Assembly (NCBI GenBank): GCA_022829145.1
Contig: CM040742.1
Location: 4,339,658-4,403,657 of the forward strand
Source: Albula goreensis
Lineage: Eukaryota; Chordata; Actinopteri; Albuliformes; Albulidae
Reading direction: 5' to 3'
DNA length: 64,000 bases
The notes under the pieces are model-generated. The model searched no databases. It was given only the letters and a program-made list of their open reading frames with translations, and was not told where the DNA came from. The translations under genes were made by a program, and so were the position numbers. This document shows positions 1 to 64,000 of this stretch, in pieces; the first letter of the stretch is position 1; the number at the start of each line of letters is the position of its first letter.

Positions 1-1539
1 TTCAGACCCAGGGAGCGTCTTGTTGCTATTCAGCTCATTATTGTTTGATTTTGAATAAAAGATATTGTTTGACCATTCTTTCAGATTCAGTCTCAGATAT
101 GGGTATTTGATGTGGGTTATGAAAGGAGGATAAAATCTTTGTACGATATTTCAATGTGGTCTTATTATGGAAATGCATCAAATGTAATGGTAGATAATAT
201 TATGAATGTCTGCGGATGTTTCTCTGCTCGGGAATCGCTGGTCTGTTCTCGAACAAAGCATTTAACATCCTTTATCAACGTCGTGCTGAAGATGAAAACA
301 TTGTCGAAATGATTCATAATTCATAATTACGTATTAATGATTTATTTCACATTCACAAGTGGTCAATAAAAGACTGCTGCTAAAATCTTAACAAGTGTAG
401 TCAATGTAGCTTAAACTAAAAATTTTATTCAAGGGGAGGAAGCAAAAAAAAAAAAACTCAGTCGGCAGAGGAAGGAACAAATAAACAGAAATTAAAAAGC
501 AATGACGTACTCTGAGGTCGTCTCTGAGGAGGAATGCACACTTATCAGTATGTTCCGAATTGTCTGCAATTACCTGAAGGCAGATAACGTTCTGGATGAA
601 GAAGCAAAGGAGTCGTGGCGGACAAAGATAGTCTAGTGACGATATCCGCGGTTACTAATGAACGATGATCTGAGAAGCCAGCGTAGGTTTTTTGGATTCA
701 CCATGATTCACATCCTCGGTCTCCTTCCCCAGGCATCTATTCTAGTATTCAAAATGAATCACCATTACACCGAGCAGAACTGAGAAACAAGAAATTATTA
801 GCAGTAAGACGGAATCGGCAGCGGCGCAGACGGAATATGCGGCCGATTCTACGAACTATTTAAGAAGTGGCAAAAATGAACAATGAAACCTCTGGATAGA
901 ATGGCAAAAGTCATGCATTGACTCAATGACTTGCTGTTTCCTCCAGAAGGCTGAGTGACAGGTTCATTTTCCTGCATGCAGCAATGACATGCACCATAAT
1001 TGTTAACTTTTTTTTTTTTAACCATATTCTGGGCTTGACATGGACAATGAGGTTTTGAACAAATTTTGGTGGAAACATTCTGATGAATGAGACCGAGATT
1101 GAGGGGAGCAGTTCTTTTTTGACTGGCAGAAAATGTAATGCATTTGTGCCAGAATTTTTAACAAACATATGTGGAGATCAGTCCAACAGGAAGCAGAATT
1201 TTGGGGATTTATTTTACTAAATACAGTTGGGTATTTATTTATTTTCTCCCAAGTTTGAATACCCAGTTGTTAATGAAGGACTGAGCCATTGTTGCAATAT
1301 TCCAGTTTTGTAAGAATAAAATGCGTTCGCTTGGGTCCTCCAGACCATGTACGATTCAGCTCATCTTCCTCACACCAATCCACCCTGCATTCTGCGCAGC
1401 TGAGGCAGCTCAAGCAGCTCAAGCAAGCAGGTCACAGTCACACATTCGACCAGATCAGCCAATAGTGGACAACGAGGCAACTCATTAAATAAGGGCTGGA
1501 TTGAATCTTAGTCTCTTCAAGAACACATGCAATTCAATC
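1..1539. other. Intergenic DNA, no gene recognised
   Basis: AT-rich non-coding sequence. Both strands were read: there is no convincing exon, RNA gene or transposon boundary. A short purine-rich and poly-A stretch lies near 435-460 and a poly-T near 1009-1019. The frames of 60-80 codons here have no recognisable motif and look like chance frames. Confidence 0.6.
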
Positions 1540-1746
1540 AAAACAGACTTTGCAGGGAGATCGGATAGCTTGTCCACATGTTGACCCCTGGGAGACCGGG
1601 GTTCAATTCCCGGATCTGACCATTCTATCTATGCTCCCTCTTCTCTGTAACCCTCTTGGCCTTCCTACTGTCTGAATAAAGAAAAAAATACACAAGCAAG
1701 TTGGCTCGGCCACTCTCCTTTAAATAATACAAAAACAGACTTTGCA
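1540..1746 (+). mobile_element. tRNA-derived SINE with perfect target-site duplication (copy 1)
   Basis: The body spans about 1555-1731. Its head has a pol III B-box-like sequence (GGTTCAATTCCC near 1600-1611) and a shortened A-box region (GATAGCTTG near 1563). The tail contains CTGTCTGAATAAAGAAAAA and ends TTGGCTCGGCCACTCTCCTTT. A perfect 15-bp direct repeat, AAAACAGACTTTGCA, lies at 1540-1554 and 1732-1746. This is the expected target-site duplication of a LINE-mobilised SINE. A second member of the family lies at 37935-38109. By alignment to that copy, this one lacks about 12 bp between the A-box and the GTCCACATGTT block. I cannot name the family. Confidence 0.8.
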
Positions 1747-4700
1747 ATATCATTTCCTTTGAGTCTTTGATTTTATTTGGGACGAGCAAACATTCTGTTT
1801 GCAATAATATGATCCATTCAATCGTAAAAAGAACAGAATATTCCCTTAAAAGGATTGAGGTGTGTTTGATTGAATCTGCCCGGGTGACTCTGCGGCTCAG
1901 TAGGCCTCACCCCGTTAGAATGCAGTTAGCGCTGGCACCGTGCGGATCCAGATGCACGACCGCCCTCCTCGGAAGAGGACTCGTTTGGCGCATCTCGTTT
2001 TGCCGCACAGATGGCGAACAGACTCAGCGATGTCTGGATCAGCCATAACGATCGGCTCAGTAAACAGGGTAAATCATCCACAAGATTTGGAGATCAGCGA
2101 CTGGGCTCGGCATCTATGTAGTGAGGATTTGGAAGGGGTGGATGGGGCAAATGTGTCCTTCAAACTGTGAAAACGTGCAAAATGCAAAATAAGCTAGACT
2201 TAGCCTGCTGTCACATCCCCAGATCTGTGCAGACAGAAACGATTTAGAAAGATGTTAGAAAGATTCACTCCTCTAATCATTATGTCAAAAAAATCAGCTA
2301 AAAGCAAATAATTTCCATGAGCATGTACGGTTTATAAAAATAAAAAAAGAATAAATTGAAATTTAAAAACTATTTCACCAATATGTCTAAAATTAGATTT
2401 GCAAACAGCATAATTTTTCGATTACACGGCAGGAGTGGTCTAATAAATGGTTTTTAAATGTCATCACAACGTTATCACATTTTCTCACGCTTGCTACGAG
2501 AAAAAAAATGATTCCTCAATTAATTATATTTAAGTATGTTATAATCTATTGGAGACAAGCAAACTTGTTCTTCAGAGTTCATGTTAGTTCATACCCTTAG
2601 AAAAAAAACTAAAGTCTATTTTGATTAAATTGCATTAACTTCCCTAAGAGAGATGAAGTGTATATATAGTGATTGAATCTAGACCAAGGTCCCTCTCTGT
2701 TTCTGTCTCTTATTCCATGTCACCCACACTCAGAGAATCTCAGAGAATGGCTAGCCAGGACAGCCTGTGAGACAGACACAAACAAAAACAAAAACATAAA
2801 CACGGTCTGCCCACTCGGACTCCTCGTCCCCTCTGCCAGATTCCTTTGGTGATCACAGACATGCTGAATGGGACCAGAGCCTATCAGCATTCACTGGGCC
2901 AATAAATTCAAATTTAATTTCATGACATTGCTGTCTTTGTGTTGCTCCACATTCAACAGCCCGGTCTGCTCCAGTGTCATGCACCCATGCAGGATTGTGT
3001 TTACAAAACAAAAACAGCAGCAAAATAAACTAGTAACCTGCACCAAACATAATCCATAAGCATTTCCGACGGCCACCCTGGCTGTGTAATATGTTGACAT
3101 TTGCCAGGGTGTACAGTGGTCAAAGAATGTGCACTGAGACCAGATTTCCTGTGGTAATGAAATCTACTGGATTTTAAATGAATGAACTGCTGCAGGTTTT
3201 CTAATGAGGAAGTTGAAATTTCTGGCGTTATGTATTTATGAAATCATCGAGCTATACACCCAAGTCCAAATATTCTACATCCATTTTTGTTCCTTTTCAT
3301 TCATGGTGCCAATAATTCTGCAATTGGCTGAGAACGTATTATTATTATTACTATCCATTTAAATACTAAACATGTTAAAATGCACAATTTCACCATGTTT
3401 TAAATAAATATAACATACTGTGAAATGGGAGATGGTTCTGTGACGGAGCTGCAAGCCCGTTACCGAGAGTCACCGATAATTGTACAATATACGGACAATG
3501 TACAAAACCGTTTCATGTTCACAACCGCTGTTTTATAAATCACAACCGCAATTAGCCGGTAGAAGCCGACAAGCCGGTTTATATGCGTATCCGGACGCGG
3601 TAGAATGGGTGCCACATAAAGAAAGTTTCCAAAAACAACTGTTGTACCTTTACATCCACTGTTACCGTGGCCAACTAATGGGGAGGTGAAGCATTTTTAC
3701 CGTCAACAGCTTAGTTAAGCATTTTTTCCCTTTGTTTTAAATGTTTTAATGCAACAGATGATAACAATAGGAAGCAGCAAGAGCTTACCGCACGTCTGTC
3801 TGGTTACTGGGCAGGTAATTGGGTTCCAGGTGAGCAGAAGCCGCGTACTGGTGGCGTAATTGTATTTGTAAGGTGGAAAACGCGAGATGGACTATTGCAG
3901 TTTGTGGAATCTTGATAAAATGTCTAATTATAAATGTGTATCGAGCAGGAAAGGGGGGATGATTGTTAAAACGTAATTAATTGTATAACTGAAAGGTTGT
4001 TTATGCGCATTATGGATGAAACATGTATAAAATCGGAATACTTTGAATCATATAGTAAATGAAATGCGTTGGTTTCTCCCGGGCAGGGGAAGGTATTTAA
4101 CGGACTCCTCATCATTAATTTGGTTGTTGGTTGGCTGTAAAATGGGCTGTTGAGACTCGGTGTTGTTTCAGCCGTAGAGTAGTTGGGTATCGTTGAAACC
4201 CAGCATAAATAGGTTTATGTTTATATATTTTATTTCCCTTCTGTGAAGTTTTTTCCCTTTACTTGAGTTTATTTTTTGTTACTGAAGCACCTGCACTGTA
4301 TTTAGACCTCACCTGCACCTACACATCTGGGACCAATAAACACCCCATAGCACACATTTTTGTTCATCTGGCTCAACTTTTTGTACTTGCTGCTATGGGC
4401 ATCCCTTCACAGGTTCATTAGCCTTTTGTTATGCTTTGTTCCAAAAGCGAACCGGAGGATGATTTTCTTGGGTTTTCTTTACAGTAATTAAATGCATCCG
4501 TTTTAATTGTTTGTTTTGTCATTTCAGTACTCTGATGTGATGTGAACAACGCCTCGACACGGCAGACGATTGAAAGAGATGGGATTACCTGTCAATTGGC
4601 TGGGCATTTCAGATAATTGACATGCGTGTTAATTAAGTTAAACTAATGGAAAGAGGTTTGGAGCAATGATCGGTTTGAATGCCAGATCTCAGCCCCTATT

Positions 4701-6954
4701 TGGAGCGAAGGAGCTGCCACTGATTCGCATGCATTTGTTGTACGTGGAAAAGGGGAACCGCCATGGCTAGGACCCAAACAAACAGACCTAGTCTCTACTG
4801 GGATGCATGCAATGCAATGAGAACTCAGCATTTTCAATTTCATTAGAGACAAGCAGACGTTCTTTGGATTCTACAATAGCAAAGTGTATTTCCTAAAAAA
4901 GACTGTATTGATTGAATTTCATGCATGCTTAAAGACACCAGGTTCATTTGATTGGGTCCCAGCCTAAGTATGCAAAGGTGCGAGAGTGAATATCTATGTC
5001 TCTATGTGTATATATCTATGTGTCTGTACATATGTTTTCATGTACACCAATATGAATACCTGAGTGTGTATATCCGTGTCTCAGTACATGTAAGAGGTTG
5101 TATAGTGGCTGTGTGCATGAGCTTGGGTGAAAGCTAATATCGACGCGCAGTATTTGAGTGCGTGTGAGTGGATGCCTACGTAGAGTCTGCATGCGGACGT
5201 GTGCAGCTCAACTTGAGAGGGTGCATTAGCACGAGTGCACATGAGCTGTAAGGCAGCGCGTCGGAGGCCCCGGCGTCGGCTGTGTGTCAGCTGTGCGTCA
5301 CTCAGTTTCTCATCTGTCAGCCCCATTGTGTCTATCTCGGCGTGTCGGGGCTCTGTTGAACTCAGGGGTCGTGCTGTCATGCTCTTCCTCCGGGCCGGAC
5401 CGCGTCAGAGGCGGGGGTACATGTGAGAGAGAGGTGACTTTGCGTTGTGACCCAGATCCCTTCTAACCGCCGGGGCACGGGGCGCGAAGCTCTGGGCGGG
5501 GGGGGCTTCACGAAGCTTCATGAACATCGTACTGACCCGACTTAACAAACGCTGTCAGTCTCTGATTCAGATGCCTGAATCGTGTTGCTTGTCACATGTC
5601 ACATGCCACATGTCACATGACCCCTAGGAGGGACAGGATAGGTAGGCACATGGACATGTGATTGATTTGGTTTTGAGGCAAATTCTTCTTGGGTTTTTGG
5701 TAAGCAAAAAAAAAATAAACTGGGCAAATTAGAACATAGTACATTTAAAACAAAAAAAAAAAATACGAATACATAATACGTAAAAATAAACATTCCCCTG
5801 CCTGGACCTGAACAGTCTACTGTGATTTCTGTTTTTCTTTCTCGGCTCTCGTTTTCTATAGGGCGAGTGACACAATTGTTACCTCACCAATGTCAAATAC
5901 CCAGTAATAGAAAGTGTTAGACCAGCTCCTGGATGCATAGCTGGACAGTGACTAGCTTAGCCTATATTATTTATTAATGTCTTCGTTAAAGATGTTCTAT
6001 AACCATGGAAGAGTGTGTCACTGCTTGAGCTACTGCTTCCCGTCTCTCTGCAGCGCGTCAACTGATTGGAACAGGCATTGCACCAGGGAAGTATGTGGAA
6101 TGTCCTACTGCTGCAAGCAAACTGCAGTTCCCAACCTGACCAGTGGGGTCACTGTTGCGCAAGGGCCATCATGAGGACTGAAACCCCAAATTGGGTATGA
6201 CAGCTCAGATAACTCTGTTTCATGCCAAGGCGTACGCTGTCATTTTTCAGGTACACATCGACCATGACTTAGCTGGCCCAACTACCTGGCCCAACAAGGC
6301 CACCATCTTTTAAAACACTTGTTGGGTGCTTTTAAGGCTAAATCGTATTTCTATTTCGTCTCTGTCTTGTAGGTAGGCGGGTTGGGGTTGGTTGTCGAGC
6401 AAAAGCAGCTGCACTAGTTTCCACGAAAAAAGGAGAACATCAGAAAAACACCTGCCCAAGAATGACCTGCTAAAGAATGTAGAGATCAGACATATAAACA
6501 TCCAAATATATCTAGCCACAAGAGTTCACCACTGGAATTTTATTTTTTATGTATTTATTTATTTTTTTACAGTGCTTGACTTCCCTAGTGGCAGCGATAA
6601 AAAGGTCCAGTGGCTGAGTCTCCCTGTATGACAGTCCTTCACCCTTTTAAGTTTCCTGTTTACACTGGCCTTATGGTCGCTCCTGCCGCTCCGTCACCGT
6701 GACGCTGTAATTATACCGCTCTCCCACATGCATTCTCTGGTTCTCCTGCCCCAAACAGCTAACAAACTGCACAAATGAGAGGGACTTTGCCACTGCTGTC
6801 AGGCCCCATATGGCATGAGGGGGGGCTTACTGGAGACATGGGGGGGGGGGCGGAGCTGAAGGGATGAGCACGGAATGGCTGTCAATCAGGGGTGCTGGTT
6901 CCGGCACAGCGCTCCGCGGCACAGCTGTCAGGTACACACACGAGCAGCGTGGCG
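1747..6954. other. Intergenic DNA, no gene recognised
   Basis: Mostly AT-rich unique sequence. A GC-rich, CpG-containing patch lies at about 5220-5520, but I see no start codon plus splice donor combination there that I would defend. A small imperfect tandem repeat of a CACATGT-type unit lies at 5590-5620. Poly-A and poly-T runs lie near 5706, 5750 and 6540. The frames at 5081-5466 overlap on both strands in the GC-rich patch and have no recognisable domain. Confidence 0.55.
5590..5620. repeat. Short GTCACAT tandem repeat
   Basis: Four near-identical 7-10 bp units of the type GTCACAT/GCCACAT occur in succession. It is a minor simple repeat with no further function visible. Confidence 0.6.
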
Positions 6955-7094
6955 CTCGCAGACACCTGCCGCGCCTTTTAGCGGCGCCGGTACCGGTCTC
7001 GCCGGCTGCTGACCTCGCGGGCCGCTGGGTTTGAGTCCCAGCTGGCGCCGGGGACTGCTCTGCCCTTCGGCAAGGTCCTCTGCTCGAGCGGATT
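6955..7094 (+). mobile_element. Degenerate tRNA-derived SINE head
   Basis: A B-box-like GGGTTTGAGTCCCAGC (about 7027-7042) follows CGGCTGCTGACCTCGCGGG. After it comes ACTGCTCTGCCCTTCGGCAAGGTCC, which resembles the 'ACTGCTCTTGTACCCTTGAGCAAGGTAC' block found downstream of the tRNA part in many fish SINEs. The A-box is degenerate (around 6978-6990) and the tail is lost into the purine tract that follows. The segment is unusually GC- and CpG-rich for this window. No target-site duplication was found. Confidence 0.55.
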
Positions 7095-7219
7095 GGAGAG
7101 AGAGGGGAGAGAGAAACAGGGAGGAAAAAAAGAGTGAGAGAGTGGTAGAGAGAGATACAGAGACAAAGAGCAGAGCACGGGAGGGAGAGGAGTGAGGCTG
7201 AGAGAAAAAGAGACAGAAA
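7095..7219 (+). repeat. Polypurine (GA-rich) tract
   Basis: About 125 bp in which the plus strand is almost entirely A and G, with only scattered pyrimidines. It consists of GAGAGA-like units and abuts the SINE remnant, so it is probably an expanded SINE tail. Such mirror-like purine tracts can adopt triplex structure. The long minus-strand frames here (Leu/Ser/Pro-rich) are translations of this tract and are not genes. Confidence 0.8.
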
Positions 7220-7308
7220 ATCCAAATCAATTGAAACGTGTGCTGCTTAAATGGGTCAGGAATTACTGGGATTAATTATTCTGTCTCACTCGTTTCTTTT
7301 TTTGGCAG

Positions 7309-7385
7309 GTACCCTTATCCTGGCAGACTTGCACAGCAAGGTTACATCATATGCTTACATCACCACCCATGGTGGCACCAGTGGG
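7309..7385 (+). other. Candidate internal exon (77 nt), no homology recognised
   Basis: A pyrimidine-rich acceptor (CGTTTCTTTTTTTGGCAG) ends at 7308, and a good donor (GGG|GTAAGG) follows 7385. All three forward frames are open across the 77 nt, so the frame is undetermined. One reads as a peptide beginning Y-P-Y-P-G-R, another as one beginning T-L-I-L-A-D. I recognise neither. Short segments between good-looking splice sites occur by chance in 64 kb of vertebrate DNA, so this is only a candidate. Confidence 0.2.
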
Positions 7386-8763
7386 GTAAGGAGTTGGCAC
7401 CCAAAATCCACATGTGCCCCTGCTAATTTCCTCAGACAGCTCTGCAATATAAGCATTTTCAACTGAAACTGTATCACATCAGCAATTATCCTGTTATGTA
7501 TGTATATTGACGAATAGAAAATAGATCTTTTTATCTCTGGAATAGTGAAAGTAAACAACCTAATATTTAATAAATAATTAACAGTTGTTGAGGTGTATCT
7601 TGAGAAAAACGTATTTTTAAAGAACCAAAAAACCCCCCCCGCCCCCGTTATTTGCTGGCAAATAACAAATCACATTGTTCTATACCATATCACTGAATCA
7701 CACCCAATGAAATACCACTTGAATAGTTTTCCTTGATTTAATTGTTTTGTTCGAGATTTTCTAATTGCGTTGGGGGAAAAAATATTCTCCTGTTCATTTT
7801 TCAATATGCCAGCCTCATTAGGGACGTAAAGGCCAATTTGATTTCTTTAAAAAATGAATTGAGTCTGCATATGTAAATTATTGCTCCCATAAAGACAAAA
7901 GAATTCATTGTACCCCACAACAAGATAAACATTTTTCCGCCTTGGGTCCAACTCCTTTCTTTTTTAAATATTTTTTTCTTTCTTTCATTTTTTTTCCTTT
8001 GACCTGTACTTGTGTATTCTGTAGTGATGCGCATATATTTATAATTTATAATTTAAGTCCTTTAATAGTGTCTCGCTTCTTCAAAAAAAAAAAAAAAACA
8101 TAAAAATGGAATAATACGCATAAAAATTCTGGATTGTGAAAAGTAGGCAAACATTATGAAGGATAATCAGGTCAGTGGGGTCAGAGCACTGACATCTGGG
8201 AGCTGGTGGAGGTAGGCTATCATTCCCCACAGCTCAGGGCAACCTCGCACGGAGAGAGAGAATAATAACGCAAGGCTATGTTAACTCCAGCAGGCCCTTG
8301 GGCTCCTGAAACAGACAACTACAACTCCCAGCTTTCCCTTAGAATCCCTGGCCCAGAAACAGCTGCATTCTGGCGAGACAGAGAGCTTCAGGCTTGTTAG
8401 TTTGGTGAGAAAGGAAGTTTCTTTCTCTCTCAATTTTTCATACATAACACCAACAACAATAATGATAACAGTTTACATGTCACTCCTGGTCTCCCATGAT
8501 CCCTGTGATTGCAGTTGAGCATGTTCAAAGAAACAAAGGTTTGACTGAGTACAATCTTGAATGATAAAACTGAACTGCGTTGCCATGTAACCACGTCACC
8601 ATGCGCACCACCCGTTTCCTGTGTGATATTGTTTTCATGATACTTTAGAAACGTGAAATATTGAGAACTGTCAAATTTTGGACTCTCACTTCCAACAGTC
8701 TTTAAAGTCTAACTATCTATTTGACTGGAAAAGATATTTGGGTGTGAAAATCATATAAAGCTG

Positions 8764-8822
8764 ATGATGATGATGATTATTATTATTAATAATAATAATA
8801 ATAATAATAATTGTAGTAGTAG
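8764..8822. repeat. Compound trinucleotide microsatellite
   Basis: Runs of GAT, then ATT, then AAT, then TAG repeats occur without interruption. More irregular TAG/GTA-rich sequence continues to about 8895. Confidence 0.9.
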
Positions 8823-11685
8823 ACACAGAAGTGGTGGTGCCAATGGTAGTATTAGTAGGGTTGTAGTGGCAGTAGTAACTTTACTATTATATGAGTTTAT
8901 ACGTTTACAATACTACCACTTTGCTGGAAGCATAACGTAACCTGAACATTAGTTAGTCTGAACATGAGAAACTTTCTCTCCCAAAAACTGTGCTTTCCCC
9001 ATACGGGACATTTTTCATCAGGGTCTCTGTTCTGCAAGCCAAAATAATTAGAACCTTGGACCATGCTTAACAGAGAAGTAGAACCAGGCAAAGGTGAGCA
9101 TCACTTTTAAATGTTTTCTGATGACTAGATAAGTCCGTTCCACCTAATTAACATGCAAACGCAATAAATGTTCTCCTTAAAAGTCGCAAAATAAGAGAGT
9201 GATATGGAAGATTCACTCATGACCGAATTCATCGGTCACAACAGCAAGAACGAAGATGTCTTATTTTGTAAAAAAAAATGATGGGAGTTATGGCCAGCCG
9301 CGCAAGCTGGCATCTGGAAGCTTCTAGCTGAGCGCTCTGCTAAATCTCCAAAGCCGGCCATATGTAGCCAGGTACTGCCTTGGCCAGCTGTGAGGGGAGG
9401 GTTCAGGCAGAATGCTCAATCAGCACCAGCGAGCGTGAGGAGCTGGGAAACCATTTCAGCGCTGGGCAGAATCAGATAGCGCTAGCATATACGCTAGAAA
9501 CAGTGGAGTCGTTTTAACACCAAATAGATTTGGGCAGTGGCGACGGATGTTTAGATCCGACCGACTGTTTCAGCTGTTCACGACTGGAGCAGATCAGGGT
9601 AAAGTATTTTGGGTGTGGGTGAGACAGAAGCACCCTGGCCAGAATGACCAGACCACCCTGAACAAACTCATAGCCTTTTGTTTATTTAATTCTTATTTTA
9701 TTTGGATATTACAGGACACACAACAAACAGGATAGCAATTTGATCAGAGTACAAAAATAAACAAACCCTGTACATCCACCCTTTTTTCCAGTTCATACAG
9801 AATACAACAAAATACATATGTATTTAGTTAGAACCAGAACCGTGGGGTGTTCCACCACATGCAGAAAGAAAAAATAAATACCGATGATAATACAAAGGTA
9901 AAATGTAATTGATAAAATGTCTTTTTAAACGTTTCCTGTCGAAATCTCATCATAGCCTTTCATAGCTGTTAGGATCCCATCCTCTTTCACTCCTGTGCCA
10001 GTCCTTTTTCTGCCCCTGATCTCCACTGTGGATGTGTCACTACATATTATTCTCGGGATCAGGTGACAAGGTCAGAGCCAAAGTACCAAAGGCGAAGGCT
10101 GGAATGTGCCGGGGCCCACGGGTGGTGCCGCTGTCGCTGTCCAAACAAGTCTTCTCTCGGGCTTCTGATGGGCAGGGGGCATGGAGTTTCCCCGGCACGA
10201 AAGGGCAACCGCCTCCTAACGCACAATCTGCAGGCTAGGGATTCCTCATGGAGGCTGGACTTTTTACAGTGCTGTTTCAGAGCGAAAACCTGCAGGCCAT
10301 GCTGCCGAACTCGACAGAAAGATGATAAAGAAACACTCAGACACAAGGGTGTCTCCTTCTCTTGCGTATGCGCACAGGCTCTCAGAATTGGTCCCGTCTT
10401 CAATTTGTCTTCAGAATTGTTATCGAGTGTTCAAATATTCACACTGAAATGTTCCACAGAATAATAGCATGATCAGTGCATGACCCAATTCAAAGAACTC
10501 AAAACTGGTTTAGGTCTGGTCTGTTGGTTTATGTTTCTTATTTCAATGTCCTATAAATGAAAAGAACAAAACGAGAAAGAAAGTGCATTCCTTGGGTGGT
10601 GCTTCCCCTCTTACCTCTCCAGTAGACTTCAGCGGCACTCACAATTGCCTTTGGGCTTTGTGCGAGTCGCTGAAAATTGAAACATGCTGAGAGTTACCCT
10701 GCATGGGTATGTAGATACTGTGCTTTTCTGAGGGAAAATTCTCAGAGCTATTTTGTAGAGGTGAGAACCTGGACTTACAAAAAATACCTCCAGGACACGA
10801 TGAAAATTGAGGTTCGCGGGTGATGTGTTTTTTCGGAGTATGCAGTTGGGGCGACAATGTATGTTTAACTCAGGAGAGGGCTCTCTCTCGTTGTCGGATC
10901 GCCTCCAAGACCATAACCCTCGGCGGCCGAGATGCCGCCGCATGCCGTGAGCGTGTGGCGGCCCCGGTGGCAGCAGCGATGGGGAAAATGACAGTCATTC
11001 TCTCGCCTCTCCTGCCCTCTCCCCTCCTCTTCACTCCTCCAACAAGCCACTGTCGTGCCAGGGAGCGTACAAGAGATTTTTCAGAAATGTCGCCCTCTGT
11101 GTTCCCACTGACAATATGTAATTTGACACACGCTAACTGAGCCAAAGGAAGACGCAGACCCCCTCGAATTTTCTGTGTTTGCTGTCAGAGGGGTGGGCTT
11201 CGACAATATCGTTCCCACCTACACACTTAACATTTCCGCTGCCTTGCACAAAAATGACACCATTTGGGACCCTTATAATGGAGACTCTGGACTGGATTCG
11301 CTCAACATTCTTCATCAATTTTGAATAACGTGCAAATGTGAGCATTGGTTTTTCGATGGAAACGCAATTTTTTTCCATTAACATGGTGTTTGCTGTTTGA
11401 GGAAAATTAAAAACTAAATCTTCCATTAAATTGTGAGTCTAAGTCAAAGAAAATGTATTGAATCTACGCCTCTCAGTTTTTTTATATGGAATTATGGGAG
11501 AAAATTTGATGTCCCAATGAATTCAGTGTACTTGCGGACATGCAGACATGCAGTTCTGTTTATTACATTCATTATTCATATGAAAGTAGTTTTGAGTGAT
11601 ACCCTTAAACAGCATGTTCAGCAATTTGTGCACATGAATAATGATAACTAATAACAAAACTGGAATGCTTCTCTCTCTTTTACAG
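8823..11685. other. Intergenic DNA, no gene recognised
   Basis: Mixed unique sequence. A moderately GC- and CpG-rich stretch lies at about 10060-10260 and another at about 10860-11060. Overlapping frames exist on both strands in both, but none shows a recognisable motif. No transposon boundary or RNA gene was seen. Confidence 0.5.
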
Positions 11686-11777
11686 CACTATAATGAAAGG
11701 CCCATATGCTTTTGTAGCAAAGGCAATACAGTATCGTGAATGTGAAGATATGAAGTATGTGAATGGAAAATATTGTG
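11686..11777 (+). other. Candidate internal exon (92 nt), possibly a decayed TSP1-repeat exon
   Basis: A very good acceptor (CTTCTCTCTCTTTTACAG, ending 11685) and a very good donor (TGTG|GTGAGTAA) bound 92 nt. Only one frame is open throughout: one leading base, 30 codons, one trailing base. Its peptide ends Q-Y-R-E-C-E-D-M-K-Y-V-N-G-K-Y-C. From general knowledge this is loosely like the first thrombospondin type 1 repeat of ADAMTS proteases (V/I-Q-Y...R-E-C...N-G-G-K-Y-C). The tryptophans and the CSRTCGGG core are missing, although the overlapping frame reads C-S-K-G just upstream. It could be a diverged exon, a pseudo-exon or coincidence. No partner exon was found nearby. Confidence 0.25.
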
Positions 11778-11967
11778 GTGAGTAAACAGCATCATTGGAG
11801 GGCATTAAGCTAGTGTACATTTGAAGCTGGCAATCTCTCAGAGCTCTTTTAAGAATACCAGAAGACCCCTTATGTGATGCCCAGTGGATGATTCACCAAC
11901 AAGTGCTTTTAATTTAAACAGAATAGAAGGTGAACTCATTGATGTCATCAAAACACGTGTGTGCATT

Positions 11968-11968
<1 letters not shown>

Positions 11969-12004
<36 letters not shown>
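11969..12004. repeat. (GT)n-(AG)n compound microsatellite
   Basis: Eleven GT units are followed by a short AG run. Confidence 0.9.
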
Positions 12005-12686
12005 TAAAGACAGAGAGACATATGAGTATTATATCAGCCTTATTTTTTAAATACGCTACTCATATACTGTGGCTATTAACCAGAGTATAAGATAATAACC
12101 AAACCAGTGGGTTAAAGTAATAATCCAACCACTGGGATCTCATTAGAACACGTGTTTCTATATTGACTCTGAGTGATACATCCCATTTCCAGTGACCCGC
12201 TAGGTTAGCCCTCTCATGAAAACGGTTTGATATTGTACTCCCCCTTATACATCAAACACTGTTGATTTTCCCTCATTGTATTATTTAGGCAGAGGCGGGA
12301 TCTTTGTCTCAATTAAATAGTATTTCAAGAGTCTCTATAATGGGAAAGTGAGGCGCTTAAATTGGAAGCTCATTTTTTTTTTGCCTCAGTAATAATAAGG
12401 GGCTTGATAAGAAATTATTGTCCTTGCTTCCTCTGGTTTAATGCCCTGTTCGTCTGACTGGTCGGTACATAAGTCTGAGTTTTATATTGTTGAGGACTTA
12501 TATTATGATGGTTGAACACTGTGCTATTTAAACAGTTATAAGAAATTGCATTGTAGACCTCCCTAGCACCTGCTGTCTAAAGGGACACCCACAGGCTCGC
12601 GACACATCTGGAGAGAGACAGAATACGAAATGAAGCTCTTATCTGCTTCTTCTCTGATAACAGCGATTCCGCCATCGTGAGAGCGC

Positions 12687-12707
12687 CGCAGCACCACGGA
12701 CAGCTCC
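12687..12707 (+). promoter_or_regulatory. RE1/NRSE-like element (REST/NRSF binding site)
   Basis: The 21 bases fit the canonical RE1 layout, with left half CAGCACC and right half GGACAGC at the standard 2-base spacing. By eye, 17 of 21 positions match the textbook consensus; the mismatches are at the first two bases, one tolerated central position and one base near the 3' end. RE1 elements recruit REST to silence neuronal genes outside neurons and often lie tens of kilobases from their target. Binding itself is inferred. Confidence 0.5.
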
Positions 12708-12730
12708 ACACAGATAAACCTCTTTCATGT

Positions 12731-12751
12731 CCCCCCCCACCCCCCACCCCC
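12731..12751 (-). other. G-quadruplex-prone tract (minus strand)
   Basis: The plus strand has C runs of 8, 6 and 5 separated by single A residues. The minus strand is thus G5-T-G6-T-G8, enough for four G3 or longer tracts. It lies 24 bp from the RE1-like element. Confidence 0.6.
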
Positions 12752-12994
12752 AACACCATTCAGACCAGCCTTCTCCCCACTGCACCCCCACAACAACCAC
12801 AATTTGTGTTGCAAAGATGGACACGATTCAAGCTTTGCCAAGGCAATTACAAGGCATAGACAACAGAATCTGGGCTTCGAAAATACATAATTATGCCGAT
12901 ATAAAACATTTGAAAACAAAAAAGAGAGAAAAATGCAAAACAGAACGAGTATTACATAATGTATGGATCAGGAGCATTACAGTTCTTTTTTTTT

Positions 12995-13011
12995 GGGGGG
13001 GTGGGGTGGGG
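12995..13011 (+). other. G-quadruplex-prone tract (plus strand)
   Basis: G runs of 7, 4 and 4 are separated by single T residues. It lies about 250 bp downstream of a C-rich tract of the same type, so the two are complementary in orientation. Confidence 0.55.
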
Positions 13012-13204
13012 CTAATATTGAAAGCCTCACTATGTGCTTCACACTCCTGTACAGCTGCTGCCGGATTTTGTCTTCTTTTACACAGCCCTCGACTTTCCAC
13101 ATGAACCTCAGTTCACCACTTCACCACCTACGTACACAATCCTGTTCTGCCTCCCTAGAGATAACCCCTGCCAAATGTGTGCTCCTCTTTTTATTCATTA
13201 TGCT

Positions 13205-13208
<4 letters not shown>

Positions 13209-13241
<33 letters not shown>
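13209..13241. repeat. (TC)n microsatellite
   Basis: About 16 uninterrupted TC units, followed by irregular pyrimidine sequence. Confidence 0.9.
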
Positions 13242-13243
<2 letters not shown>

Positions 13244-13259
13244 TCTTCTTCCCCTCACT

Positions 13260-15158
13260 GAAATTGTCTGTGCAAAATGCCAGCTGTTGGGCTGACAGGG
13301 ACAAACACACCGAGTGACACCTTCCAATCAAAACAGACCACCTTCGCTGTCATTCTGACATTCTCAGGGGAAGACACCATCAGCCTCAACCTGTCTGAGA
13401 GACTTGGGTTAAGGTTAGGGCAGGGACGGAAGGGTAGGAGAGGAAGGTATGACGTGAAGCAATAGCATGGCAGCAAAAAGTGAGAGAAAGAACAAAAAAA
13501 CAAAAGAGATAAGGGAGAGAATAGGGAAAATGTACAAGGTTGCTTCTCCACCAGCTTTTATGAGTCTAACCAGGACCAGACCAGCCATCAGTTCAACTTA
13601 GTTTAATTCAATAAATCTTTAATGCCTCTGGCAGGTGATTCGTTTTGCAGCATAGCTATAAATCTCTGCAAAACATGAGGAAAAGATTTAAAACACATTA
13701 AACCATTTTAAAACATGAAAACACAGCCACAATAACAATTTGGCCAAATATTTCTGGTAAACAGATTGATAATTTATATTTAATAACTTAAATATTTGAT
13801 AACTACAGATAAACAATAAATAACTGCAAACCAATAAAAGACTGCAAGGCAAGTGTGGATCCTTGAAGCGGAACTAACAATCAATGAGCAGATGACTTCT
13901 GATGCATTGAACAATGCATTAAATATACATGTTTTATTGTAGCAAGCACTGGTTTGTACGACTGATTTTTATGGATAACAACACACCTAACTTTGCTGAT
14001 CTCTTGCATTTGTGGATTAGGGTAGGAGAGGTTTATTTCAAATGTTTATATTATTTATAAACTATAATTAATTTCCACCTCTTTGCCTTGATGTTAGATG
14101 TTAAATATAATGTTGGTGATATTACATCGATGAAAAACTGGAATCAATGGAAACTGTGATTGCGTTTTGTTTAATGTACACCATTTCCCATCTGTGTTTC
14201 TAAATAATTATAATGGGTTAACACCCCACCCATATGGTTAACCTGTGTTCCCAAATCCCAACATGCTCAACATGTATATGAGGTTTATGGTTCTTTACCC
14301 AATTATGATCTATTTAATATAGCATATGAACAATATACTAAAAACTACATTAACTATGACATAAAAATTGGAATTTAAAAGAGAGAATATAACACCAAAG
14401 AAATAAATTATTAAACAAATGCATAATAGACATATATGCTACTCTTGCCTCTGATAAGATGCTAAGTAATTATCTCCTCTCTAGAGGCCGTCGTGAAAAT
14501 GACTTTAAAAGCATTTCTATTTGCATGCAGCCGGATCAATCTTTAACATTTTATGTTCTTCTCCACCTGAGTCAGTGTACAAATAGTTTGGAAGTTGGAA
14601 TAACTCAACAGCTTGGCAATAAAAGAGGAGCAGCTTTCACCCTCTGGACCATTAGCTTTAAATATGAGTGTCTGGGATGACTGAAGTACTGGCCCAGCGT
14701 AGCAATAAACACAGAACACTGGCAAACATTCACTCTAACTGCTACAGGCACACTGCGATCCTGTGGACAGAGACGATAAGCAGAACTAAAAACATAACAA
14801 GGGATCAATTTTAATGTTTCTCATGCTGCTTAAATTTGTTCAGAAAAAAGGACATCACACATATGTTTATACTCCAACACTTTTCATAAGCAAATTGGAT
14901 AGAGCAGGCAGGATTAATAATGGATAAATTAGTAATTAAGTAAGACCTGTTTTAATCAAACATGAGCTTACTGTGGACGTAAAGAACAACTCTGCTTGTA
15001 AAGCTAATTTGAGTGGATTCTTTTATTACGGGGTAATTTCTTGATCCCTCTGGCAGTGAAATCTCTGGTTTATGTTTTTCTAAATACTTTAAATAGCTAC
15101 TGTTTACCAATTTTGATGAAAAGGTTCACCCCCCTCAGCAGTTAGCTGCCTTGATTCA
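13260..15158. other. Intergenic DNA, no gene recognised
   Basis: Strongly AT-rich from about 13600 onward. A purine-rich patch lies at 13420-13530. No exon-like or RNA-like feature was seen. Confidence 0.6.
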
Positions 15159-15480
15159 CATTACATTACGTTACATTACACTATAGGCATGTCGCAGACG
15201 CTGTTATCCAGAGCGACTTACAACGCAAAGTGCATTTCTTTCGGGACAAGGGTGTTTAAGTGCAAGAAGGGGTAAAAGTGCCAGTGGGGCATGGACTAAA
15301 CCCTGAGGATGACCTGTTGAAGAAACAAAGCAAAAAAAAAAAAAAAATAGTCATGTCAAAAACAATCCTTAGCCAACAAGATTTGGTCGCTACAAGCAAA
15401 ACTTATGGCTAAATGGGGGAGTTAGGGAGGGAAGGAGAGAGGAACATCCTGAAGAGGTGAGTCTTCAGTCTGCGCAAACA
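15159..15480 (+). mobile_element. Fish interspersed repeat (non-autonomous), truncated
   Basis: Starts with a degenerate ACATTACATTACGTTACATTACA run. It continues with CGCAGACGCTGTTATCCAGAGCGACTTACA, a terminal module seen in many fish repeats including SINE tails. The block near 15445-15470 reads CCTGAAGAGGTGAGTCTTCAGTCTGCGC, also familiar from abundant fish repeats. A run of about 17 A occurs near 15331. No coding capacity. Family assignment comes from memory of the motifs, not from a search. Confidence 0.55.
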
Positions 15481-15496
15481 TATTTTAGAATTTAGC

Positions 15497-15715
15497 TAGA
15501 TAGTCGGCTAACATATGTGCTCTAACTAGGCTACAAAAGGACTAGTGAAAGCTAGCAATCTAGGTAAGTAGAACAGCTATCTATGGATATGATTAGCAAA
15601 CTAGCTATTAGTAATGACAAGCAAGATCACTATTCTATTTACCTAGATTGCTAGCTTTCACTAGTCCTTTTGTAGCTAAGCTGTTAGTTAGGTTAGTGAC
15701 GAAGTAACTATCTGG
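15497..15715. repeat. Foldback repeat with 41-bp arms
   Basis: Left arm 15531-15571 and right arm 15635-15675 are reverse complements at 40 of 41 positions, with a 63-bp loop. Similarity continues outward at lower quality: AGATAGT near 15498 pairs with ACTATCT near 15706, and CTAACTA pairs with TAGTTAG. The whole palindrome is therefore about 219 bp. It abuts the interspersed repeat that ends near 15480. It fits a MITE-like foldback element or an inverted duplication. Confidence 0.85.
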
Positions 15716-16766
15716 TACATTGCTCTTTGAACTTTCCTTGATGACTGAAAAGTAACACAAAGCATGGAACTTCTCTGAATAGATTAAATACATATATACA
15801 TGCAATCATAATTTGGGCAATGTGAACCTTTTCAATTTCCTGTCATAGATAAATAAAGAAAATGTGTCCGTTAACTGACAATTTGGCATTATTCATCATG
15901 ATCCTCTGAACTTCATACTTAGTATATTACGTATTTATATATGTGTGCCATAAAATCATTGTGTATAGGGAAGAATGTCAAAATGACTACTGAAGGCCGA
16001 TTAAAGTGCAACTCAAGCTGTACTCCACTACAAGGCAAGTGTGCTTCAAAACTTAATTACTGCATTCAGATTACGAAGCTGCAGAGGTAGTTTGCCAAGC
16101 AACTAAAGGCTATTTAGAAGGCCTTTGGTTGCGCGAGAAAACACATCCGAAGAGGCCACAGGTGATTACGGGTCCTGCTGGGTCAATGCAACCAGGACCA
16201 AGAGATCGGCTTCAGGGTCTATTGTGCAATCTTAACAACCTGTGTAATTTATCATTCATTAGAAACAGCTGTGCTGTTCCAAAACAGGTCAATATTTACA
16301 AGGCAAGTAATGGGTGCTCTGGGGACCACTTAAACTACCCAAATAGCTTGGTCACTGTTGGCTCTCATCTTATCTGCTTTTGTATGAAGTACAATGGCTA
16401 CTTAAGCTTTTTCACTGCTTTTTGGGGCTACATTGCATCTTTTCTGAACTCTGTCACAGAAATCTGTTGAAAGTGTGTGCCTTGATAGCGTAATTCATGC
16501 CACATGCACACACGCCGACATACCTGCACAAGCTGAACAAAGCGGTCTGCCGAATCGCGTTCATCCATTGCACCTGCTCCAAATGTCTGCTACACGCACG
16601 CGCGCGCGAAACACAAACACGCTCATGATGTGGTCCGTGTTCAGACAAACTTCAGATCACGGATGGAACTACGCAATCGCAACGGCAGATGTTATATTTT
16701 ATATGGAGAAGGTGATCTTCCAATATATACAGCACTATTATAGTGGCCCCTCAACAGTATGGTGCA
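15716..16766. other. Intergenic DNA, no gene recognised
   Basis: Unique AT-rich sequence. A 113-codon frame (16129-16470, plus) shows no recognisable domain, and no splice or promoter context supports it. A short ACGCACGCGCGCGCG run lies near 16593. Confidence 0.5.
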
Positions 16767-16946
16767 TCACCAGCCGCATTGATCCCTGACTCCAGCACTT
16801 TTGCGCAAGGTCAGAGGGGCAGAGCCCAGATCAAAGAGCAGGCAGAAAGGGAAGGAACTCCTCCGCTTGCTCTAGTCTGAAATCGAACCCCGATGGTATG
16901 AGACCCAGAGCGCTCCAACAGCTGTTTCACCAGCTCGCATTGATCC
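16767..16946 (-). mobile_element. tRNA-like insertion flanked by direct repeats
   Basis: TCACCAGCCGCATTGATCC (16767-16785) and TCACCAGCTCGCATTGATCC (16927-16946) differ by one inserted base and flank about 141 bp. On the minus strand the enclosed segment contains GGAGCGCTCTGGGTCTCAT and then GGGGTTCGATTTC. This resembles the D-arm/anticodon and B-box parts of a compressed tRNA(Met)-like head. It is probably a SINE or tRNA retro-insertion. The A-box is poor, so a plain chance duplication remains possible. Confidence 0.4.
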
Positions 16947-18054
16947 GGAAACCCCTCTACACTGCTGCATGTGATATCAAATGTTTTATAAAATATAGGA
17001 ATAAAGATTTTAGAAATGGAAAAAGCCTTCTGTTAATCTGATCCTTATTTTCCAGATGTATCTTTATATATCCTGAATATGAATTTTTTTAACAGTGAAT
17101 AGTGATTCCTTTTTTTTTTTTTTTTTAAGTACTACTACACAGGCAAGTTCCCAAGTACTGAGAACCCTCTTATTTTTGGATTATTATTATTATTATTTTT
17201 TTCTTCTCTTACTAAAAGTATCTTGATCTCCAAAACATAGAAGCTACATCCACCAACCTTATAGGCATATGAGTTCCAAATCTCAAAAATTATAGGCAAC
17301 AAAAATAACACCATGCCCTGTCTTCAATGGCTCCCCCTGTAAGTCACCTTCCTCAGGACTCAACGGTTTTGGGATTGGATCCCAATGTTTCCTTGTCATG
17401 GTCTCAAAGTGCCCCATAAAGTGTCACTTGTGGCTATACTTAGTATCACTGGTATTCGTGTATTACTATAAATTAACTACAGCTAATGAGATTAATGCAC
17501 AGCTGTAGAATTATGTACTCATATGCGCTTCGAATGATGTCATAATCGCCTCCTGTGTCTGAGAATTGGACTTTTCTACTCTTTTTGGGTCGGGGAAAAG
17601 TTTGAGGCTCTGTTGCCTTACCATGGTGATATAGAGGCAGCGCAGGTCACTTAAACACATTCATTATTCAGCCCGATGCCGACGGAGCAGGTGAATTGAC
17701 CCGTTTTGAAATGTGTATCGCCCGTCACTTTCGGTTACCAGCACAGACACATGTGTCACCCTGCTTCCTCGGGGAGCGAGCGCTGTGCTGAGCGCTGTAC
17801 TGCAAACGGCCTTAAAAAAGAGGGGATATGGGGCCACGGTGACACCCCCCTCCCACCGCCTCCCCCGACACATCGCAACAACCAATCAGCTCCGTTGCAC
17901 AATTAATTGCTCGATTAACTCAATTCCTGGAGCACCGTGCTTGGTGACCTTTCAAACGTGTCGAAAAGCATGCCGAGGTGGTTATCAAGCTCTGAATCTT
18001 AATGCAAGAATTTGCTACACAAGTGGGGAAAAAAATGTTATTAATTTTGCTTGG
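16947..18054. other. Intergenic DNA, no gene recognised
   Basis: Contains a run of about 18 T near 17110 and a (TTA)n run near 17181. The frames at 17664-18180 overlap on both strands and carry no recognisable motif. Confidence 0.5.
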
Positions 18055-18255
18055 CACACACCTTCTTTCCTAGAGGGTGACTTGCATTGCCTGTATTTGC
18101 ATCATTTTCATTTCTACAGCTGTATATTTACTGAAGCGACTCAGATGTTAAGGCCTCCCTGCTCCTGGCCCTGGATTTGAACCAGCAACCAGCAGGTCGT
18201 AAAGCCAAATCTAGCACTGTGATGATGAACGTCTATCACTAGTATCGGCCCCACA
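18055..18255 (-). mobile_element. tRNA-derived SINE, nearly full length
   Basis: Read on the minus strand: a tRNA-like head ends with GGTTGCTGGTTCAAATCC (B-box, about 18172-18189). The next block contains GTCGCTTCAGTAAATATACAGCTGTAGAAAT, matching the 'TTGCTTCAGTATATATCCAGCTGTATAAAT' module of common fish SINEs. It ends with GCAAGTCACCCT, close to the usual 'GTAAGTCGCTCT' tail. No clean target-site duplication was seen. Old and diverged. Confidence 0.6.
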
Positions 18256-19138
18256 AAGAGGGAGAAAATCAACAGAAATAAACTTAATCGCTTTATTAAT
18301 TGGGTTCCATCATCAGTAATTCCATTGCAGCTTGTTGGAGTTGGGGTATCAACCCTTACATCAAGGTAAAAGTCCTGGCTCTTTCTGTCTTTAATTGAGC
18401 CCCTTAACTGCAGATTGTAATGGAAGGTATACAATTAACCAACATTTGCAAACCCAATACAGCACAGAGACTGGTACTTTGCAGGGTTTTCACAAAAAAA
18501 CAAAAAACAAAAGGGCCACAGACTTCCTTTAATTCCTTGCAAAGATTATCCTGTTTTGAGTCATATCTGGGATATTGGGACTTTGGAACACAAATAAGTG
18601 TTAAACAAATATAATAAAGGCCATGAATTGTTTAAAATCATTTTAATATTGCATTTACAAAACAAAAAACTGTTTTATTTTGTCATAACTATGCACACTA
18701 ACAAATAGTAAGACAGTATTAATGTACTCTTATTTATCTGCCAGACTTTGTTACTTGCACAGTGTAATGAATATAGATGTGGTAGCTGCTTGCCATGTAA
18801 AGACTGAACCTTTTTGTGAATGATTAACTAAGATTATCACAAATTCCATCTATTGTTATGAGGAAACACTCTGTATACTCAGCACTGCAACTGTTGTGGC
18901 TTTTGCTCATTTACTGCAGTGAATAAAGCTGAGTATTCTCACATGTATCCGAAAGCTCTGTGTATCTGTACCAAACAGAAGCCTAATTTGTTCTTTATCG
19001 GGGCTCCTCAAAAGCCAAAGGGAGGGTGCGGAGCCATAAACCCGTGAACAACCCATAAACTAGACCCAGCCATTCCGTTGAGTGGCAGAATATGGAATAT
19101 GCAGTGTAGTAAATACTGTAGGCAGTTTCCCAGGATTA

Positions 19139-19180
19139 AGGTGTCTGCTAAGCAAATAAATTATGTAATGCAATGCAAAT
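19139..19180 (+). mobile_element. SINE tail fragment
   Basis: GGTGTCTGCTAAGCAAATAAATTATGTAATGCAATG resembles the 3' end of fish SINEs ('AGCGTCTGCTAAATAAATGTAATGTAATG'). The head is not recognisable. Confidence 0.4.
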
Positions 19181-19189
19181 CAGCTGCGG

Positions 19190-19620
19190 ATCTCTCCAGA
19201 ACACTCCTACCCGGCCTCTAGTAGCAGTGCCATAAACACCGACGAAGGACTCGCATCACGGGTGGGGAGGGGGGGACCAGGAAATGGAGCGTGAAGTCCT
19301 TGCGTTTCCATTTTGTCCATGGCGGCAGAGGATAGCCACGCCGGGATTGTTTTTCAGGAAATACGGTTGTTGGAGGTCATATATTTATTTTGTTTTGTGC
19401 GTACCGCCCGGTGGACAAGAACAGGTACGGTGATTTATCGCCATCCCTCGCGCTTACTGTGAGGAAACGCTGGCTCTTAGCCACGGGAAGTCTCCGCACC
19501 TGTAAATCAAGACCCTTTTGAATACTTGCTGGGAGAAAACAAAGTTGCTCGTGAAAACCGAATGTGTTTGGAGCCCGCTGTAATGCAGCCCGTGTACTCA
19601 CGCCATCTTAATTGGTTTGA
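19190..19620. promoter_or_regulatory. CpG-rich segment, possible promoter
   Basis: CpG dinucleotides are clearly denser here than in the surrounding AT-rich DNA. An ATGGCGG motif occurs on the plus strand (19319) and an AAGATGGCG motif on the minus strand (around 19598-19606). Both resemble the YY1-type element found at transcription and translation starts. The two point outward in opposite directions, as in a bidirectional promoter. There is no independent evidence of transcription. Confidence 0.3.
19319..19424 (+). other. Candidate first coding exon
   Basis: An ATG in good Kozak-like context (TCCATGGCGG) opens a 47-codon frame that ends at 19462. Within it, ACAG|GTACGG at 19424/19425 is a plausible splice donor after 35 codons. 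The peptide begins M-A-A-E-D-S-H-A-G. I recognise no domain; residues 15-28 are hydrophobic. Position inside a CpG-rich patch favours a real 5' exon, but no downstream exon was identified. Confidence 0.22.
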
Positions 19621-19862
19621 GGAATGGACAAAGTCCCGAAACAGCTCCCTCAATCTGGCCATCTAATCATCCCCCAGTTTAATTAGCTAAATAAATCCCT
19701 CCCTTTCCACCTCAACAGATGTGTGGTAAGTGCTCTGCTGCAAAATGGCCGCTACGCGCAACCCTTTTGTGCGGAATATGATTTTAGTGGGAGATCTCCA
19801 TTCCTCACGCCCCAGAACCCCTCTCCCAAACTCCCAAATTCACATATGATGGTGATGATGAA

Positions 19863-19900
19863 TATTATTATTATTATTATTAGTAGTAGTAGTCGTAGTC
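19863..19900. repeat. (ATT)n-(AGT)n microsatellite
   Basis: ATT units pass into AGT units, with imperfect AGT/AGC units continuing to about 19940. Confidence 0.85.
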
Positions 19901-20642
19901 ATAGTAGCAGTAAAGGTTTCAGTAGCAAAAGTAGTCTGTAAGTAAGAAGGGGAAACAGTAGTAATGAATTACTGGTGAACATCAACATCATCTTACAATA
20001 AAAACCAAAACAGACTTTTTATCGCACGTAACCTATATTTATAAAAATGTTTTGCTGTCATAAGAGGCATCGCCCCGAAGATAAGGACGAGGAATGTGGA
20101 GCAGGCTGTCTGCGTGCCAGCTGTGATGCCGACAGGCCGAGTGTTCGCTCCGCCCTGGGCTGATAAACCCTGGACGTTTTCTCCCATGGCGGGTCCCCCT
20201 CCATCTTCCTCATTACTGACAGGCTGCTGTTGGGCTGGGCGGAGGGTGTTTGCAGGGGGTGGAGGTGAGGGGGGGGGGGCTATAGTACAGGCAGAGAGTG
20301 GTGGGGAACAAACTGAGTAATATAAAAATGCACACACATCCAAATTTAAGACTGTCCAGAGGGTCTGTGTGACATCACTAGCATAGCAGGTTGTTGTCAT
20401 GGATGTAATGATGAAAACAATAATAGCTATAATAATAAAAGATGAATAGGTCAGAATTGTAGACAGATACTCCCCTAAACTCATATCCTCAAGTTATAAA
20501 GCAACAGATCATCCAAACCTTATCTGATTTCAGGGAAAACGTGTCTTTCACCAGCATTTTCACTTTATTAACTCATAATGCCTTTATGGTGTGAAGCATG
20601 TGGACACCAGAAACAGCTTTGCAGTGCAAGTAGATGCATTTT

Positions 20643-20644
<2 letters not shown>

Positions 20645-20702
<58 letters not shown>
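20645..20702. repeat. (AC)n microsatellite
   Basis: About 29 uninterrupted AC units, the longest pure dinucleotide run in the window. The surrounding His/Thr and Cys/Val repeat frames are translations of it. Confidence 0.97.
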
Positions 20703-20705
<3 letters not shown>

Positions 20706-21669
20706 TACAAACATAGTCACACCCATCCATGGACACTTGAATACATACATCTGCACACAAACATGCTTACACAAACCGATATGTACATACATATGCATTC
20801 ATATATGTACACACAAGCACGCAGACATAAATATGGCACTAGTTACTCTGCACTAGAATATGAATGAGGGTGAAGTGAAAACGAGGCGATCCCGATTCTC
20901 ATCGCCGCTGTAAGGGCTGCCAATCAGTCAGCTTGTTAGCGGCTAATCCAGCCCCACCACTCTGTCCTCCGGTGTCCACAGTCATATTTCATCCCCGTTC
21001 ACCGAACGGTCAGAACCACCGCAAAGTCAGCAGTATGTAAATTTGAGACCTCCTCTGATTAATAAGTGTAAAACACATTTTGCTCGCACTCTCTTTCCGT
21101 GGTGGTGATACGGCGCTCTGTGGAAGCTGTGGTATCTATTACAAAGCAGGTCCTATAACGAGGTCCTGTAACTGGAGGTGAGGCGTCCCAAGCAGAACGT
21201 ACATTATCCTCAGGTCAAGTTTCCTTAAATGCTTCAGTGCTCGTTTATTTAGTATCACATCCTCAATTTGAAACTCAACACCTCGTGATGCAAAGGGTGA
21301 GCGATTCAAAATATATATGGCATTCATGAATAAGGACCAAGTGAACTGGAAACACTGTTGGTCCTTGGCTGCTTGAGTGCTAACTGGTACCACCTTCCCA
21401 AACCCCTCCCCCACCCTCACCCCCAATTTGGTCATTTGGTTCCAGCTTTCACCTCCTCATCCTGAGGCTATGTGTGAGAAGTACTACTGAATATGGACTG
21501 ACAGAGGTTCAACGCCACATCCTTTTACTGCAGCGACGCAAGTGTGTTTTTGTGCTCACATTCAGTGTGTAAAAAGGCGAGGCATGGGTGTGGTGTCAAG
21601 TATGAGCTCACCCTAAAATAGATGGGAACCGTGGTTCGAAAACATTTTTTTTTTTTTTTTTAAAATCCA

Positions 21670-21693
21670 GAATGTTCTCGAAAAAGAACATTC
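21670..21693. promoter_or_regulatory. Heat-shock-element-like inverted repeats
   Basis: GAATGTTCTCGAA (21670-21682) is a perfect three-unit HSE (GAAnnTTCnnGAA). It is followed at 21686-21693 by another GAAnnTTC pair, and GAATGTTCT and AGAACATTC form a 9-bp inverted repeat with a 6-nt loop. HSEs bind trimeric HSF. No adjacent gene is visible. A single perfect 3-unit HSE is not very unlikely by chance in 64 kb, but the added pair makes it stronger. Confidence 0.35.
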
Positions 21694-21699
21694 GAAATT

Positions 21700-24062
21700 T
21701 CCGTGCACAGCATATGGAAGAATCCTGTAGTCAGTATGATTTACGTGGGTTTTGCAGTTCTTAGTCGTCAATATAGGTGGGGTTTCATGTTTCAATACAA
21801 AATAATGGCAACCTCTTAAGTTATATGAATATTAACTTTTTCATGAGAAGTCTGACTTGTGCCATTATAGCACTATTAATTTTTCCGAGCCAAGTATATT
21901 TGGTCTTACTAATAAGTGCAAGTACGAAACTTTTAAGAAATCCAATATCAAATAAATGTATTTAATAGATGTTACATTTATTAAATGTTACCTACATATC
22001 TTTATCTAAGGGTATCTAGTTTAGGTTTTCTGATATTTACCTAATTTTTTTCTCAATGAATAAAATGTTTCAGAATTATATCAGATAGCTTACTAAATGT
22101 GTACAAAATGTGTTAATTCAATGAAACTTACATTTACATGTGTGGAAAGTGTACCATCTGTTGAAATTCACAAAATAATACAGAAATTACAAGCAAAAAG
22201 CAATTCAGTGCCAAATAAGATACATATTTATGTTATTTATGTTTAGGCATTACGTACCATTTTGCCAATAATTTCATAACAATAATTTACTTTGGTGAAA
22301 ATGTTGTTGTGTGAGGACTGAGAGCAGCTTACTGATGTAATGCATGAATCGTTCTCTGCAGCCCAGACTGGCTCTAGGGGGGGCTTTTCTGCTGCATCAC
22401 ATCCTAGGCTGCAGAGGGAAGACCGCAGCCCTTTGGGAAAGGGAGTGGCAGGGGATGGGAGGGGGGGGCACTCCTGGCCTTAACAGCACCTGGCAGACTT
22501 GGTGGTTCCTGTCGTCGCACGTTAGCCTCAGGTGCCAGATGTGGCAGGAAGAGTGGTCGAATGGCCTGGGGGTGTGGGGTTGCCTAGACGCAGACCCCTC
22601 ACTGCAGGGTGGAAGGCGGACGGTCACAAGCTGGCTTTCAGGGAGCCGCCACGTGCAGCATCTGCCCCCTCCCCACGCCATTGACTGGTGCACAGTGACT
22701 GCTTCCCTGAAATACAATAGTGGCTTCCATTCATTGTGCACCCACACCCCCACTAACACATAGATGCTCTCTCTCTCTCTCTTACATGCACACATGCACA
22801 CACATGCATGCATGCAAAAAAAAATGCATGCACCACAAAAACGTAGGTCAAACCACTTGTCCTTTCCGAAGCCTTATTAGAGACTGCAGAACTTCTCAGC
22901 TCTGAGCGAGAGAGATGAGAACTTTGTGCCTTTAGTCTTTTGTGTTCCTCAGAGAACATAATTACCATGCACACCATTAATTAACCGACAGAGATAAGTG
23001 GATAATATGCAGCATTCCAGACAAAGTCACTGAATAAGAGGACACTTTTATAATATATTTCACATGGTTCACAGAATCAGGCACTTGGAGCGAAAACCTC
23101 ATGGCATGCTGTTCCAGGGGTCTTATTTCCTGTATCTTTATTCTATTAAGATGTGGGAAATATTACAGTCATAAAGATACAATATTTTTGCAAACTTTTC
23201 ATACAGAAATTTTACAATTTTGGAAAATGTTAGGAAGCTCTGGAAATCTCACATATGGAACGGCGATGGCTTCATCCTTATATGGTCATCTTATATGTTT
23301 TTCGAACGTACAGATCACTCTCTCGGCAAGTTGTTGACGGTCAGGCTTTTGTCAATACGCGTCGCACGGCGGAGTGCTTTAATGGGTCCAAATTGAGGGT
23401 AATCTTGTATGCGTCGTGAAAATGAATGCATAATGCTTGACATTTAGGGAACAAGATTACAAATGGTAATTTATTGTCATTATCCTGCTTCTGTTAGTGG
23501 AGCTGGTGGGAGGGTGGATATAATCAGCATTCCTGGTCCCTAACCTTTTACAAAAATGTTTGCAAAAATGTTAGGTTTGCTCTTAGCAAACTTCTGCGTG
23601 GAAAGCTGATTGAAGGCCCCTGTCACTAGGTATGTCATCCTGGAGCCGCTGAGCGAATAAACAATGTAATTATGCGAGAAAAACTGTTTTCTGGGAAGAG
23701 TCGCAGCAGCCATTAGCGGAGTCTTAATTCAGTAAAACTAGTACATTAAAAAACGTTAAGGAATTTACATAAAGCCCCCTATCGTAGCCCTTTGTCTTCA
23801 TGGCATAATGCAGGCTTATTGCTAGTTTTCTTATGTTATTTCCCTTTCTTTTTCTACATTTCTCTTGTTGCTTTTCTCTTTCTGGAATTAGCACAGCGGC
23901 CTGGTAATGCGGGGCTGTCCATAGGTTCAGTAGTCCATCTGTCAGGGTGAAGAGGGTCTCTGCAGGACCAGAGGCTGAAATTTAGCCCCCTGCTCTCTGT
24001 AATCGGAGCCAATTCCACCTCCCAAAGGTCTAGGCCAGACAGCATCACTTTAAGAGTACTGC
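21700..24062. other. Intergenic DNA, no gene recognised
   Basis: AT-rich to about 22300, then a GC-rich patch at 22370-22700 with overlapping frames on both strands and no recognisable domain. A short (CT)n run lies at 22767-22782. No exon or RNA gene is supported. Confidence 0.5.
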
Positions 24063-24138
24063 TGTGTGTGTGTGTGTGCGTGTGTGTTTGTGTGCCTTTG
24101 CAGGAAGTGTCAGTGTGTGTGTGTGTGTGTGTGTGTGT
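24063..24138. repeat. (TG)n interrupted microsatellite
   Basis: Two TG blocks are separated by TTTGTGTGCCTTTGCAGGAAGTGTCAG; the same CTTTGCAG follows the second block. This suggests a small tandem duplication of block plus spacer. Confidence 0.85.
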
Positions 24139-24199
24139 CTTTGCAGTTATCATCAGTGTGTGCTCTGAAATACTGTCTTCATCTGTGTTTGTGGGCGTT

Positions 24200-26010
24200 G
24201 TATTTAAGGGGTCACATCAAATTTTTGCTTATGGTGTCTTTGCATAATGGACAGCAGTAACCTCCAGACTGAGATGTCTATATTGAGAATATTATTTGAC
24301 AAAAATAACCGACCCCAGAACTTATGGAATTACATCTACTTTAAGGTCAGATTAATGCACTGTGTCAAGCAGATAGTATCAGTTACGAGGCAAAGAATAT
24401 GATTTAATTAATCATGAAATCTCTCAGCCTCACCATATCCATGTTGTACGAATCAATCAATTCATGAGAATTATCAGGGCAAAACAGACATTTTCCATGC
24501 TAAGATGACTTCAGTCGCTCGCAAAAATAAAGCATTCGCACAGAGCTGTCTAACAAATGCGCCCGGATGGCCTTATTTTCGTGAAATGTGCCTGGGGCCC
24601 GATGAAACCCACTCTTCCCAGAAGCAAGATGCAGTCATGTGATGGTGCGGAACTCGGGTTTTAAGCAGTGCTCTGAGAGGCTGTATGATGCGCAGGATTA
24701 GAAAAACTCGCGTGAATTTAAGTCAGAGGATTTCCCTGGTAAGGGGGCATTTTGGGACAACATGCCGACTGCAGTGCATATTGTAACCCTCCAGCACAGA
24801 GCCATGGGTTAACCCTTTGTTTGGAACCATCCGTACCATCTTGACAAAACACAGGTTTGCTACCTTGTGTATTCTAACTGCTTCTAGATCTCTCAACAAG
24901 GATTCTACTATTACATCATACTTTTATGAATTTGTTTTATTTATTATATATTTATTACCATATGAATATATTTACATATAATATCATAATTCAATTTATT
25001 AAGTGTAAAATGCATGAGATATTACATGTAAATGGCTTATCAAATATATGTCGTGCTTCGGGGGAAGTGAATGTGTAAGGCCTACTGGTCACATAACCAT
25101 GACTCTTGGTCATCATAACCCTTTCTAATACAGATGTATATTTATACAACTGCAAAACAAGTTCTATAAAGATTCATGTTACGATGTGTCGGTGCTTCCA
25201 TTCTTTATTGATTCTGGACTCAATAGAAGCACGAAGTGTTTGGGTAAGATCAATCAGTCTTCATATAGCCTCCTCTAGTCAAGGTTTTCTGACGAGTGTC
25301 TTTGTAGAGTACCAGGGGGGAAGATCTATTCTTTGTTAAACTGAGACATTCATATGTAGTGCGGCTGTTAAATAATAAGACTGATGCTGAAGAAAAACAC
25401 GTCTACTTCAAGCGATGCGTAACAGCGAACTGAAGACGTGAGCGGATTGAAGCTTTCAGGGGTTGGGAATGCTTCCCCTTGGTCAGTGTATACCACGTGG
25501 TTCACGCATGCGTGCTGCGGTTCGATTTACATAAGCCCAGTCTCGTTGTTTAATAGCCACACCTCATATCTGAATATAATGAGAAAACACAAAGATGGAA
25601 AGCTAGAAAAATAAATATTAATATCATACTTGTTGGAGTACAAATCCTGTATGGGAGCTGTGACCTCATTTTTTTTGGTTTTCTCCGTTTGTAACGGCGC
25701 AACGTCGCGAAGCTGTGACTCACGGCGTGTTAGCCGCATTCCAGCCTCCCGGCACTTTTTCGATGTATTCTCACAGGGAACATGAGCGACAGCGCTCTGA
25801 GCGCTAACGTGAGCATTTGAGGATGACGGATACTCTCCAGTACGCTCATATGCGTGCGAGACATTTTAATGAAGAACGTTATCGGAGGCCGTCACTGTCG
25901 CTGTCACACGTCAGCTGCTCTGGATGGATGAATTTTAATCCGATGTCGTACCTCGGATTTCTTTGTTCCTGTCTGACTGCATGGCGCGTCCGCATATTGC
26001 TATGCCATGC
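24200..26010. other. Intergenic DNA, no gene recognised
   Basis: Unique sequence; very AT-rich at 24900-25050. No exon, RNA gene or transposon recognised. Confidence 0.55.
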
Positions 26011-26013
26011 AAT

Positions 26014-26210
26014 GACACAATGTAAGAGAAAAACTCCTCAGCAGGGGCTGTGAAATTTGGATTGTCTGTACTGTGCATCCACAAACACAGACAGCAAACA
26101 AAACAGGCGGAAAAATGTAAAATACAATAAGACAATGTAGGAGAAAGAAACTCAAAAGCGGGGTAATTTGGCTTGTTAGAACCACGAGTACATAGATACA
26201 GATAACAGAC
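26014..26210. repeat. Diverged tandem duplication, about 117-bp period
   Basis: GACACAATGTAAGAGAAAAACTC (from 26014) aligns with GACAATGTAGGAGAAAGAAACTC (from 26131). Alignable sequence follows each (GGGG..AATTTGG.TTGT, then ACAGA..ACAG.CA). This is an old local duplication with no known function. Confidence 0.5.
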
Positions 26211-27222
26211 AGATAATTAATGTTCTTTCTCTGATAAGACAGAATTAAAAATACAAACCTCAGCTGTGGCTTTTCGGAGCAAAATTTTTTTTTTTATTTT
26301 TCATCCACTGCAAGGAGGACTTCCTACCAAACGTACTTATCTATCACACAAACCCAGATGGCACTGAAGTTCAAGTTTAGATAAGTAAGGTGCTGAGATC
26401 CCTTTTTTTTTCTTAAAGACAACTTAGCACGAGGCCCATGGTGAAAGATGATTTTTTTCTCATCCATTTTCTCTCCTTCACCCCTAAAGCCAGATTAGCA
26501 CTTTCATTGTAGCATTCCCTCAACACTTTCAGGTGGTTTTAAAGGCACTTTTTCTAACCCGTACCTTTATCTGTCTCACAGAGCGCTGAGTGTTTTATCC
26601 CAGGCCACCTATCGCTGCTATCCATCCAAAATTCACCCAGGAGGAGCCATTTGTTCCCTCTCCAATTTTCTGCGACAGCATCCCTTCCAGACTCCTTGTG
26701 CGTTGTTGAGTATAAGAACACCTGAAGTGTAAAGATCACTCCTTTTTTGGCTGAAATTCAACATATTGTCATCTTACAAGATATGTGGCAACACTGGTAA
26801 CTATTTAAAATGTAAAATGTATCAAGCATAAGGGCAGGCATTAAAACACATGGGCGGTTATGACATATTATAATATGCTAAAATGGCTATAGTGTGCGGA
26901 ATCAGTTTGAATAGTACTGCTTTGATGACAAGTTGCGTCTCTTACATGGTGAATCTTGCCGCTGTCCCCATCTTTTACTGCAGTGTGAGTTAGCCCAGAC
27001 TGGAATGCTCTGGTTTCCATGAACAGATGGCATTTGAAAGGTCACTGATCTTCAAGGTGAGTCACCCCCCCAGCCATAAGCTGGATCCTCGGTCCCCGAA
27101 CGTGACCCGGGACACGCCATGTGACCGGGCAGGCCTCAGTAAAACTGCCAAAAACACGCTGCCCTCGGCACCAAGAGGCTACCCATGTGTACGTTAGCTA
27201 CCCGCTCAACCTGCCCCCCTTG

Positions 27223-27270
27223 CATATCAATTTTTAATGACAGATGTTGAAGTAGAATCCAACTCAAATG
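27223..27270 (+). repeat. Dispersed direct repeat, copy 1
   Basis: CATATCAATTTTTAATGACAGATGTTGAAGTAGAATCCAACTC aligns with 28084-28136, which has an 8-bp insertion (ATGAGAAT) before CCAACTC. The pair lies 861 bp apart in the same orientation and brackets the minus-strand SINE at 27690-27870. Confidence 0.6.
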
Positions 27271-27689
27271 TTTCGCAATCTTTTTAGTTGAGTTTTAAAT
27301 ATCTATGATTTAGATACAGCAATTGGCATTTTTAATCGCAACAAAAAGTGGTGCATTATCTGAAAGTGCATGGGTGCAAATAATTTTCGCCCATGGCTAT
27401 ATACCCACTGACATTAATACAAGGTGCCGCCAAGGTAGGTGGCCTACAGTCCTTTAAGTTTCCCGGTATTAAACCTTATTAAAAGATTAATTTAACTGCC
27501 TTGACATGTTCCGGACTGGGGAACCACTTTATTAGCGCGGAGAAGCACTGCAGGAAGATCTCCAGCTCCGGTAATGAGACCAATGTGTTGCTAATAGATA
27601 CTTAACAGATAGAGTTTTACACTTTTTTTTCCCATGCAGTCTCATCGTATTAAAACATAATTTGCACCTTTGCTTTCAATGCACTTCAG

Positions 27690-27870
27690 TTCCCTTGCCT
27701 TCCGCAACGTTCAGGTTCCCTTCGTTAAGGGGAAAGAGGACACATGGCCCTGCCGAAGGACTTTGTGACGTGTCCCACTGTCTGGCATCGAACCCTAGCG
27801 CTATGAGTGCCTTCTGGGTGCCAAACAGGTGTCTATGATCCACCAGAGCTGGCTGCCCATGACGATCGAT
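27690..27870 (-). mobile_element. Degenerate tRNA-derived SINE
   Basis: On the minus strand, TGGCACCCAGAAGGCACTCATAGCGCTAGGGTTCGATGCC matches the 'GACTGGGACCCAGAAGGT..GGTTCGATCCC' part of fish tRNA SINE heads. Downstream, CCCCTTAACGAAGGGAACCTGAACGTTGC resembles 'CCCTTGAGCAAGGTACCTGAATTGC'. No target-site duplication was found. Confidence 0.5.
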
Positions 27871-28083
27871 AGCTCCGAAGCAATGACAAGCACAGCTCAG
27901 CTGTAGGACGGCAGCGTGACAAGAAGCGGCAAATAACATGGTAGAAGGACAGAGACCAAAACCAACAAGGGACATGGTACCAATGGGATGGGCCTACAGA
28001 AAATTCAAAATTGGTGACGGCATATCGGCTAGTTTATAATATTTGGAAAGACACCAGACACCAGGGTGATAAGATGGGTCAAT

Positions 28084-28136
28084 CATATCAATTTTCAGTG
28101 TAGGATGTTGAAGTAGAATATGAGAATCCAACTCAG
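28084..28136 (+). repeat. Dispersed direct repeat, copy 2
   Basis: Partner of 27223-27270. The shared core is GATGTTGAAGTAGAAT, with the same flanking CATATCAATTTT and CCAACTC. Confidence 0.6.
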
Positions 28137-28139
28137 CTC

Positions 28140-29185
28140 AGAAGAATGTTAAGTTTAATTTAACGACCTTCAATCCACCAGATTTTTAGTGTTTATCAAT
28201 CGTTTAGCTTTAGACTTTTGTATGTGTTTCTATAGACAACATCTCGAGTACCTCTGCTAGTGTACTGCCAAGATGCATACCGCATGTCCACATTATTGTT
28301 TATTTTCTAAGCAAGCACCTTTATTTTGAGGATCTAAATAGGTTCTTACAAATCTATTGATTCATACTAATCCTAATTTGTTTCCATTGCTACTATGAAT
28401 GCGATGATGCCTTTCAAATCTGAGACTAACTAGTAGCCACACACATACCAGGACAGCAGCACGTATACACACAAAGACGCACAAATACATGCTCAAAAAC
28501 TCACATGTACCTACACACACACACACGCACACAGGCATGGATACTGTTTTGTGACGACCCTCTGTGTGGTCTTACTGTGTGACATCTCTCTTTGATTGCT
28601 TGGTCCAGACAGTAATTGATCCCACACCGACAAGCACAGTGACCCCCAAACACAAAGCTCTTGCAGTCAGCTAATGGAGCAGCGGCCAGAGACAAACAAA
28701 CAAACAGCTCGCTGACACCATTTTCTGCCTCCTCTCAGGAGATTTGAGTAAGGATTTAATCTACCCTCTGTGGTTCTGGCTCCTTCACCTTTGAACACAG
28801 AAAAGTATAACCATTTTTTTCCGCAACTAAATTGCATCTTACATATTTGTTTTAATATATCTCACCTCCATTACACACCCCGCTAATGTGGACATTTCAT
28901 TTTTTTTTGTTACTACAAAGGTAATCAGAGGTCCGAAGATATAAATCCCGGGTATTGGAGATATGTTGTTGATTATTTCCACTATTTAGCATTTAAGAGG
29001 TTAAAATCTCCTGTCATCCTGTATGATTGCTGCTCTAGCACTCCTGGCTTGGTTTAATTTGTCCTCTTTAAAGACAATTTGTGCATAGCTAAGAAAAACT
29101 ATTCATTGCAGCACCCATATATTTATAGAGGGAAATTGTGTTCCAATGATATTAAGGACGATGTATGTGGCTACGTATCCAGCTT
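28140..29185. other. Intergenic DNA, no gene recognised
   Basis: AT-rich unique sequence with an imperfect (AC)n patch at about 28500-28535. Confidence 0.55.
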
Positions 29186-29189
29186 TATT

Positions 29190-29257
29190 ACATACATTAA
29201 TCTGTAAGATGCTGTGGATGAAAGTGGCCAATAAATGGATGACTGGAAATGTAAATC
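29190..29257 (+). mobile_element. SINE tail fragment
   Basis: CTGTAAGATGCTGTGGATGAAAGTGGCCAATAAATG matches the 'CTGTAAGTCGCTTTGGATAAAAGCGTCTGCTAAATG' end module with mutations. The head is missing or unrecognisable. Confidence 0.5.
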
Positions 29258-29399
29258 ATAAATATGAAGTAATGTTTCATTCATATCACCGCAAATATGA
29301 TTGTGCTCTTTAATCTGTATTTCTGTGTGGGCATGGATGGTTTCGGTGTGTGTCGTAGAAAATGTTTTCTTCTGTGTATGCGCAGATATTTGTGAAAGA

Positions 29400-29918
29400 G
29401 TGTGTGTCTGCTTGTCTGTGTATGTGCATGTTTGTAATTATGTGTGTGTGTGAGAAACACTAGCAACTTATATGAATGGATAGGCGTGTGCATCTGTGTG
29501 TGTTAGTGAGTGGTATGCATTTGTGTGTATGTTCTTACATGTATGTCTTTGTTTGCATAAGCATGTGTTTCTTGTGTGTGTATATAGGTGTGTGAGCATA
29601 AGTGTGTGTCTCTTGTGTGTATAGGTGTGTGTCTGCATAAGCGTGCCTCTCTTGTGTGTATATAGGTGTGTGTGTGTACATGTGTTATGTGTGTGTGTGT
29701 ATGTTCTTACATGTATATCTTTGTTTGCATAAGTGTGTGTCTCTTGTGTGTGTGTATAGGTGTGTGTGTGTGTGTGTCCGCATAAGTGTGTGTCTCTTGT
29801 GTGTGTGTATAGGTGTGCGTGCATAAGTGTGTGTCTCGTGTGTGTGTATAGGTGTGTGTGTGTGTGTGTGCATAGGCGTGTGTCTCTTGTGTGTGTGTGT
29901 ATAGGTGTGTGTGCATAG
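29400..29918. repeat. GT-rich minisatellite with about 40-50 bp units
   Basis: A GT-rich block in which CATAAG(T/C)GTGTGTCTCTTGTGTGTGTATAGGTGTGTGTG-like units recur about eight times with variable GT lengths. A larger duplication is visible: the 33 bp at 29529-29561 (ATGTTCTTACATGTATGTCT...) recur at 29701-29733 with one mismatch, an offset of 172 bp. The His/Thr-rich minus-strand frames are translations of this repeat. Confidence 0.9.
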
Positions 29919-30290
29919 CACAGCAGGGTGGTTAGCAGGCAGTGCCCTTAGCTCTGCTCACAGCGTAGCGCAGCTTCCACTCCATTACCTCTGACCAACC
30001 CACAGACAAATTACTCCAATTTATTAAACCAATTACATGGAAGAAATACTCCACCTCCTCCTCCCCAACCCCTCCCCCCCCTCCACACTCCACTCCCCCT
30101 CAGCCACCCCACCCACCCAATCCATGATTTACAGCTCACCTCCAACACCTTCCAGTCTCTCCTTCTCTCGCACACACAGAAACAAACCCGACATACAGAT
30201 CCACACACTCGTATTCACACTCAAACATTCACACTCTTTCCGTTGATCACTTTCTTTCCCTCATGATTACAGAGTGTTACCGCAATCGCC

Positions 30291-30404
30291 GGCAGGTTTC
30301 AACGGGGTAATGTAAATTAAATAAACAACTCCGCGTCTGTGGACTGATAAAAGGCAGATTAATGTCAGCCGATAAAACAGCATGTGTTAGAGATAGTAAC
30401 TCTC
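30291..30404. other. Paralogous non-coding element, copy A
   Basis: About 89 bp (30291-30379) align without gaps to 33768-33856 with about 18 mismatches by eye (about 80% identity), many of them transitions. Similarity resumes after a small gap with TGTGTT..GATAGTAACTC. Conserved sub-motifs are CAGGTTTCAA, GGGTAATG, ATTAAATAAACA (forkhead-like), CTGATAA and GATAAAA (GATA-like) and CAGATTAATG (homeodomain-like). No open frame is shared. It could be a duplicated enhancer or an old repeat. Confidence 0.7.
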
Positions 30405-30560
30405 CACCCCCCCCACTTTTAATCTATGGCACTGCCAGGTCTCCTTCACCGTGCCGAGCGTCCTGTTTTGTTATGTAGACACCGGAAAGGAGGCATGTAG
30501 CTGTCCATCGCCAAGATTTTACCAGCACAAATGTTCAGTATGCGTGTTTTAATCGAAATT

Positions 30561-30582
30561 ACACACACACACACACACACAC
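30561..30582. repeat. (AC)n microsatellite
   Basis: Eleven AC units. Confidence 0.9.
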
Positions 30583-30589
30583 GTGCACT

Positions 30590-33400
30590 CTGGTTTCTCC
30601 ATGTGGACCAGAGTTGATTATTGATTTACCTGATTACATCTTCAGCGTTTAGAATGCTCTCATGCAGCTATTCAGAGCTCGGTGACCCTGATTCAGCCTG
30701 CGTTGGTCGAACAGAAACAAGAACAGCACAACCTGCAGAGATAAGAAAACGCCCAACAGGGTTCAAATCTTGAAGCAGTATTATGAATATGGCTTATACA
30801 CGTCAAATGCAGATGCAAAAAAAGGTGGGCAGGGAAAGTAAAAAAAAAAAAAAACATACATGAGGTTAGCTAGCTAGCTCGCTGTAAGAATAAAACATAA
30901 ATATCTAACATCTTATATCTTATTATAACTGATGGAGATAGGGAGTTGTAAACCAAAGCTAATCATACTTTCTCATAATAATAATGACATAACTTGGTCT
31001 CACCCATCATAATTCACATGTAATTTTAATTCACTCAGTGACTGTGGCTCCCCTAAAACTTCTCCTCCCTTACACTTCTTTGCTTGGTTAAACTCTTACC
31101 CATGTATCCTCAGTGAAAACATTTTCAGGGAATGGTAGGTTTGGAAGGGTTTATTATTGGAATGGGTTAGAGATAAGGATATGGTGTACTGGTTTTGGGC
31201 TTGGAGTCCTGAGGGGGAAAGGAGTGGAGCGGTTCTCTGGAGAAGACGACACCCACCCCCACCCAACCCCCCAAAGGAAGAAAACAAGGTTAGGAAAAGG
31301 TGGTGATGGGAGAGGGGGAGGGAGTGGGATGCCGGAGATGCAGAGCATGATGGGAGATGAGGTACGTGCGCTTTCATACTTGTAAGGAAACCGGAACTGG
31401 TTGAAGGGGTTGTCTGAAAATGATTCTCCCGAACTTCGTTTTAACAAACTCCATTTAAATGCATTCAATACACACATGAATCTTGTTGCAATAGTAATGT
31501 AGCCACTTACAGCATCGATAAAGCCTAAGAATATACAGTTTAATGGTCCTCTACTGCAGATTCCATCCCAGCCTCATTAGAGGCTTCCACACCACCAACT
31601 TTTGTCTGCTTCCCCACTGCAGGAAACAGGAAATGGTTTTACTCCCCGAGGTAGTTCCAAACCAAATTTTTAGCTCTGTCTCCAGGGAAGGTACTGTTCC
31701 AAAATCTTGGCCAATGAGCAAGCAAGTGGGTGAGTGTCATGGTAAGTGCAGAAAGCAAAAAAAAATATTTAAATTTGGAAAATGTGGACCGGTTGGTGAA
31801 AAGTATCGTGCAGAGTTGCAAACGCATGTAAAACACAGATAGTATATGTTGTAACACTGTTTTTGATGTAGTCTCCTGGCTGCTCGGTCGCACACTCACC
31901 TAACAAGATTAAACGTTGTCAAACAAAAATTCACAAACATTTTTTTGGGGACTTTGTTTGATTTATTTTAGAGAGCTGACGGGCTATACTGGTTCACCCG
32001 GTTAGAGACAGAGAGGGTGTCATGAAGCTGACATAAAAAAGCCAGTACATAAAAAAGGGTTTATTTTGATGGTAAGGTTGATACTATAGAGATAGCCCTC
32101 ATACTTGAGTTCATTTCATGTAACGATTATTTAGAACTTTATACAGGCTACAAACATTGTTTTATAAATGGTTTCCCAAACCCAAACAACATTATGTATC
32201 GTTGCATGTTTGCCTTCAAACTTTCACACACCAGTGCACATGTTAAGGTCATGTAAATACAGCCATAGAAAGTAGCTAGCTAGACAGTAAATATTAGAGC
32301 TTAGAGAATAAACTGTAAGGAGCATTCAGTATCAGTAACATACTTCTCATGTACCCATACCACACCGGAATTAATGAATGAATCGTTCTAAACTTAATTA
32401 CAGCAAGGACCCAAAGTGCATGAGGGCCACCTAAATGTGCCTTATGGGGAATATAGATATTGACAGCCTGCTATGCTGTAGATACATTTTTAATTTCTCC
32501 CCACACATTGAGATTCATGAGTTTACTTATTCTCTTTAACAGCTAGCTAACTTTTCTTTTTGTGTGCAGTGAAGCGATATGCACTTCACTTCATGGTTCC
32601 TGCAGTGCATTCAGAAAGCGTTCTGGAACTGTTTGGTTCACCTTTGAAAAACTCAGAACTCTGTAGCTCTTTTAAAAAGCTCCGGAACTGTTGGTGCAAG
32701 TATCAGTGTTGGATAACATTATTTTTGCATTCCTTAGGAATAAATGGATTAGCTGGTCTCATAGTTTCTCACATGTTCCTATAACAGTACTGCTAAAAGG
32801 TTAATTGATCTTTTGAAGGTTGGTTCTAATAGCTTAGATGTACATAGTCAGGCTAGAATATGGCAGAGATACCAGATATGAGATACCAGACCTTGACCCT
32901 TACTCTAATCCCATTTCCGTACAGAAATGTACCTAAAATCAACACTTTTGAATGCAATAATTGGCAGGAGCCAAACAATACCTGCTTGTGATTAAAAAAT
33001 GGGCTGTTTACCCAGGCCATTTGATTACGCTACCCTGTAAATGTCATCTTAAAAAAAACGCACCCAATTTTTTTCATTTAAATAATAGATTACAGTAACT
33101 TAAGCAGCCGAGGCTCTGGTTGTTATTTCCAGCCTGTCGTGGCCATAAAAAGCTTCTTAGTCGCCGAACCGTGATTGGAGAAAAGCTTTGGCTTGAGTAG
33201 AGAGCTCTTTCCTGTGGCAGAAACAGGCAAAGTGGGCAGAGAGGAGTTAAGAGGGGAATACAGGTCCTTTGGCGGAGATTAAGGCAGTGTCTGATTTAAG
33301 GGCTTTTAGACCTCTGTACCCCTGTGGATCAGCCATAATGAACACACTCCATCCTACTCCTCACTGGGCTCCCTCTTCACATAGGCGGGATTTACAACCG
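30590..33400. other. Intergenic DNA, no gene recognised
   Basis: Unique sequence. The 31100-31380 patch has overlapping frames on both strands, explained by G-rich and C-rich simple sequence. A good acceptor-like CTGCTTCCCCACTGCAG ends at 31621, but the sequence after it shows no protein I know. The GC-balanced stretch at 33110-33400 looks non-repetitive. Confidence 0.5.
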
Positions 33401-33732
33401 CATTGTGTGTGTGTGTGAGTGTGTGTGCCTGTTTGAGCGTATGGGTGTGCACGTGTGTGTTTGGGGGGGGGTGTGGGCGAGCATGTATGTGCACGTGTAC
33501 ATGCATATAAATGGTTTATGTTTCTGTACGTGTGTGTGTTTTACCATACACATTTGTGTGTGTATGTGTATGTGCTTTGCTGAGTGTGTGTGTGTGGATG
33601 TGTGCATACATGCGTATACATTGAGTGTATATGTGTATACATGTGCAAGTGTATGTGCAGTTTTGTGATTTGTGTGTATATTTGTGTTGTATTTAGGTGT
33701 GCGCATGTGTGTGTGTGTGTGTGTGTGTGTGT
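33401..33732. repeat. GT-rich degenerate microsatellite tract
   Basis: Irregular GT/GTAT/CATGTGT sequence ends in a pure (GT)n of about 13 units (33706-33732). Cys/Val and His/Thr frames on both strands are translations of it. It directly precedes non-coding element copy B, as the 29.4-29.9 kb GT tract precedes copy A. Confidence 0.9.
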
Positions 33733-33767
33733 ATCTTTCTCTCACTGCCATAGATTACTCTTTAGCC

Positions 33768-33884
33768 TGCAGGTTTCAAGAGGGTAATGAATATTAAATA
33801 AACAGCCTCACACCTCTGTACTGATAAGAGCCAGATTAATGTTAACTGATAAAACAACAACAACCTGTGTTCTGATAGTAACTC
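33768..33884. other. Paralogous non-coding element, copy B
   Basis: Partner of 30291-30404, same orientation, 3477 bp downstream. It has an extra ACAACAA-type insertion after the shared GATAAAACA. The sequences just upstream (CTTTCTCTCACTGCCATAGATTACTCTTTAGCC here) also resemble copy A's upstream bases, so the duplicated unit probably includes 30-40 bp more. Confidence 0.7.
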
Positions 33885-33889
33885 ACGCT

Positions 33890-36800
33890 CTCTCTCCCTC
33901 TCATTCTCTCTCTCTTATTTAAGGGAAAATAAACACAATGTTGATTGACTTACATCATACTGAAAGACATGTGTTTGGCTACTTATCCTTATGGATACTA
34001 CATGTAATTTTAGTAAGTAAAAATGCCAAAAATATCAGAGTTTGATTGAAGTGACACATTATCAAAATTAATGTGGAGTTTGGTGTTTATATAAGTATTT
34101 ATAATGGCACAGAGCAAACAGAAAGCTTACTTAACTGTTATGAACAATGTTGTTATGACATTAAATAGAAACAGCCGTCATGGTTCACCATGGCTAGGTA
34201 GCCAATAGCATGACATCTCTTTGCTTACCTTTTAATAAAGAGGGATTGGTCACCATCGAAGAAAATTACATAATTTATTTTTTTCTGCGCTTTTTGATGT
34301 TTCCATTCATTCAGTGCATAAATGAGTGCATCGTATGGATATTGCATCTACAGGGGTAATTTTTCCTGATAATGATTTGAGGGTTCATATTGATTCGTTT
34401 TCACATTTGATTGCTCTTTTCATAAGTTTAAGGATCCTACCTCACTGAAAAATGTCAGTAAGATGATTATTGGATCTGAAGTTTGTTGCACAAAATATTG
34501 AAAATATAGAGTCATTATTAATAACAATTAATATTTGATATGGACTAGCAAACATTAATTGCTTTTTGTATAGCACATTTATGATGGGACTTTTTCTTTC
34601 TGACATTTCAAATTTATATAAGATATATGCATGCTTTATATTTCTTTATTACTTATTACCTCATGTCTTTCATTTTTTTTCTCTTTCATGGATCTCTGAC
34701 CATATTTAACAGAAAGGATTATAGCTAATCCTCTAACCTGTACATTTACAAGAAGTGGAAAAGTATAGGAACCAAAGACTTGAACAGAATAACTCGTTCA
34801 AGGACAATTGTTCAATTAATTCCTTATCTGCTTTCCCACAGATCTTAAAGGGAAACTTGCTGACTCAAGTACAATTGCACTGTTGAATCTTGTCCACTGC
34901 ATTGTGAGATGTAGAGGGAGTGAAGGATAAAATGTGATAAAACCACTTTCTGAAACTCCTTATACTAAGCATTTCATTTCGTATCACCCTTTGAGAATGT
35001 ATCCATACATTGTGCGGGACATGCATAATATGGTTTCTCAATAGACTTTCAGCACATCTTGAACATTTCAACATACGCCTGGAAAGAACAGCATCCCATA
35101 ACCTGTGGGCAATATTCACATTGCAATACCCTCACAGCTAAAGTAAAAGAAATGTTATGTTTATATAATTTATTTCTGTTCTCTATTCAAGTGTATGAAG
35201 TCTCTGGATCTGCTGGCTTGGTCTTCACATTAAAGGGATTTGGTAAAAATCCGATGTCGTCTCTCTAAAGCAGAGACACTGCCGTGGAGAGTTGTGGGAT
35301 AAGTACTGCTTTTCACTGTCACTCAACACTTAATTGGTCAGATAAAGAAGTTGATTATGTAGGTAATTCACCTCATCCGGCTTCTTTGGCACTGCACTGG
35401 TTGGTGATTTTAGCGGAAAAATCCGCTCACACAAAGGGTCCTCAGAGTGGCGATAGGGATTCTGTGCAGTAGGAGGCTTTAGAGAGAGTTAAAGCAGAGA
35501 CGTTAAACCAAGGCGCTAACTCAGTGTGCTCATAAAATAGAAAAAAAAAAACACTGCATCACTGAGTCACCCTTAACTTAATCATCTTAACACAGAGCTA
35601 CATCGTAAGCTAATGTGTGGTGAGTGTTCTAATGCATTACTGCCATGAGAGATCACCCAGGTGGCTACTAAGCATTTGTGATGGTCGAGGGCAGTAATGC
35701 CAACCTCTTGCCATAAAGCTCCTCAAGGTGGAAATTGAAAAGCCTTATAATCGTTAGCATTATTGGGCTCTGGTGTTACACTGTGAACTGAGTGAGTTTA
35801 AACACAGCCTCCATTGAACGTTAACGCCATACCGGTTCACCTTTCTCCCATTCATGCAAAAGGCAAAGCTGCGTATTGGACGATACTACCCAGGGAGGCG
35901 GTTAAAGGCCTCCGAGGAACACCGGTTTCTCCAGATTTAAACCTCTCATGACTGCCCTAAGTGCAAGAAAAACACAACAACATAATTATACATTAATTCT
36001 ATTTTTGAGGGCATATAAATATAGTAACACTTCATGCTAAGATGACCTCATACCACTTCAGCACACTGAACAACATATTGCTCTAGAAGTAACAACTATA
36101 TGGCAATGTAAGCATGGAGCGTTTTTGAGTTTGTGTGATTATATGAACTGACATGTCTGTCCGCATTAGCCGTTTCACTACCCTCCTTCCTGACCCTCAC
36201 ACTTTAGTTATCGTACCTCCATGCTAAACCAAGCTGAAAATATAGCACAAACAAATCCTAAATGACTGTAACTCTTTTTTTCAGCAATAAACAAATTTAA
36301 TATTTCAGTGACATTCTTTCTCTAACAGGAGCTGTTGATCATTATTGAGAATAGGCAAACAAAAAATTTATAGTGAACATGTTGTTTGTTCGAAGCTGCC
36401 AGTGAGAAAACATAACCACATTACGGTTAATAAATCTCTATCATATACCTTTAGCCAGTTCTGCTGAAGCTCTCCACGACATCGTTTTCTCCTGGCTTTG
36501 TAAAAAAAAAAGATTGCGAATATGGAAAACACAACATCCTCTTTCAAGATCACAAAGCTGTTTCAATTTTCCACATATATACACATAAATATGAATAAAA
36601 CAAACAAGGAAAATTCTTGCAAAAATAATTGGAATTGAGTTGTGAAATCTATGTACATTTTTGCATCAGAGGTGCATGCAATCTCCTTTGAGTTGACAGA
36701 GTTTCTATATTTCTCATCATGTAACTACAAAAGGAGCTTGTGGGTCCCCGTAGAGATAAACAGCGGCTTTAACTAGTAGGGCGAGCTCACGCTGCGCTGG

Positions 36801-37934
36801 CTACCCCTTGCTTCTCAATGCATTTGCACTACAGAGCGACTCCGGGCCCAAGCTGAGCAGTCTGCTCCCGCAGCACTGTCTCAGTTATGGAGCTGTTATG
36901 CAGTCCCTTCAGGTAGCCGGGGAAACACAAATTGTGCCCCTCCCCCTCCCACCAGCTAGCATCAGCCTGTCCAATTAACCCCCAGTATGAGGATGTCTTT
37001 CCAAACCTGGTTATGCTAATGCCGCGGGTTTAAATGCGCCTTTCCGAAAACCTGTACGAACACATTTATCTGTATGGGATTAACCACGAGAGGTGTTGCT
37101 GGTGATCTGCTGAGTTCATATCTTAGGTGCTTGAAACTTTTTGCAGTGTCATGTCCCAACACCTCTGAGATTCGTCCAAGGGCTGGTTCCACATTCAAAG
37201 ACAGCTCAAATTCTGGCCATAGTGAGAGTGGTTTGGGGACCAAAACATAGACACCTGGTCAAGGGCATGGGTAAAATGTCAGTTTGGATATGGTATAGAA
37301 TAGAAGATGCGTGTTTCATTGATTAAGTTTCCCACAGGTGTCATACTCTATGCTGCACGCGAAGAAGAGTGGATTCCAATGTGTTTTGGGTGGAAATAAA
37401 TCACTAGGTCGCAACATGCAGGGGATGAGTCACAAATATGAAGTAACTTTGACAGAAACACCAGTCAAATACCAGTCGTTTACCTTTCCCTCATAAATGA
37501 ACAACCTCCTTACAAACAAAAGAATTACTAATGATTATAAATGACATATTAATGTGTTTATAAGCTGTTCTTTGCTGCCTGCTAACTTAAATGTAACTAA
37601 ATATTTTAAAAGTCTTGAAGGAAAAATAGAGTTAATCCATCATGATTTCCACATCCAATTTATTATAAAGTTTTCTTTATTGTAATAAATTAAGTATATT
37701 TTAGCATTGGCTAGGGAGATATTAAGTAAAGCATTATTGTGCATAATGGAAAGGTTTGCTCTATCTGCTCATCTTAAATCTGTTCCTCATAGCCAGCTAG
37801 CTTATTAAACTGTTACGCCTAGAATAGAAAGCCTGGGAAGAGCCAGTCAGTAAAACATTTTTAGTTTGCCAGCTGAACCAAAGTTGCAAAACTTGTTTTG
37901 TCATTTACATTTTCAAGCTCATATGGACAGCTCA
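33890..37934. other. Intergenic DNA, no gene recognised
   Basis: AT-rich unique sequence with a short (TC)n-like patch at 33888-33917. The stretch at about 34865-35530 and the GC-balanced stretch at 36730-37020 look non-repetitive, but I cannot show conservation from one sequence. Frames here are short and unrecognised. Confidence 0.5.
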
Positions 37935-38109
37935 TATTGGATAGCTTAGTTGGCCATTTTGTCCACATGTTCATCCCTGGGGACCAGGGTTCACATGCCA
38001 GCTTCAACCTTCTCATTCATGTCCCCTCCTCTCTGTAACCCTCTCAGCCCCCCTCCTGTCTGAATAAAGAAAAATACATACAGAGGGTGGCTTGGCTACT
38101 CTCCTTAAA
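37935..38109 (+). mobile_element. tRNA-derived SINE, same family as 1540-1746 (copy 2)
   Basis: Has a perfect pol III A-box consensus (TAGCTTAGTTGG, 37942-37953) and a degenerate B-box (GGTTCACATGCC, near 37988-37999). It aligns with copy 1 throughout: GTCCACATGTTCATCCCTGGGGACC, CTCTGTAACCCTCTC, CTGTCTGAATAAAGAAAAATAC and TTGGCTACTCTCCTT. No clear target-site duplication was found, consistent with greater age. The intact A-box shows that copy 1 has lost this part. Confidence 0.75.
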
Positions 38110-40109
38110 AAAAATGTAAGGAATCTACTTAGATTTCATTGTCCTTTTTTAGAAAATCAGGTTCTTTGAAAAATAGATGTCTTCATTTATTAAATATTAA
38201 AAAAAAAAAAAAAACGTGCCCTTATTTAAGTCAGATGCACACTTCTTTTTCCACTAAGTAAAAGTCTAGAAAAAGAAAAATTACAATATTGGGGCATTCT
38301 TCACACACTTTTGATGTTGATATGCATGCATATTTCTCTTTATGATGAGAACAGGACATTCCTGTCACTTAGGCTTGCCAACCACCCATAGTCTTGAGCA
38401 CTGGTCTTAGTGCCTTAGTGCAACCTCAGTGCCATGGAGGTTCATGTGGATGCTGTTTTTTAGTCTCCAGCCTTTTTGAATACATAATCCATGTTTATTT
38501 TAGTATTTTTTTAATAACATATAATGTGTATATAGTAACATATAAAGCTAAATAATTTTGTAATAATTAATGCCATTCAAATAACAATGGTTTATAAACT
38601 GTGCTTTAATACAAGGTTCAATATACATAATATTAGTTAGCATTTGAAACAATTGAGGCATAAAAGATGGTTGGAAAGAAAATATGGATGCACTTGGCCC
38701 GTGCACTGGTAGACTACCAGTCAAAATAGCATCCAGTCTCTTTGAAAACATACCTCATGAACCCCCCTGCATAGGTGCTTGCTCTGATTTATTTTCTAGA
38801 AAATCCCCAAATGATATCTCAAAAAATAAATAAAAAAAGCTCTGACAGAAATTCACTCGTTAATGCTTCGGAGGAGAGGTGGTGGCTTTATCTCTTTGAA
38901 ATTAACCAGTCCAAGCTGCTAAAAGAGCAAAAAAAAAAAAAAAAAAAAAAAACAGGGATTATGTAAACATAAAAAAACCTCAGACTTGGGAGAATTGACT
39001 TGTGATTCAGTGTACCTTGTGGGGTGATTTGGCATCCCGCGATGCCAACATTATCATCTTAATAACAGGGCTGTCGGCTCTCCTCCAGACAATCTTGTTT
39101 GCCATTGTTGGAGACCGCTGATTATATGTGTTTCCATCAACACTATACACAACGGTAATTGCTTCAAGCTGGCATTCTGAATGTCCAAATCAAACCGTCA
39201 GTGGAAAGTGCTCATTTGAACAGCCTGCAATCTTCCCGCGATGTTTGTGCAAGTGTTTTTAGCCAGCGGTTGATAATTATTCTCTGGAATAGTAAAAGGA
39301 GCGAAATGAAGACTAAAAGCATTCAGAGAAGCTCCAGACCTCAGGTAGTGAGGTCAGACCCAAATGCAAGTGGAACAAGGCACTTTGTTTTGTTAATAAT
39401 GTGATACCTAGTTTCATGATTATTTGTGACAGAAAAACATAACATTAATGAGAGTAAAGTATGTAGCACTAGTAATAATATTTTGTAAGACCAATTTTGA
39501 GTTGTACCATTTAATATTCAATTGATGAGTTTGCAAAAAAAAATGCAGCAAATTCCTACTGAAATAAATATAGCAAACAGAAGCAGTACAACAATGAGAC
39601 TGTGTTTAAATAAATCACAAAGATATCATGTTAAATGCAGTGGTGACGGGTGAATTCAAAACAGGGGTGGAACAATCCTGGTCTTATTTCCTGTCATTAT
39701 GTTCAACCTTGATTAACAATACAGTAATCAACACCATTCAAAGTAAATAGAGTAAATGGTTTCTAGTTTAATTTTACAACAGTCCTAGTTTTCTTTACTA
39801 ATCTGTGTAGCATTTGTTGTAGCTACATGGCATTGTCATTTCTGGATCATACGACCAAAGTCAGGAGATAATGATTTCATAACCTCAGCTGTAAGATTGA
39901 GGCTACCATTGCACAGTTTGTCTGAAATTTGTACTATTGTGAAATCTATAACATGAATTGATTAACAAGGATGGCAGTTATATGAATTATAATGGAAGAG
40001 TGATCACAAAGCTTTCGCTCAACTGTGTTTCACATTGTCGTTTTATTGTGTTACAGAACACAAAGAGAAGGAGTTGTGGTGAAATTGTAAATTGTACATT
40101 TTAATTACT
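38110..40109. other. Intergenic DNA, no gene recognised
   Basis: Very AT-rich. It includes a run of about 17 A near 38199 and a pure A24 run at 38929-38952. No gene or RNA recognised. Confidence 0.6.
38929..38952. repeat. Poly-A run
   Basis: 24 consecutive A residues with no recognisable SINE or LINE body before it. Confidence 0.9.
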
Positions 40110-40285
40110 ATATTACATTCCAGTCATTTAGTTCAAAGCAACTTACAGTTGATTAGGCTAACCGAGGGCCGATTCCCCCTGGGAGCAGTGTGGGGTTAAG
40201 GGCCTTGCTCAAGGGCCCAACAGCAATGGTGTTCTTGGCTCATGGCCAGTCATGCACCATAGCCATTAGACTACAAGCTGCCCCA
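40110..40285 (-). mobile_element. tRNA-derived SINE, minus strand
   Basis: On the minus strand it opens GGGGCAGCTTGTAGTCTAATGGCTATGGTGCATGACTGG (tRNA-like head, A-box region). It continues with GGCCCTTGAGCAAGGCCCTTAACCCCACACTGCTCCCAGGGGGAATCGGCCCTCGGTTAGCCTAATCAACTGTAAGTTGCTTTGAA and ends AATGTAAT. These blocks are in the order usual for an abundant fish SINE type. The B-box half of the tRNA head is missing: the sequence passes from TGACTGG almost directly to the body. Confidence 0.75.
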
Positions 40286-40289
40286 GATA

Positions 40290-42249
40290 CGACAAAGAAT
40301 AAACTTGGATGAAAGAAGACATTTGTATGTGTATATTACATCCGCTTTGGGTTGAATGCACCATAGATTTTAGCAAATAAATCATGATGTTTCAAGAGTA
40401 TGTAAATACGTAAGGGGTGAAAGGACTTTTTATTGATTCTTTCAGTTTCTAGCATAGCAACAGCTGGCCCAATGTGGCTAATGAAGCCCCACCCACACAA
40501 CACCAAAAAATGGTGTACTTTTTACCACCACTTCCATGCTCTTATTCAGGCCTGGGTTATCAGCTTCTTTAGATGGAACCGCGATGTCTTTCCAGAAATA
40601 CAATTGCCAGCTGCCTACTTGAATGATGATTCAATTTGAAAGCAACACGATTCAGACTGTTTTCAACAGCTCAAATAAACTCAGGCAGACCACCGATCAC
40701 AAACCATTATGCAACGAACAGGAACACTCCAGCCTCTCCTCTGAGCCTCGCTACGTTAAAATGTCTCTCGGCCGTGATGGGAATGCGATCGTAACGATGG
40801 TTTTCAGCACTTTTGAGTGAGTGTTTTGATTAAATTTGAGATGAGTATGTGTTTCTGCAGAAACACGAACGGCGTTTTTGTGGGTTTTAATTTTGAAAAC
40901 GGATATCTCCCCCTTGCCTTGACAATAAAGTGCACATTCATAAACTAGGGCAATTTAATTTAAATGCTACACACAGGACCTCTCTTCTGCTAGTACACCA
41001 AATGTCAAATTGTAAGAGATCAAGCTGTTTTAGAAAATAAAGCGCAAAATGCTCATAGAGTGAGGCATTGTGGGAGATATTGAATCTGAAAGCGAATTGT
41101 TTTTTTTTTTTTTTCAAAATCATATTGATAATTTTCCACCTGGCAAAAATGATTCTGAATTATGTGACTTTAATTTCATAAAATATAAACAGATAACCAT
41201 TTTCGTGAGCTCAGATTTGGTGTGTAATAAAGGGATTGTGAAATCTATATTTATGGCACATACATAAATGGTCTATGCTGAATTTATGTTATAAAGACAG
41301 CATTCAGTATTGATTGCATACCAATGATTTACATTCCATTGATTCTGATACATTTTGTACCATATCTCTATTGCATCATTTATGCTTTTGACGGTTTTTT
41401 TTTCACTCTTTTGAACACTTAGATCTAGATTCAGTCAACATTTTTTCATACCTTTGATTTGCAATTAAATTCAGGATTTAGTTTATTCATCCTCATAAAT
41501 GCGATTTGAGCAATACTTCATGTTCAGCGATCGTAAAAATTAGTAAATGAAATTTGTATGCATTGCGCCTGTAGTAAATTCTCCAGTTATCTTATTTCCA
41601 AACACTTTTCAGCAATTAAGCAAGTTTTTGAACTTGCTTTGATTACTGAAGTTAATACATTTGTGTTTCTATTACAGAAATACATATTAAATAAATATTT
41701 ATTGCAAGAGTCAAAGGATTTGGCTTTTATGTGTTTTCCTTGTATAACCACTTTACAGGAGATGTTCAAGGCCATGTCACCTGTGGTGAATAAAGAGAAG
41801 AGACTTCACAGTCCCAAAAAAAGGGTTATCTTCCACTGTCAATCATTTCCTGTTACTGGTTTAATCCAATGAGCCGCTGTCATACGCTACAGGCTGTCTA
41901 TGAAATGTGTTGTTTGAAGCCCGTTTCTGTTAAAAATACATTCCCTTTTTTTTTTTTTTTTTTTTTTTTTTACATATGGCTATCTTCTCAAAATGTTATT
42001 GTTATAATACTGAGTTTAGTGATCAGAGAAAGAAACATAGCAAGTAATACCTTATGTACATAGCGCAAATTACAACTTTGTTCCATTGAGTTTTTAAAGC
42101 TGATACACTGATTTTGACTCCATTTGATTTGACTTTGACTCCATCTAAATGAGTAAATTGCCTTATACTTTGTCTAACTTCCAATCCCAATCAAAGTTAT
42201 ACTTGCTATGGTCAGATATTCTCTTTTTCCTCTATGATCACAATACAGA
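40290..42249. other. Intergenic DNA, no gene recognised
   Basis: AT-rich. The 104-codon frame at 41558-41872 has no recognisable domain. A pure T26 run occurs at 41946-41971. Confidence 0.55.
41946..41971. repeat. Poly-T run
   Basis: About 26 consecutive T residues. On the minus strand this is a poly-A, with no recognisable retroelement body attached. Confidence 0.9.
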
Positions 42250-42275
42250 CCCCCCACCCCACCCCACCCCACCCC
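42250..42275 (-). other. (CCCCA)n / G-quadruplex motif on minus strand
   Basis: C6-A-C4-A-C4-A-C4-A-C4 on the plus strand gives four or more G4 tracts with single-T loops on the minus strand, an ideal tight-loop G-quadruplex. It sits at the 3' side of a minus-strand SINE head. Confidence 0.75.
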
Positions 42276-42286
42276 AACACACTCAC

Positions 42287-42366
42287 AAAAAAGGGTGTCA
42301 AACCCGCAACCTCCTGGTTTTAAGCCTGTTTCTTTAAACCCAACCGCTCCGCTGCCCGCTCCATCG
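42287..42366 (-). mobile_element. SINE head (tRNA-like), truncated
   Basis: On the minus strand: GGAGCGGGCAGCGGAGCGGTTGGGTTTAAAGAAACAGGCTTAAAACCAGGAGGTTGCGGGTTTGACACCC. This follows the 'GTGGTTAAGGAGCAGGGCTTGTAACCGGAAGGTTGCTGGTTCGATTCCC' layout of fish tRNA SINE heads. The body is missing and replaced by the C-rich repeat. Confidence 0.5.
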
Positions 42367-42369
42367 ACC

Positions 42370-44020
42370 AATGAATCACACAGGCTTGGCCTTTACTGCC
42401 AGTTTGATGTGCGGAGCCTGCTGTAAGCAAACAGAGCAAGGCCCCACTCTGGGTAAAGAGAACACATAAAGCTGTCATTTCTATACAGCCTCTCAGCCTT
42501 ACACAGCCACACATACCGAATATTTACATTGATCTAATATCGATTTTCATTTAGCGGCGATATTCTGCAGACAATGGCCATTAGCCCCGCTGCAGATACA
42601 TTCGCTCTGGAAGAGTTTGCTCCTCTGCATGTTTTCAGCCTATTAAATGCAATGTTTTAAAATGAAAACAATCATTGTTGAGATATAAATTCCCATTATT
42701 AGGAAGTCAGTTTTCAGCCATTTTTCCCTTTGAGACAGTTATTTTAGTACACAGGAGTAAAACGTTGCACTTTACACTGTAATTTACAGTATGGCATTGT
42801 CCTACACAGTGATTTATTCCTAATTTCCTATCCTTATTGAAGAAATAATAAAGCATAAAAATTCAGATTTTATTAGAAAGCGTTGTCAGGCTCAATACTG
42901 AATTAAATCTATTCGAAGGAAATCTTGGAATGAAAGGTTAGACATAGCAGAGGTCACGTTGTGAGACATTGCCTTATTACAGGAGAAATATAATGATTAA
43001 AAATAATTAATTTTAATTGCATTATCCTTATCCTTTGATACTAGTGTCCTTATCAGTAATTACACATCCCTATTACACCTTGCCTGTGTGTCTTAAATAA
43101 AGCCATGACTTTTTGATTTTATATGATGGTATGTCATACTATTTCAATATTTATTGTTGCCATCCTCTTTTAAGAGACTGATTAAAAACAATTATTCCAC
43201 TGTGTGACGAATCGGTTAATGTCCAAGATGACTTGTATCACAGACCATGTGATAAAATGCTATCAGAGCAAAGGACTGGCACCCAGCCCACATGCGCTTG
43301 ACTATCGGAATATGATTGCTTTTTAGCAGTTGGTGTCAACCGTTACATACTGTTTTACTTTATATATGTGACAGGCACTGGTATGCATGTCATGTGAAAG
43401 GCGTGCATTAAAAAATGTCTCACGGGAGCTGTGAGAACCAATCCAGAACAGGTGCGGATTAGGTATAATCGCTGTAAAATGCCGCACAGCTGTGAATGTG
43501 GATAACGTAGCTACGGAACGTGGCAGACCCAACGTGCCTCACAGTGTGTGACAACCTAACCGATTACATGCAGAACGGTTTTACAAAGTGTTGTTTGCGA
43601 TGCAAATGATGGACACTTAGTTGAGAACATCCTGCTGATGGAAGCTCAAGCTGATAAAATCAGAACATGTAGTGGTTGTTTTTCATTTGTGCAGTTTGGT
43701 TTGCGTGGTTTGTGGTGTGGCAGTCTGCAGTGTGTGATGTTTTGTGAACTAGGCCACGGGGTGATTTTAAATCACACATGTTTGAGGTCAGCCTGGTCTT
43801 TGAACAGGATCTGACCCTAAACAGCCCTAAGGGTGTTGATCACAACCTTGTAGAGGGTTCAGACCACAAGACTTTATTCATTAAAAAATCTGGACAGCAT
43901 AAAACAGATGTGCCATAACATGCAGGTTTTGTCTGAACTGCTCAACTTTTTTAGATCCAGGAAAAACTATCCAACAGTGACAGAATTATGTATATATTAT
44001 AAGATTTATATCAAGTGCAT
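42370..44020. other. Intergenic DNA, no gene recognised
   Basis: Unique AT-rich sequence; no feature supported. Confidence 0.6.
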
Positions 44021-44025
44021 TATAT

Positions 44026-44047
44026 ATGTGTGTGTGTGTGTGTGTGT
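44026..44047. repeat. (TG)n microsatellite
   Basis: About 11 TG units. Confidence 0.9.
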
Positions 44048-44587
44048 TATATACGTCAATGTCAATTGTAAAACTTGAAGCTCGTTGTTTGTGACTGCAG
44101 CAAACCTGAAGCTGGATAAAAACTTTTGGTGAGCCAGCACAAGCATTTGCTTTCAGCACAAATACTAGCACAATACAAAACATTTGTCTCCACAATTCCA
44201 AACATGCCAGTTATACAAATTAGTAAAATTGCAGAAATATATTTGAAGAAAGGGGCTCGACTACTGCCTTTGTTGCACTGTGACGAAAATATTACCTCGT
44301 CTTTCCTCACAAGTTATTTCCTTGTTCCAATCAGCATCTTAGTTTGGGTCAAGCATAATAGTGGACTTTGTCTTTCTCTTGATATAGTTGCATTTTATAA
44401 ATATTTAATGCTTATTTTTCATTTTTAAATATAGCTGCAGTTTAATTTTGTGCTTATTTCCATAGTTAAGTTGTACAAAATTGAGAATTGACATTCTGAA
44501 TAAGCATACATTCAGAATGGAAGCATAACTTGTGATAAAACCTTAAGCCGACAAATGTGTGAAAGGAAAAGAGAGGGATTCTTGTAG

Positions 44588-44650
44588 CGCTATCAAGGAT
44601 GTGAACTCGTAGCCCCACTAATAAATGTACAGACATCCTGTAGCACACAC
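44588..44650 (-). mobile_element. Possible tRNA-like fragment
   Basis: On the minus strand ACAGGATGTCTGTACATTTATTAGTGGGGCTACGAGTTCACATCC ends in a B-box-like GAGTTCACATCC. It is short, has no tail module, and is weak evidence for an old SINE head. Confidence 0.25.
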
Positions 44651-45400
44651 ACAGGCACACAGCTTTAATAGACCTTCTTTCTCTGTAAGTTATTTCAGTC
44701 TGGTACTGCCGGTTGAAGGACGCAGTACATTAAGCATCGGCCTTCGGTCTTGTTCTCCAACAGCTCCTGTCTCATAGCACAATTAAAGGTGAATGAAAAA
44801 AGAGAACCCGCTTCCAATGAGATGAGTCACCTCCTTAAAGAACCTCAAATGCATGGTCACATAGTCATAGCAATCACGTCTAGACGGCTTGACCCCCAAC
44901 CCCCCCACTTCCCTTGTCCCTGTCCCAAACAGGTTCCTTAAAAACATGGCATCAACTCCCTCCTGGCTTTGAAACTGTACCCTTTAATGAACCGAGCCCG
45001 AAGGGACCCACATGAGTAAGAGAAGAGCAAAGGACGAACATTGGTACAGACTGGGACAGGGAGACTGTAAGCAGACAATATATAGAGGAAAATACCTGAA
45101 TGGTAGCAGACTAATGAAAGATCTATTATTACGTACCCCATAGCCAACCACCATGTATAAGTCTTACCTTTGGGAAAAAAACAAGGTTGCCTGCTGTCTA
45201 AGACTTTGTGTGAAGGACTCTAACAAGAATCTAACATGGTTGTGAAGAAGTTCACAGCGCATTGTACTCCACAGGTGCAAAATAACATTTAAAAGGAGGC
45301 CTTAATTTTCCTGATTAGGTAATTACAAGCTTCCTTTAACAGTGCTAAAAATGCCTCTCTTTATGCCTGTGTAGATTAACATCTTTAATCTTCATCTTCT

Positions 45401-45966
45401 GTTTGGGGTCTGTGAGACCCCAGACCTCTTAACAGCTCAAAAACATACTTAATATTGTTGTATCTACTTGATTCTTCATGACTTTTCGTCATTTTAATGG
45501 GAACTGCTTATAAACATGATTTTGAGTCGATTGCATGCTTCAGATGTCCTCTACAGAAAAATTCACACTGGCTCTGTTTGGCATCTCACAGACCCCAAAA
45601 AGAAAACATGATTAATGCAATGGATTTCCATATTCTGTTAAACCTTGAATGATGTTGAAGATATAGTTGACTCAATACAACCCCCCCACCCAAATAATTG
45701 TGATAAATGTGCAGGCATACATATTCACAAACCTTTGCATAACAAACCCCTTCTCTGACGGTCTCTCAATTTCATCACCTTTGTGAAATTCACAGGTCCA
45801 CTTTGTGGCAAACGGGAAAGCGAAGACTTCAAACATTTCTGGCTGACATACATTTTCTGTTAGTTGGGTTTTAATGTAGCCAGAAGTAGTAAAAGAGACC
45901 TCAGGAAAAAAAAATTTGGCTGATCTCTAACTTCTACATGCACTGGGGTCTGTGGGACCCCAAACA
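45401..45966. mobile_element. Possible non-autonomous DNA transposon with palindromic ends
   Basis: The left end (TTTGGGGTCTGTGAGACCCCAG, 45402-45423) and right end (CTGGGGTCTGTGGGACCCCAAA, 45943-45964) are inverted repeats of each other. Each also contains a GGGGTC...GACCCC palindrome. A related motif, TTTGGCATCTCACAGACCCCAAAA, lies inside at 45577-45600. The interior has no coding capacity. No clear target-site duplication flanks the ends, so the boundary is tentative. Confidence 0.45.
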
Positions 45967-46325
45967 ACGAGGAAGTTGTAAGAACACAGACTGGGATCCA
46001 GTTGCAGTCAGAAAATATCACTTCAACAGGAAAACTGAAAAGTTGACAGGAACATAAACGGATCAAAACAGGGGAAGCAGCAATCCCAAACAAATCCAAA
46101 AAAACACAAGGTCAAGCTTAGTAGTAGATTAGGAGGAAGCCCCCCACACAGGCTTACTAAAGTCACATGAACCAATACCTCACAATGAGACAAGATAGAC
46201 AGAGTCCTTAAGTAGCCAGGAGCTGAGTGAATAATCATGTGCAGGTGTGTTCAATGAGGCAGTGCGGTTGAGCAGGGCTGAAGTAGGCATGGCTGAACTG
46301 GCTGACTGGGAGCAGGTGTGACAGA
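45967..46325. mobile_element. Probable repeat-derived segment
   Basis: Purine-rich text with GAACACAGACTGGGATCC, ACATAAACGGATCAAAACAGG, CAATGAGACAAGATAGACAGAGTCCTTAAGTAGCCAGGAG and a final GGGAGCAGGTGTGACAG. Its style resembles abundant fish interspersed repeats that end in AGGTGTGACAG. No protein and no clear termini, so this is a low-confidence resemblance. Confidence 0.3.
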
Positions 46326-46329
46326 AGTA

Positions 46330-49300
46330 AAGCCAATGTCAACAGAACACAGGAGTTAAATCTGTGGGATACATATTTTTTTAAACCTTAACAATGTTAA
46401 ACTGTAGAAAAACACATTGTTATATATAACATGCAATTATATGTAACACTTGTAAAACAAGTCATGCTATTTCTTATCTTAATAAAACACAATAATCAAT
46501 GTGTTCATTTAATAAACACTAGCTGAATCATTGACAAGCTGTATCACTTTTTAAACACCTCAGCGTATTTACAGAAATTCATTTATCATATTTTATTCAG
46601 AGATCACAGAGAAAGCAACCAAAATATACATGAATACACACGATTTTTGTTCTGTTCTATGAAATTTATAACTTCTTACCAAGACAATATGGCCACTGGT
46701 AAAATAGAATATACCTATTCTACATGAGACTGAATAAAATAGAGGACAGCTTTAACATTTTGATACAATAATTTCAGTGTCAGATCAGGACCTGAGAAAA
46801 TACAGAAGAGGAGGGTTAGAAATGAACAGTATATAAATTATATAAAGCCATAGATACTGTCACAGTTCCTGACTCATTACTATTTATGTTGGAAAAAAAA
46901 TTATTGTACCCCCACTGTCTAAAGTGCTATGCAGAATCATAGGCGTCATTTACGCTGGGGACACTTTTGCCTTGACCCATTTTGTCCGCACCACTTTTTG
47001 AAAGCCTTTAGTAAGTTGAACCCATTGTCGTCCTCAGCGCTTTTCAACACAAACTGATGCCAATGTGAAGGATAATATGCAAATCAGAGCCACATAAACT
47101 AAGTGGCATATGCAGAATAAGTAAAAAAAACTGCTTCAAAACACCACCTTATTTTTACTGTTTTCCAGAATTGCCATGGAAGAATTGTGTGCATATGCAA
47201 AAATATAAATCGGATTAATTCATATTAAAATAAAATAATAAAAACATTCCATACGCAAGTAATGTGGTTCAAGAAGCAGTTGGTCTATGGTGATGCGTGT
47301 TGTGACATATGAATATTTTAAAGCCGTATGAGTTTCTATTTGCGGCGACTTCTTGGCTCCCGTACACCAAAATTGCCATTTCATGTCAGCAGTGATGCTT
47401 AAAAGCCATTTCAGAGCAAACAACTCCCTAACACAATTTGCCACCCGCCAGTCTCCAAGTATTTTAAGACAAGAACATAATGCATTGAAACTGTTTCGTT
47501 TTTCAGAGAGAATTACTTTTAAGTCCCAGTAAGTTTCTCTCTTTTTGCTGAATTTTTTAATAATTTTATTTACATAAGCACAGTTTCTTGTATCTGTATA
47601 GGTTATCATAGGTTCTCTGAGGACACCAAAGGTAATGCTTTCATCACAATAGCATAAATTATGATGTGATTCTATCCTATTTCAGTGTGGAATAGATTAG
47701 ATAAAGAAGTAGCCAGGATATAAATGACTATACTGTTTTGTCAATAGACTATCCTGCACTGAAATGACGATACTGTTCTGTATGACCAAAACACCTTTGG
47801 GCAAAATCAAGTGTTTTTGAATGTTAAAAAATTACTTAGGGCTTAATTCAGCCTTCAGTCCTTGGTTGAGTACATTTTCTGTGTAACTTATCATTACAAC
47901 AATGGGAGACTTCCACGGAAAATGTATTTAAAGTTTGTAACCTTCACCTGCGCAACAATGAAAAGGAAGTGTGAGAGACTTCCTTTTCATTGAGATGCCA
48001 TTCAAAGATTGTAATAATTCACTTGAATTAAAGATCCATCCAGACTTTGAAGGAACCAATGACCAATTTCTTTATTCTTCACGTTCCAAACAAATTGTAG
48101 GTAAATTGCAATGCTCGTGCAAACATCCTAAACAAGGTCTACCCGTTCTCATTGTTGCAGCTAAACCAGAAAGAGTGGAAAATTGTATTTGGCTGACTTT
48201 TTTAAACACTCGTGTTTGAGAGCAGAACACTTACTTATGCAGGTAAATTCAATGTCTGACATTTACATTTTAAAAAACATCACTCGCCTCCTCTTCGAAA
48301 ACACAAATAACCACCTTTTATCATAATAATAATCATACTAATAATAAGAATATACACCTTAAAAAAGTGTGGATTTCTCAGTTTATATATGAGTTCAAAA
48401 TTCTACATTTGGCAAAAATGTTTCGAAAGTGAGTAGCTAATACCTTTATTCTGTTAGTCATTTCATGACAAAAGTGTACAGTTACAGTCTGTATTAATCA
48501 TTGAACAGCTTTAAAATAGAAACCACACTGTATGAGCAAAAGTTATCTTATCTTTTTTTCTCATGGAAGTCCTTTGACTGTTGCAACAGTAACCGATATT
48601 GAGGAAAGTGGCAACACAGAGAGTTTTTTTCTACCTAATGGAGACTCTCTTATATGACTTGTCACCAACAAAAACAGAATGTAGACCGCAGTACTTCCTG
48701 TCCAAAAGGTGGTTTCTACAGAATTACTTCTCTGTGAGAAGGCGGAAATACATGATCCTTCGGTTCACCACGGTCAAACCTCATTGTAAATTGTAACAGA
48801 GGCGTATATAGTTTGGGACGGAGCTGAAGAGGAGTGCGCTCACCATGGAAACTAGGAGGATCTGCAGCAGCAGAGCAGGTCTGACACAATACACAATCAG
48901 TTCACTTTCTGTAACGAGACAAAAAAACATGAAGGAGGGCTCCATCTTTGATACAGTGATGTGTTTGAGAATGGGTGTGAGTGAGGGACAGAGAGAAAGT
49001 GAGAGAGGTAATGAGGGCTAACAAAAGTGAGGGGGGATGGGGGGTTTCTTCTACCTAATTGTCATTCTTGGTTCAGCCTTTTGAGTCTTTGCCGATTAGC
49101 TTTATAACATATTGTCTAGAGAGAAAATTAAATATTGATTTTTTTTCTTTATTTTTTTCACTCTAATGGAATTTCAATTGTGTCTCATCAGAGGCCCAGC
49201 TGAATCAGCTGAGAATGGAGGGGTGTCGCTGATCAACCCTGCCGCGTGGTACGACAGAACAGACTGTCACTGGTGTACGGCGTCAGGGGCCAGACTCAGG

Positions 49301-50278
49301 GAAGCGTCGCCTCTGTGCTCATTCTCTCATCTTTTTCCTTGGTCAAACATGCAAGCTATGTGAGTACAGTCAAGCTCGTACATAAACAGCTGTGTGTAGG
49401 CTACCAAAAATCTTGATCAACCTCCAAAAGCTCTATTATTCAGAGCCAAAAATTACGAATGCATTACACAGGTATATGAAAATGACTAGTCCATGCAATT
49501 TCATATGAGCAGTCTCCAAAAAACAGTTCAATTATGTCACAGAGTTGCATTTTCCTACATGTGCAGCTCTCGTTATGTATTTTTTTCTCTTTCCCCTTGC
49601 TCCCGGCTCCCTCCCGGAGCTGTGGTCAAAAAAGTATTCCAGATTGGCTTTGGATTCCCCTGCGTGTTCAGCTCTTCAGCTGTTTCATCTCAGATGCTGG
49701 GCGTACCTGCCAGGTGTACTGACCAGACCTTTCACACCTCATATATTCTGTTGCTATACTCATCAACTGCCTGGTGCTAGTCAGAAGCACTCTGGATTCT
49801 GCTCAAAAAGAGTTTCTTCCCGATAGCTTGGAAGTCATTAACAAATAATTGTATTTATTATGAATAATACTGTCAAGACTTAAATGAGCGTTTCCCCTTG
49901 GTAAGACATTTCCTTACCTCTCTTCTGTCCACATGAACAAGGATCACTTTATTTTGCCCTGTGCTCTACATGAATGTAATCTTGTACAAGTCCATTTGGG
50001 CCTCATCCAACTTTCCAAATTCACTTGTATGAATTTCATTGAACAACCTGGAAAATGTATGTCTCACACATAATATGAATGCCATTGACAAGGACCTTTA
50101 AAATATGATTTTTCAGCTAAGCTGCTGAAGGTGCACAGTTTGCAGACAGTGATGTAATCATGAAGATGACCTAAATATTCTTTGAACAGTAGTTACAAAG
50201 TCTTAACCAGAGAGCAAAATATTTCCCCAAAATTCGTTTATCACATTTTTCTATCATATACAATAAAACTTGAGCTTG
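46330..50278. other. Intergenic DNA, no gene recognised
   Basis: AT-rich unique sequence. The 129-codon minus-strand frame at 47220-47609 is the longest outside repeats, but shows no domain, signal or splice context I recognise. A (TAA)n-like patch lies near 48325. The patch at 49190-49330 is more GC-rich, with no assignable exon. Confidence 0.5.
47956..47992. repeat. Perfect 15-bp hairpin
   Basis: CAATGAAAAGGAAGT and ACTTCCTTTTCATTG are perfect reverse complements around a 7-nt loop GTGAGAG. The stem contains an ETS-like GGAA core on each arm. No terminator or RNA gene context. Confidence 0.85.
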
Positions 50279-53200
50279 TCAAATGTTTCTAAGGAGAGTA
50301 AATGAGAAAAGTGAACTCCACCAGAAATCAGGAAAAAGCATAAGACTATAGCCTTACATCAAAAATTGAAAAAACTGGATTGCCACCAAAATTTCTCAGT
50401 TTTCCACTGAATATGATAGAAAACCATGTCCATTCACTGCCCAGGCTACCAAGAGTCATCAGAAATGTTTCTTTGCAGAGGAAATGGGAAAAGTGTAGTT
50501 CCCCAGAAATCAGGAAAAAGCATAAGACTATAACCTTACCTCAATAATTGAAAAACTGGATTGCCACCAAAATTTCTCAGTTTTCCACTGAATATGATAG
50601 AAAACCATGTCCATTCACTGCCAGGGTACCAAAAGAGTCATCAGAAATGTTTCTTTGCAGAGGAAATGGGAAAAGTGTAGTTCCCCAGAAATCAAGAAAA
50701 AGCATAAGACTATAGCCTTACCTCAAAAATAAAAAAAATTGGATTGCCACCAAAATTTCTCAGTTTTCCACTGAATATGATAGAAAACCATGTCCATTCA
50801 CTGCCCAGGGTACCAAGAGACATCAGAAATGTTTCTGAGAGAGAAAATGGGAAAAGTGTAGTTCCCAGAAATCAGGAAAAAGCATAAGACTATAGCCTTA
50901 CCTCAAAATTATAAAAAATTGGATTGCCACCAAAATTTCTCAGTTTTCCACTGAATATGATCAGAAAACCATGTCCATTCACTGCCCAGGTTACCAAGTC
51001 ATCAGAAATGTTTCTGAGGAGAGAAAATGGGAAAAGTGTAGTTCCTCAGAAATCCAGAAAAAATTTCTCAGTTTTCATAAGACTATAGCCTTACCTCAAA
51101 AATTGAAACAATTGGATTGCCACCAAAATTTCTCAGTTTTCCACTGAATATGATTGAAAACCATGTCCATTCACTGCCCAGCATACCAAGAGTCATCAGA
51201 AATGTTTCTTTGCAGAGAAAATGGGAAAAGTGTAGTTCCCCAGAAATCAGGAAAAAGCATAAGACTATAGCCTTACCTCAAAATTGTAAAAAATTGGATT
51301 GCCACCAAAATTTCTCAGTTTTCCACTGAATATGTCAGAAAACCATGTCCATTCACTGCCCAGGAACAAGACACATCAGAAAGGTTTCTGAGAGAGAAAA
51401 TGGGAAAGTGTAGTTCCTCAGAAACCAGAAAAAAGCATAAGACTATAGCCTTACCTCAAAAATTGAACAAATTTGATTGCCACCAAAATTTCTCAGTTTT
51501 CCATTGAATATGACAGAAAACCATGTCCAGTCACTGCCCAGGGTACCAAGAGTCATCAGAAATGTTTCTGAGGAGAGAAAATGGGAAAAGTGTAGTTCCC
51601 AGAAATCAGGAAAAAGCATAAGACTATAGCCTTACCTCAAAAATTGAAAAAATTGGATTGCCACCAAAATTTCTCAGTTTTCCACTGAATATGACAGAAA
51701 ACCATGTCCATTCACTGCCCAGGGTACCAAGAGACATCAGAAATGTTTCTGAGGAAAGAAAATGGGAAAAGTGTAGTTCCCCAGAAATCAGGAAAAAGCA
51801 TAAGACTATAGCCTTACCTCAAAAATTGAAAAAATTGGATTGCCACCAAAATTTCTCAGTTTTCCACTGAATATGATAGAAAACCATGTCCATTCACTGC
51901 CCAGGAGACCAAGAGTCATCAGAAATGTTTCTGAGGAGAGAAAATGGGAAAAGTGTAGTTCCCCAGAAATCAGGAAAAAGCATAAGACTATAACTTACCT
52001 CAAAATTGAAAAATTGGATTGCCACCAAAATTTCTCAGTTTTCCACTGAATATGATAGAAAACCATGTCCATTCACTGCCCAGGGTACCAAAAAGTCATC
52101 AGAAATGTTTCTGAGGAGAGAAAATGGGAAAAGTGTAGTTCCCAGAAATCAGGAAAAAGCATAAGACTATAGCCTTACCTCAAAAATTGAAACAATTGGA
52201 TTGCCACCAAAATTTCTCAGTTTTCCACTGAATATGATAGAAAACCATGTCCATTCACTGCCCAAGGACCAAGAGTCATCAGAAATGTTTCTTTGCAGAG
52301 AAAATGGGAAAAGTGTAGTTCCCCAGAAATCAGGAAAAAGCATAAGACTATAGCCTTACCTCAAAAATTGAAAAAATTGGATTGCCACCAAAATTTCTCA
52401 GTTTTCAACTGAATATGATAGAAAACCATGTCCATTCACTGCCCAGGGTACCAAGAGTCATCAGAAATGTTTTTGATGAGAGTAAATGGGAAAAGTCTAG
52501 TTCCCCAGAAATCAGGAAAAAGCATAAGACTATAGCCTTACCTCAAAAACTGAAAAAAATGGATTGCCACCAAAATGTCTCAGTTTTCCACTGAATATGA
52601 TGGAAGACCATGTCCATTCACTGCCCAGGGTATCAAAAGACATCAGAAATGTTTCTTTGCAGAGAAAATGGGAAAAGTGTAGTTCCCCAGAAATCAGGAA
52701 AAAGCATAAGACTATAGCCTTACCTCAAAATTGAAAAAAATTGGATTGCCACCAAAATTTCTCAGTTTTCCACTGAATATGATAGAAAACCATGTCCATT
52801 CACTGCCCAGGGTACCAAGAGTCATCAGAAATGTTTCTGAGGAGAGAAAATGGGAAAAGTGTAGTTCTCCAGAAATTAGGAAAAAGCATAAGACTATAGC
52901 CTTACCTCAAAAATTGAAACAATTGGATTGCCACCAAAATTTCTCAGTTTCCACTGAATATGATGAAAACCATGTCCATTCACTGCCCAGAATATCAAAA
53001 GTCATCAGAAATGTTTCTTTGCAGAGAAAATGGGAAAAGTGTAGTTCCCCAGAATCAGGAAAAAGCATAAGACTATAGCCTTACCTCAAAATTGAAAAAT
53101 TGGATTGCCACCAAAATTTCTCAGTTTTCAACTGAATATGAGAGAAAACCATGTCCATTCACAGCCCAGGGTACCAAGAGTCATCAGAAATGTTTTTGAT

Positions 53201-56200
53201 GGGAAAAAATGGGAAAAGTGTAGTTCCCCAGAAACCAGGAAAAAGCATAAGACTATAGCCTTACCTCAAAAATTGAACAAATTTGATTGCCACCAAAATT
53301 TCTCAGTTTTCCACAGAATATGATAGAAAACCATGTCCATTCACTGCCCAGGGTACCAAAGAGTCATCAGAAATGTTTCTTTGGAGAGAAAATGGGAAAA
53401 GTGTAGTTCCCAGAAATCAGGAAAAAGCATAAGACTATAGCCTTACCTCAAAATTGAAAAAATTGGATTGCCACCAAAATTTCTCAGTTTTCCACTGAAT
53501 ATCATGGAAGACCATGTCCATTCACTGCCCAGAATATCAAAAGACATCAGAAATGTTTCTTTGCAGAGAAAATGGGAAAAGTGTAGTTCCCCAGAAATCA
53601 GGAAAAAGCATAAGACTATAGCCTTACCTCAAAATTGTAAAAAATTGGATTGCCACCAAAATTTCTCAGTTTTCCACTGAATATGACAGAAACCATGTCC
53701 ATTCACTGCCCAGGGTACAAAGAGTCATCAGAAATGTTTCTGATGAAGAAAATGGGAAAAGTGTAGTTCCCCAGAAATCAGGAAAAAGCATAAGACTATA
53801 GCCTTACCTCAAAAATTGAAAAATTGGATTGCCACCAAAATTTCTCAGTTTTCCACTGAATATGATAGAAAACCATGTCCATTCACTGCCCAGGATACCA
53901 AGAGTCATCAGAAATGTTTCTTTGCAGAGAAAATGGGAAAAGTGTAGTTCCCCAGAAATCAGGAAAAAGCATAAGACTATAGCCTTACCTCAAAATTGAA
54001 AAATTGGATTGCCACCAAAATTTCTCAGTTTTCCACTGAATATGACAGAAAACCATGTCCATTCACTGCCCAGGATACCAAGAGTCATCAGAAATGTTTC
54101 TTTGCAGAGAAAATGGGAAAAGTGTAGTTCCCAGAAATCAGGAAAAAGCATAAGACTATAGCCTTACCTCAAAAATTGAAAAAATTGGATTGCCACCAAA
54201 ATTTCTCAGTTTTCCACTGAATATGATAGAAAACCATGTCCATTCACTGCCCAGGATACCAAGAGTCATCAGAAATGTTTCTGAGGAGAGAAAATGGGAA
54301 AAGTGTAGTTCTCCAGAAATCAGGAAAAAGCATAAGACTATAGCCTTACCTCAAAAATTGAAAAATTGGATTGCCACCAAAATTTCTCAGTTTTCCACTG
54401 AATATGATAGAAAACCATGTCCATTCACTGCCCAGTGACCAAGAGTCATCAGAAATGTTTCTGAGGAGAGAAAATGGGAAAAGTGTAGTTCTCCCAGAAA
54501 TCAGGGAAAAAGCATAAGACTATAGCCTTACCTCAAAAATTGAAACAATTGGATTGCCACCAAAATTTCTCAGTTTCCCACTGAATATGATGGAAGACCA
54601 TGTCCATTCACTGCCCAGAATATCAAAAGACATCAGAAATGTTTCTTTGCAGAGAAAATGGGAAAAGTGTAGTTCCCCAGGAATCAGGAAAAAGCATAAG
54701 ACTATAGCCTTACCTCAAAAATTGAAAAAATTGGATTGCCACCAAAATTTCCCAGTTTTCAACTGAATATCAGAGAAAACCATGTCCATTCACAGCCCAG
54801 GGTACCAAGAGTCATCAGATATGTTTTTGATGGGAGTAAATGGGAAAAGTGTAGTTCCCCAGAAACCAGGAAAAAGCTTAAGACTATAGCCTTACCTCAA
54901 AAATTGAACAAATTTGATTGCCACCAAAATTTATAATTTTTCCATTGAATATGGCAGAAAACCACGTCCAGTCACTGCCCAGGATACCAAGAGTCATCAG
55001 AAATGTTTTTGATGAGAGTAAATGGGAAAAGTGTAGTTCCCCAGAAATCAGGAAAAAGCATAAGACTATAGCCTTACCTCAAAAATTGAAAAAATTGGAT
55101 TGCCACCAAAATTTCTCAGTTTTCCACTGAATATGATAGAAAACCATGTCCATTCACTGCCCAGAATACCAAGAGACATCAGAAATGTTTCTGAGGAGAG
55201 AAAATGGGAAAAGTGTAGTTCCCCAGAAATCAGGAAAAAGCATAAGACTATAGCCTTACCTCAAAAATTGAAAAAAATTGGATTGCCACCAAAATTTCTC
55301 AGTTTTCCACTGAATATGATAGAAGACCATGTCCATTCACTACCCAGAATACAAAGAGTCATCAGAAATGTTTCTTTGCAGAGAAAATGGGAAAAGTGTA
55401 GTTCCCCAGAAATCAGGAAAAAGCATAAGACTATAGCCTTACCTCAAAAATTGAAAAATTGGATTGCCACCGAAAATTTCTCAGTTTTCCACTGAATATG
55501 ATAGAAAACCATGTCCATTCACTGCCCAGGGTACCAAGGGTCATCAGAAATGTTTCTTTGCAGAGAAAATGGGAAAAGTGTAGTTCCCCAGAAATCAGGA
55601 AAAAGCATAAGACTATAACCTTACCTCAAAAATTGAAAAAACTGGATTGCCACCAAAATTTCTCAGTTTTCCACTGAATATGATAGAAAACCATGTCCAT
55701 TCACTGCCCAGGCTACCAAGAGTCATCAGAAATGTTTCTTTGCAGAGAAAATGGGAAAAGTGTAGTTCCCCAGAAATCAAGAAAAAGCATAAGACTATAG
55801 CCTTACCTCAAAAATAAAAAAATTGGATTGCCACCAAAATTTCTCAGTTTTCCCACTGAATATGACAAAAAACCATGTCCATTCACTGCCCAGGTTACCA
55901 AGACACATCAGAAATGTTTCTGAGGAGAGAAAATGGGAAAAGTGTAGTTCCCCAGAAATCAGGAAAAGCATAAGACTATAGCCTTACCTCAAAAATGTAA
56001 AAATTGGATTGCCACCAAAATTTCTCAGTTTTCCACTGAATATGATAGAAAACCATGTCCATTCACTGCCCAGGGTACCAAGAGTCATCAGAAATGTTTC
56101 TGAGGAGAGAAAATGGGAAAAGTGTAGTTCCTCAGAAATCAGGAAAAAGCATAAGACTATAGCCTTACCTCAAAAATTGAAAAATTGGATTGCCACCAAA

Positions 56201-57429
56201 ATTTCTCAGTTTTCCACTGAATATGATAGAAAACCATGTCCATTCACTGCCCAGGGTACAGAGGGTAATCAGAAATGTTTCTTTGCAGAGAAAATTGGAA
56301 AATTGTAGTTCCCCAGAAATCAGGAAAAAGCATAAGACTATAGCCTTACCTCAAAATTGAAAAAAATTGGATTGCCACCAAAATTTCTCAGTTTTCCACT
56401 GAATATGATAGAAAACCATGTCCATTCACTGCCCAGGCTACCAAGAGTCATCAGAAATGTTTCTGAGGAGAGAAAATGGGAAAAGTGTAGTTCCCCAGAA
56501 ATCAAGAAAAAGCATAAGACTATAGCCTTACCTCAAAAATTAAAAAATTGGATTGCCACCAAAATTTCTCAGTTTTCCACTGAATATGATAGAAAACCAT
56601 GTCCATTCACTGCCCAGGAGACCAAGAGTCATCAGAAATGTTTCTTTGGAGAGAAAATGGGAAAAGTGTAGTTCCTCAGAAATCAGGAAAAAGCATAAGA
56701 CTATAGCCTTACCTCAAAAATTGAAACAATTGGATTGCCACCAAAATTTCTCAGTTTCCCACTGAATATGACAGAAGACCATGTCCATTCACTGCCCAGA
56801 ATATCAAAAGACATCAGAAATGTTTCTTTGCAGAGAAAATGGGAAAAGTGTAGTTCCCCAGAAATCAGGAAAAAGCATAAGACTATAGCCTTACCTCAAA
56901 AATTGAAAAAAATTGGATTGCCACCAAAATTTCTCAGTTTCCCACTGAATATGACAGAAGACCATGTCCATTCACTGCCCAGGGTGCAAAGAGACATCAG
57001 AAATGTTTCTGAGGAAAGAAAATGGGAAAAGTGTAGTTCCCCAGAAATCAGGAAAAAGCATAAGACTATAGCCTTACCTCAAAAATTGAAAAAAATTGGA
57101 TTGCCACCAAAATTTCTCAGTTTTCCACTGAATGTGAAAGAAAACCATGTCCATTCATTGCCCAGGAGACCTAGAGTCATCAGAAATGTTTCTGAGGAGA
57201 GAAAATGGGAAAAGTGTAGTTCCTCAGAAATCAGGGAAAATAGCCTTACCTCAAAAATTGAAAAAAATGGATTGACACCAAAATTTCTCAGTTGTCCACA
57301 GAATATGACAGAAAACCATGTCCATTCACTGCCCAGGGTACCAAGAGACATCAGCAATGTCTCTGAGGAGAGAAAATGGGAAAAGTGTAGTTCTCCAGAA
57401 ATCAGGAAAAAGCATAAGACTATACCCTT

Positions 57430-59780
57430 ACCTCAAAAATTGAAAAAATTGGATTGCCACCAAAATATCTCACGTTTCCACTAAATATGATAGTAAACCA
57501 TGTCCATTCACTGCCCAGGATACCTAGAGTCATCACAAATGTTTCTTTGCTGAGAAAATGGGAAAAGTGTAGTTCCCTAGAATCAGGAAAAAGCATAAGA
57601 CTATAGCCTTACCTCAAAAATTGAAAAATTGGATTGCCACCAAAATTTCTCAGTTTTCCACTGAATATGATAGAAAACCATGTCCATTCACTGCCCAGGG
57701 TACCAAGAGTCATCAGAAATGTTTCTTTGCAGAAAAATGGAAAAGTGTAGTTCCCAGAAATCAGGAAAAGCATAAGACTATAGCCTTACCTCAAAAATTG
57801 AAAAAAATTGGATTGCCACCAAAATTTCTCAGTTTTCCACTGAATATGATAGAAAACCATGTCCATTCACTGCCCAGGTTACCAAGAGTCATCAGAAATG
57901 TTTCTGAGGAGAGAAAATGGGAAAAGTGTAGTTCCCCAGAAATCAGGAAAAAGCATAAGACTATAGCCTTACCTCAAAAATTGAAAAAATTGGATTGCCA
58001 CCAAAATTTCTCAGTTTTCCATTGAATATGACAGAAAACCATGTCCAGTCACTGCCCAGGGTAACAGGAGTCATCAGAAATGTTTCTGAAGAGAGGAAAT
58101 GGGAAAAGTGTAGTTCCCCAGAAATCAGGAAAAAGCATAAGACTATAGCCTTACCTCAAAAATTAAACGAATTTGATTGCCACCAAAATTTCTCAGTTTT
58201 CCATTTAATATGATAGAAGACCATGTCCAGTCACTGCCCAGGATACCAAGAGTCATCAGAAATGTTTCTGAGGAGAGGAAATGGGAAAAGTGTAGTTCCT
58301 CAGAAATCAGGAAAAAGCATAAGACTATAGCCTTACCTCAAAAATTGAAACAATTGGATTGCCACCGAAATTTCTCAGTTTTCCACTGAATATGATAGAA
58401 AACCATGTCCATTCACTGCCCAAGCGACCAAGGGTCATCAGAAATGTTTCTTTGCAGAGAAAATTGGAAAAGTGTAGTTCCCCAGAAATCAGGAAAAAGC
58501 ATAAGACTATAACCTTACCTCAAAAATAAACAAAAAAATTGGATTGCCACAAAAATGTCTCAGTTTTCCACTGAATATGATAGAAAACCATGTCCATTCA
58601 CTGCCCAGGCTACCAAGAGTCATCAGAAATGTTTCTTTGCAGAGAAAATGGGAAAAGTGTAGTTCTCCAGAAATCAGGAAAAAGCATAAGACTATAGCCT
58701 TACCTCAAAATTAAAAAAATTGGATTGCCACCAAAATTTCTCAGTTTTCCACTGAATATGATAGAAAACCATGTCCATTCACTGCCCAGGGTACCAAGAG
58801 ACATCAGAAATGTTTCTGAGGAGAGAAAATGGGAAAAGTGTAGTTCCCCAGAAATCAGGAAAAAGCATAAGACTATAGCCTTACCTCAAAAATGAAAAAA
58901 TTGGATTGCCACCAAAATTTCTCAGTTTTCCACTGAATATGATAGAAAACCATGTCCATTCACTGCCCAGGTTACAAGACACATCAGAAATGTTTCTGAG
59001 GAGAGAAAATGGGAAAAGTGTAGTTCCCCAGAAATCAGGAAAAAGCATAAGACTATAGCCTTACCTCAAAAATTGAAAAAAAATTGGATTGCCACCAAAA
59101 TTTCTCAGTTTTCCACTGAATATGACAGAAAACCATGTCCATTCACTGCCCAGGGTGCAAGAGACATCAGAAATGTTTCTGAGGAAAGAAAATGGGAAAA
59201 GTGTAGTTCCCCAGAAATCAGGAAAAAGCATGAGACTATTGCCTTACCTCAAAATTATAAAAATTGGATTGCCACCAAAATTTCTCAGTTTTCCACTGAA
59301 TATGATAGAAAACCATGTCCATTCACTGCCCAGGGTACCAAGAGTCATCAGAAATGTTTCTGAGGAGAGAAAATGGGAAAAGTGTAGTTCCCCAAAATCA
59401 GGAAAAAGCATAAGACTATAGCCTTACCTCAAAAATTGAATAAATTTGATTGCCACCAAAATTTCTCAGTTTTCCATTTTAATATGATAGAAAACCATGT
59501 CCATTCACTGCCCAGGGTACCAAGAGACATCAGAAATGTTTCTGAGGAGAGAAAATGGGAAAAAGTATAGTTCCCCAGAAATCAGGAAAAAGCAAAAGAC
59601 TAAAGCCTAATCTCAAAAATTGAAAAATTGGATTGCCACCAAAATTTCTCAGTTTTCCATTGAATATGACAGAAAACCATGTCCATTCACTGCCCAGGGT
59701 ACCAAGAGTCATCAGAAATGTTTCTGAGGAGAGAAAATGGGAAAAGTGTAGTTCCCCAGAAATCAGGAAAAAGCATAAGA
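57430..59780 (+). repeat. Higher-order repeat block, copy 1
   Basis: About 13 consecutive units share private variants, in the same order, with units about 2823 bp downstream. Examples are CACTAAATATGATAGTAAACC, the AAAATAAACAAAAAAATTGG linker (58527 versus 61349), GCATGAGACTATTGCC, GAATAAATTTGATTGCC and AAGCCTAATCTC. This shows a segmental duplication inside the array. Confidence 0.8.
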
Positions 59781-59815
59781 CTATAGCCTTACCTCAAAAA
59801 TTAAACAAATTTGTT

Positions 59816-60250
59816 TGCCAAAAATTTCTCAGTTTTCCACTGAATATGATAGAAAACCATGTCCATTCAGGAGAGAAAATGGGAAAAGTGCCCAGGGAAA
59901 ATAGCCTTACCTCAAAATTGAAACAATTGTCATCAAAATGTTTCTGCCCAGAATATCAAAAGACAGAGAAAAATGGGAAAAGTGTAGTTCCCAGAAATCA
60001 GGAAAAAGCATAAGACTATAGCCTTACCTCAAAAATTGAAAAAATTGGATTGCCACCAAAATTTCTCAGTTTTCACTGAATATGACAGAAAAAATGGGAA
60101 AAGTGTAGTTCCATGTCCATTCACTGTTTTCCACAGGGTATTCAAGGAGACCTAGAGTCATCAGAAATGTTTCTTTGGAGAGAAAATGGGAAAAGTGTAG
60201 TTCCTCCAGAAATCAGGAAAAAGCATAAGACTATACAGAATATGACCTGT
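59816..60250 (+). repeat. Scrambled satellite segment
   Basis: Pieces of the unit occur out of order: CCATTCAGGAGAGAAAATGGG joins two distant parts of a unit; CAGGGAAAATAGCCTTACC lacks the AAGCATAAGACT section; GTCATCAAAATGTTTCTGCCCAG is a fusion; and CAGAATATGACCTGTACCTC replaces the usual TATAGCCTTACCTC. It looks like template switching at short homologies, or an assembly error. Confidence 0.75.
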
Positions 60251-60254
60251 ACCT

Positions 60255-62600
60255 CAAAATTGAAAAAAAAATTGGATTGCCACCAAAATTTCTCAGTTTT
60301 CCACTAAATATGATAGTAAACCATGTCCATTCACTGCCCAGGATACCTAGAGTCATCACAAATGTTTCTTTGCTGAGAAAATGGGAAAAGTGTAGTTCCC
60401 TAGAATCCAGGAAAAAGCATAAGACTATAGCCTTACCTCAAAAATTTTAAAAATTGGATTGCCACCAAAATTTCTCAGTTTTCCACTGAATATGATAGAA
60501 AACCATGTCCATTCACTGCCCAGGGTACCAAGAGACATCAGAAATGTTTCTTTGCAGAAAAAATGGGAAAAGTGTAGTTCCACAGAAATCAGGAAAAAGC
60601 ATAAGACTATAGCCTTACCTCAAAAATTGAAAAAATTGGATTGCCACCAAAATTTCTCAGTTTCCCACTGAATATGTCAGAAAACCATGTCCATTCACTG
60701 CCCAGGTTACCAAGACATCAGAAATGTTTCTTTGAGAGAAAATGGGAAAAGTGTAGTTCCCCAGAAACCAGGAAAAAGCATAAGACTATAGCCTTACCTC
60801 AAAAATTGAAAAAAATTGGATTGCCACCAAAATTTCTCAGTTTTCCATTGAATATGACAGAAAACCATATCCAGTCACTGCCCAGGGTAACAGAGTCATC
60901 AGAAATGTTTCTTTGAGAGAAATGGGAAAAGTGTAGTTCCCCAGAAATCAGGAAAAAGCATAAGACTATAGCCTTACCTCAAAATTAAAAAAATTTGATT
61001 GCCACCAAAATTTCTCAGTTTTCCATTGAATATGATAGAAGACCATGTCCAGTCACTGCCCAGGATACCAAGAGTCATCAGAAATGTTTCTGAGGAGAGG
61101 AAATGGGAAAAGTGTAGTTCCTCAGAAATCAGGAAAAAGCATAAGACTACAGCATTACCTCAAAAATTGAAACAATTGGATTGCCACCGAAATTTCTCAG
61201 TTTTCCACTGAATATGATAGAAAACCATGTCCATTCACTGCCCAAGCGACCAAGGGTCATCAGAAATGTTTCTGAGGAGAGAAAATTGGAAAAGTGTAGT
61301 TCCCCAGAAATCAGGAAAAAGCATAAGACTATAACCTTACCTCAAAAATAAACAAAAAAATTGGATTGCCACAAAAATGTCTCAGTTTTCCACTTAATAT
61401 GATAGAAAACCATGTCCATTCACTGCCCAGGCTACCAAGAGTCATCAGAAATGTTTCTTTGCAGAGGAAATGGGAAAAGTGTAGTTCTCCAGAAATCAGG
61501 AAAAAGCATAAGACTATAGCCTTACCTCAAAACTATAAAAAATTGGATTGCCACCAAAATGTCTCAGTTTTCCACTGAATGTGATAGAAAACCATGTCCA
61601 TTCACTGCCCAGGGTACCAAGAGACATCAGAAATGTTTCTGAGGAGAGAAAATGGGAAAAGTGCAGTTCCCCAGAAATCAGGAAAAAGCATAAGACTATA
61701 GCCTTACCTCAAAAATGTAAAAATTGGATTGCCACCAAAATTTCTCAGTTTTCCACTGAATATGTCAGAAAACCATGTCCATTCACTGCCCAGGTTACCA
61801 AGACACATCAGAAAGGTTTCTGAGGAGAGAAAATGGGAAAAGTGTAGTTCCCCAGAAACCAGAAAAAAGCATAAGACTACAGCCTTACCTCAAAAATTGA
61901 AAAAAATTGGATTGCCACCAAAATTTCTCAGTTTTCCACTGAATATGACAGAAGACCATGTCCATTCACTGCCCAGGGTGCAAAGAGACATCAGAAATGT
62001 TTCTGAGGAAAGAAAATGGGAAAAGTGTAGTTCCCCAGAAATCAGGAAAAAGCATGAGAGTATTGCCTTACCTCAAAATTATAAAAAATTGGATTGCCAC
62101 CAAAATTTCTCAGTTTTCCACTGAATGTGATAGAAAACCATGTCCATTCACTGCCAAGGGTACCAAGAGTCATCAGAAATGTTTCTGAGGAGAGGAAATG
62201 GGAAAAGTGTAGTTCCCCAAAAATCAGGAAAAAGCATAAGACTATAGCCTTACCTCAAAAATTGAATAAATTTGATTGCCACCAAAATTTCTCAGTTTTC
62301 CATTTTATATGATAGAAAACCAGGTCCAGTCACTGCCCAGGGTACCAAGAGACATCAGAAATGTTTCTGAGGAGAGAAAATGGGAAAAAGTATAGTTCCC
62401 CAGAAATCAGGAAAAAGCAAAAGACTAAAGCCTAATCTCAAAAATTGAAAAATTGGATTGCCACCAAAATTTCTCAGTTTTTAATTGAATACGACAGAAA
62501 ACCATGTCCATTCACTGCACAGGGTATCAAGAGTCATCAGAAATGTTTCTGAGGAAAGAAAATGGGAAAAGTGTAGTTCCCCAGAAATCAGGAAAAAGCA
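60255..62600 (+). repeat. Higher-order repeat block, copy 2
   Basis: Partner of 57430-59780. The offset stays at 2822-2826 bp for about 13 landmarks (for example 58178/61000, 58360/61182, 58545/61367, 59090/61913, 59451/62277). Similarity of private variants stops after the AAGCCTAATCTC unit. Confidence 0.8.
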
Positions 62601-63291
62601 TAAGACTATAGCCTTACCTCAAAAATTGAAAAAATTGGATTGCCACCGAAATTTCTCAGTTTTCCACTGAATATGATAGCAAACCATGTGCATTCACTGC
62701 CCGGGATACCAAGAGACATCAGAAATGTTTCTGAGGAGAGAAGATGGGAAAAGTGTAGTTCCCCAGAAATCAGAAAAAGCATAAGACTATAGCCTTACCT
62801 CAAAAATTGAATAAATTTGATTGCCACGAAAATTTCTCAGTTTTCCATTTTATATGATAGAAAACCATGTCCATTCACTGCACAGGGTATCAAGAGACAT
62901 CAGAAATGTTTCTGAGGAGAGAAAATGGGAAAAGTGTAGTTCCCCAGAAATCAGGAAAAAGCATAAGACTATAGCCTTACCTCAAAAATTGAAAAAATTG
63001 GATTGCCACCAAAATATCTCACTTTTCCATTTAATATGATAGAAGACCATGTCCAGTCACTGCCCAGGATACCAAGAGTCATCAGAAATGTTTCTTTGCA
63101 GAGAAAATGGGAAAAGTGTAGTTCTCCAGAAATCAGGAAAAAGCATAAGAATGTAGCCTTACCTCAAAAATTGAAAAAATTGGATTGCCACCAAAATTTC
63201 TCAGTTTTATGATAGAAAACCATGTCCACTCACTGCCCAGGAGACCTAGAGTCATCAGAAATGTTTCTGAGGAGAGAAGATGGGAAAAGTT

Positions 63292-64000
63292 TGTTAAAAT
63301 TATTGTCTGTCATTTTGTTTGGTGGATACCAAAAACTGTGTGTCCAGAATAACTGTAGATGCATTATACTGAGAAATGAACATCCCAGTGTTAATACATT
63401 AAAAACACTTTTCAAATACTTTTTTTCTTGAGCCAAATGAGGTCAGAAATTGATTGAGCCAGTTGATTATGCACACATAGTATACTTTCTTTAAATTCAA
63501 GAGAAATTGTGAATGAAGCCTCTCACAGGGAGGTTATCTAGGTCATTTTTTACAAGACTGTCAGTTTCTAGTTCTCTCAGCCCTATCCCTTGTTATTCAT
63601 CCCCATTTGTTATTATAGGTTCGTTGTACACTTATGTCTATAAAATATACTGCCTAGTTTTGTCATCGAAGTTTGTTGTTTCCCCATGAAACTCTGACCC
63701 AGAATGATATTGAAGGTATATTAGAATTCTTTGTTTCATATCATGAGTGATTTTGTACAAAGAATCCAAATCTTTTCGCAGCAACGAGCCTTCACAGAAT
63801 CTAAATCAAGTGGGTATTGTCTAAGTCCATCTGTATTAAAAATTCTTTAGTTTTCTTTTTTTTTTACATGTGAAGTGTTATTTGTTTTTTTCTTCAATTT
63901 CAAGAACAGGTTGGACAATGAACAAATTCACTTTGTGAACATGATACTTGCTGCTCTTTTGACCTCTCTCTCTTTCTCTCTCTATCGCTGTCTTGGATGT
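63292..64000. other. Array-flanking unique DNA, no gene recognised
   Basis: AT-rich sequence after the abrupt array end. A (TC)n-like tract begins near 63964. If the array is transcribed from the minus strand, its promoter and first exon would lie here or further right. I see no clear CpG-rich promoter within these 700 bp. Confidence 0.55.

Follow-up and report, generated by a model that had tools for sequence, protein, structure and literature searches.

The tandem array at positions 50281..63290 of the 64,000-nucleotide stretch analysed here (the window; C2:4339658-4403657 in a 932-Mb assembly of 208 contigs) very probably belongs to a dispersed, transposon-associated satellite with a unit of about 182 bp, in which a splice-like grammar on the minus strand is a by-product and the window's clade carries a good acceptor that is absent from several sisters. 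The family forms tandem arrays on several chromosomes and also occurs as fragments in a repeat that contains the remains of a hAT transposase. The pattern is real and slightly surprising, and the object is of an ordinary kind.

The array comprises about 71 units, mostly of 182 bp, delineated by TRF (periods 182 and 364), by a unit alignment and by own-genome family matches, and its unit sense is the minus strand. On that strand we counted 70 exon starts and 70 donors, and a looser search returned 71 donor boxes. The unit alignment holds 68 units of length 160-240, with one stretch of 364 left out; 62 of these 68 units measure 179-185 bp and the remainder 171-229 bp, with a mode of 182 bp (26/68). 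The units run head-to-tail with a mean pairwise identity of 91% within the array, and block similarity places them slightly closer to each other at a lag of 15/16 (mean difference of 13.3/14.4 versus about 15.5 at other lags). Three rearranged units of 195, 229 and 220 bp (59724..60367, minus strand) consist of scrambled segments, with fragments of other unit parts copied in. Read in the minus sense, the upstream edge of the array (63245..63290, minus strand) starts within a pyrimidine tract (CTTTTCCCATCTTCTCTCCTCAG) and is preceded by a flank reading TTTTAAC, which we take to be branch-point-like by its consensus. The downstream edge (50281..50300, minus strand) reads CTCCTTAG|AAACATTT, beyond which the sequence bears no likeness to the unit. 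Elsewhere in the window, an imperfect GT-rich minisatellite occupies positions 29542-29917, where overlapping TRF rows have periods from 23 to 92.

The minus strand of the array presents a predicted exon followed by a short spacer in almost regular alternation. The donor-like GAGGTAAGG (GAG|GTAAGG) is exact in 66 of the 70 units, as at 52354..52362 (minus strand), where its last six bases start the near-palindrome TAAGGCTATAGTCTTA. This 9-mer matches the window 67 times, never on the plus strand, versus 0.24 expected; 66 of them fall in the array and one lies at 49912-49920, on the same strand and about 370 nt beyond the last acceptor. A diverged unit at this outlying site was considered and rejected (alignment score of 15.5 versus a mean of 12.3 and a maximum of 19.5 for shuffles, and no nhmmer match). 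A weak local similarity to the unit was also observed at 16200-16800, with a score of 29 that is the highest of 502 flank windows and goes unreported by nhmmer.

Scored with donor and acceptor matrices, the consensus donor ranks within the top 0.14% of 5769 flanking GTs; the main acceptor falls within the top 0.15% of 6031 flanking AGs, and its GCAAAG counterpart only within the top 9%. Acceptors are strong (score of at least 9) in 38/70 units and weak with AG present in 29/70 (2.9-7.3, corresponding to the top 4-18% of flanking AGs), and 3/70 lack the AG (4/69 by a second count). The two main kinds in the window are CCTCAG (33/69) and GCAAAG (23/69), and CATCAA, without AG, accounts for 4/69. 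The predicted exon is 113 nt long in 33/68 cases and 111-114 nt in 62/68, the spacer is 69 nt in 46/67, and a CTGAT lies near the expected branch position in 57 of 68 units. These counts bear out the anatomy described in an earlier note on this DNA, which had reported about 71 units with a donor, an acceptor, a spacer and a CTGAT on the minus strand.

The same note had suggested scoring the splice sites against shuffled units, and the pair proved better than chance. The null model was one circular unit, flank 182-mers overlapped with a step of 10, and pairs were accepted on either strand at plausible spacing. An equally good donor-acceptor pair was found in 0/4982 flank 182-mers and 8/20000 dinucleotide shuffles, figures that apply to a pair chosen post hoc and that count as one event, not seventy, since the 70 units come from one ancestral unit. 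At looser thresholds of 9 and 9, a pair was present in 61/4982 flank 182-mers and 153/20000 shuffles. The donor-acceptor pair is unusual, and chance explains it poorly unless its post hoc choice is allowed for. The near-palindromes TAAGGCTATAGTCTTA and TCAGAAACATTTCTGA, which overlap the donor and the acceptor, are only mildly unusual, 93 of 830 flank 182-mers holding at least one of such grade.

The unit has at least 118 scored matches on at least 14 contigs among the best candidates, and a 27-base donor-box word returned 1898 genome matches at no more than 3 mismatches, the window's included, versus 0 for a reversed control. Among the matches listed, 28 places on 13 contigs each lie 0.6-8.7 Mb from a contig end and no more than 27% of the length in, a distribution that perhaps reflects a subterminal or pericentromeric habit. 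As befits a satellite family, the units stand head-to-tail at high identity, occupy many genomic loci and show no coding constraint, although each strand has a long frame that outdoes most or all of the shuffled unit orders. Words of the unit sequence did not occur in the papers searched, IMG/VR held no match to the unit, and no satellite of this design was found in the titles and abstract openings of the literature.

Sister arrays in one genome separate accident from function better than does conservation within one homogenised array. We compared 16 unit sets from fetched places, in which the boxes were located by likeness to the box (at least 14/22), a procedure that itself accounts for part of the box conservation. 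Five sets lack the acceptor AG, namely those on C18 (0/7), C13 (0/2), C20 (0/14), C8 (0/2) and C5 at 36.78 Mb (0/3), the C13, C8 and C5 counts being small samples, and 27 of these 28 AG-less units read TTGG. It is present in the window (65/69) and in the sets from C2 at 5.30 Mb (28/29), C23 (5/5), C19 (3/3), C15 (7/7), element-left (7/7), L021 (4/4) and the hAT-segment pieces (6/6), and is mixed in those from C2 at 5.74 Mb (3/4), C12 (2/4) and L022 (1/4). Strong acceptors (score of at least 8) are few in some AG-bearing sets (1/7 in C15 and 0/7 in element-left). The donor varies as well, since C20 has the GT in 3/15 units only (lost in 12/15); in that array the palindrome is invariant at 14 of its 16 columns, with the other two standing at 0.80 and 0.67, and the GT-to-AT change raises palindrome pairing from 7 to 8 of 9. 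Splice sites are not kept among related copies, as seen from the 28 AG-less units and the C20 GT loss, though they are kept in the window's clade. The sister arrays contradict a family-wide, conserved splicing function.

Among 12 lineage strings, conservation over 16 columns peaks in the AAATACACTTTTCCC stretch (0.89), followed by the columns from the right arm of the box onward (0.88); a garbled C23 majority string entered these counts but none of the conclusions. In a tree of 52 units from which the acceptor columns had been removed (12 window rows, and one row each for C13, C8 and C5), AG units fall mainly in two well supported clades (27 rows, 100/98; 11 rows, 100/100) with the TTGG lineages between them, in a topology whose bootstrap is unsettled and which has no outgroup. 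Four units within the AG clades are devoid of AG, and the tree calls for no fewer than 6 state changes. Two gains of the AG would be simpler than about five losses, neither gain nor loss being proven.

Variation within the array gives no clear sign of selection on the splice sites. Acceptor positions -6..-3 form the most variable 4-mer of the unit, with a mean substitution of 0.34 versus 0.047 for the exon, and by conservation the donor 9-mer comes no higher than 31 of 182. Positions 177, 179 and 180 of the acceptor covary (r2 of 0.72 and 0.94 with position 179), the other variable positions (30 in all) never exceed an r2 of 0.08 with position 179, and the acceptor allele varies almost independently of neighbouring variants. 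Over all position pairs, r2 stands at 0.13 for those no more than 2 bp apart and drops to 0.02-0.04 for those more than 10 bp apart. This short linkage between variants could reflect frequent short-tract exchange or assembly mis-polishing.

We interpret the array as one site of a dispersed satellite family whose arrays probably expand and become uniform through unequal exchange and short-tract conversion between units, as suggested by the similarity at a lag of 15-16 and by linkage that is lost over some 10 bp. The splice-like grammar would most likely be a by-product of two circumstances: the near-palindrome TAAGGCTATAGTCTTA, which is found in most lineages examined, shares its left arm with the donor word GGTAAG, and the window's clade has TCAG in place of the TTGG of several sister lineages, beside a pre-existing pyrimidine-rich stretch. 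A minus-strand transcript across the array, if any, might be opportunistically spliced, with nothing in the sequence indicating such splicing or selection for it. Several observations run against the by-product view: only 8/20000 shuffles reach the pair, the window's clade largely keeps both sites, the only further GAGGTAAGG in the window shares that strand and sits some 370 nt beyond the array, and the 124-aa frame of the concatemer beats all 200 shuffled unit orders. The palindrome account is itself weak, as the box search is biased to the box and the palindrome is not the most conserved stretch across lineages. Our results also divide the interpretation put forward in the earlier note: the splice-like signals are real, beyond chance and could serve if the minus strand were transcribed, whereas a conserved role is not supported, the AG being absent in five arrays.

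The association with a transposon rests on a repeat of more than 6.5 kb, common to ten fetched places, that contains fragments of the unit. Copies are 85-99% identical over their larger pieces, and L010-L013 and L016, in their longest alignments, match the L009 copy at 94-96% identity. The repeat encodes a hAT dimerisation domain above cut-off (PF05699, E 2.7e-5) and terminates in a long minisatellite. In L009, unit positions 1-100 lie at 3932-4031 and positions 86-182 plus 1-126 at 4764-4991, and an acceptor region was located by eye at about 5283-5313. The middle piece includes a 20-bp direct repeat whose copies are 184 bp apart (4782 and 4966), and this pair recurs, with no more than 2 mismatches and a distance of 183-184 bp, in 6 of 8 other copies checked. 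The window outside the array has no match to L009 at E 1e-10. The interval L009:5316-9900 holds the long minisatellite, of CCCCAGTGTTTAACC type, adjoining the hAT remains, and also a reverse-transcriptase-like fragment slightly below cut-off (PF00078, 29.3 versus 29.6 bits).

It is possible, if doubtful, that the unit is a former part of a hAT-type transposon, for example of its 3' side, which later underwent satellite expansion, an origin that is compatible with our preferred explanation. The position of the unit pieces downstream of the hAT dimerisation domain, in a repeat common to ten places, is consistent with such a history, and the 20-bp direct repeat with its 184-bp separation would have supplied a ready seed for tandem growth. 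However, lineages that are 66-74% alike to the window's form arrays elsewhere, so that the element may instead have captured fragments of an older satellite, and the search of the hAT-bearing repeat did not turn up the element's ends. A model of insertion in which arrays have their edges at the donor (AG|GTAAG in L018, L030 and L034) was set aside as not firm, since local alignments tend to stop at conserved boxes.

We consider it unlikely that the array is a spliced non-coding RNA gene, whose minus strand would be transcribed and whose units would be joined as repeated exons in the manner of Firre or of the SNORD116 host transcript. Such a gene would agree with the exact donor in 66/70 units, the strong acceptor in 38/70 and the branch-like CTGAT in 57/68, with the joint chance of the pair (8/20000) and with the branch-like TTTTAAC that precedes the first acceptor. 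It is at odds with an acceptor that is weak or missing in 32/70 units and is the most variable place of the unit, with the missing AG in five related arrays, and with two further negative results. Spliced array RNA that is copied back into the genome should leave exon-exon words, and the junction words of the window type and of the C15 type each have 0 matches in 932 Mb; among the unspliced words, which are of the window type only, the donor side (27 bases) has 1898 matches and the acceptor side (35 bases) 146. The absence of a retrocopy trace carries little weight, since the array could be inactive in germ-line cells. Rfam returned no match at gathering score within the window, the one match at 51700-52500 having an E of 0.32 and 16.1 bits versus 60. 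A snoRNA within the unit was also rejected: TGATGA and CTGA words, presumably snoRNA-type motifs, occur, yet one TGATGA position is T in 22/68 units.

A bolder version, to which we give little credence, can be drawn from the sequence. In it, a young satellite clade with a full splice pair, made of a palindrome-embedded donor and a new acceptor, would turn its arrays into cassettes that each supply tens of cryptic exons; splicing of minus-strand transcripts would yield variable concatemers, in which the inclusion of each unit would depend on its acceptor allele (CCTCAG/GCAAAG).

The conclusion that the repeat is not a protein array is supported by its reading frames. Exon lengths modulo 3 are distributed 36/16/16, so the frame is not kept, and in the frame that is open in 41/68 exons variation is lowest at the third codon position, which is the opposite of protein constraint. 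The earlier note had judged a repeat protein less likely than a non-coding transcript or a decayed exon array and had stated that consensus exon joining meets a stop at once; both statements agree with our data, as exon lengths are off-frame, codon-type constraint is lacking and the open frame of joined consensus exons reads GAG AAA CAT TTC TGA. The longest frame of the spliced concatemer, at 124 aa, is longer than that of any of 200 shuffled unit orders (maximum of 123, mean of 84), and the longest plus-strand open frame (56699..57484, 261 aa), which spans several units, exceeds the 95% point (241) of 200 unit-order shuffles. The eight weak Pfam matches of this 261-aa frame are all below cut-off and were taken as chance, and the frame was rejected as a protein, its best match being Hus1 (E 6e-5, 22.7 bits versus a cut-off of 27). 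A protein on either strand was likewise rejected, the frame being interrupted in most units and codon positions being free of constraint. Pfam gave no match above cut-off in ten window frames, including the 261-aa frame and one unspliced minus-strand frame, and two of the 113 flanking frames searched (of 278 listed) had single matches, at E of about 0.002, to unrelated families.

Least probable is the decayed exon-duplication array entertained in the earlier note, in which one exon and a short intron of a protein gene were amplified: the frame open in 41/68 exon copies, the 124-aa concatemer frame that surpasses all 200 shuffled orders and the exon-intron geometry would fit it, but its simple form is hard to hold against a repeat that is genome-wide (at least 14 contigs among the best candidates, 1898 box words), off-frame exon lengths with no third-position excess, and Pfam searches with nothing above cut-off in ten window frames and just the two unrelated matches among 113 flanking frames.

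Our analysis suggests that near-consensus splice grammar can arise in satellite DNA with no selection behind it. If splicing were true, the array would offer a natural example of a multi-exon transcript made from a satellite, and even on this strong reading a known principle would merely have taken an unusual substrate, with precedents in Firre, IPW-A and the EBV W repeat. The Firre local repeat RRD overlaps 7/13 human and 11/23 mouse exons (PMC4820808), and the array resembles it as a local repeat coinciding with many exons, here predicted, of one RNA. The Firre repeats are described as discontinuous, expressed and largely confined to their locus (PMC4820808), unlike the present array, which is continuous and belongs to a widespread family. 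SNORD116/IPW-A consists of tandemly repeated non-coding exons with introns (PMC9369261, PMC4742849), a layout of tandem non-coding exon plus intron that is predicted here too; its introns host snoRNAs and the array is expressed, whereas the window has no Rfam match at gathering score. In EBV internal repeat 1, each unit has a small intron separating exons W1 and W2, which are used in variable numbers (PMC5834210). The predicted exon and small intron of each unit are similar in plan, and the W exons differ from the array in being proven, coding and provided with a promoter in each unit (PMC5834210).

The closest likeness is to dispersed transposon-associated satellites, for which two reports describe scattered tandem arrays, links to transposons and palindromes or inverted repeats within monomers (PMC12628747; Crassostrea satellitome, PMC8268682). 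Tandem monomers, scattered arrays, a transposon link and near-palindromes all recur here. The link is to a hAT-bearing repeat in our case and to Helitrons in the passages seen of PMC12628747, and, unlike those satellites, the window's clade carries a full donor-acceptor pair on one strand.
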